From IMG/VR virus record IMGVR_UViG_3300049225_000447, positions 1-32,567 of that record: DNA of 32,567 nucleotides; one strand, written 5' to 3'. This stretch comes from a virus. Below, piece after piece: positions 1 through 32,567 of this stretch. The notes under the pieces were generated by a model that was not told where the DNA came from, did not search any database, and saw only the letters and a program-made list of their open reading frames with translations. Numbering within the stretch: the stretch's first letter is position 1; the number at the start of each line of letters is the position of its first letter. A program made the position numbers and the translations under genes.

Positions 1-275
1 GCCATCTGCTGTATCTCATGTTTAGGAAACCATGAGACAACCTTCTGTGTCCAGTAGTCTGATACCGCACACTCTGTTTGGGCGAAACCGAGTAATATGT
101 TTCCGACCAAGTTCTTCTCTTTGTCATTTAATTTTTCTTTCCAATCTTTAATGTCGCTTTGCATAGGTATTTCAGTGTGTAACCAAAACGCCTGAGCTTG
201 CTTAAGCCACCCTTCTGTATAATAGTCGGGGTATTCAAATGGTTTGTACGCTATGCGCTCATCAAACAATCCCAT
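1..275 (-). CDS. nrdB: Ribonucleotide reductase beta subunit, partial (5' end only)
   Basis: The minus strand reads as the first 91 residues of a class I ribonucleoside-diphosphate reductase small subunit, beginning MGLFDERIAYKPFEYP. The frame stays open to the window edge, so the rest of the gene lies outside. The segment QTECAVSDYW resembles the first metal-ligand region of phage and bacterial NrdB proteins, and the upstream part (WLKQAQAFWLHTEI) has the usual family look. The enzyme would supply deoxynucleotides during infection by housing the radical cofactor used by NrdA. The start overlaps the stop of the preceding gene as TAATG. The identification rests on the N-terminal third only; the E-x-x-H ligand motif is not in view. 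Confidence 0.85.
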   Translation of the reverse strand, partial: MGLFDERIAYKPFEYPDYYTEGWLKQAQAFWLHTEIPMQSDIKDWKEKLNDKEKNLVGNILLGFAQTECAVSDYWTQKVVSWFPKHEIQQM

Positions 276-436
276 TATTTTTCAACTTCGTAAGCAACAT
301 CAATAAACGGTAAGTAAAATACAGTTTGAGAATGTGTATCACCGTGGTATGTACGTATACCAAATAATATACCTGGATATGTTCCAAAACTTAACGACCA
401 ATCTTTAGCGGCCTTGCCCTTTGTATTTTTTGACAT
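275..436 (-). CDS. Small conserved phage protein next to nrdB
   Basis: This 53-residue product begins MSKNTKGKAAKDWSLSFG and contains GTYPGILFGIRTY and VFYLPFIDV. I know no function for it. A longer reading starting at 484 is possible, but that extension lies over the next small gene, so I prefer the start at 436, which gives a short overlap. It is followed at once by nrdB (TAATG), so the two are probably co-translated. Confidence 0.6.
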   Translation of the reverse strand: MSKNTKGKAAKDWSLSFGTYPGILFGIRTYHGDTHSQTVFYLPFIDVAYEVEK

Positions 437-539
437 AATTTTTACTTTGTTTATTGTTACTGGTTTTTGTTTTTGCGTGGACACCTGGTCTACGCACCTT
501 TGCTTTTTCTTTAAAAGCGAATAAATTTACTTTAGCCAT
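405..539 (-). CDS. Basic 44-residue phage micro-protein (RPGVHAKTKTS type)
   Basis: The 44-residue protein begins MAKVNLFAFKEKAKVRRPGV and ends KKYKGQGR. The pattern RPGVHAKTKTSxxKxSKNY is one I recognise from small proteins of many marine phages; its function is unknown. It is rich in Lys and Arg with no hydrophobic core, which suggests nucleic-acid binding or assembly into a complex. Its ATG lies inside the last codons of the preceding gene, and its end overlaps the following gene by about 30 bases. Confidence 0.7.
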   Translation of the reverse strand: MAKVNLFAFKEKAKVRRPGVHAKTKTSNNKQSKNYVKKYKGQGR

Positions 540-705
540 ACACTTTTATATTGTACTGCTCATGCAGTTGAACTATCTCTTTATACTTTATATATCCTTT
601 TTGCTCAGCAGCCCATTTAACAAACTTATCGATCTGCCGCTCCTTGTATTTCTGTCTCGCTACTTTTTTTGCGAGTTGCGGATTAGCTCTATTGTTCTGT
701 CGCAT
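532..705 (-). CDS. Small basic protein, unknown function
   Basis: This 57-residue frame begins MRQNNRANPQLAKKVARQKY and ends QYNIKVYG. It is charged and probably helical. It starts inside the last 46 bases of the resolvase gene in another frame and ends over the ATG of the next micro-gene. Without it, about 120 bases of an otherwise gapless operon would be empty, which supports it being real. The large overlap at the start is its weak point, since no other ATG is available. Confidence 0.55.
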   Translation of the reverse strand: MRQNNRANPQLAKKVARQKYKERQIDKFVKWAAEQKGYIKYKEIVQLHEQYNIKVYG

Positions 706-1124
706 TCTGCTTGATTTTGTGGTTTATATAATGTGTACTGCGGGAACTGTTCAGTTACTAGCTTTTTAAATAATTTCCAACGCATTGGAAAAGATTCGTT
801 AGCTCTACCTTTTGTTTCTATAATAAAGTCATCACCAATGAAGTCTGGTGTATATTTTATAGGAAGTATGCGCTTGCTGCCTCGATCTTTAAAATCACCT
901 TTACCATTAGCTTGACGTGCATAGCATTTGTTTGGGAAGTGAAATCCATTCAGCAACACAAACGTTTCGCCCTCGTACTTAGCCTTGATATTTGCTTTTT
1001 TCAAAGCCATATACATATAGCGCTCTAAACCGGAAGCAAAGTTGATACCATCATATGATATCCTCTTTGCTTGTACCGGTCCGCGCTTTCGTCTCTTATA
1101 TGGTCTCCTCTTCATTGACTTCAA
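660..1124 (-). CDS. T7 endonuclease I-like Holliday-junction resolvase (PD-(D/E)XK)
   Basis: This 154-residue protein carries the endonuclease I order of active-site motifs: a glutamate in ASGLERYM (E34), YTPDF (D94), and IIETKG (E103 and K105). A strongly basic N-terminus (MKSMKRRPYKRRKRG) would help bind DNA. T7 gp3 resolves branched DNA and helps degrade host DNA. The neighbouring primase-helicase, SSB, RecE-like nuclease and Erf make the same role plausible here. The length is close to T7 gp3 (149 residues). The start overlaps the preceding gene; an internal Met at residue 4 is an alternative. Confidence 0.75.
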   Translation of the reverse strand: MKSMKRRPYKRRKRGPVQAKRISYDGINFASGLERYMYMALKKANIKAKYEGETFVLLNGFHFPNKCYARQANGKGDFKDRGSKRILPIKYTPDFIGDDFIIETKGRANESFPMRWKLFKKLVTEQFPQYTLYKPQNQAECDRTIELIRNSQKK

Positions 1125-1359
1125 TATTATTTAGAAGTGCTTGCTGAAGTTCTTCTGTCATAGTTTCACGTAGCTTTTGTAAATAAAGCACAGCATCCAT
1201 AAGCTCTTCTTGCAAGTGATTAGTCCATTCAAAAAGATTAGACATATCTTCTTCGAGTGTAACACCATATTTTTTATAGCCTACATCTGATCGTGATACA
1301 AACTTTTTAACAACTCGTTCAACAACAGGATCTCTGAATTCTAACTCTGTCTTGCTCAT
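1096..1359 (-). CDS. MazG-like / all-alpha NTP pyrophosphohydrolase-type protein
   Basis: The 87-residue protein has a helical segment LQEELMDAVLYLQKLRE, whose E-E-L-M-D-A matches the metal-binding EExxD motif of all-alpha NTP pyrophosphatases. The preceding segment RSDVGYKKYGVTLEEDMS also fits phage members of that group. It is shorter than full-length MazG, and only one of the two acidic helices is clear. It immediately follows a second, clearer MazG-like domain in the fusion gene upstream (4-nt overlap). Activity is inferred. Confidence 0.6.
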   Translation of the reverse strand: MSKTELEFRDPVVERVVKKFVSRSDVGYKKYGVTLEEDMSNLFEWTNHLQEELMDAVLYLQKLRETMTEELQQALLNNIEVNEEETI

Positions 1360-2111
1360 AGTTGTTCTTTTACAAAAGTTCCGTTTACCATGGATCCAGT
1401 TCGGCTCCTAATTTCACCATAGGCGGTATTAATGCAATGTTCAATATCATAACCTGCCAATGCGGCAAGATTGGTGAGTACCACAACACTATCACCAATA
1501 GCATCGATAATATCGTCATCGCTTTCCTTAAGGACCGCCTGCGCGAGTTCTCCCGTCTCTTCATATAGTTTGATTAGTTGTGTCTTCACATCGCCAGAAT
1601 CATATATACCTCTGTCGCGTGCCCACTCACGTATATCTTCGAATACGTTGTCGACTGGAATAGCGGGTTGGGCTTGAAAAGCCTCGTAAAACGCCTTATT
1701 GTAAATATAGCTTCTATCCTCGTTATACATTGAAGTCTTGGCGTTTTGTACAATCCACGGGATAGCTTCTTTTGTTATTTCAAAATCGTAACCTTGTGGT
1801 GTAGTCCACTTCAGTCCCAGATTATCCATAAGTCTACCTTTTAGCTTATTGACTGGCACAGGAAATGTACTTGTTTGGTCTGTAGGGTTTATTCTCATTT
1901 TATTAAATAAAGTTTTATAAAGTTTTCGATCTACTCTGTAGCCATAAGACTTTTGAAGTTCTATCTCACGGTCTGATATATAACTAATATCTTCACTTTG
2001 ATCAAGAACTTCATATTCGGTAGGCTTATAGCCCTGGGTTTCCGTTACGCGTTTATTAAGATTACGTGTAACTCCGATCTTTTTACCCGGAATGTGATAT
2101 AAATAATACAT
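1356..2111 (-). CDS. Fusion protein: GIY-YIG-like domain plus MazG-like NTP pyrophosphohydrolase
   Basis: The 251-residue product has two recognisable parts. Residues 1-65 look like a small GIY-YIG nuclease fold: YYLYHI stands in the GIY position, KKIGVTRNLNKR in the YIG-to-Arg region, and DREIELQKSYG supplies the conserved acidic helix. Residues about 155-251 form a MazG-like domain: LYEETGELAQAV gives the EExxE helix (E184, E185, E188) and IIDAIGDSVVVL the D-x3-D helix (D203, D207). MazG enzymes hydrolyse NTPs or (p)ppGpp-type nucleotides; GIY-YIG domains cut DNA. The GIY-YIG half is divergent and may be inactive. Followed by a second MazG-like gene. Confidence 0.7.
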   Translation of the reverse strand: MYYLYHIPGKKIGVTRNLNKRVTETQGYKPTEYEVLDQSEDISYISDREIELQKSYGYRVDRKLYKTLFNKMRINPTDQTSTFPVPVNKLKGRLMDNLGLKWTTPQGYDFEITKEAIPWIVQNAKTSMYNEDRSYIYNKAFYEAFQAQPAIPVDNVFEDIREWARDRGIYDSGDVKTQLIKLYEETGELAQAVLKESDDDIIDAIGDSVVVLTNLAALAGYDIEHCINTAYGEIRSRTGSMVNGTFVKEQL

Positions 2112-2114
2112 AGT

Positions 2115-2915
2115 TTATATTGCTACAGGTGCTGGAATATGTGGACCAGACTGATAATCAATTAGTCGCGCTCCTCGTTCTGTACAAAATCTATATGAAG
2201 GTCTTGATAAAATATTTGTGTCTAAATATTTATTCACTGCCTCTAATTGGTTTTTGTATACGTGAGCATCAACTATATTAACTGATAATCTATTTGGTAA
2301 CAATCCTGTTTTTTCACCTATATAATTCATAATTAATGTAAATAGTGCAATGTCATATGGCACACCTAAATACATATCTCCTGATCTTTGTACAACAAAC
2401 ATATTAAGTTTGCCGTTTTCAACAAAAAACTGGAAATATAAATAGCAAGGTGGTAAAGCCATATATTCAAGTTGCACTGGATTCCATAGCGATATTACGT
2501 GGCGCCGACTGTCTGGATCGTTGTTTAAGCTATCTATGACGTTCTCTAGCTGATCATAACCTCGACCGCTGAAGTTTCTAAGCTGATGACCATAAACAGG
2601 TCCCAATTCGCCATCTTCGTCAGCCCAAGCATCCCATATCTTTACGCCTGCATCTTTGAATCTTTGTATATTTGTTTCGCCATTTAAAAACCAAAGCATT
2701 TCAGTATTGAATACTTTAGGAAACATTTTACGACCGGTAATTACAGGAAACTTATTGCCAACTTCAATATCTATTTGTTTATTAAATACTGAGTAGCAAC
2801 CAACACCTGTTCGGTCTTCTCTATATACAGCTTCATTGCTTAAACAGCTTTGTATAATATCTCTATACTGTATTTCGTAATCCGTATTTGTTATAGTAGA
2901 AAACATATAATTCAA
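2115..2915 (-). CDS. thyA: Thymidylate synthase (ThyA family)
   Basis: The 266-residue length is typical of ThyA. The nucleophile lies in LPPCYLYFQF (C157), the nucleotide-binding segment reads RSGDMYLGVPYDIAL, and the early motif GPVYGHQLRNF and the C-terminal APVAI are both present. The enzyme converts dUMP to dTMP with methylene-tetrahydrofolate and would raise dTTP for phage replication, alongside the reductase at the left edge. The listed start overlaps the upstream gene by 53 bases; Met4 is an alternative with slightly less overlap. Confidence 0.95.
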   Translation of the reverse strand: MNYMFSTITNTDYEIQYRDIIQSCLSNEAVYREDRTGVGCYSVFNKQIDIEVGNKFPVITGRKMFPKVFNTEMLWFLNGETNIQRFKDAGVKIWDAWADEDGELGPVYGHQLRNFSGRGYDQLENVIDSLNNDPDSRRHVISLWNPVQLEYMALPPCYLYFQFFVENGKLNMFVVQRSGDMYLGVPYDIALFTLIMNYIGEKTGLLPNRLSVNIVDAHVYKNQLEAVNKYLDTNILSRPSYRFCTERGARLIDYQSGPHIPAPVAI

Positions 2916-3150
2916 ATATTTTAGACCATATCTGGTCTTTATTATACTTATAAGGACTTCTTTTCTTTAGGTTGTTTGTTTCAATATCAACCCACCATTG
3001 ATCATTACCTTTATCGCTTGATGCTGCAAAGGGTGCTATCTTTATATTATTTTTTATGCACCATTGATAAGCAGCTTCTTCTTCAGACGATCTAGTGTAT
3101 GATGGCATTGGAGTCCACCATTGTTTCTTTTTTCTCAGCCCGCTTCCCAT
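2863..3150 (-). CDS. Conserved hypothetical protein, 95 residues
   Basis: It begins MGSGLRKKKQWWTPMPSYTR and has several Trp residues (QWWTP, NDQWWVDIE), with a probable helix-strand core around AAYQWCIKNNIKIAPF. I do not recognise a family. It overlaps the primase-helicase stop by 16 bases and the thyA start by 53 bases, so it is probably translated with both. Confidence 0.65.
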   Translation of the reverse strand: MGSGLRKKKQWWTPMPSYTRSSEEEAAYQWCIKNNIKIAPFAASSDKGNDQWWVDIETNNLKKRSPYKYNKDQIWSKIFELYVFYYNKYGLRNTV

Positions 3151-4859
3151 GGCAACGGGTCATCATTAACAACCATATCTCTGTGAGGTATAAAGCAGCC
3201 GGACTTTGGCTCCCATTTAAAATGTGCTTCAGCGCCATTTTCACCTAAGTTTTGAAACTTTACTTTCAACACCTTAGCTTTAACAGTTTTAGCTTCATAA
3301 TTTCTATGAACTAATATACCGTGATAGGAAGCATCATACCATTCGCCGCCACCTTTGATGTTGTACATCGTGGGTTCTTCGATTTGTCCGTCTGATCCTT
3401 TATACATTTTTGTTGGGTGTGCAACAATAAAGACTAATACATCATACTTTTTAGCAAAGATTTCAATCTTTGTAAGGTACTCCATTGTATATCTGTTTAC
3501 GTCTTCTGTTTTACAATCAACATCTCTAACTTTATTAAATGGGTCAATAACTAAACACTTAATACCTTTGCGCTTAACAAGCTCTGCACCTTTGCGAAGT
3601 ACGGCTTCAAGCGTGTATCTTTCCATATCAATAAAGAAATAGTTGTCATTCACATGCTCGGCAACCTGGTTCCATCTGTCTGTCCCAATATCTGCTTTAC
3701 GCGGCATATCTTGCCACGTCTTACGCATTAGTTTATGGGCATGTAAATAAGTTGGCGCATTTTCTGGACTAGCAAACGCTGTCTTCCAACCATAGTTCGC
3801 GTTATATCCAACGACCATTTGATCGACGAAATCACTCTTGCCGGAAGAAGGAATACCAGTGACAGTAATAAATTGACCAGTATAAGTTGAAAAGATGTCA
3901 TCAAAATTCTCCAACCCGATTTGATAGCCGGGTTTGAAGCCATTTGTAACGAAGTCAGTAACTTCATTCTCAATGTCTTTGAAAGTTGTGACGTTTTCAA
4001 GGGGTACTGGTCTTGCTTTGGCAACACGCTTTGCCAGCTCTTCTTTTCCATATTCTAATAAATATTCATTTGCGTCTTTGCAGCCATTGAAATCAACAAG
4101 ATAACATACTTCAGCTCCTAGCCGTCGAACGAGCTCTGTCTGCAGTGCTTGCCCGGCATCATCTGAGTCAACAGCTATAATAACCTTTTCTTTATCTGTA
4201 AAGTAATCAATACAGTTATCTAAGTAATCAAGGTTGTTATTATTTAGTGTTGCACCATTAGGAACTGATATTACGTTTTCAATACCTGCTTCATATAAAG
4301 AAAGGGCATCCATCTCACCTTCTACAATAATACAATACTCATATCCCACGATACTGTTTATATTATAGAAAACCTTTTCGGCACCCTTATATAACTTAAA
4401 GTTCTTACGACCATCTCTGTACTTTACATTTATGAGTTGATCGCCCATATAGTAATTAAACTGTATGGTATTCTCGGTCTTACCGGTTTGTGGCATAAAC
4501 TCTTGACCCTCGGTTACTTTGAGAGCTTTGAGTGTATGCTTTGATATGCCGCGCGATTCAAACCACGTTTCAACATTAGTCGAAACATCGTGTATAGCAT
4601 CAGGCGTTTCAGGGCGAACATATACTTTTTCGCTCGCCCCTTTACGCTGATACGTGTGCATTTGAAATGTGCGATCACAATTATGGCAAGTTCCGAGACC
4701 CCGTTCCCAATCGTAAGAAGCACACTTTTGTTTCTTATTCTCAGGCTTCCTTGTGTGAGAACACAGAGGACAAGTCCCCTGTGTCTTACCCACATCTAGG
4801 TCATATTGATTAAACTGGTCAATCAAAAATCCATTGATCTCCGAATTGTTTACTTGCAT
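3135..4859 (-). CDS. T7 gp4-like bifunctional primase-helicase
   Basis: This 574-residue protein matches the size and order of T7 gp4 (566 residues). An N-terminal zinc-binding region has Cys30, Cys33, Cys46, Cys58 and Cys61. A TOPRIM domain follows, with IIVEGEMDAL (E180) and VIIAVDSDDAG (D231-D234). A RecA-like DnaB-type helicase domain then has Walker A GIPSSGKS (335-342), Walker B CLVIDP (435-440) and the H3-like VAHPTKM (479-485). It would unwind the fork and lay down primers. No DNA polymerase is in the window, so it must lie elsewhere. An A/T pentamer repeat abuts the start codon upstream. Confidence 0.93.
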   Translation of the reverse strand: MQVNNSEINGFLIDQFNQYDLDVGKTQGTCPLCSHTRKPENKKQKCASYDWERGLGTCHNCDRTFQMHTYQRKGASEKVYVRPETPDAIHDVSTNVETWFESRGISKHTLKALKVTEGQEFMPQTGKTENTIQFNYYMGDQLINVKYRDGRKNFKLYKGAEKVFYNINSIVGYEYCIIVEGEMDALSLYEAGIENVISVPNGATLNNNNLDYLDNCIDYFTDKEKVIIAVDSDDAGQALQTELVRRLGAEVCYLVDFNGCKDANEYLLEYGKEELAKRVAKARPVPLENVTTFKDIENEVTDFVTNGFKPGYQIGLENFDDIFSTYTGQFITVTGIPSSGKSDFVDQMVVGYNANYGWKTAFASPENAPTYLHAHKLMRKTWQDMPRKADIGTDRWNQVAEHVNDNYFFIDMERYTLEAVLRKGAELVKRKGIKCLVIDPFNKVRDVDCKTEDVNRYTMEYLTKIEIFAKKYDVLVFIVAHPTKMYKGSDGQIEEPTMYNIKGGGEWYDASYHGILVHRNYEAKTVKAKVLKVKFQNLGENGAEAHFKWEPKSGCFIPHRDMVVNDDPLPWEAG

Positions 4860-4881
4860 TTAATTTAATTTAATTTAATTT
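4858..4881. repeat. ATTTA pentamer tandem repeat before the primase-helicase start
   Basis: About four and a half copies of the pentamer (AAATT on the minus strand) lie directly upstream of the primase-helicase ATG at 4859. It occupies the place of a ribosome-binding site and has no Shine-Dalgarno match. Such A-rich leaders fit Bacteroidota-type initiation. The repeat could also be a slippage-prone tract that tunes expression. Confidence 0.6.
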
Positions 4882-4882
4882 G

Positions 4883-4972
4883 TTACCAATCTTCTAAGCA
4901 CTTAGGGCATATGTCGCAGTAGTCGTGATCTTCCTGCGACATATCCTCATTACACATTTCACAAAGTGGCAT
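4883..4972 (-). CDS. 29-residue zinc-ribbon-like micro-protein
   Basis: The frame reads MPLCEMCNEDMSQEDHDYCD followed by ICPKCLEDW. Cys4 and Cys7, then Cys19, Cys22 and Cys25, make a plausible zinc knuckle. It starts inside the SSB stop codon (TAATG) and fills an otherwise empty gap of about 110 bases before the primase-helicase. The coupling and the cysteine pattern suggest a real gene, but its role is unknown. Confidence 0.65.
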   Translation of the reverse strand: MPLCEMCNEDMSQEDHDYCDICPKCLEDW

Positions 4973-5289
4973 TAGAAGGGCAAATCATCATTTGCTGCTA
5001 CTGGCACTGCAGCTTGTTGTACAGGTGCAGGCGAACCATCTCGAGGCGCAGCCGACACATTCTCCCCGTTTGACCATACTACTTGAACATTACCTAAATA
5101 AACTTTATCAACTTTTCCTTCTCGCTCCTCTTTAGATTGTGATACAATCACTGGGCCTTGATTTCCAAACTGATCTAGCTCATCGTTTAATGTAATAGTA
5201 ATTGGTAAATATTTACCTTTCTTACCGTCGATAATCTTATCTTTGGGTATTTTAGTAAGGTCAATACTTGTTTTAATTATACTAGCCAT
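4972..5289 (-). CDS. Single-stranded DNA-binding protein (acidic DDLPF tail)
   Basis: The 105-residue protein ends VAANDDLPF, the acidic C-terminal tip that SSBs use to recruit partner proteins, after a flexible Ala/Pro/Gln-rich linker. The body (KGKYLPITITLNDE, GNQGPVIVSQSKEER, VYLGNVQVVW) is beta-rich and matches phage SSB-like proteins rather than bacterial SSB. It sits between the recombination genes and the primase-helicase, as expected for a replication SSB. Start and stop are both coupled to neighbours by TAATG. Confidence 0.8.
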   Translation of the reverse strand: MASIIKTSIDLTKIPKDKIIDGKKGKYLPITITLNDELDQFGNQGPVIVSQSKEEREGKVDKVYLGNVQVVWSNGENVSAAPRDGSPAPVQQAAVPVAANDDLPF

Positions 5290-5456
5290 TAATAACTATT
5301 TACAGTGTTAAACATTCTTTGCAACTGATCTTTAGTTGCGTTAGTAGATCGACGTAAATTGTCGACTGCTTTTACATGGTTTTGATTAGCATAAAAGTTT
5401 TTTTCTGCTGTTTCAATTCCTGTAACTGTGCATACTTTCATTTTTCTACGTGGCAT
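5289..5456 (-). CDS. Small conserved protein upstream of SSB
   Basis: This 55-residue product begins MPRRKMKVCTVTGIETAEKN and ends MFNTVNSY. The segment KVCTVTGIETAEKNFY resembles half of a Cys-based knuckle (only one Cys is left) followed by a helical tail (VKAVDNLRRSTNATKDQLQRM). Function unknown. Its stop is fused to the SSB start (TAATG), so it probably acts with SSB or helps to express it. Confidence 0.65.
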   Translation of the reverse strand: MPRRKMKVCTVTGIETAEKNFYANQNHVKAVDNLRRSTNATKDQLQRMFNTVNSY

Positions 5457-5467
5457 ATTATTAAGGT

Positions 5468-6199
5468 TTAAAGGGTTTCATTAATTAAATAATTTGAAGG
5501 GTCAAAGCCTTCTGTGTTAAAGAAAAGGTCATATACGTGACTTGCTTCTTCTACTTTGCGTTCACCTCTTTCATAAAAGTCTGGTGAACAATCATAGACA
5601 CCAATCACATGCGAAGCTTTGTCGATAACTATAAAGACCATCTCATAACCAAATAGCTTACTGTATATATAAGCTTGGCTATCGTAATTAAAACGTCTTG
5701 CACTTTGCCTAAACGATTTAATTGAACTTGTAGTCTTCAAGTCAACCACTAACTTCTCATCGTGATTGATTATATCGGCTTTGCCTTTCCACATATTGTT
5801 TGCTAGCTCGCCGATTGCAGGCACTTCGTATTCAACATTCTCTCCTTGGATTAATCCTCTGCATACATCATTCTCCATAAGTTTATCGCGCATGAAATTA
5901 ATATTGTCTACTTCATGCTGAAGCATACACATTTCGCCGCCTGATAATTCCTTATACTTTTTAACCGCTCGGGTTGAAGCGTCTATAATTTTAAAACGCT
6001 CCAACTTTCCCGGCTCTAGTATAGCTGTATGAAAGTAACTACCTATAACTAAATTAGGTGATGCTTTCAATGGAGTGCCATACTTCAAAGGATCATCCAG
6101 TAAGGTACCTATATCAGAGTTACTTAGATACTGTTTGCCGAACTTACCATAGTATAGTTCATCGTCTCTAAGCTTCTCGATAATTTCTGTCTTTGTCAT
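5468..6199 (-). CDS. RecE-like PD-(D/E)XK exonuclease
   Basis: The 243-residue protein has the exonuclease VIII/Cas4-like motif order: GSYFHTAILEP (H57), GKADII (D142), VVDLKTT (D153, K155) and YDSQAYIYS (Q175). It would resect double-stranded ends to give single strands. It overlaps the Erf annealing gene by 4 bases, so nuclease and annealase form a classic two-part phage recombination system. Phage exonucleases of this group are also often annotated as PDDEXK-like exodeoxyribonuclease VIII. Confidence 0.85.
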   Translation of the reverse strand: MTKTEIIEKLRDDELYYGKFGKQYLSNSDIGTLLDDPLKYGTPLKASPNLVIGSYFHTAILEPGKLERFKIIDASTRAVKKYKELSGGEMCMLQHEVDNINFMRDKLMENDVCRGLIQGENVEYEVPAIGELANNMWKGKADIINHDEKLVVDLKTTSSIKSFRQSARRFNYDSQAYIYSKLFGYEMVFIVIDKASHVIGVYDCSPDFYERGERKVEEASHVYDLFFNTEGFDPSNYLINETL

Positions 6200-6747
6200 A
6201 CCTTTGCTGGTTCAAACTTCTTCAATTCAGCTAATGCTTTTTGAGTTAGCTTGTACTTTTGGTTGATGGCTTTTAATGTACCACCGGATTCAATATACTG
6301 TTTTGCTTTTGTAAAAGCATCGGTGTTTATATCGAGGGTTGCTTTTGCTTTAGCCTCTTTACCGTGAGTATTAGTAGCATCTGCATCTGCAGTGTCGTCA
6401 ATTAATAGTAAGTTTCCTAATGCGTACTTCTTACCATAACTCGAAGCAGAACCAAACTGCTGAGGTACTTGCATACCTTTTTGATTGAAGTCTACTCCAA
6501 CTATAGCTGACGCTGTTATTTCCATAGCCCCTTCTACATCAATAGCATAAGCTTTAGTTTCAATAACACCATCACCCAGATAGTTCTCATCAACTTTAAA
6601 GTATACATTATACTTTTCATTGTATGGTTTTAATGCTTCGAGAATGTCTTCGGCTGATCTGAAGTTGTACTTGCCGAATGAATTAAAGCGTGACTTCTTC
6701 GCTTTAAATTCTTTTTGAATTTTACTTAATTTTTCGTGGATAGTCAT
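6196..6747 (-). CDS. Erf-family single-strand annealing protein
   Basis: The 183-residue protein contains the Erf signature QFGSASSYGKKYALGNLLLI (residues 97-116) followed by DDTADAD. The N-terminal part (IHEKLSKIQKEFKA, NFRSAEDILEAL) is also typical of phage Erf proteins. Erf anneals complementary single strands and pairs with the adjoining exonuclease. The C-terminal region after residue 135 is a separate helical tail. The start is preceded by an A/T-rich spacer (6748-6788) with a weak promoter-like TAATAATAT on the minus strand. Confidence 0.88.
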   Translation of the reverse strand: MTIHEKLSKIQKEFKAKKSRFNSFGKYNFRSAEDILEALKPYNEKYNVYFKVDENYLGDGVIETKAYAIDVEGAMEITASAIVGVDFNQKGMQVPQQFGSASSYGKKYALGNLLLIDDTADADATNTHGKEAKAKATLDINTDAFTKAKQYIESGGTLKAINQKYKLTQKALAELKKFEPAKV

Positions 6748-6788
6748 ATATATATTATTACGTATTGGTAGTTTTATTTAAGCTTAAC

Positions 6789-7550
6789 TTATAGATAATC
6801 AATGACTTGGGAAGGTGGAACATTGTCCACTAACTTATCAATAGCTTCTTTCTTTATTTGCGAAACTCGCACATAACTAGCTGTACCGTTTATCTTTAAT
6901 ATATCTGCGATTTGCTTTGCAGATTGTTTATCACAATCTAATCCGTAACTTAATCTTATTACTTCATATTCTTTATCTGTTAAGTGCTCTTTCATAATAC
7001 CTAATAGATAAGCATTTAGTAATGCAATGTTATATGGTTCAGATGTGTCTGGTATTTGGAACATAGAGTTCTCATCGTCTTCTGTTGGATTTGCATCTAT
7101 ACTCAAAAAGATTTGATTGAAAAACGTTTGCACTATCAATCTGTCCTTGTCTGAGTTCTTGCGTATTTCATTTAGCTTATGTTCGGGAATGCGCATATCA
7201 CCACGATTAATATCGATAGACCTACGGATTGCGCCTCGTATACGCTTACCTAAAAAAGCTTTTAATACTTTTTCAACGTCGTCTACATCTGCAAGCTTTT
7301 CCCATAGTATGCGGTCAACAGCAGATATCAAACCTAATGACCCTTCTTGTATAAGATCATTGATAGTCATTACACCTGATGCTTGTTGTGTAGTTGAAAA
7401 CCTTCTAGCTATATTTTCTACAAGCGGCAAGAATACTGTAATTAATTCTTGTCTTGTATACTCATTGAACTGTTTATGCGGTATTAACTTTAAGGAAACC
7501 TCTAAGTCTTCTTTATACCGAATATAGTTCTGTACATTATATTTCTTCAT
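6789..7550 (-). CDS. Phage RNA polymerase sigma factor (sigma-70 family)
   Basis: The 253-residue protein shows sigma region 2 (LPLVENIARRF at 41-51; DLIQEGSLGLISAVDR at 65-80), a region 2.4/3 segment GAIRRSID...RIPEHKLNEIRK (106-131), a finger-like SIDANPTEDDENS (150-162), and region 4 LTDKEYEVIRLSYGLD...ASYVRVSQIKKEAI (190-236). It would redirect host RNA polymerase to phage promoters. The repeated GATAAT-containing elements in this window are obvious candidate targets, but that link is inferred. Its first bases overlap the preceding HTH gene by 14. Confidence 0.88.
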   Translation of the reverse strand: MKKYNVQNYIRYKEDLEVSLKLIPHKQFNEYTRQELITVFLPLVENIARRFSTTQQASGVMTINDLIQEGSLGLISAVDRILWEKLADVDDVEKVLKAFLGKRIRGAIRRSIDINRGDMRIPEHKLNEIRKNSDKDRLIVQTFFNQIFLSIDANPTEDDENSMFQIPDTSEPYNIALLNAYLLGIMKEHLTDKEYEVIRLSYGLDCDKQSAKQIADILKINGTASYVRVSQIKKEAIDKLVDNVPPSQVIDYL

Positions 7551-8151
7551 TCAAAAGTTCTTTTTCTTTTGTGAGTTCGTGTGTCATGTTTCTATAGATA
7601 GTACGGGTAGACACATTTAATATCCGCGCAATCTCTGTTATTGTAATCTTTTTATTTTTATCATGGATAAGTAACATTGTTTCGTATATATCCTCCGGCT
7701 GTGCTTTACTGTTACGACCAATCAGCTTGCCTACTATCGATAGTTTTTCAGATTTAGTAAGATTAGTAGTGTCTTTGAATATAACTTTTCTAATCCTATT
7801 CTTCGGCGGATATTCAAGATCCTCCATGCTAACATCATAAATAATCTTTTTGAGTAGCATCTCGGGTATTGAAAAGGTTATGAAACCATTATCCTTCTCT
7901 GCTATGTAGTATGCAAGCTGTTCAAACTTGTCTTGGTCGAGTTGTGGGTTAAGGTACCAGAGTACAAGCAAATGCCACTTTAGTGACTTGTAACTTGTTA
8001 TCTTAGCCTTACTCCTAAACAATTCATAGCACTCATGTGTACCTAATTCATAGAACATACCCCACTCAAAGGTTTCGCTAGGTTTGTCGCTAATTGGACC
8101 TCTCCTATATATAATTTTGTTACTATGTAAGTACCTCATGTTACGTGACAT
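7537..8151 (-). CDS. HTH DNA-binding protein upstream of the sigma factor
   Basis: The 204-residue protein has a C-terminal helix-turn-helix, ITITEIARILNVSTRTIYRN (about residues 170-189). A middle section, TKSEKLSIVGKLIGRNSKA, resembles a second small helical DNA-binding unit. The N-terminal half (ETFEWGMFYELGTHECYELF) is not recognised. Overlap with the sigma gene by 14 bases suggests the two are made together, so it may be a transcriptional partner, although a replication role is not excluded. Confidence 0.7.
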   Translation of the reverse strand: MSRNMRYLHSNKIIYRRGPISDKPSETFEWGMFYELGTHECYELFRSKAKITSYKSLKWHLLVLWYLNPQLDQDKFEQLAYYIAEKDNGFITFSIPEMLLKKIIYDVSMEDLEYPPKNRIRKVIFKDTTNLTKSEKLSIVGKLIGRNSKAQPEDIYETMLLIHDKNKKITITEIARILNVSTRTIYRNMTHELTKEKELLNEEI

Positions 8152-8163
8152 TAGCCTCTTATT

Positions 8164-8292
8164 CTATTTATTTATCTTGCTATCGTCGCTGTCTTCGCCG
8201 CGAAGAGTGCAAAAGAAAAAATGTTCATTTATGAACTGATTATTTAGTTCTTGTTCTCTCATTTGCTGAAACAGCTCTTTTACTTTGCCCAT
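8164..8292 (-). CDS. Small acidic protein, 42 residues
   Basis: The frame begins MGKVKELFQQMREQELNNQF and ends EDSDDSKINK. The N-terminal half is an amphipathic helix; the rest is acidic. The MGKVKELxxQxxE start recurs in small phage proteins I have seen, but I know no function. It fills the gap between the HTH gene and the next gene. Confidence 0.55.
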   Translation of the reverse strand: MGKVKELFQQMREQELNNQFINEHFFFCTLRGEDSDDSKINK

Positions 8293-8327
8293 TCTTTTTT
8301 TGTTGTTGTTTCACTTTATTTGCAATG

Positions 8328-8831
8328 TTAAACACATTCGTTGACATAAAGTGGTCGTACAATGACTTGCTCATCTTTATTTGCTATTTTATATTTGTCC
8401 TGTTCATAATAATTCCAGTAAGCACTGATGCTATCACCTGGCACTTTATACTCGTCAGGCATGCATTGTGGTGGTTCTTGAAATTTATTCATTGAAATGT
8501 ACTTTGGCAAAGTGTATAGCACATCACGGCACTTGTCAATAGTCAAATGCGTTTTGTTGTAACGTTTATTGTACTCTTTACCTAAAGCCATCATGTAGTT
8601 ATATGCCCACACATATTGTTCAGCACTTGATCGTACCCATATAGTTGATGGGTGATTTAAATGTGCTTTACGGTATGGCACATAGCTAGTGTCGTATTCA
8701 TATTTTTCGCCTAAGGCGTGATGAGCTGTACAAAGCATCTGTGCTGCTTCTAAGACCATCTTGACCTTATGCTTATCGTAATGATAAGACGCGGCAACAA
8801 CAGGGTCTCTATCAAGATAAAATAAATTCAT
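8328..8831 (-). CDS. Conserved phage protein (DKHxVKMxLExAQML type)
   Basis: The 167-residue protein begins MNLFYLDRDPVVAASYHYDK and has the conserved segments HKVKMVLEAAQMLCTAHH, HLNHPSTIWVRSSAEQYVWA and PPQCMPDEYKVPGD. The His-rich helices (DKH, TAHH, NHP) and MPDEYK are conserved in this family across cyanophages and other marine phages, and they suggest a metal-binding or catalytic core. No function is established to my knowledge. Its stop falls in an A/T-rich gap, and its start overlaps the KTSC gene by one base. Confidence 0.72.
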   Translation of the reverse strand: MNLFYLDRDPVVAASYHYDKHKVKMVLEAAQMLCTAHHALGEKYEYDTSYVPYRKAHLNHPSTIWVRSSAEQYVWAYNYMMALGKEYNKRYNKTHLTIDKCRDVLYTLPKYISMNKFQEPPQCMPDEYKVPGDSISAYWNYYEQDKYKIANKDEQVIVRPLYVNECV

Positions 8832-9055
8832 TACAGTTTTTCATATTTGAATACACCAAACACTTCTTTGTGTAATGCTTTACCTATAGAGTTTGAATTA
8901 CGCACGTCTTCATATGTTGCGTAGTCTACATTGTTATACAAATATATTGTACCGTTTTTAAATGTTACATACAACATCTGTGCTGCTCTAGCATAGGTCA
9001 TTACTGACACTAAACTAGAATCTACTGTTACTGTTTCAATTCCTACTTTGCTCAT
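8831..9055 (-). CDS. KTSC domain protein
   Basis: The 74-residue protein matches the KTSC domain layout: an N-terminal SLVSVMTYARAAQMLYV, then TFKNGTIYLYNNVDYATYE, then SIGKALHKEVFGVFKYEKL. This is a small beta-sheet domain found alone in many phages and fused to other domains in bacteria; a nucleic-acid role has been suggested for it. It overlaps the following and preceding genes by 1-4 bases. Confidence 0.85.
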   Translation of the reverse strand: MSKVGIETVTVDSSLVSVMTYARAAQMLYVTFKNGTIYLYNNVDYATYEDVRNSNSIGKALHKEVFGVFKYEKL

Positions 9056-9327
9056 AATTTACTTATTTTATTTTCTAACCATTTAATTTTATTTGCTACT
9101 ATAGCTGCCTTCTCGTAGTTTTCATCATGCTCATACTTTGCTAGCATGGTCTGCAATCTTGCAAGTTCACCTAACAATATATCTTCTTGACTTTCAACTG
9201 TAAATTCAGCACCTTTGTCAATAGCTTCGTTCATACCTTCAAAGAAGGCTGCATCAATTTCGTTCTGCTGCTCTATTATTTTTGTAACTATAATATCAGC
9301 TAAACGTTCCATTTCTTCATTTGTCAT
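9052..9327 (-). CDS. Helical protein with UvrB/C-like coiled-coil motif
   Basis: The C-terminal half (ELARLQTMLAKYEHDENYEK, then AAIVANKIKWLENKISKL) resembles the UVR motif, an antiparallel helical hairpin used by UvrB and UvrC to bind each other. The N-terminal 45 residues are acidic and helical. There is no catalytic motif. Function unknown; a protein-binding adaptor is possible. 91 residues, ATGA-type overlap with the KTSC gene. Confidence 0.6.
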   Translation of the reverse strand: MTNEEMERLADIIVTKIIEQQNEIDAAFFEGMNEAIDKGAEFTVESQEDILLGELARLQTMLAKYEHDENYEKAAIVANKIKWLENKISKL

Positions 9328-9502
9328 CGTTCTCTATTAGTGTTAGTAAGTAATGATAAATGTTTACACGTCTACGTGCCATTCCAATATGTGCTTCTTT
9401 TGTTTCCTCAAAGCTTTCGTCTGTATCTAAATGGCCTCTGCCATCCCAGTCTTTTGCTTTTTGCAAATCTAGCTCTGCAGTAGACAATCGTGCCCATATC
9501 AT
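9317..9502 (-). CDS. Small acidic/helical protein (start moved to 9502)
   Basis: The open frame runs back to 9538, but its first 12 codons lie on top of a copy of the conserved promoter element, whose GATAAT box covers codons 4-5. I therefore take the in-frame ATG at 9502, giving 61 residues beginning MIWARLSTAELDLQKAKDWD. A leaderless-position ATG at 9516 opens a 5-codon frame (MKRIQ) whose stop overlaps this ATG as ATGA. No family recognised. Confidence 0.6.
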   Translation of the reverse strand: MIWARLSTAELDLQKAKDWDGRGHLDTDESFEETKEAHIGMARRRVNIYHYLLTLIENDDK

Positions 9503-9520
9503 TGTATGCGCTTCATCTTT

Positions 9521-9556
9521 TATATTATCTGTGTCCATTCGTGTTAAGTTTGTAAA
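9521..9556 (-). promoter_or_regulatory. Conserved promoter element, copy 1 of 8
   Basis: On the minus strand it reads TTTACAAACTTAACACGA, then nine variable bases, then GATAATATA. The distance from the first T to GATAAT is 27 bases, the same in all eight copies. GATAAT matches the -10 consensus TATAAT at five of six positions. It begins one base past the stop of the upstream gene and drives 9502 and the genes beyond. Confidence 0.8.
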
Positions 9557-10162
9557 TTAGTGATATACTAATCCTATTTTTTTGTTCTTACTGAACCATT
9601 TCGTTGCAAACAAATCTATTTTGCTTGCGTTTACAAACCCGGCACGATCTAGCTCTTGATCGGATTTGAATATCTTTGTATACCTATCTTGCTCATAATC
9701 AATCATTTGCACCTGTTTACCGGCATCACTAAATATGATATCAAAGTTAGGGGGTAAATCGGTTTTGTGAAACATATCTACCATATTAGTATAACTGTAA
9801 AAATTAACAGACGGGTTGTGTATAGCAATCTCAATCCACTTCTTTAGATATTTGGGACTGTAGTAGTCTCCGCTATCATGGACCCGTACATAGTCTGGTC
9901 GCTTGCGTTTAATCTCTACGTTCATTGCCTCTACGAACTCATCTGTTTTGGTGAGTTGATAGCGCTTTTCAAACGCCGGCTGTACGTTGCTCCATATGTA
10001 TGCTCCCTTCTTAGCGTAACAAAATTTTACGCAGGAATCAGCCATAGGGCAAGTAAGTTTGCCGGACGCAGACTTGTAAGCCGGTATTCCGAAATTGAAT
10101 ACACGTACCCCCAATTGTTTGCTTGTCTTCTTGAGTTTCCCGTTCTGTGTTAATAAATTCAT
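9557..10162 (-). CDS. GP88-like phage protein with Cys cluster
   Basis: The 201-residue protein has LTCPMADSCVKFCYAKKGAY, a C-x5-C-x3-C cluster with CYA, and VRVHDSGDYYSPKYLKKWIE followed by VNFYSYTN. This is the pattern of the phage family named after mycobacteriophage L5 gene product 88, as far as I recall it. The three cysteines could hold an iron-sulfur cluster, and the HDSGD segment could be catalytic. The function is not established. It is coupled by ATGA to the small gene upstream. Confidence 0.7.
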   Translation of the reverse strand: MNLLTQNGKLKKTSKQLGVRVFNFGIPAYKSASGKLTCPMADSCVKFCYAKKGAYIWSNVQPAFEKRYQLTKTDEFVEAMNVEIKRKRPDYVRVHDSGDYYSPKYLKKWIEIAIHNPSVNFYSYTNMVDMFHKTDLPPNFDIIFSDAGKQVQMIDYEQDRYTKIFKSDQELDRAGFVNASKIDLFATKWFSKNKKIGLVYH

Positions 10163-10314
10163 ACTAATTCTTCTAATACTCCGATTACTTCACTGGCTAT
10201 TAGCACTGCTGCTGCAAATTCTATGTTTATTGGAATGAGACAATAGCCTGCTATTCTAATAACACTCTTTGTCATACTAGCCCAAAAGTGTTTATTTGCG
10301 TCTGGATATTTCAT
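10159..10314 (-). CDS. Small hydrophobic protein, 51 residues
   Basis: The frame begins MKYPDANKHFWASMTKSVIR and continues with a largely hydrophobic stretch, IAGYCLIPINIEFAAAVLIA, ending SEVIGVLEELV. It may sit in or on the membrane. I recognise the same pattern from other marine phages, without a function. The stop overlaps the next start (ATGA), which supports the assignment. Confidence 0.65.
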   Translation of the reverse strand: MKYPDANKHFWASMTKSVIRIAGYCLIPINIEFAAAVLIASEVIGVLEELV

Positions 10315-10316
10315 AA

Positions 10317-10553
10317 CTAATCTAATAATATCATATATGCTTCTGGGTTTGCTTGTCTAAACCAATCCAAACCTTTCTGCAAAAGTTTATAACTTCGTGT
10401 AAATTCAGCACCTTTGATTACGTCATACATTGATAACTCATCTGCTGATAGTTCGGCTTTGTCGCCGGTGTAAGGGTTTGATACTGTATCGCCCTTAGCG
10501 TATATCTGTCCGTCAAACCACTTAGGTAACGGCTTCTGTGTTTTCGTACTCAT
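10317..10553 (-). CDS. Conserved small phage protein (LPKWF...NPEAYMxLL type)
   Basis: The 78-residue protein contains LPKWFDGQIYAKGDTVSNPY, then AELSADELSMYDVIKGAE and GLDWFRQANPEAYMILLD. These motifs recur in a family of small proteins of cyanophages and other marine phages. No function is known. Conservation of the aromatic KWF and the NPEAYM tail suggests a defined fold. Confidence 0.72.
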   Translation of the reverse strand: MSTKTQKPLPKWFDGQIYAKGDTVSNPYTGDKAELSADELSMYDVIKGAEFTRSYKLLQKGLDWFRQANPEAYMILLD

Positions 10554-10992
10554 ATCCTTCTTTTTCTAATTCAATAATTATTTCGTCTTTAATACTATCA
10601 ATCATGTTTTCCCACATAGTTTCTAGTGCCTCGGTTACATAATACGTTTCCATATCGTCAACATATATTCTGCAATCTCCGTATCTAATCCATTCTGTAA
10701 GAACCTCTGAAAGGTCACTGTCGTAGTAGTGAACGTCTTCATTTATGCTAACGTCACCTTTGTCATTATCAGTTGCGACCCATAATTCATAACCGTCTGC
10801 AGTTGTTTCAGTATACAAATAATAATCAATTGTACCGCCCCACTGATCGGTTAGTTCAAATTCATAATGTTTACATAACCTTTTGTAGTCTTCATCTTCG
10901 TCTTCTGCTCCATAACCGTCGTATGAAGACAGGTCTCGCTTCTTTAATCGTTCTTCGATTAACTCGTCTGTAATGTATTTATTCATATTCAA
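10522..10992 (-). CDS. Acidic protein, unknown function
   Basis: The 156-residue protein is strongly acidic (GAEDEDEDY, TDNDKGDVSINEDVHYYDSD) and begins MNMNKYITDELIEERLKKRD. Highly acidic phage proteins can act as DNA mimics against host nucleases or repressors, but nothing specific in the sequence points there. It overlaps its neighbours by 32 bases (downstream) and 14 bases (upstream). Met3 is an alternative start. Confidence 0.6.
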   Translation of the reverse strand: MNMNKYITDELIEERLKKRDLSSYDGYGAEDEDEDYKRLCKHYEFELTDQWGGTIDYYLYTETTADGYELWVATDNDKGDVSINEDVHYYDSDLSEVLTEWIRYGDCRIYVDDMETYYVTEALETMWENMIDSIKDEIIIELEKEGYEYENTEAVT

Positions 10993-11197
10993 AAATTAAA
11001 AATATATTGTTCCAGTCTATTTCGAGTACGTCACATATTGTGCACATCTCGCCAACAGTAAGGGCAATCACCCAAATGTTTTTATTCATAGCTCGCTCAG
11101 CTTCGGCTACCATATTCGGAAACTCTTTTCGCTGCTCAACTAGCTTTTGTAAGTGCTTAGCACTCAGTCTATTGTATAATGTTTTTCGTTGTTTCAT
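10979..11197 (-). CDS. Small protein with leaderless-position start
   Basis: The 72-residue product begins MKQRKTLYNRLSAKHLQKLV and is followed by a helical, mixed-charge region. No family recognised. Its ATG lies only six bases after the GATAAT box of promoter copy 2, so the transcript should begin at or next to the start codon. Confidence 0.62.
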   Translation of the reverse strand: MKQRKTLYNRLSAKHLQKLVEQRKEFPNMVAEAERAMNKNIWVIALTVGEMCTICDVLEIDWNNIFLIFEYE

Positions 11198-11200
11198 GTT

Positions 11201-11236
11201 TATATTATCGTTTAGCGTCCGTGTTTAGTTTGTAAA
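11201..11236 (-). promoter_or_regulatory. Conserved promoter element, copy 2 of 8
   Basis: It reads TTTACAAACTAAACACGG, nine variable bases, GATAATATA on the minus strand, with the standard 27-base distance. It overlaps the 3' end of the upstream gene, whose stop codon lies within GATAATA. It drives the gene at 11197. Confidence 0.85.
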
Positions 11237-11465
11237 TTAGCTCGTAGTATAGTACAGATAATAGTAAACTATACTTATCGTCGGTCTCTTCAACTATACC
11301 GTCTTCAAACATTTCTTCGGTTATCGTTTCAAGTATTTGGTCGCGTATTACTGTTTCGACGCGATCGAGGAGATGTATAGCATCGGAGTTGCCGTGTAAA
11401 ACAATTCCGTACTTATCTTTAAGTTCCGCTAATCGCAGTGCTTGATTACTTTGCTTGTCTGTCAT
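11205..11465 (-). CDS. Hypothetical protein, 86 residues
   Basis: It begins MTDKQSNQALRLAELKDKYG and ends YYELIYKLNTDAKR. Mostly helical and acidic in the middle (ETITEEMFEDGIVEETDDKY). The last residues are encoded by the promoter element of the next unit, and the small gene ahead of promoter copy 5 ends the same way (IYKLNTNR). Function unknown. Confidence 0.6.
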   Translation of the reverse strand: MTDKQSNQALRLAELKDKYGIVLHGNSDAIHLLDRVETVIRDQILETITEEMFEDGIVEETDDKYSLLLSVLYYELIYKLNTDAKR

Positions 11466-11712
11466 AGTTGTATGTTTCTACTAGTTCGTTCCAATCTACA
11501 TTATTTAAGAACAGGTTAGCATAGTCTACAATCAAACCAACTGCCCCACTGTTTTCAAATACCGTATTCTCTACTATTGCTTTTAGTAAGTCTACGTATA
11601 TATCCTCGCCTTCATCCCACTGATAACCGTTTAGTATATCGTTGTGAACACGAAAGGTTGCGTAATTACTCCATCCGTTGTAACCGGTGGTATTCCAAGC
11701 ATGTTTACTCAT
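11446..11712 (-). CDS. Conserved phage protein (NGWSNYATFRVHNDI type)
   Basis: The 88-residue protein begins MSKHAWNTTGYNGWSNYATF and continues RVHNDILNG. That opening is a strong family mark shared with small proteins from many phages (I believe a DUF7249-type family). The rest is helical and acidic. No function is established. It overlaps the next gene by 20 bases. Confidence 0.72.
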   Translation of the reverse strand: MSKHAWNTTGYNGWSNYATFRVHNDILNGYQWDEGEDIYVDLLKAIVENTVFENSGAVGLIVDYANLFLNNVDWNELVETYNYDRQAK

Positions 11713-11727
11713 AATTTATAATTTTAG

Positions 11728-11821
11728 TGGACGTGGCAGGGCTCGAACCTGCGTATAGTCAAACATATTTTTCAACAAGTTGATCTTTGCTTGTGACTAT
11801 CAAAATCCTGATTTCACGCCC
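11728..11821 (-). ncRNA. tRNA/tmRNA-like RNA without an anticodon arm (94 nt)
   Basis: Read on the minus strand: a 7-bp acceptor (GGGCGTG at 11821-11815 with CACGTCC at 11735-11729, one G-U pair), discriminator A at 11728, and a perfect T arm (GCAGG, loop TTCGAGC, CCTGC). In place of an anticodon arm there is a 7-bp helix, ATAGTCA with TGACTAT (11800-11794 with 11761-11755), capped by a CAAG/CTTG hairpin. The D region AAATCAGGATTTTG lacks normal tRNA position 8-9 bases. This is the layout of the tRNA-like half of tmRNA, but no tag reading frame is present. CCA is not encoded. A decayed tRNA is the main alternative. Confidence 0.5.
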
Positions 11822-11973
11822 AGTTGAGAGGCCGCGCGTCATTTACCGGTGTGTACCCCGACTTATGCCTCTCGTTTGCTACTCGCGGAGTTCATAACGA
11901 TCCCTCGCCCGTCCGTAGCTCTGTTTATTAGACCTGCCGTGTCATCTCCTCCCTGAGTACACACGGCGACAGC
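11822..11973 (-). other. GC-rich, foldable non-coding stretch upstream of the tRNA-like RNA
   Basis: No reading frame of note is present. The stretch is visibly richer in G+C than its neighbours. Perfect inverted repeats include GAGAGGC/GCCTCTC (11826-11832 with 11867-11873) and GCCGTGT/ACACGGC (11936-11942 with 11961-11967). A further pair GGCGAC/GTCGCC (11965-11970 with 11982-11987) shares bases with the second stem, so the two cannot form together. The loop of the second stem on the minus strand holds GGGAGGAGATG, a strong SD plus ATG opening the 5-codon frame MTRQV. It could be the 5' part of a longer RNA ending at 11728. Confidence 0.4.
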
Positions 11974-12165
11974 CTACTTACGTCGCCAAGACTTGTGCAC
12001 TGCTGCGCTGGTTGCTTGACTGACGATTTGAATAGTGTTACCGGTCTTATGGTTGATAATGGGTACATAGCTATACTGTTCAGTGTCCGAACAAGTTGTG
12101 CATTTTGAGTACCCGAGGTTTACTCGCCCCGCCGGTATTGTATTGTTACATTTACATTTTCTCAT
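11974..12165 (-). CDS. Zinc-finger-like small protein with leaderless-position start
   Basis: The 63-residue protein begins MRKCKCNNTIPAGRVNLGYS and continues KCTTCSDTEQYSYVPI, so Cys4, Cys6, Cys22 and Cys25 can form a zinc site like that of DksA/TraR-type fingers. HKTGNTIQIV is a second conserved patch known to me from related phage proteins. A DNA- or RNA-polymerase-binding role is plausible but not shown. The ATG is six bases after the GATAAT of promoter copy 3. Confidence 0.7.
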   Translation of the reverse strand: MRKCKCNNTIPAGRVNLGYSKCTTCSDTEQYSYVPIINHKTGNTIQIVSQATSAAVHKSWRRK

Positions 12166-12168
12166 ACT

Positions 12169-12204
12169 TATATTATCGTATGTGCTTCGTGTTTAGCTTG
12201 TAAT
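12169..12204 (-). promoter_or_regulatory. Conserved promoter element, copy 3 of 8
   Basis: It reads ATTACAAGCTAAACACGA, nine variable bases, GATAATATA on the minus strand. The TAA inside CTAAAC is also the stop codon of the gene upstream. It drives the zinc-finger gene and probably the structured RNA region beyond it. Confidence 0.85.
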
Positions 12205-12360
12205 TATTTCACCGTTCTCATGAACCATCCATTCAATACTGTTTAGCTTATGACCTTTAAGGTCAAGGAAAGCTTCGTAGTCGTCGTGTGTAAGAGCACC
12301 TTCCCAAGCATCGTACTGATATATTCTACCGTCTACAAAATCTAATACTGTTATATACAT
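12193..12360 (-). CDS. Small protein, 55 residues, unknown
   Basis: The frame begins MYITVLDFVDGRIYQYDAWE and ends MVHENGEIITS. It has a beta-strand-rich start and an acidic centre. It fills the gap between two neighbours, and its stop codon is embedded in promoter copy 3, the same arrangement as in other units here. No family recognised. Confidence 0.65.
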   Translation of the reverse strand: MYITVLDFVDGRIYQYDAWEGALTHDDYEAFLDLKGHKLNSIEWMVHENGEIITS

Positions 12361-12364
12361 AATT

Positions 12365-12598
12365 TTAGTTGTGTAAATATATTAACTGCTCTTCTATATA
12401 CTCTGAAATATCTTCGGTTAGGAGTTCGTAAATATCAACATCACCTGCATACACTGCTTGTATTTCAACCGAAGGTGATTCACCTGGGTGACCTGTACCA
12501 TCACTGAAGTACATAACCATTCTTTCACCGGGATTATAATAGTAGTTTATATTAAGCTTTATGTCTCGCACTACTACTTCGTTTTCATAACTATTCAC
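12365..12598 (-). CDS. Hypothetical acidic protein, 77 residues
   Basis: It begins MNSYENEVVVRDIKLNINYY and contains GDVDIYELLTEDISEYIEEQ. A beta-rich first half and a helical tail. Four-base ATGA overlap with the gene upstream supports the start. Function unknown. Confidence 0.62.
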   Translation of the reverse strand: MNSYENEVVVRDIKLNINYYYNPGERMVMYFSDGTGHPGESPSVEIQAVYAGDVDIYELLTEDISEYIEEQLIYLHN

Positions 12599-12795
12599 TG
12601 CTCTTGGTTTTCAAGTATGTTATCTATCTTGTCTTCCATACCTACTATTTCTTTAGCTAGTTCGAGTATAGTTCTTAAGCCACGTATCTCGTGTGTACTT
12701 AAGTCTTCGGTGACATCACTGTCGTATAATGTATCTACTACATCTTGCATATCTAGCGAGGTATTTTCGTACCTGCAATAACTCATATTTGGCAT
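12595..12795 (-). CDS. Small conserved phage protein (MSYCRYENT type)
   Basis: The 66-residue protein opens MPNMSYCRYENTSLDMQDVV. The MSYCR(F/Y)ENT start is a known feature of small proteins in many phages, so Met4 (12786) may be the true start. The rest is a helical acidic tail. Function unknown. It lies 19 bases past the end of promoter copy 4. Confidence 0.68.
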   Translation of the reverse strand: MPNMSYCRYENTSLDMQDVVDTLYDSDVTEDLSTHEIRGLRTILELAKEIVGMEDKIDNILENQEQ

Positions 12796-12814
12796 AACTT
12801 TTGTATTTTATATT

Positions 12815-12850
12815 TATATTATCGTTCGGTGTTCGTATTTAGTTTGTATA
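12815..12850 (-). promoter_or_regulatory. Conserved promoter element, copy 4 of 8
   Basis: It reads TATACAAACTAAATACGA, nine variable bases, GATAATATA on the minus strand. The stop of the upstream gene is the TAA of its ACTAAA. A leader of about 20 bases separates it from the gene at 12795. Confidence 0.83.
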
Positions 12851-13048
12851 TGCCCACCGCTGTTGGTGAGAAAAGTCTTTACCCTTTCGAAATACCGACT
12901 TACCGCTTACCCGCATTCGCATATATTCGCGGTGATTCAATCCTCTACAGTACCCATCTTGCAACCGTTCTGTATTCCACTCAGCTGCACGTTCCGCTTT
13001 CTTAGCCGCACTATAGGCTAATAACTCTCTCATATTACTCACTGACAT
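12839..13048 (-). CDS. Basic small protein, 69 residues
   Basis: It begins MSVSNMRELLAYSAAKKAER and ends SHQQRWAYTN. Rich in Arg and Ala, helical in the first third; possibly nucleic-acid binding. It overlaps its upstream neighbour by 14 bases, and its end is embedded in promoter copy 4. No family recognised. Confidence 0.6.
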   Translation of the reverse strand: MSVSNMRELLAYSAAKKAERAAEWNTERLQDGYCRGLNHREYMRMRVSGKSVFRKGKDFSHQQRWAYTN

Positions 13049-13232
13049 AGGTAAATCCTTTAAAGTTAAACCACTCGTTAATACCCTCGACTACATAGTC
13101 GGTGCCGTCACTCTCTATCTTCCACTTTTCTTTGAATGCAAAGCTAGGTGGTAGGTTACCGATCAGGTAAGGTTTGTAAACTATACCGTTCAATCGTATT
13201 TTATTCTCTTTTAAAAATTTTATACTGTTCAT
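13035..13232 (-). CDS. Hypothetical protein, 65 residues
   Basis: It begins MNSIKFLKENKIRLNGIVYK and contains PYLIGNLPPSFAFKEKWKIE and GINEWFNFKGFTYVSE. Beta-rich with several aromatic residues; resembles a small all-beta domain. Function unknown. Confidence 0.6.
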   Translation of the reverse strand: MNSIKFLKENKIRLNGIVYKPYLIGNLPPSFAFKEKWKIESDGTDYVVEGINEWFNFKGFTYVSE

Positions 13233-13234
13233 AA

Positions 13235-13378
13235 TTATTTATTTGTTTCAATATACCGTTCTATTATATCTTCTAAAGTGAAGAGATCTTCAGGTGAAAT
13301 GTCACCACCCTCTAAATTATAGTCATCAACTATACTAGCCCAATCTATATATTTACTTAATCCTTCTAATCCTATCAT
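13235..13378 (-). CDS. Acidic small protein, 47 residues
   Basis: The frame begins MIGLEGLSKYIDWASIVDDY and ends DIIERYIETNK. It starts just after the stop of the upstream gene and ends just before the ATG of the next, so it fills the space exactly. Acidic and helical; no family recognised. Confidence 0.58.
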   Translation of the reverse strand: MIGLEGLSKYIDWASIVDDYNLEGGDISPEDLFTLEDIIERYIETNK

Positions 13379-13379
13379 A

Positions 13380-13514
13380 TCACTTGAATTTACTTGCTAC
13401 TTCATATATCTCTTCTTTGTCTTCACTGTCTAAGTTCGGTGTGGTCTTAGCATAGTGGCGTAATACATAGTGTACGAAAGTACAATCGTTTTCAGTAAGG
13501 TTTATATTTCTCAT
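13380..13514 (-). CDS. Small protein, 44 residues
   Basis: The frame begins MRNINLTENDCTFVHYVLRH and ends IYEVASKFK. It is coupled to the gene upstream by an ATGA overlap. The pattern (short beta start, then two helices) is common for phage accessory proteins. Function unknown. Confidence 0.6.
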   Translation of the reverse strand: MRNINLTENDCTFVHYVLRHYAKTTPNLDSEDKEEIYEVASKFK

Positions 13515-13741
13515 AACTGTTCCCGAAATTCTACCCAATTTATTTTATCTTCTACTTGTGCAAGTAAATCGAGGTATAGTTTTCGAAAATCACTCTCGTC
13601 GTCATAGTCACACTCGTCTGCTACGTATTTGTAGATTTCAAGTGCAGTACCTGCCCAGCCGTTACTAATCTCGCAATTTAGAAAGCCGGTAGCATAGTAA
13701 TCGATAGTATCACTATCCCAATGAAAATTATATTTATCCAT
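13511..13741 (-). CDS. Acidic protein, 76 residues
   Basis: It begins MDKYNFHWDSDTIDYYATGF and contains NGWAGTALEIYKYVADECDY. Strongly acidic. First gene of the unit driven by promoter copy 5, with a leader of roughly 20 bases. The NGWAGTALEI segment resembles NGWSNYATF-type phage proteins only loosely. Function unknown. Confidence 0.62.
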   Translation of the reverse strand: MDKYNFHWDSDTIDYYATGFLNCEISNGWAGTALEIYKYVADECDYDDESDFRKLYLDLLAQVEDKINWVEFREQL

Positions 13742-13765
13742 AGTAATGTGTTTTAAAGTTTCATA

Positions 13766-13801
13766 TATATTATCGTCACCGATTCGTGTTCAATTTGTAA
13801 A
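13766..13801 (-). promoter_or_regulatory. Conserved promoter element, copy 5 of 8
   Basis: It reads TTTACAAATTGAACACGA, nine variable bases, GATAATATA on the minus strand. It lies over the end of the 37-residue gene upstream. Confidence 0.83.
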
Positions 13802-13889
13802 TAAAAGTAGGTAAAGTGTTTGTAGTATAAAAAAGTGTTGTAGGTATAACATCACCTCTCTGTGCATGAGTTACCAAGAAATGTGACAT
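13776..13889 (-). CDS. 37-residue micro-protein ending inside a promoter element
   Basis: The frame begins MSHFLVTHAQRGDVIPTTLF and ends TFIYKLNTNR. Its last residues are nearly the same as the end of the 11205 gene (IYKLNTDAKR) because both read the promoter element in the same frame. The frame is well composed and fills a gap, but no family is recognised. Being 37 residues, it may be a short regulatory peptide. Confidence 0.5.
   Translation of the reverse strand: MSHFLVTHAQRGDVIPTTLFYTTNTLPTFIYKLNTNR
13813..13849. repeat. Imperfect 18-19-base direct repeat
   Basis: AAAGTGTTTGTAGTATAA at 13813-13830 is followed by AAAGTGTTGTAGGTATAA at 13832-13849, differing by one shifted base. Two near-identical copies side by side could be an operator. 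The repeat lies inside the 37-residue gene upstream of promoter copy 5, so coding constraint is not the obvious cause. Confidence 0.45.
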
Positions 13890-13892
13890 TAG

Positions 13893-14000
13893 CTAGTTAA
13901 GTATTATTAATAACAGGCTAGTGTCGCACTTTTCGTTACTAATCTCTTCATCACTGATCTGTTCTTTACTTTTTTTTGGGAAGGTGCTACTTTTTATCAC
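13893..14000 (-). CDS. Possible GTG-started 35-residue peptide
   Basis: An open frame without ATG can start at GTG 14000 and reads VIKSSTFPKKSKEQISDEEI to a stop at 13893. The composition looks protein-like, but no homologue comes to mind and the start is unusual. It could be chance in a regulatory stretch. Confidence 0.25.
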   Translation of the reverse strand: MIKSSTFPKKSKEQISDEEISNEKCDTSLLLIILN

Positions 14001-14013
14001 TTCACCGCACTGT

Positions 14014-14043
14014 GCTATACGCGTTGCTATACATATGCTGTAC
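14014..14043. repeat. Iteron-like repeats, cluster A (GCTATAC)
   Basis: GCTATAC at 14014-14020 and 14026-14032, separated by GCGTT, with a variant GCTGTAC at 14037-14043. The same heptamer pair recurs at 14601 and 14831, always with a GCG-containing 5-base spacer, and all three clusters lie in the space before the divergent transcripts. Confidence 0.65.
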
Positions 14044-14076
14044 ACGAGGGTGGTAGCCCCCGCTAGGGGTGAAGTT

Positions 14077-14328
14077 CTATTTGACTAGAACCTCATCACC
14101 TAACTCGCGTACAAACTTCGGCAGTGCGAATGTTTGAGAGTAGTACTTGTATTTTTGGAAACATTTCATGTTGTCGAATCTTTCTTTACATAACTCATAT
14201 ACTTTGTCATGTGAATACTTGTGTACTTTACCATCGTAGTCTGTGAATGAGACATTGATGTTTTTACCGATTAAAGACTTTCGAATGATAAATCTTTTAC
14301 TTACTAATGTGTTATTTAATTTACTCAT
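14077..14328 (-). CDS. Conserved small basic phage protein, 83 residues
   Basis: It begins MSKLNNTLVSKRFIIRKSLI and contains NVSFTDYDGKVHKYSHDKVY. The ordered pattern (basic start, then SFTDYDGKxHKYxHDKVY, then a helical tail with MKCFQKYKYYSQTFALP) recurs in phages I have seen, without a known function. Downstream at 14058-14069 a CCCC/GGGG stem with a 4-base loop may be a weak terminator; no T-run follows it. Leader of about 30 bases after promoter copy 6. Confidence 0.68.
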   Translation of the reverse strand: MSKLNNTLVSKRFIIRKSLIGKNINVSFTDYDGKVHKYSHDKVYELCKERFDNMKCFQKYKYYSQTFALPKFVRELGDEVLVK

Positions 14329-14355
14329 AATTATTTATTTTAATTTGTTTACATT

Positions 14356-14391
14356 TATATTATCTACTTTACTTCGTGTTTAGTTTGTGTA
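14356..14391 (-). promoter_or_regulatory. Conserved promoter element, copy 6 of 8
   Basis: It reads TACACAAACTAAACACGA, nine variable bases, GATAATATA on the minus strand. The stop of the 46-residue gene upstream is the TAA of CTAAAC. Confidence 0.84.
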
Positions 14392-14520
14392 ACTTTCTTC
14401 ACGTAACAATTCTAATTCTCTTATTTCATTTTGAATTGTCTTAGCTTGTACCCATCTATCGTTATCAATTAAGAAGTCGTAGCGATTGTACAGTTGTTTT
14501 AATTTGTCATTTATACTCAT
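14380..14520 (-). CDS. Small helical protein, 46 residues
   Basis: The frame begins MSINDKLKQLYNRYDFLIDN and ends LREESYTN. It is a two-helix, charged protein (IQNEIRELELLREE), probably a coiled coil. It lies alone between promoter copies 7 and 6. Preceded by an A/T-rich leader with AAATTAAAATT directly before the ATG. Function unknown. Confidence 0.62.
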   Translation of the reverse strand: MSINDKLKQLYNRYDFLIDNDRWVQAKTIQNEIRELELLREESYTN

Positions 14521-14561
14521 AATTTTAATTTTAATAGTTATACTTTTAAATTCGTTTCATA

Positions 14562-14597
14562 TATATTATCGAAGTAGTATCGTGGTTAGTCTGTAAA
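14562..14597 (-). promoter_or_regulatory. Conserved promoter element, copy 7 of 8
   Basis: It reads TTTACAGACTAACCACGA, nine variable bases, GATAATATA on the minus strand. It lies alone in an intergenic space, so its conservation is not a by-product of coding. Confidence 0.85.
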
Positions 14598-14600
14598 AAT

Positions 14601-14633
14601 GCTATACGCGGTGCTATACACCGCAGGGCGGTG
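14601..14633. repeat. Iteron-like repeats, cluster B, with hairpin
   Basis: GCTATAC at 14601-14607 and 14613-14619 (spacer GCGGT), followed by a perfect 6-bp hairpin CACCGC-AGG-GCGGTG at 14619-14633. On the minus strand the hairpin lies 19 bases before a run of five T (14599-14595), so it could act as a loose terminator for the gene ending at 14643. Confidence 0.55.
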
Positions 14634-14642
14634 CCCCTAGGT

Positions 14643-14771
14643 TTAGTAGATACCGTACGATGCGGAATCAAGGTTGGACAATACGGTGATGATACCACCG
14701 ATTAACATAGTCAGGTACGTGGTTACGATTACTCCGACGATTATTTGTTTGTGATTGAATTTACGTTTCAT
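14643..14771 (-). CDS. 42-residue single-span membrane peptide
   Basis: The frame begins MKRKFNHKQIIVGVIVTTYL and continues TMLIGGIITVLSNLDSASYG. A basic N-terminus followed by about 21 hydrophobic residues is a textbook single membrane span with the N-terminus inside. First gene of the minus-strand programme, with its own promoter (copy 8). Function unknown; early phage membrane peptides often act on the host envelope. Confidence 0.68.
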   Translation of the reverse strand: MKRKFNHKQIIVGVIVTTYLTMLIGGIITVLSNLDSASYGIY

Positions 14772-14793
14772 AACTGGTAATTTAATATTCAAA

Positions 14794-14829
14794 TATATTA
14801 TCGGTACGGGATCGTGACTAGACTGTAAA
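14794..14829 (-). promoter_or_regulatory. Conserved promoter element, copy 8 of 8
   Basis: It reads TTTACAGTCTAGTCACGA, nine variable bases, GATAATATA on the minus strand. It is the outermost copy, facing left from the divergent region, and is not overlapped by a gene. Confidence 0.83.
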
Positions 14830-14830
14830 T

Positions 14831-14869
14831 GCTATACGCGTTGCTATGCACGCTGCGCTGCAGCTGTAC
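14831..14869. repeat. Iteron-like repeats, cluster C
   Basis: GCTATAC at 14831-14837 and GCTATGC at 14843-14849 (spacer GCGTT), with GCTGTAC at 14863-14869. A CAGCT/AGCTG hairpin overlaps the last unit. This cluster directly abuts promoter copy 8. Confidence 0.6.
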
Positions 14870-15047
14870 AAAAAGCTGAATTATCCGGTCGAGTTCCGAG
14901 TCCGACTCTTGTTGACCCGGCTGTTCGGATCCAGAGAACCCCAGGCAGTAACCGTAAAACGGCACGGGGGCTGGTTAAAAAGAATTAGCTTTAGTTTTGC
15001 ATACGTTATAAAAAAAATGTATATATAACCCGTTACCCCTATATATC
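14870..15047. other. GC-rich, foldable non-coding stretch between the divergent units
   Basis: No credible gene is seen here. From about 14890 to 14975 the base composition is richer in G+C than the surroundings and foldable, with CCGGTC opposite GACCCGG (one bulge) around GAGT/ACTC, and CCGT-AAA-ACGG at 14952-14962. From 14985 it becomes A/T-rich. A weak promoter-like TTGCAT (14997), 17-base spacer, TATATA (15020) points right. It could be part of an origin or encode a structured RNA; no complete tRNA fold was found. Confidence 0.4.
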
Positions 15048-15088
15048 TTACAAAGTAAAAAACACTAAACATCAGTGATATAATAGAT
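15048..15088 (+). promoter_or_regulatory. Rightward promoter of the structural module (extended -10)
   Basis: TGATATAAT at 15076-15084 is a perfect extended -10 (TGnTATAAT). The ATG at 15089 is only four bases further, so the transcript should start at or near it. Upstream, TTACAAAG at 15048-15055 and ACTAAACA near 15064 echo the leftward motif but with different spacing, so it is a relative at most. Confidence 0.6.
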
Positions 15089-15322
15089 ATGGGTAAACAG
15101 AAACTATCACGTACAGCCGCTGCTGCAAAGAAGAAGCGAGATTTGGCTACCGCAAATGGTGCTAGAAGGAAAGCTATGCGTGCAGAAAACCAGCGTCGCA
15201 GAAGAGCTGCTATAAAGGCTGGCAAAAACATTAAAGGCAAAGACTATGACCATAAGACAAAAAGGTTTGTTTCAGTTAAGAAAAACCGTTCAGGTCATGG
15301 CAAAGGAACAAAGAAAGAATAA
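15089..15322 (+). CDS. Very basic small phage protein (DYDHKxxRFVSVK type)
   Basis: The 77-residue protein begins MGKQKLSRTAAAAKKKRDLA and ends GHGKGTKKE. The stretch GKDYDHKTKRFVSVKKNRSG is a mark shared with small proteins of other marine phages. The N-terminal two thirds are Lys/Arg/Ala-rich and helical, suited to DNA or RNA binding. It opens the late operon, and its stop is fused to the start of the tail-fibre gene (TAATG). Function unknown; a virion-packaged DNA-binding protein is plausible. Confidence 0.68.
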   Translation: MGKQKLSRTAAAAKKKRDLATANGARRKAMRAENQRRRRAAIKAGKNIKGKDYDHKTKRFVSVKKNRSGHGKGTKKE

Positions 15323-17739
15323 TGGCTAGGATAAGTACGTATTTAAAAGAGTCCGGTTTTAATAACCGAGATATTGTAATTGGTTCGGATTATGTTTCCG
15401 GCACCCGGGGAAATGAAATATACCAAACAGCTAACTTCAAACTAGGAGGCCTAGCTGAGTTTATTAATGACCAGTATACGCTACCTATTGCTACTACAAG
15501 CAAGTTAGGTGGTATTATAGTAGGTGCTAACTTAAGTATTACCGAATCCGGAGTGCTATCTGCAACTGACACAAACACTACATACGATGTTATGGGTAGT
15601 GGCAATAGCTATGTAGCCGGGCTTGTGCTTGCGGGATCTGCTACACATAACCAAACATACTTGCGTAAAGACGGTAGCTGGGCTATAATGGATCTTGGGG
15701 ACTTAGGTAATGTATCGGTAGATTCCCCAACCGATGGGCATGTTTTAAAATGGAGCGCTTCTAATAACCAATGGCAAGCTAGTGCAGATCTACAAGGAGC
15801 AGGATCTGGAGGCGGTATAGAACTAACTGACCTATCAGTTACTACAGACGCTGCTTTAAGTGGCGGCTCTTTGTCTTATGCTAGTGCAAGTGGGGCATTT
15901 ACATTTAAACCGGCCGACTTATCAGGTCTAGCAACATCCGCAGAAGTCGGGGCCCTTAACTTAAATAGCCTTACGGATGTCAATTTTTCAAATCCGACCG
16001 CTAACGCGGTATTAAAATATAATAATGGAACTAGCAAATGGGAACTTGGTGTAGATAACGATACTAACTATTCCATAATGGGAGTTGGTAATTCCTACGC
16101 CGCAGGTTTAGTACTAGCCGGTAATGCAACACACGGAGACGCGTTTTTAAGAAAAGACGGGATTTGGGCGACACTATCAACAACTGGTCTATCCAACGTT
16201 TCAGCAACAGCCCCAACCACAGGTCAAGTGTTAAAATGGAGTGGTACAGAATGGGAGCCAAGCACGGATTTAACAGCTACACCCGACTCAGGTATTACGC
16301 TAACAGATTTAAGCGTATCAGTAGGAGCTACGGGCACAGCAAGCTTATCATATAATAATACAACCGGTGTTTTCACTTTCACACCACCGGATCTTTCTGG
16401 GTATGCAACCACTTCAGCTATACCAACAGCTTTACAGGATCTATCAGATGTAGACGATGGAACTCCCTCACTTAACCAAATAATTAAGTGGGATGGTAAT
16501 AGCTGGGCACTTTCTGCGGATGATACAGGCTCTGCGGCATCGCTTGGCAGCTTTTCAGTAAATACTCTTACTTCTGGCGCTGCTAGTCTTATATATGATG
16601 ATACTAACGGTGTATTTACATATACACCCCCAAACCTCTCATCTTTCTTAACGTCGGTGTCGATAAACGATTTAACAGACGTTGACACCACAAATGCAGT
16701 TTCAGGCAGCGTGTTAAAATATAATGGCACAAGTTGGGTTATTGGAACCGACAATAATACAGGCGTAAGCGGTGGCGGAGTTGACTTTACACAATTTTCC
16801 GCAGTAACTGCTGACGCAGGAAACACAAGTCTGACTTATGATAATGCGGGTACATTTACATATACGCCTCCTGATCTTTCAAACTATGCACTATCTTCTA
16901 ATATTCCTGATAATTTAAGCGATCTATCGGATGTTAGTACTGCAACACCGTCAGACGGGCAAGTGCTAAAGTGGAGTAATGCAAATGGGCACTGGTACCC
17001 CGGCACCGATAATGTGGGTGGGTCAGGTGGTAGCGGTATAACTTTAGCAGATTTGAGTGTTTCAACAGGGGACGCGTCTAGCGGTGGCGCTCTATCTTAT
17101 AATAATACCAATGGTACATTCACATTCCAGCCGGCGGATTTGTCAGGTTATGCTACAACACAAACTGTGGAAGATATACAAGTTAATACAATAAGTGACG
17201 TATCTGTAACTAATGTGCAATACGGGGATGTGCTTACATGGGACGGAACAAATTGGACAAATATAGAAGATAGTACCCCAGATTACGTTTTACCAACTGC
17301 ATCCGATGCGGTTTTAGGTGGTATAAAAATAGGTAATAACTTAAGCATAGACTCAAATGGAGTTGTGTCTGCAGCAACATCAAGTTATTCTACAGCGACT
17401 GTAAATACATTAGGCCTTATTAAACTAGGAAGCAGTACAGAACAGACTGTAGCTGCGAATGCCGTTTCGAACAATACAAATAGAACATACGCGGTTCAAG
17501 TTAATAATACCGATCAACTGGTTGTTAATGTTCCTTGGGTAGAAGCAGATATTAATGCTCAAGCAAACTTTGATGAGACAGATCCATTAAGCCCTACGTT
17601 TATACAAAACGTGCCAGGCAATATTGTATTTGGCTCCGCTGAAACAAATAACACGGCTGTATCAGAAATTGTAACATTATCACAAACACAATATAACAAT
17701 ATTACCCCTGAGTCTGACAAAATGTACGTAATTATATAA
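15322..17739 (+). CDS. Repeat-rich tail-fibre protein (805 residues)
   Basis: It starts with an anchor-like segment MARISTYLKESGFNNRDIVI that recurs in the protein at 24362. The body is built of two interleaved repeat types. About seven copies follow the pattern LSDVxxxxPxxGQVLKWxxxxW, and about five follow LTDLSVxxxxxGxLSYNNTxGxFTFxPPDLSGYAT. A pair GNSYVAGLVLAG/GNSYAAGLVLAG marks an older duplication. The C-terminus SQTQYNNITPESDKMYVII is a common phage adaptor ending. Such beta-structured repeats build long fibres. It is translationally coupled to the next tail gene (TAATG). Confidence 0.83.
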   Translation: MARISTYLKESGFNNRDIVIGSDYVSGTRGNEIYQTANFKLGGLAEFINDQYTLPIATTSKLGGIIVGANLSITESGVLSATDTNTTYDVMGSGNSYVAGLVLAGSATHNQTYLRKDGSWAIMDLGDLGNVSVDSPTDGHVLKWSASNNQWQASADLQGAGSGGGIELTDLSVTTDAALSGGSLSYASASGAFTFKPADLSGLATSAEVGALNLNSLTDVNFSNPTANAVLKYNNGTSKWELGVDNDTNYSIMGVGNSYAAGLVLAGNATHGDAFLRKDGIWATLSTTGLSNVSATAPTTGQVLKWSGTEWEPSTDLTATPDSGITLTDLSVSVGATGTASLSYNNTTGVFTFTPPDLSGYATTSAIPTALQDLSDVDDGTPSLNQIIKWDGNSWALSADDTGSAASLGSFSVNTLTSGAASLIYDDTNGVFTYTPPNLSSFLTSVSINDLTDVDTTNAVSGSVLKYNGTSWVIGTDNNTGVSGGGVDFTQFSAVTADAGNTSLTYDNAGTFTYTPPDLSNYALSSNIPDNLSDLSDVSTATPSDGQVLKWSNANGHWYPGTDNVGGSGGSGITLADLSVSTGDASSGGALSYNNTNGTFTFQPADLSGYATTQTVEDIQVNTISDVSVTNVQYGDVLTWDGTNWTNIEDSTPDYVLPTASDAVLGGIKIGNNLSIDSNGVVSAATSSYSTATVNTLGLIKLGSSTEQTVAANAVSNNTNRTYAVQVNNTDQLVVNVPWVEADINAQANFDETDPLSPTFIQNVPGNIVFGSAETNNTAVSEIVTLSQTQYNNITPESDKMYVII

Positions 17740-19421
17740 TGGGAAACTTTAAAGTATTAGACACCGTGCCCGATGTTGGTAATATAAAAGTTGGAGACAC
17801 TAATGTAAAAAGAATATATAAAGGTGGCAGCTGGGTATGGCCACCACTAGACGATTCGTATATACCCGACGATGAAATTTCAATATCGGGAGGTTCGTCA
17901 AATTCAGATTTTGGTTATATAGCCAATTTAGACCAACAACTACCTAATGTTATAGGGGCAGAAAATTCTTTTACAGATGTTAATGGGTTTGCGCTTTTTA
18001 ATGCTAGCGGTACAAAAATAACACCAGCTTATCCTTTTGGCCCCCTGCCAAGACATACGCAAAAACTAAGACACCAAAATGAAGAGCTTCAGCCTCAGAT
18101 AGTTGGTTGCAGTGATAACTACAAATATATGATAGCCGCGGGTAGAAATAAATATAACGCAAACCTCTGGCAATATCATTCAAATTTTCATCCTGTAGAC
18201 ATGACAGACCCGTCAACATTTTATGGTATTGGGGGAGGTAACCATGTAATAGACACAATAGTAATTACAAAAGACTATGGGCAAAGCTGGGATGAATTTC
18301 CAACTCCTGAAATACCTAGCCCAGGTGTTTTTGAGGGGTATAGAGATATAGAAATATCTGCAAGTGGTAAAGTTATAATAATATCTTATGTAGTTAGCTT
18401 AAGAGAACCTGAGTACAGAAAGGGCCCTTTTTCTACAAACTTTAGTGGTGGTGATATACAATATGAATTTCAAGGATATTCGAAATATTTAATATCAAGA
18501 GATTTTGGTGAAACTTTTACAGAGCTTAATGTAAATATACCAACCCCGGGTTTTACGGAGCCTACTACAGTAAGAGGCCCTGAGTACGCGAGAAGAATTC
18601 AAAGAAATCTTTTAGTAAGTGACTCTGGGTTTTTAACATTCTTTAGAATAAAAATGTCCAGCACAGGCAAATCTATATTAATAACTGCGCTGGCAAAACA
18701 CCCTTCGGGGGGCAGTTCTACTAGCGATATATATCTTAGTACAGATTTTGGTTACAATTTTTCTTCTTTAGGAGAAAGATCGGGACAGGCTACGGTGGAA
18801 AGTAATTTTTTTTTAAGCGGGTTACCTGCAACAGAAATTAAATATAAATTTTCGCCTGATCCTGTAATAAGCGGTAACGGAAAAGTTATTATGATAAAAG
18901 GTATTTTTAGTTCTCAAACGTCTAATGATAGGATATCGCTTGATTATGGAGAAACATTTGTAAGATATTTTAGCCCATATGATAGAGATGGTGGCAACGC
19001 GGGAGTTAAATATATAGATTATACGGGTAATATAATAACATATCAAGACAAAAGAGGGGGGCATACGCATGTGTACAATTGGATAACCCGAAGTTTTTAT
19101 AAAAATAGCCTACCGCTAACACAGCTACAACGAAATAGTAATTCAGCGGCGTATACGCTTATTACGCAAGATAAATATTTAGCCCCTTTTTTTTATAGAG
19201 GGCAGGCGGGTTTTATAATGAGCCCTAGAGGCACGTTTGCATTAGGATTTACAGGAACATCGAATTCTAATGAGCCCAATAATGTTTCTATAAATACAGG
19301 AAGATTTTTTACCAATCCGAATACTCCTAGTTTTACTAACCCAATAGCAAGTGGAACCCCTAATTATTATTCTGTTCCTAACTATTGGCATTTTATGCCT
19401 GTAAAAGTAATAAAATTATAA
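17739..19421 (+). CDS. Tail protein with Asp-box (sialidase-like propeller) repeats
   Basis: An N-terminal domain (VGDTNVKRIYKGGSWVWPP, residues 18-36) is typical of phage tail adaptors. Four Asp boxes (S/T-x-D-x-G-x-T/S-F/W) follow: TKDYGQSW (177-184), SRDFGETF (253-260), STDFGYNF (334-341) and SLDYGETF (400-407), spaced about 66-81 residues apart. Strands such as ISASGKVIIIS, MSSTGKSILIT and VISGNGKVIMI lie between them. This is the pattern of BNR/sialidase-type beta-propellers, often glycan-binding. It is probably a receptor-binding protein. Catalytic sialidase residues are not apparent. Confidence 0.72.
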   Translation: MGNFKVLDTVPDVGNIKVGDTNVKRIYKGGSWVWPPLDDSYIPDDEISISGGSSNSDFGYIANLDQQLPNVIGAENSFTDVNGFALFNASGTKITPAYPFGPLPRHTQKLRHQNEELQPQIVGCSDNYKYMIAAGRNKYNANLWQYHSNFHPVDMTDPSTFYGIGGGNHVIDTIVITKDYGQSWDEFPTPEIPSPGVFEGYRDIEISASGKVIIISYVVSLREPEYRKGPFSTNFSGGDIQYEFQGYSKYLISRDFGETFTELNVNIPTPGFTEPTTVRGPEYARRIQRNLLVSDSGFLTFFRIKMSSTGKSILITALAKHPSGGSSTSDIYLSTDFGYNFSSLGERSGQATVESNFFLSGLPATEIKYKFSPDPVISGNGKVIMIKGIFSSQTSNDRISLDYGETFVRYFSPYDRDGGNAGVKYIDYTGNIITYQDKRGGHTHVYNWITRSFYKNSLPLTQLQRNSNSAAYTLITQDKYLAPFFYRGQAGFIMSPRGTFALGFTGTSNSNEPNNVSINTGRFFTNPNTPSFTNPIASGTPNYYSVPNYWHFMPVKVIKL

Positions 19422-19468
19422 CCCGGCCCGGGTAGGGCAAACCAATAATTAATTTAAAACCAAAACCT

Positions 19469-19762
19469 ATGACACTATATTATAGAACCTATTCTTGGGG
19501 AACATCATCTCCAAAAATAACCGAAGAAGAAGTCCAGTTTCTTATACATTTAACCGATAAGAAAAACTGGCGAATTGTCCAATTACCAAATGGTTATTAC
19601 CAAACCGAGTACCTCGATCCAAATAAAGATAATAACTGGGTTGACGTAACGCGAAGAGAAACCGTTGAAGGTGCAGAAGCAGCGATTGATGCTTCATTAG
19701 AACACTATAACAAACGGCTTGACTTTGCTAAAGGTCCAGTAGTGGTTAAAACATTTGAATAA
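19469..19762 (+). CDS. Small hypothetical protein, 97 residues
   Basis: It begins MTLYYRTYSWGTSSPKITEE and contains LPNGYYQTEYLDPN and VEGAEAAIDASLEHYNKRLD. An alpha/beta protein common to marine phages, with no known role. It lies between tail genes and groEL, after a GC-rich palindrome (ACCCGGCCCGGGT near 19422-19434) in a short A/T-rich gap. Confidence 0.6.
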   Translation: MTLYYRTYSWGTSSPKITEEEVQFLIHLTDKKNWRIVQLPNGYYQTEYLDPNKDNNWVDVTRRETVEGAEAAIDASLEHYNKRLDFAKGPVVVKTFE

Positions 19763-19786
19763 TATCTCTATAAAAAATTTAATTAA

Positions 19787-21358
19787 ATGGAATATAATAA
19801 CCCAAGCGAGATAGTAAAATCTTTATCCTTCGGGAGTGAAGGTAAAGATAAAGTAATGGCAGGTGTAGAAAAGCTTGCAAAAGCTGTGAGCTCTACTTTA
19901 GGTGCCTCAGGTAAGTGCGTTATATATGAAGATGCGTTAGGAAAACCGGTCATAACAAAAGATGGTGTAACGGTTGCGGAATCCGTAGTCTTAAGAGACC
20001 CAGTTGAAAACATCGGAGCGACACTTATAAAAGAGGCAGCTAAAAACACGGTCAGAGAAGCGGGTGACGGTACCACAACGGCTACCGTACTCGCTCACTG
20101 GCTACTCAGTAATGCCAGTAAAGAATTAGATAAAGGCGAAACAGATGTTCGCTCTTTAAAAGCAGGCGTGGAAAAAGCTGCGACAAATGTAGCTAAATAT
20201 ATTGATAAAATAGCTGTACCTGTAAAAGACTCTATGTTAAAACAAATAGCAACCATTAGTTGTAACAATGATACAGAACTTGGTGAAAAAATAGGTGATG
20301 CATTTGAAAAAGTCGGCAAAGACGGAATTGTATTAATGGAGGAATCCGATACCGGCGAAACTTATGTTGAATTCGTAGAAGGCGTACAGTTAGAGTCAGG
20401 ATTAAAATCTCCGCATCTTATTACAGATAAAGACAAAAACAGAGCTGTTTTAGATAACCCGTATGTTCTTATTGTATCTTCTCCTATACCTAATATTAGA
20501 AAAATACAGGGGGTGCTAGAACATGTTATAAAACAGAATAGGTCCTTATTAATTGTTTCTTCAATTGAGCAGCAGCCAATGGCAGCTCTTTTAGCTAATA
20601 AAGTAAAAGGTAATATAAAAGTTAATGTTATTGACCCTCCTGGCTTTGGGCCGTCAAAACAAGACACAATCGAAGATTTAGCGTTTTTAACAGGTGCAAC
20701 TGTTATAAATGAAGAACTAGGTGATGATTTAGATCTTATAGAACCATCAGTATTAGGCGAAGTTACAAAAGCTATAACTGATGAAAAAACAACAGTTTTG
20801 CAAACTCTAGAGCTAGGTGAAGATTTAAAAGAAAGAGTTTTGCAAGTTGAACAAAAAATTAAAAACGAAACTAATCCATATTTTAAGAAACGATTACAGC
20901 AAAGACTAGCAATGCTAAACGGTGCTGTCGGCGTTATAAAAGTTGGGGCTGATTCTAAAATTGAGCTTAAAGAAAAAAGAGATAGGGTTGAAGATGCTTT
21001 ATTTGCCGTAAAAGCCGCGCTTAAAGAGGGTATAGTGCCAGGTGGTGGTGTCGCACTTATGAACGCAGCTCAAAAAATAAATCCAAAAAGTAAAGGAGAA
21101 GAGGTCCTATTAGGCGCTATACTATCGCCATACAGAACTATTCTTAATAATGCAGGACTTAGCGATAATTTAAGCATGGAACGCAAAGGCTGGGGACGTG
21201 ATGTTGTAACAGGCAAGCCGACTAATATGATTAGAGCTGGAATTATTGATCCGGCGTTTGTTACAAAAACTGCTCTTAAAAATGCGGTATCAGTTGTTAA
21301 TACAATTATATCTGCTGACTGTATAATCAATAATATACGATTAGATGAAAGCAATTAA
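19787..21358 (+). CDS. groEL: Phage-encoded chaperonin GroEL (Cpn60)
   Basis: The 523-residue protein aligns along the whole of bacterial GroEL (about 548 residues). ATPase motifs are intact: PVITKDGVTVAE, AGDGTTTATV (equivalent of D87) and DALFAVKAALKEG (equivalent of D398), as is PGGGVALM. The apical substrate face differs: the stretch equivalent to E. coli RGYLSPYF reads SGLKSPHL, and the REMLPVLEAV equivalent reads RKIQGVLEHV. The GGM-rich C-terminal tail is absent; the protein ends IRLDESN. It probably folds phage virion proteins. It is followed by groES with 14 bases of overlap. Confidence 0.95.
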   Translation: MEYNNPSEIVKSLSFGSEGKDKVMAGVEKLAKAVSSTLGASGKCVIYEDALGKPVITKDGVTVAESVVLRDPVENIGATLIKEAAKNTVREAGDGTTTATVLAHWLLSNASKELDKGETDVRSLKAGVEKAATNVAKYIDKIAVPVKDSMLKQIATISCNNDTELGEKIGDAFEKVGKDGIVLMEESDTGETYVEFVEGVQLESGLKSPHLITDKDKNRAVLDNPYVLIVSSPIPNIRKIQGVLEHVIKQNRSLLIVSSIEQQPMAALLANKVKGNIKVNVIDPPGFGPSKQDTIEDLAFLTGATVINEELGDDLDLIEPSVLGEVTKAITDEKTTVLQTLELGEDLKERVLQVEQKIKNETNPYFKKRLQQRLAMLNGAVGVIKVGADSKIELKEKRDRVEDALFAVKAALKEGIVPGGGVALMNAAQKINPKSKGEEVLLGAILSPYRTILNNAGLSDNLSMERKGWGRDVVTGKPTNMIRAGIIDPAFVTKTALKNAVSVVNTIISADCIINNIRLDESN

Positions 21359-21602
21359 TTATTTCGTAGTTATTGAAAAAATAAAGGAAGCACCGAAGAC
21401 AGTAGGTGGGCTTGAGCTTACGGAATCGCAAAACAGCGACGTTAGGTACTTGAAGGGTAAGATTATATCTGCAGGTAATTTAGTTGAATCCCTTAAAAAA
21501 GACGATATTGTTTATTACGACAAGCATAATGGGCACGGTATAGAATGGAAGAATAAGCTGTATCATGTGCTAAAGCTCGGCGATATAGTTATGGTTGAAT
21601 GA
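21345..21602 (+). CDS. groES: Phage-encoded co-chaperonin GroES
   Basis: The 85-residue protein has the GroES layout: MKAINYFVVIEKIKEAPKTV, mobile loop GGLELTESQ (E. coli GGIVLTGS), KGKIISAGN, KKDDIVYYDKHNG and the C-terminal LKLGDIVMVE. The mobile loop carries glutamate where the usual hydrophobic Val of Ile-Val-Leu sits. It would cap the phage GroEL and perhaps also host GroEL. Translation is coupled to groEL upstream and to the next gene by ATGA. Confidence 0.88.
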   Translation: MKAINYFVVIEKIKEAPKTVGGLELTESQNSDVRYLKGKIISAGNLVESLKKDDIVYYDKHNGHGIEWKNKLYHVLKLGDIVMVE

Positions 21603-22039
21603 GAATAAGCGCGGACGACTTTAGAGAACTAAATTTAATGAAGTATTATAGGCTCATTCGCAAATGGGCCTGTAAAACTCATAACTTAAAAGATGCTGAT
21701 TTAGAACTTTTAATATATTTAGATTGCAAAAAGCGTTTTACACGTAATGATTTTATAGAAGGTGAATACACATATTCTTGGGATAAAGATAGGTGGGAGC
21801 GCCTTCGCCGCGATGGCTGGATTGAGGTTTGGCGTCATCGTAACCGTACTTCAATTAAATATTCTATATTTCAAACCTCATTTAAATGCAAACACTTAGT
21901 AAGTAGAATATATAGAATAATGCTAGGCGAAGAAGACCTTCCAACGTCTGAGCGTAGCATATTTTTCAAAAATAAAACATATACAGATAAAGTCTACAAC
22001 AAGGCTATTGATGATATGATCAAAGATCCAGAACGTTAA
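21599..22039 (+). CDS. Winged-helix-like protein following groES
   Basis: The 146-residue protein begins MRISADDFRELNLMKYYRLI and contains the helical DLELLIYLDCKKRFTRNDFI, then DRWERLRRDGWIEVWRHRNR and TSIKYSIFQTSFKCKHLVSR. The order (helices, then a beta-wing-like GWIEVWRHR-TSIKYSIF, then a long helix) is that of MarR-like winged helices. It could bind DNA as a late regulator or be a structural protein. ATGA overlap with groES. Confidence 0.6.
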   Translation: MRISADDFRELNLMKYYRLIRKWACKTHNLKDADLELLIYLDCKKRFTRNDFIEGEYTYSWDKDRWERLRRDGWIEVWRHRNRTSIKYSIFQTSFKCKHLVSRIYRIMLGEEDLPTSERSIFFKNKTYTDKVYNKAIDDMIKDPER

Positions 22040-22050
22040 AATTTATTATT

Positions 22051-22146
22051 ATGCCAGGTAAAAGCAAAAAAGGCGGAGGCCTTACAGTAAAAAAAGGTTA
22101 TAAAAAATCTTACGGTAAAAAGTCTATGACTAAAAAGAAAAAGTAG
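22051..22146 (+). CDS. 31-residue Lys/Gly-rich micro-protein
   Basis: The frame reads MPGKSKKGGGLTVKKGYKKS and ends SMTKKKK. It is one of several tiny, very basic genes in a row. Nearly half of the residues are Lys, consistent with nucleic-acid binding inside the virion. No family recognised. Confidence 0.55.
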   Translation: MPGKSKKGGGLTVKKGYKKSYGKKSMTKKKK

Positions 22147-22148
22147 TT

Positions 22149-22436
22149 ATGCCTAGTAAAAACGCACCATCAAGAAAAAAATCTAAAGGATATTACGCCA
22201 AAGTAAAAAAAGGCAGAGGTACAGGCAAGAGCGCCGGTGGTGGAATGACAGCTAAAGGCGTTAAAAAATACCGTAAAGATAACCCGGGTAGCAAGCTAAA
22301 AACAGCTGTGACGACACCTCCTTCAAAACTTAAAAAAGGAAGCAAAGCTTGGAAACGTAGAAAATCATTTTGCGCAAGATCAAAAAGCTGGACTTCTGAA
22401 AGGGGTAAGGCAGCGCGAAGAAAATGGAATTGTTAA
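22149..22436 (+). CDS. Basic phage protein with conserved C-terminal RKWNC
   Basis: The 95-residue protein has GMTAKGVKKYRKDNPGSKLK, TAVTTPPSKLKKGSKAWKRR, KSFCARSKS and the ending ARRKWNC. This is a widespread family in marine phages (I believe DUF6321-type). The many Lys/Arg residues and two fixed Cys near the C-terminus suggest a small DNA-binding virion component, but no experiment is known to me. Confidence 0.78.
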   Translation: MPSKNAPSRKKSKGYYAKVKKGRGTGKSAGGGMTAKGVKKYRKDNPGSKLKTAVTTPPSKLKKGSKAWKRRKSFCARSKSWTSERGKAARRKWNC

Positions 22437-22440
22437 TATT

Positions 22441-22554
22441 ATGAAAAAGAAACTATCAACAGGGCAAAAAAGAATTGCTAAAGCAGCTAAGCCGTATAAT
22501 AAAATTACCGGAGCTGATTTTAAAGCTTTGAAAAAAAGAAAAAAAAGAAAATGA
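22441..22554 (+). CDS. 37-residue basic micro-protein
   Basis: The frame begins MKKKLSTGQKRIAKAAKPYN and ends LKKRKKRK. The middle KITGADFKAL is non-repetitive, which supports coding. Stop overlaps the next start (ATGA). Confidence 0.6.
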   Translation: MKKKLSTGQKRIAKAAKPYNKITGADFKALKKRKKRK

Positions 22555-22712
22555 AATCAAAAGGGTTAGGTGATGATATTTATAAATTTACCAAAGCGAC
22601 AGGCATTAAAAAAGCTGTAGATTTCATGTCAACAAGTTTAAACATACCGTGCGGCTGTGAGGGACGTCGTAAGGCTATGAACACTCTATTTCCTCGCAGA
22701 TACAAAAAATAA
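22551..22712 (+). CDS. Small conserved phage protein (KGLGD...CGCExRR type)
   Basis: The 53-residue frame begins MKSKGLGDDIYKFTKATGIK, then KAVDFMSTSLNIPCGCEGRR, ending LFPRRYKK. GxGDxIxxxTKATGIKK...CGCxxRRxxMNxLFP is a pattern I know from other phages of this type. The CGC pair could bind metal. It ends just before the next gene. Confidence 0.7.
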   Translation: MKSKGLGDDIYKFTKATGIKKAVDFMSTSLNIPCGCEGRRKAMNTLFPRRYKK

Positions 22713-22717
22713 AGGTT

Positions 22718-23551
22718 ATGTCAAAATTTAAAATGAAAAACGGTAAAGGCACCGCAAATGCCGACTCGCCAGGTTCTTTTAGTTCTCTTGATACAGGTAC
22801 TGTACAAAGCTTAAACAATATGGCTTTTAATGCCGGTAGCCAGCTAGAAAAAGCGGCGTTTCCAGAAGGAGGTAAGGGGTTAACTTCGCCAAAACCAGCA
22901 AAGTCTTTTCAGTTTTCAGGAAAAGGACCGAGTGCTTATGAATATGAGCAAGAGAAAGGTGCGAAAAGAATGTTTGGGAAATCATATTCAGATTTATCTC
23001 CAGACGAACAAATTCATAGTGCATATGATGTGCGTGGTTTTGGCAAAGTAAGAGGCAAAGGGGGAGTTTTAGAACAAAAACAAAAGTTTGAAGGTCAATT
23101 TGGTAAAGGGTCATCTCGTATGTTTAATTTTGTTGATTCAAAAGCTACAAATACTCAGGTTAAAAAACAAGGTTTCGATAGAGCTATCAAAAAACAGAAG
23201 CAGTTATCGGCTGACATGTATAGCGGCGCAGTTGAAGCAGCTAAAACAATGCAAAAAACAGGCGGTAGCATTAGCACTCTGAAGTCTAAGGGTATTGATA
23301 TGAGCTTTGGTTACAATGTTTCGTCCTCAACAAAACCTTCAAAAACAACAAAAAAATCAACAACTTCAAGATCAAGGAGAAACAAGCAAACTCTTTTAAA
23401 TAAAGTTGGCAGCGCTATAGGCTCAGTTGGGAAAGGTATTGGCTCAGGAATATCTAGCGTTGGTGAAGGTATAGGTGATGCTGCAAGCTCTATTGCTCTC
23501 GGGGTGGACCGATTAACTTATAAAAAAGTAAAATCAAGAGGGATTAGGTAG
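22718..23551 (+). CDS. Gly/Lys/Ser-rich protein, 277 residues, unknown
   Basis: It begins MSKFKMKNGKGTANADSPGS. The body is rich in Gly, Lys and Ser, with a central VLEQKQKFEGQFGKGSSRMF and a C-terminal repeat SAIGSVGKGIGSGISSVGEG that continues GIGDAASSIALG. The glycine-periodic tail looks like an amphipathic or membrane-associating helix. No family recognised; the position among virion genes suggests an internal or membrane-contact virion protein. Confidence 0.6.
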   Translation: MSKFKMKNGKGTANADSPGSFSSLDTGTVQSLNNMAFNAGSQLEKAAFPEGGKGLTSPKPAKSFQFSGKGPSAYEYEQEKGAKRMFGKSYSDLSPDEQIHSAYDVRGFGKVRGKGGVLEQKQKFEGQFGKGSSRMFNFVDSKATNTQVKKQGFDRAIKKQKQLSADMYSGAVEAAKTMQKTGGSISTLKSKGIDMSFGYNVSSSTKPSKTTKKSTTSRSRRNKQTLLNKVGSAIGSVGKGIGSGISSVGEGIGDAASSIALGVDRLTYKKVKSRGIR

Positions 23552-23612
23552 TAGTAATTTAAGAAAAATTTATGTAATATGTATATTATATAAATAACTT
23601 AAATTAAATACA

Positions 23613-23975
23613 ATGAAATACCTAAATACCATTTTTTTATTAATATCTTTTTTATCATTTTCGCAGGCTCCTGACATGGCTGAATACCATTATAATTCTT
23701 ATGACGAAACAATTTCTGATTATATAATAAGCTGCGAGTCTGAAACCACAGATGTTACTGATATGTTTCATGAAATAGAGGAATATCACGGAAGGACAGG
23801 AATTAAAAGTTTTAATAGAAAAGACCCAAAAGATAAAGTAAAAAAATATTTAATAACAGCATATTGTGTTGATGGCACTTTTTTATTAGAAGTAACAAGA
23901 GAAAAAACTATTGACTCATTTTATGTGGATGTTAGAAATAATTTTTATAAATATAAATCAATAGCATTAAAATGA
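23613..23975 (+). CDS. Secreted or lipidated small protein with signal peptide
   Basis: The 120-residue protein begins MKYLNTIFLLISFLSFSQAP, a clear signal peptide with likely cleavage after FSQA. The mature part (DMAEYHYNSYDETISDYIIS...) is acidic with two Cys. It directly precedes the holin-like gene (4-base overlap), so it may be a periplasmic lysis accessory. Function unknown. It is preceded by an A/T-rich leader with several TATA runs (23552-23612). Confidence 0.62.
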   Translation: MKYLNTIFLLISFLSFSQAPDMAEYHYNSYDETISDYIISCESETTDVTDMFHEIEEYHGRTGIKSFNRKDPKDKVKKYLITAYCVDGTFLLEVTREKTIDSFYVDVRNNFYKYKSIALK

Positions 23976-24358
23976 AAAAATTACTCAGTTTAATAACTGG
24001 GGGGCTTATAAAAGACGTTGGGGGAGTTATTGATAGCTTAACAACCACAGAAGAAGAAAGACTAGAGGCTAAGCAGAAATTACAAGAGCTTTTGGAAAAG
24101 GCAGATCAAGACGCGCAAGGTCAAATTACTGAGCGCTGGAAGCTTGACATGCAATCCGACTCTTTTCTTTCTAAAAACATTAGACCTCTAGTTTTAATTT
24201 ATTTAACATTCATATTTACCGCCTTGTCGTTTTTTGACGGTAACATAGGCGGTTTTCAAGTGGCTGAAGAATATATACCTATTTTTCAGTCTTTACTTAT
24301 TACAGTGTATGGTGCATATTTTGTAGGCAGAACTTGGGAAAAGTCTAAAAAACAATAA
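23972..24358 (+). CDS. Holin-like membrane protein (3TM holin family type)
   Basis: The 128-residue protein starts with an amphipathic region, then a charged coiled coil (EEERLEAKQKLQELLEKADQ). It follows with SDSFLSKNIRPLVLIYLTFI leading into a membrane span, and a second span IFQSLLITVYGAYFVGRTWE. The SKNIRPLxLIYL...VGRTWEK pattern is that of the holin-of-3TMs family, also known for gene-transfer-agent release. It would open the inner membrane at lysis. No endolysin is seen in the window. Confidence 0.78.
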   Translation: MKKLLSLITGGLIKDVGGVIDSLTTTEEERLEAKQKLQELLEKADQDAQGQITERWKLDMQSDSFLSKNIRPLVLIYLTFIFTALSFFDGNIGGFQVAEEYIPIFQSLLITVYGAYFVGRTWEKSKKQ

Positions 24359-24361
24359 TAA

Positions 24362-25036
24362 ATGGCAAGAATAGGTACATATTCAAATGATGTTAATCTT
24401 ACCCGACGAGATAAAATATTAGGTACGGATTCATCTGGTTCAGTGACCATAAATTATACACTAGATAGCTTGGCTAATTTTTTAAGCAGCAAAGGACTTG
24501 TTGCTGTAGGAGGTCAAGTAATGTACCAATTTGGAACAGCACAGTCTGCTGGAAAATTTACAGGAGTTGCAGGTAATACGGCATTTTCTTCTGTTACATT
24601 ATTAAAATTTAATCAAATAGACCAGTCTGAGCAAGATATAAGTAATTTTATAGAAGAATATTCAGGCAATAAAATTATACTATCTCAAACAGACGATAAA
24701 GATGTTTACGGTATATATAATGTTGATTCCGTAACAAAGCCCTCTGGGCAGAATTTTTTTAATATAACATTAACTGCTGAGTCTACAAACGGGGTTTTGA
24801 CTTTTGATAAGTATTATGTGATATCTTTTGCTGGAGCAGGGGATAAGCATTTTGTACATAATCAAGGTCAGGCTAGCCAAACGTGGACTATTCAGCATAA
24901 TTTAGGAAAATACCCGTCGGTGTCGGCTGTATTGTCAACAGGGCAAAAAGGTTATGGCGACGTAAATTACACATCAAAAAACAGTTTAACAATAACCTTT
25001 ACCGGTGCTGAATCGGGCAAAGCATATATGAATTAA
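24362..25036 (+). CDS. Short tail-fibre/receptor-binding protein
   Basis: The 224-residue protein begins MARIGTYSNDVNLTRRDKIL, clearly related to the N-terminus of the long fibre at 15322. The C-terminal domain HNQGQASQTWTIQHNLGKYP, ending LTITFTGAESGKAYMN, is a distal tail-fibre domain I know from other marine phages. The middle is beta-rich. Probably a second, shorter fibre sharing the same virion attachment point. Confidence 0.75.
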   Translation: MARIGTYSNDVNLTRRDKILGTDSSGSVTINYTLDSLANFLSSKGLVAVGGQVMYQFGTAQSAGKFTGVAGNTAFSSVTLLKFNQIDQSEQDISNFIEEYSGNKIILSQTDDKDVYGIYNVDSVTKPSGQNFFNITLTAESTNGVLTFDKYYVISFAGAGDKHFVHNQGQASQTWTIQHNLGKYPSVSAVLSTGQKGYGDVNYTSKNSLTITFTGAESGKAYMN

Positions 25037-25040
25037 AATT

Positions 25041-26477
25041 ATGGCAATTCCATTTCTTAACAATATAAATTTATCAGACAACGAGCTGCAAAACGCAAAA
25101 CTGCATAAAACGTCGTCAACACCTACTTCAGCAGAAGGGCAAATCTATTTTCATACTACTGGCAAAACAGTCAATGTACATAGCGGGTCAAGCTGGGAAA
25201 CTGTTGCTTTTAGAAGCTGGGTAACTTCAAACTTTAATGATTACACATTACCAGTCGCTACAAATAGCGCACTGGGAGGTGTAAAAATAGGTTATACCGA
25301 AAGCGGTAAAAATTATCCTATAGAATTAGATGGCGATAACAAGGCTTTCGTAAATGTACCATGGACTGATACTTCTGCTTTAACAAGCGAGGAGGTTATG
25401 GATATAGCCGGACCTTTAGTTGCTACAGGCGGCACAAAAACTCGCATTAGCGTCACATACGACGATACTAATAATAATATGGATTTTGTAGTTGATGCTA
25501 CAAACATAACTATATCAGAAGGCGCTAGCACCGTTGAAATTCAATCTTCAACAGGCACAAATGATTCTATCGCTGCTGCAACACAAAGTTTAGCGGGGGT
25601 AATGACAGCTTCAGATAAAACTAAGCTTGACGGTGTGGACGATAGCGCAAACAACTATAGTTTAGATTTAACTAAGTTAAACGCTGTTACTTCTGTAATG
25701 ACAGGAAGCGACACGCTGACTATTGGAGATTCAGGCGATGACACTCAAGTTACTATAAAAGGTAACTTAACGGTTATTGGAAAAACCATTACTAATAATG
25801 TTGAAACAGTTAGCACATCGAGTGGCGTTATATTTGAAGGAACGGCTGCTGATGGAAATGATGCAACTCTTGTTTCAACCGTAGCGGGTTCAAGTAAAAC
25901 ATATACGTTACCTAATTTAGCTGGTCACGTAGCTTTATTTTCAACTGCTCCCACAGCAACTATAACATCAACCCCATCTGAATTAAACATATTAGACGGT
26001 GCAACTGTAACAACCAGCGAATTAAATATATTAGATGGTGTAACATCAACCGCATCAGAGTTAAATATACTAGATGGGGTAACATCCACTACTGCTGAAT
26101 TAAACATTTTGGATGGTGTAACATCCACTACAGCGGAATTAAATATACTAGATGGTGTTACCGCTACGGCATCTGAAATTAACCTTTTAGATGGCGTAAC
26201 GTCTTTAGCTCATACAGGCAAAAAGACTAAAAAAATATCAGGTGATGGAACAGAAACCACGTTTTCGCTGTCGCATGGATTAAACAATGCACTTGTTAGT
26301 GTTGAAATTTTAGATTATGGTAATAACGGCACTGGAGCTACTTACGAAAGAGTTTTTGCCGACGTGACTGCCACATCGGGATCAGAAACTAGCAGCGTTG
26401 ATGTTTCTTTTGGATCCGCTCCGAGTGCAACGCAGGATTATGTTGTTTTAATTAGTTCATTCCCTGCAATATCATAA
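25041..26477 (+). CDS. Tail-fibre protein with ELNILDG repeats
   Basis: The 478-residue protein begins MAIPFLNNINLSDNELQNAK, sharing its opening with the protein at 26496. Early on it has TPTSAEGQIYFHTTGKTVNV, a phage fibre head module. Six 13-residue ELNILDGVTSTTA repeats (residues about 314-391) form a thin shaft. The C-terminus HTGKKTKKISGDGTETTFSL, then LSHGLNNALVSVEILD, is a compact beta tip domain. Fibres with LDGV-type repeats are well known in cyanophages and their relatives. Confidence 0.82.
   Translation: MAIPFLNNINLSDNELQNAKLHKTSSTPTSAEGQIYFHTTGKTVNVHSGSSWETVAFRSWVTSNFNDYTLPVATNSALGGVKIGYTESGKNYPIELDGDNKAFVNVPWTDTSALTSEEVMDIAGPLVATGGTKTRISVTYDDTNNNMDFVVDATNITISEGASTVEIQSSTGTNDSIAAATQSLAGVMTASDKTKLDGVDDSANNYSLDLTKLNAVTSVMTGSDTLTIGDSGDDTQVTIKGNLTVIGKTITNNVETVSTSSGVIFEGTAADGNDATLVSTVAGSSKTYTLPNLAGHVALFSTAPTATITSTPSELNILDGATVTTSELNILDGVTSTASELNILDGVTSTTAELNILDGVTSTTAELNILDGVTATASEINLLDGVTSLAHTGKKTKKISGDGTETTFSLSHGLNNALVSVEILDYGNNGTGATYERVFADVTATSGSETSSVDVSFGSAPSATQDYVVLISSFPAIS
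25980..26213 (+). repeat. Six tandem 39-bp repeats (13-residue fibre shaft repeat)
   Basis: Each unit encodes ELNILDGVTSTTA or a close variant, six in a row. Units 3 and 4 are identical in protein. In-frame units of 39 bp can be gained or lost by recombination, which would change the shaft length without breaking the frame. Confidence 0.85.
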
Positions 26478-26495
26478 TAAACAATTAAATAAAAT

Positions 26496-29400
26496 ATGGC
26501 AATACCATTTCTTAAAGGTATAGACGTATCCGGCACTGTTGATTTAAGTAACTTAACAATCGACAGTGCTCAAGGTACAGATGGGCAAGTATTAACCTCC
26601 ACAGGTTCAGGTATTGCATGGGAAGATGCTGCTGGAAGCGCTAGCTTGTCAGGTGGTGCAGCTAATAAACTAGCAATATGGAGCGGCACAGATGCTTTAA
26701 CTAACGATACAAATCTTCACTGGGACACTTCAAATGATAGGTTGGGAATTGGCACGGCAAATCCAAATTACGCGCTCCACGTAAATGGCCAAATATATTC
26801 TGAGTCATCAACATATCCCGTGTATTATTTAAAACGTAATACATCAGCCACAGGCGGCTCATTTAACACAACATCAGGAATAGCCTCGGCATTTAAACTT
26901 GAAACCGATTCATCTGGTACAATAACGGATGGTTTTGGAGGGGGCATTGTTTTTTCTTTAGGCGACACCTCTCCTAACACAGCTGCTAGAATTTATGCTA
27001 GGCGTGACGGAGGAGATCAAACAGGAGCATTACAGTTTTGGGGCGGCGCCGACGGAAACGCCGCTTTAATGACGATGAGAGCTAGCGGTAATATTGGCAT
27101 TGGAACGACTTCGCCCGGCGCTAAACTAGATGTGTCTGGAAATATACGGCTAGCTCAGTACGGATATATATACTTTGGATCTAATAGCAGTAATCAACTG
27201 AGTCTTTCAAATAGCTTATCAGGCTCTCAAATAACACAATCTGGATCTGGAAGTCTAGAACTGCAATCTGCAAGTAATGATATACATCTTAAAGCTGGTG
27301 GTTTAACAAAAGCTGTAGTTCGCGCTAGCGGAAAAGTTGGAATAGGCACGACGAACCCAGGGTACAAGCTTGAAGTAAATGGAACGGCAAAAGCAGATAA
27401 ATTTGTATCGCTAGTAAACACATCTAACTCTGGTATCACAAGAGATTGGGCAATAATCGGCACTGGTGACAGAGGCGCGGGTTTGCAGGTTAATGATATA
27501 TCTGGTGCTAAATATGCAATTTATGCGGGAGGCTATGATTTAACATTTGGTAAGCACGTTTCTTCAAACAACACATATACAACGGCGTTAGGTATTTATG
27601 CGGCTGACGCAACAGACAGCTCCCCTTATGTTCAAGCAACCCACTCTCTAAGAGCTCCGATGTTCTACGACTCAGGAAATAGTAATTATAATTGGGATCC
27701 GAACACGGATCTCTCGCATAGATTTAGAACAGCATCGGGGTACTTGGATATAGGCCCAAAAAACTCATCATGGTGTCATCTATATACTGATAGAAATGGA
27801 TTTTATTTTAATAAAACAACCTTTCAGCTTAACGGAAATCAAGTTTTTCATGATGACTATCACCCAAATGCAGATACATTAACAACAGCTAGAACAATAG
27901 CCGGAACAAGTTTTAATGGTAGCGCAAATATAGATATTAGTTATAACAATTTAACAAACAAACCAACTATTCCAACTAATTACCTTAGAGATGACGCTTT
28001 TGATTCAGGTATTGGTTTATATTTACAAGGAGGATCTTTTAACGCAGGAACAGATACAGTTACCGCTCCTTTGGTTATAGACGAAGAGGATTTTATATAT
28101 ACAAAAGACGGAGGATATCTTCGTAAATTAATAGGTAAAACTGGTGATCAAATTCAAATTGGTCAAGGTGGCACAAGTCTTATTACCAGTATAAACTTTT
28201 TGCCAGGCACTGCAGGTAATAGCGCTGTTAAAATAAATAGCAATACAGTATGGAACGCTGGTAATGACGGTTCTGGCTCAGGATTAGATGCAGATTTATT
28301 GGACGGGCAACACGCAGAAAGATTTTTTAGAAGAACAAATAAAGCAAATGCAACCGTTGGACCTGGCTGGATGACAGTAGCTGAAAACACAAGCGGCAGA
28401 AGAGCAGGTGAAATTGTTGTTACCGACGGGGAAAGTGGTGATCACGCTTACATAAGAATAGAATGGATGCGGAGTTATAATGACTCTAATTTTACAGTTC
28501 TAAATTGTGGGGGTCACGCTAATAGAATAACTGGCGCTAGAGTACTTTATAACACTTCTAATAACACATACGGAGGTAAGAAATTACAAGTGTATGTAAC
28601 CACTTCATCTAATTATGAAGTTAACATATACGAGCAAGGTGATATAGATGATTATACCGGGCATACTGTAGTTACACCTGTTATACAAAATAGCATATCG
28701 GGGTATGCGCTTCATGGTAACGAATTAACCGGTCTTGATGCTTATGGATTTGCTGCGGAAGAAGGAATTCTTTCAGGTGGTGATCTTAAGGTTTTAGGCA
28801 CAGGCAACGGCATACACGTGGACTCAACCGGTCACGCTTCATTAAGGCTAGACAGGGGAGGTACGTCGTATGACAACAATCTTTTATTTATGACCGCTGG
28901 GGGAATAAAATGGAGATTATGGCAAGATGGAACCGACAATCAGCTAATGATTAGAGACGATGCTAATAGTTACAATAGCGTTGTGTTTAATGCAGGTGGA
29001 GCATCAGGAAATACTACTTTTAATACTAACGTATTAATTGGACTAAATCAAACGCCTCCTTCTAATGCCAAATTAACCGTGATGGGCAATCAAACTTTTG
29101 GAATTCCGGGAAATGGCAGTAACACAAGCGGAAGATGGCTAAGTTTTGAAGGAAATGCAGACGGTAGTGGCGAAGGTTCTGGTAGATTATTTTTCTCAGA
29201 ACACAACAGCTCTACAGGCGCCATGGATAATTATGGAATGTCTATTGGTTATAGAGGTGGCAGCACATCTGTAACAACAGCTGGTGGTAATACCTGGACA
29301 GGTTTATCAGCTATTGGTAATGGTCAGTGGGGGATGTGGGGGCATGATAATAGTCTTGCTGGAACTTTAATAATGGCAGGCCCTAGAAGCGGAAACTACG

Positions 29401-30032
29401 TTAATATCTCTCAATCTGGTGGTATAAGAGCGCAGGTATTCTACGATTTGAATAGCACTTCTTATTATGTAAATCCCGCAAGCAGCAGTAAGTTGTATCA
29501 GTTGTCTATGTTTGGGCACAGTATAAACTCAGGTCAAGTTATGCTTGTGCCAGATAAAACTACATATAGTAGCGGTGCAGGGTTTGTTAATATGACGTAT
29601 CGTAAACTTAACGTAGCTTTGTCGTACACTCCTGAAACTGTTGTTTCTTTCCAAGCGGGAACCACCCAAAAGGGATCTATTGGAATGAACGCCTATGGAA
29701 CGCAATTTAATACAAGCGGTTCAGATGAAAGATTAAAAGAAAATTTTGAAACTTGGGATGAAAACGTATTAAATAGTTTTGAAACAATACAGCCTAAAAA
29801 GTTTAATTTTAAATCAGAACCGGAAAATTCACAAAAAACAAAAGGATATATAGCTCAGGAAATGGTTGATAAATTTCCAGAAGCTTATCCCTTAATGGCA
29901 AATGAAAACGGGGAAGATCGTTATATGTTTAATCCTTCAGGCATGACCGTGTACTTAATGAAAGCGGTTAAAGAACTTATTGAAGAAAATAAACAATTAA
30001 AGCAAAGAGTGGAAGTTTTAGAAAATCAATAA
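26496..30032 (+). CDS. Long tail fibre/spike with S74 intramolecular chaperone
   Basis: The 1178-residue protein begins MAIPFLKGIDVSGTVDLSNL. Its long beta-rich body has IGIGTTSPGAKLDVSGN-type modules (also GIGTTNPGYKLEVNG) and NAGNDGSGSGLDADLLDGQH. The C-terminal 103 residues are a peptidase S74/intramolecular chaperone domain: SDERLKEN holds Ser1076 and Lys1081 with the five-residue spacing of the endosialidase Ser/Lys pair, followed by YIAQEMVDKFPEAY, VYLMKAVKEL and a short coiled coil. The trimer would fold, then cut before Ser1076 to release the tip. Confidence 0.88.
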   Translation: MAIPFLKGIDVSGTVDLSNLTIDSAQGTDGQVLTSTGSGIAWEDAAGSASLSGGAANKLAIWSGTDALTNDTNLHWDTSNDRLGIGTANPNYALHVNGQIYSESSTYPVYYLKRNTSATGGSFNTTSGIASAFKLETDSSGTITDGFGGGIVFSLGDTSPNTAARIYARRDGGDQTGALQFWGGADGNAALMTMRASGNIGIGTTSPGAKLDVSGNIRLAQYGYIYFGSNSSNQLSLSNSLSGSQITQSGSGSLELQSASNDIHLKAGGLTKAVVRASGKVGIGTTNPGYKLEVNGTAKADKFVSLVNTSNSGITRDWAIIGTGDRGAGLQVNDISGAKYAIYAGGYDLTFGKHVSSNNTYTTALGIYAADATDSSPYVQATHSLRAPMFYDSGNSNYNWDPNTDLSHRFRTASGYLDIGPKNSSWCHLYTDRNGFYFNKTTFQLNGNQVFHDDYHPNADTLTTARTIAGTSFNGSANIDISYNNLTNKPTIPTNYLRDDAFDSGIGLYLQGGSFNAGTDTVTAPLVIDEEDFIYTKDGGYLRKLIGKTGDQIQIGQGGTSLITSINFLPGTAGNSAVKINSNTVWNAGNDGSGSGLDADLLDGQHAERFFRRTNKANATVGPGWMTVAENTSGRRAGEIVVTDGESGDHAYIRIEWMRSYNDSNFTVLNCGGHANRITGARVLYNTSNNTYGGKKLQVYVTTSSNYEVNIYEQGDIDDYTGHTVVTPVIQNSISGYALHGNELTGLDAYGFAAEEGILSGGDLKVLGTGNGIHVDSTGHASLRLDRGGTSYDNNLLFMTAGGIKWRLWQDGTDNQLMIRDDANSYNSVVFNAGGASGNTTFNTNVLIGLNQTPPSNAKLTVMGNQTFGIPGNGSNTSGRWLSFEGNADGSGEGSGRLFFSEHNSSTGAMDNYGMSIGYRGGSTSVTTAGGNTWTGLSAIGNGQWGMWGHDNSLAGTLIMAGPRSGNYVNISQSGGIRAQVFYDLNSTSYYVNPASSSKLYQLSMFGHSINSGQVMLVPDKTTYSSGAGFVNMTYRKLNVALSYTPETVVSFQAGTTQKGSIGMNAYGTQFNTSGSDERLKENFETWDENVLNSFETIQPKKFNFKSEPENSQKTKGYIAQEMVDKFPEAYPLMANENGEDRYMFNPSGMTVYLMKAVKELIEENKQLKQRVEVLENQ

Positions 30033-30077
30033 AACAAGTGATTATTTAACATATAGTTAAACAATAAATTATAAATT

Positions 30078-30437
30078 ATGAATATGAGTTATGAGTGGAA
30101 GATTACGGCTTTAAAGCAAGCACCCACGTTAGACGGATTGTCGAATGTAATCACAAATATAAATTTCGAATATAAAGGAACAGATGCCGACTCAGGTGAA
30201 TCTGCTGTGTTTTATGGGGCTTGTCCTACAGGTGCACCTGATTCTGAAAACTTCACAGCTATAGGTGATCTTACCGAAGCAGATGTTATTGCTTGGGCAC
30301 AGGCTAATCATCCTACAGACCATATGGACGAAGTTATTCAAAAAGAAATAAGCGCAAAAATTACACCAACAAATGTAGAAGTAACGGGAGATGATGTTTC
30401 CTGGTTGGATTCAGAAGAATCTGAATCATCAGAATAA
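30078..30437 (+). CDS. Small acidic protein (SYEWKITALK type)
   Basis: The 119-residue protein begins MNMSYEWKITALKQAPTLDG and contains IGDLTEADVIAWAQANHPTD. The SYxWK(I/V)xxLK opening and the DVIAWAQ helix match a family of marine phage proteins of unknown function found near tail genes. The C-terminus is an acidic Ser/Glu tail. Met3 could be the true start. Confidence 0.68.
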   Translation: MNMSYEWKITALKQAPTLDGLSNVITNINFEYKGTDADSGESAVFYGACPTGAPDSENFTAIGDLTEADVIAWAQANHPTDHMDEVIQKEISAKITPTNVEVTGDDVSWLDSEESESSE

Positions 30438-30445
30438 CCATTAAC

Positions 30446-30459
30446 CACAATTAATTGTG
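30446..30459. promoter_or_regulatory. Perfect 14-bp palindrome
   Basis: CACAATTAATTGTG just after the stop at 30437 and upstream of the promoter-like element at 30497. It could be an operator for a dimeric regulator. Its central AT-rich part makes a terminator hairpin unlikely. Confidence 0.35.
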
Positions 30460-30496
30460 TTATAGAAGATGTTCCGTGGCGAGCAAAAAAAATTAG

Positions 30497-30504
30497 TATA
30501 TTTG
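30497..30504 (+). promoter_or_regulatory. Bacteroidota-type -7 element (TAnnTTTG)
   Basis: TATATTTG in the gap before the coiled-coil gene matches the Bacteroidota -7 consensus TAnnTTTG. A convincing -33 TTG box is not visible at the usual 19-21 bases upstream, so the assignment rests on the -7 element. It would begin a transcript about 15-20 bases before 30525, covering the terminase genes. Confidence 0.4.
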
Positions 30505-30524
30505 TAAAAATATAATTTAGTAAA

Positions 30525-30791
30525 ATGGCAAAAAGTAAAAAACCAGAAGTGGTAAAACTTGATGATTCAGTTGTTGAAGAACTAAAACAACTAAGAACAG
30601 AACAATCCAACACACAGCTTGATATTGGCGCACTGTCTACACAGCAACACATTTTGCAAAACAGAATGGTTGATCTTGGTCAGCAACTCCAAGGAAAGTT
30701 AAATGAATTAGAGAAAGAGCACGGACATGGCTCTATCGACCTAGAAGCGGGTGAGCTTCATTTGGGTGCTCCAGACAATGGAAATTCGTAA
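30525..30791 (+). CDS. Coiled-coil small protein, 88 residues
   Basis: It begins MAKSKKPEVVKLDDSVVEEL and forms a single long helix with heptads (LKQLRTEQSNTQLDIGALST, MVDLGQQLQGKLNELEKEHG). The C-terminus GELHLGAPDNGNS is flexible. Found near terminase in many phages with unknown role. It overlaps the next gene by 14 bases. Confidence 0.65.
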   Translation: MAKSKKPEVVKLDDSVVEELKQLRTEQSNTQLDIGALSTQQHILQNRMVDLGQQLQGKLNELEKEHGHGSIDLEAGELHLGAPDNGNS

Positions 30792-31002
30792 AATATCCAT
30801 AGGGTCTGATTACAAGGGCAGCGCCATGCATTACATCGTTAACCAAGATGTTTTGAATGGCGCTTATACCATACACCTCATTGACTTTGATGAGGACAAA
30901 ATCTCTTTCCGTGTATATGTAGAAAAGAACAACGAAGTTTTTTTATGGAAAGAGTTCAATAAAAACATACCTGTATCTGTTGAGTACAATATAAACTTTT
31001 AG
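30778..31002 (+). CDS. Hypothetical protein, 74 residues (start at ATG 30778)
   Basis: The frame also extends to a GTG at 30751, but the ATG at 30778 gives the natural start MEIRKISIGSDYKGSAMHYI and a 14-base overlap. The sequence is beta-rich with an acidic centre (IDFDEDKISFRVYVEKNNEV). No family recognised. It stands immediately before the co-chaperonin-like gene. Confidence 0.6.
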   Translation: MEIRKISIGSDYKGSAMHYIVNQDVLNGAYTIHLIDFDEDKISFRVYVEKNNEVFLWKEFNKNIPVSVEYNINF

Positions 31003-31003
31003 G

Positions 31004-31558
31004 ATGAAATCTCCTTACTACTTCATTATCAAGCCGCTAGGCGACGAATACAATAATGAGGTGGAGATATCAGGGCAAAAAATCATAGTCAACTCTACGG
31101 TTGAGGATCATAAGCATGTAAATAGACTTGCGGAAGTTGTTTATGCTCCAAGCAGGAGTACAAAAGTCAAGTCTGGCGACATAATAGTCGTACATCACAA
31201 TATATTCAGGATATACTACGACATGAAAGGTAGGGCAAAGAAATCGCCCAACTACTTCAAAGATGGTATGTATTTTATAGATGAATATCAGTTTTATCTT
31301 TACAATGACGGAAAAGAGTGGAAGTCAGTTGGCAATTATTGCTTTGTCCAGCCAATAGATAAAGAAAATTCTTATCTTTATGAGGAGGGTACAGAGCTCA
31401 ACACCGGGTATGTTGTATACGATAATGATTACCTAAACGACCTTGGTGTTAAATTAGGCGATAAAGTAAACTTTACTAAAAACAGTGAGTATGAGTTTAC
31501 TATAAACGGCACTGTTTTGTACCGCATGAGAACTAACGATATATGCGCCTTGCTATGA
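31004..31558 (+). CDS. Tandem GroES-fold (gp31-like) co-chaperonin candidate
   Basis: The 184-residue protein seems to hold two GroES-like halves. In the first, YYFIIKPLGD (5-14) leads to a mobile-loop-like VEISGQKIIVNSTVED (20-35), VKSGDIIVVHHN (55-66) and the closing MYFIDEYQFYLY (89-100). In the second, NYCFVQPIDK (111-120) leads to VKLGDKVNF (149-157) and VLYRMRTNDICALL (171-184); these match GroES VKVGDIVIF and IMSESDILAIV. T4 gp31 is a single-domain GroES substitute for capsid folding; chloroplast Cpn20 is a natural tandem. Its place next to terminase suggests a virion-folding role. Fold inferred from motifs only. Confidence 0.62.
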   Translation: MKSPYYFIIKPLGDEYNNEVEISGQKIIVNSTVEDHKHVNRLAEVVYAPSRSTKVKSGDIIVVHHNIFRIYYDMKGRAKKSPNYFKDGMYFIDEYQFYLYNDGKEWKSVGNYCFVQPIDKENSYLYEEGTELNTGYVVYDNDYLNDLGVKLGDKVNFTKNSEYEFTINGTVLYRMRTNDICALL

Positions 31559-31833
31559 AGGATGTAAATAAAATAAAAGAAAGAATCATAAGGGCTGGGC
31601 ATGAGGCTGTCAACCAGCTTATAAAGGTTGCAGAAGAGGAGATCATAAAGCCAGACCCAGATGATGAGCTTGCTGCAGACAGGTTAAAAAATGCTGCTGC
31701 TACAAAAAAACTAGCGATATTCGATGCGTTTGAGATACTTAATAGAATCGAAAACGAAAAGAATTTGATAGAGAACCCAGAGGAGGAGAAAACTAACTTA
31801 ACAGGTGGCTTTGCAGAACGAAGATCTAAATAA
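31555..31833 (+). CDS. Terminase small subunit
   Basis: The 92-residue protein begins MKDVNKIKERIIRAGHEAVN (start chosen at the ATGA overlap; an upstream ATG at 31543 is possible). The pattern ELAADRLKNAAATKKLAIFD, then AFEILNRIE, is that of TerS-like proteins in Bacteroidota phages as I know them. Location directly before TerL, with 29 bases of overlap, supports it. It would mark the packaging site and load TerL. Confidence 0.7.
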   Translation: MKDVNKIKERIIRAGHEAVNQLIKVAEEEIIKPDPDDELAADRLKNAAATKKLAIFDAFEILNRIENEKNLIENPEEEKTNLTGGFAERRSK

Positions 31834-32567
31834 CTTAGGTGTTGTACTAAAGGACTTTATACCAAAAAAGATCTTAGATGACACGAACAAAAAGAAGGGG
31901 TTCCGTTATGGGTATGACCCTGATATAGATGCTGTTGTAATATCTAAAGACGGTACGGTAGGGGATGTGGTCAGAATTAATCATTTAAACATAGCTCTTC
32001 CAAAAAAACCTGCGGATATTCATAAAAGGGCAGCTAAACGGAAAGATCAGTTCTGGGAAGCATCTGAGTACCCAAAACAACTACATCCATTACAGACAAT
32101 CTTTCAGTGGAATGAAATGCCACGTGACTTCAAAGAAACTTGGGTTCCTTATATAGAAAAGGAGTTTAACTACAGAGAAAACGGTTATTGGTTTTACAAT
32201 AATGGAACACCAACTTACATTACAGGTAGCCACTACATGTACTTACAATGGACTAAAATTGATGTAGGTAAGCCTGAGTACAGGGAGTCAAATAGAATAT
32301 TTTTTATATTCTGGGAAGCCTGTAAAGCAGATGCTAGGTGTTATGGGATGTGTTACTTAAAGAACAGACGATCTGGATTCTCTTTTATGTCATCTGCAGA
32401 AACTGTCAATCAGGCCACTATAACATCAGATGCTAGGTTTGGGATATTGTCAAAGACAGGTGCTGATGCAAAGAAGATGTTTACAGATAAGGTTGTACCT
32501 ATATCCGTCAACTATCCATTCTTTTTTAAACCCATACAAGATGGTATGGATAGGCCGAAGTCTGAGT
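31805..32567 (+). CDS. Terminase large subunit, partial (5' part)
   Basis: The open frame starts at GTG 31805 (or TTG 31811) and runs to the window edge. It includes TWVPYIEKEFNYRENGYWFY, ITGSHYMYLQWTKIDVGKPE, RIFFIFWEACKADARCYGMC and a packaging-ATPase Walker A region, YLKNRRSGFSFMSSAETVN, where K-N-R-R-S-G-F-S replaces the usual GKS/T ending. The GSHYMYLQW segment is a strong TerL mark in flavobacterial phages. The C-terminal nuclease domain is outside the window. There is no ATG, so the start codon is not certain. Confidence 0.85.
   Translation, partial: MALQNEDLNNLGVVLKDFIPKKILDDTNKKKGFRYGYDPDIDAVVISKDGTVGDVVRINHLNIALPKKPADIHKRAAKRKDQFWEASEYPKQLHPLQTIFQWNEMPRDFKETWVPYIEKEFNYRENGYWFYNNGTPTYITGSHYMYLQWTKIDVGKPEYRESNRIFFIFWEACKADARCYGMCYLKNRRSGFSFMSSAETVNQATITSDARFGILSKTGADAKKMFTDKVVPISVNYPFFFKPIQDGMDRPKSE

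Follow-up and report, generated by a model that had tools for sequence, protein, structure and literature searches.

Positions 11728-11821 of a 32,567-nt stretch of viral DNA (the whole of which is called the window here) can be read as an RNA with the acceptor and T arms of a tRNA and with a long helix in place of the anticodon arm. This raises the question of whether the locus encodes a reduced tmRNA, an RNA that mimics tRNA or the remnant of a tRNA gene. An earlier note on the sequence had put forward all three readings, and its interpretation was partly supported by the analysis below, in which the element emerged as very probably a tmRNA-like RNA of the type that retains only the tRNA-like domain (TLD).

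Structure of the element in the window

The TLD-only tmRNA-like element, 94 nt including the discriminator A73, lies on the minus strand and occupies exactly 11728-11821, with its 5′ end at 11821. Read 5′ to 3′, it consists of GGGCGTG, AAATCAGGATTTTG, ATAGTCA, 32 nt, TGACTAT, AC, GCAGG TTCGAGC CCTGC, CACGTCC and A. The 7-bp acceptor stem claimed in the earlier note was borne out, with GGGCGTG (11815-11821, minus strand, as for all parts of the element) pairing with CACGTCC, which is followed by A73 (11728-11735); one of its pairs is a G.U pair, G3.U70, to which the third base of the 5′ strand contributes the G. The T arm (11736-11752) is as perfect as described, with 5 bp and a TTCGAGC loop, and the 7-bp helix at the anticodon position proved correct on the minus strand, where the P2-like strands ATAGTCA (11794-11800) and TGACTAT (11755-11761) enclose 32 nt. 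These 32 nt (11762-11793) form an exchangeable centre whose core, ACAAGC...TTGAAAAnnATGTTT, continues into the 3′ strand of P2. The D-domain linker, AAATCAGGATTTTG (11801-11814), has 14 nt compared with 10 in most relatives, and a short hairpin of 3-4 bp is possible within it. No CCA end is present in the DNA of the window element, as the bases after A73 are CT.

In the window and in the family described below, the T loop is of the TTCGANN type and the T arm is followed directly by the 3′ strand of the acceptor. The family D-domain has a GG and no regular D stem, and P2 replaces the anticodon stem. The window linker departs from the family consensus, which counts against the reading as a TLD-only tmRNA. 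Folding of the window element returned the same structure at -26.0 kcal/mol with z = -2.4, and 2 of 200 shuffled sequences equalled it, so that the folding score by itself gives modest support. Since z was only -2.4, the case for the element depends on its relatives. The structure at 11728-11821 is real and goes beyond chance, because the relatives keep the pairing while the sequence changes and because an independent covariance model matched the same positions.

Collection of relatives and their distribution

With the protein of the 88-aa ORF just downstream of the element (11446-11712, minus strand) as the first bait, three relative contigs were obtained, each with the same ends of the element and a different centre. 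A sequence pattern made from the element ends matched 37 viral contigs, and a pattern made from a separate RNA motif, module C, matched 58; by the latter route, the element was detected by covariance model in 40 of 51 newly fetched loci. A looser element pattern matched at least 120 viral stretches, with three bacterial MAG contigs among the matches listed. Altogether, 109 distinct element sequences were gathered, and the fold recurs on viral contigs. The covariance model R1, built without window-type sequences, matched 11728-11821 with 36.1 bits (E 4e-7), its sole match in the whole window. When 148 genomes from the order of a Bacteroidetes MAG were searched, R1 matched in only one, on the MAG contig with a phage-type locus; thus the family is virus-borne, and a cellular RNA family was rejected as an explanation.

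The window phage is marine, with a probable host among the Bacteroidetes. Judged by sequence, the window also encodes GroEL-like and GroES-like proteins (19787-21358 and 21345-21602, plus strand); other genes encode a GP88-family protein (9557-10162, minus strand) and a sigma-70-like factor (6789-7550, minus strand). At two loci (L163 and L099), two tmRNA-like elements stand in tandem. In L097 (an actinomycete MAG contig), L108, L110, L122, L147 and L149, whose lineages are apparently unrelated, the TLD-only tmRNAs have an inner motif, P2-AAAGCC..GGAA-P2′, that varies rather little. A structural scan of the isolates with blastn matches (RaK2, Av-05-like, Medea1, Kenrey, Rey, Olaya, EvePickles and CcrPW) revealed no TLD-only element, several of these matches being tRNAs or YrlA-like RNAs, and Cellulophaga phage phi17:2 had no TLD-only element either. 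Unannotated matches to YrlA (RF02553) at 28-44 bits, with a cut-off of 69, were noted in Rey (L170), Olaya (L171), CcrPW (L173) and Kenrey (L169).

Covariation and the alanine-identity set

The compensatory changes that the earlier note had proposed to look for were found in relatives. The P2 helix averaged 5.75 bp over 64 sequences, compared with 3.40 bp when the 3′ partners were shuffled among them, and none of 500 shuffles reached the observed value. In a fixed register, with P2 pairing left unselected, each position paired in 70-97% of 60 type A sequences. A 32-sequence alignment had 97.2% of its cells paired, with both sides changing in 10 of 17 pairs; its P2 figures are inflated, as the type A members were picked for good P2 pairing, and part of the agreement at its acceptor and T-stem ends comes from the search patterns. 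The unbiased test of pairing was made with 31 distinct elements from loci found without the element sequence. All 31 carry G3.U70 and A73, the determinants of alanine identity in tmRNA and tRNA-Ala, while pair 4 varies between CG, AU and GC; this count omits two chance pairings, GAACATA in L073 and an overlap of module C with the second tRNA-like family, TLS2, in L095. Neither a loss of pairing in related phages nor a full tRNA model with a normal anticodon loop appeared.

Comparison with tmRNA and tRNA models

The covariance comparison suggested earlier favoured tmRNA. In a direct genome search with the tmRNA model RF00023, the window element scored 33.0 bits over model positions 1-374, compared with 10.9 bits for the tRNA model, which covered the T arm only. 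The score is below the Rfam gathering score of 47, which counts against the TLD-only tmRNA reading, and since some cellular tRNA-like matches reach about 27 bits with the tmRNA model, 33 bits alone is suggestive and short of proof. The first relatives scored 31-37 bits, and type A elements mostly 31-45 bits. Type B relatives, of 78-79 nt, exceeded the gathering score with 64.7-66.1 bits; in them, about 304 positions of the tmRNA model shrink to about 11 nt, and the centre has one short, near-constant form. The Bacteroidetes MAG with a family member also encodes a full-length tmRNA, which has exactly the same D-domain, TGGTTTTGAC, as type B. The class extends beyond the phage group of the window, as TLD-only forms on other viral contigs scored 46-71 bits, some of them (48.8-70.9) above 47. 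An unrelated 145-kb Cellulophaga phage with a large tRNA array gave tmRNA scores of at most 16.2 bits.

ARAGORN reported nothing at the element in the window, Rfam cmscan at gathering thresholds gave no match to it, and cmscan of the 3.1-kb locus containing it gave none at E ≤ 1. The window element forms no full cloverleaf with a 7-nt anticodon loop and has 10.9 bits where RF00005 asks for at least 29, and a plain tRNA with an odd anticodon was therefore discarded. A local scan returned only a chance-level match to tmRNA_permuted (11.8 bits, cut-off 47, E 5.1); with this score and the standard order of its parts, the element was not taken for a permuted or two-piece tmRNA.

The absence of a tag frame between the helix strands, as noted earlier, holds in substance. 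One frame of the centre reads SKDQLVEKYV followed by a stop; each of the three differences in L037 is an amino-acid substitution, and in L088 the frame is broken. A frame of the form GCN..stop occurs in 32 of 109 sequences, the C-termini have no common sequence, and a hidden tag was rejected because no frame is conserved among the relatives. There is no pseudoknot domain, the centre of the window element being 32 nt long. SmpB was found in 0 of 27 related records, some of which may be fragments, so a phage-supplied SmpB was set aside, and a full-length tmRNA was found in 0 of 37 viral records searched. The mini-tmRNA of the earlier note is thus supported by the higher score of the tmRNA model, the constant G3.U70 and A73, the missing tag frame and the intact relatives. 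A tRNA mimic aimed at aminoacylation or EF-Tu is compatible with these results and would become part of the mini-tmRNA mechanism, in which charging is itself a prediction.

Exchangeable RNA modules at the locus

Most relatives have the element as the 3′-most unit of a noncoding stretch, usually of 0 to about 360 nt, behind a small CxC/CxxC ORF, which in the window is a putative zinc-finger ORF of 63 aa (11974-12165, minus strand). The stretch is composed of recurrent motifs, and the same motifs occupy element centres. Three modules precede the element on the minus strand of the window: a structured one, GAGAGGC-(ATAAGTC..GGGTACACACCGGTAAATGACGCGC)-GCCTCTC (11826-11873), with the same core and altered stems in L002 and L003; one with the core GAGGGATCGTTATGAACTC (11879-11918), present at 10 loci with differing flanks and once within an element (L120); and one with the core GTACTCAGGGAGGAGATGA (11928-11972), present at 4 loci. 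The centre of the window element is found again in L018 and L037, each time with other upstream neighbours and in L018 behind a different gene, and its core has another stem and an inner hairpin in L088. Near-identical copies outside any element exist for 25 of 64 centres.

Inserts are common to four scaffolds, namely the element, module C, module F and TLS2. Module C and the element share 57 insert pairs (best E 2e-46), with fewer for module F and TLS2. The closing helices of the inserts covary, with 5.62 bp compared with 2.93 bp after shuffling in the element and 5.53 compared with 3.11 in module C (0 of 500 shuffles each); module F and TLS2 inserts, small in number, showed no covarying closing helix. 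Nesting of modules occurs as well: where the AGAAATAGGAG/CACACTAACT module of L075 has a loop of four bases, its counterparts in L071 and L055 contain a different module. We infer that modules are exchanged through homologous recombination at short constant motifs. It is conceivable, and we propose it tentatively, that these phages keep a combinatorial system of RNA cassettes, in which small structured modules, their cores conserved and their stems free to change, recombine and become nested within several scaffolds (the TLD-only tmRNA, module C, module F and the second tRNA-like RNA), and in which the alanine-identity TLD would bear interchangeable functional cargo RNAs, for example against varying host defences.

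Several other observations were made on these modules. Module C has the form GACGAGTAGCTTAATTAGG-(insert)-CACATAAGTGAATNGCTAGC and occurs once per contig on 58 viral contigs (e.g., L044:1375-1393 and L010:4384-4402); its helix-closed inserts and the tmRNA-like centres draw on one common pool. TLS2 has the form AACTAGGTMWGG-(variable)-CTACYGACGRGTATGAGGTTCGANTCCTCACTAGTTAC, its centres are exchangeable too (L021, L031, L032, L047, L051, L053, L054 and others), and its acceptor end is a poor fit to a normal 7-bp stem. Larger recurrent structured modules with the cores AGCGGATAAATGACAATACTAGTTAACTACCAGTCCG and ATAAGTCAGGGCATACTAGTAAATGACGTGCAT abut the element upstream in L013, L020, L022, L025, L028 and L034. 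Near module C, the noncoding stretches of L081, L086 and L096 are far longer and contain different motifs (e.g., GGTAACAGTAAGC..GCTGAATCCAACCGA), of which one also occupies the centre in L076. Rfam 15 identified no module in the loci scanned, including those with the AGCGGATAAATGACAATACTAGTTAACTACCAGTCCG and ATAAGTCAGGGCATACTAGTAAATGACGTGCAT cores.

Proposed mechanism and alternative explanations

Constant alanine-identity determinants together with the lost coding domain suggest that the element would be charged and would enter the path of SmpB and EF-Tu with no resume codon. In the mechanism we propose, a tmRNA-derived RNA encoded by the phage would have been cut down to the TLD and P2, with a short exchangeable module in place of the mRNA-like domain and pseudoknots. 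The element may be transcribed together with neighbouring genes, its ends matured by host tRNA enzymes and its CCA added by the host. Alanyl-tRNA synthetase would charge it via G3.U70 and A73, and EF-Tu and host SmpB would bind it. Lacking a resume codon, it would then tie up SmpB and/or stalled ribosomes with no tagging, and host trans-translation would be damped during infection. Such a decoy for SmpB and the ribosome is the leading candidate mechanism, with about an even chance of being right, because a TLD-only RNA has been reported from phage DS6A, as has inhibition of tmRNA by a similar molecule. The long, varied centres of many copies would be needless in a pure decoy and count against it; this cargo may consist of tolerated passengers, of functional RNAs on a stabilising scaffold or of diversifying counter-defence. 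We rank the decoy first, a scaffold role second and tag-free rescue third.

As a natural tRNA scaffold, the TLD would be a cassette for processing and stability, freeing and shielding a cargo RNA at the place of the anticodon arm; the cargo would act, and alanylation and SmpB binding would be incidental. The hypervariable, modular centres fit this role, as do their copies outside the element and on other scaffolds, the helix-closed inserts of module C and the occurrence of one centre within the element at different genomic positions (window and L018). We nevertheless consider a scaffold rather unlikely, as it explains neither the invariance of G3.U70 and A73 amid covarying neighbouring pairs nor the short, near-constant centre of type B.

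Tag-free rescue, in which an alanyl-TLD with SmpB would take the nascent chain from a stalled ribosome, which would then be freed by drop-off or hydrolysis, aiding translation without degradation tags, would agree with the intact charging features and with PMC11915505, which describes SmpB alongside tagless mitochondrial tmRNAs and reports a proposal that these help in a similar way. It is improbable, since the effect reported for the DS6A-like TLD RNA in PMC4131195 and PMC11915505 is inhibition of host tmRNA, and the release step for such a complex is purely hypothetical.

The element could also have arisen from an ordinary tRNA that lost its D stem, had its anticodon loop replaced and converged on the TLD layout. 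The type A linker of flavophages, TGGTTAGA, is similar to the D-loop of an ordinary tRNA, which counts against the tmRNA reading, a D-like hairpin of 3-4 bp is possible in the window and in L018/L037, and ARAGORN names one relative a 97-nt tRNA-Gln. We judge this origin distinctly improbable, as the tRNA model scored below the tmRNA model wherever both gave scores and as type B combines its high tmRNA score with a host-like D-domain. A decayed tRNA is ruled out by the covariation of the anticodon-position helix across many relatives, and decay in general or an attP fragment of a host gene is hardly credible: the element has neither anticodon nor tag frame, and attachment sites often lie in tRNA and tmRNA genes, but all helices are kept with compensatory changes, both halves are present rather than the 3′ half alone, and a tyrosine integrase (PF00589) was found in 0 of 28 records, some possibly fragments, in a search directed at tyrosine integrases, and an attP remnant was rejected on this ground.

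Comparison with known systems

What is new here is the breadth of the TLD-only tmRNA over many phages and the exchangeable modules in its centre. We know of no other natural RNA locus in which structured cassettes are recombined in such a manner, and the open-licence PMC literature yielded no description of the broad occurrence, the natural insertion of modules or the shared module pool. The wide occurrence of the TLD-only form, with an alanine-identity pair that stays constant amid change, points to a testable general counter-measure against, or control point for, ribosome rescue during infection; the nested, exchangeable modules are a separate surprise beside it.

In the laboratory, tRNA scaffolds are used to express a cargo RNA in place of the anticodon arm, an artificial arrangement that the element resembles in the placement of its cargo and of which it may be, hypothetically, a natural equivalent. 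YrlA (RF02553) is likewise a tRNA-like RNA of phage genomes, from a different family and not present in the window. Permuted two-piece tmRNA (RF04321) also occurs in marine phages, Melnitz among them (PMC9004378); it shares with our element the status of a marine phage tmRNA, whereas the order here is the standard 5′ to 3′ one. Organellar tmRNAs with no CDS, comprising mitochondrial RF02544 and two plastid genes of about 65 bp (PMC11915505), also have no tag frame; unlike them, the element is carried by phages, in one piece, in standard order and with inserted modules. With standard bacterial tmRNA (RF00023), it has in common the G3.U70 acceptor, A73, the T arm, a D-domain without the usual D stem and P2 at the anticodon position, and the covariance model covers both model ends; it differs in having no tag frame and in a pseudoknot region that, in short forms, is reduced to about 28-45 nt. 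The one phage precedent is mycobacteriophage DS6A, reported in PMC4131195 and PMC11915505 as a single phage example of a TLD-only tmRNA, where a DS6A-like RNA is described as inhibiting tmRNA, perhaps through titration of SmpB. By this published description, the DS6A RNA is likewise phage-encoded, with a TLD and no mRNA-like domain; whereas DS6A is one phage of an unrelated host, the element described here is found in many phage sequences, mostly with exchangeable centres.
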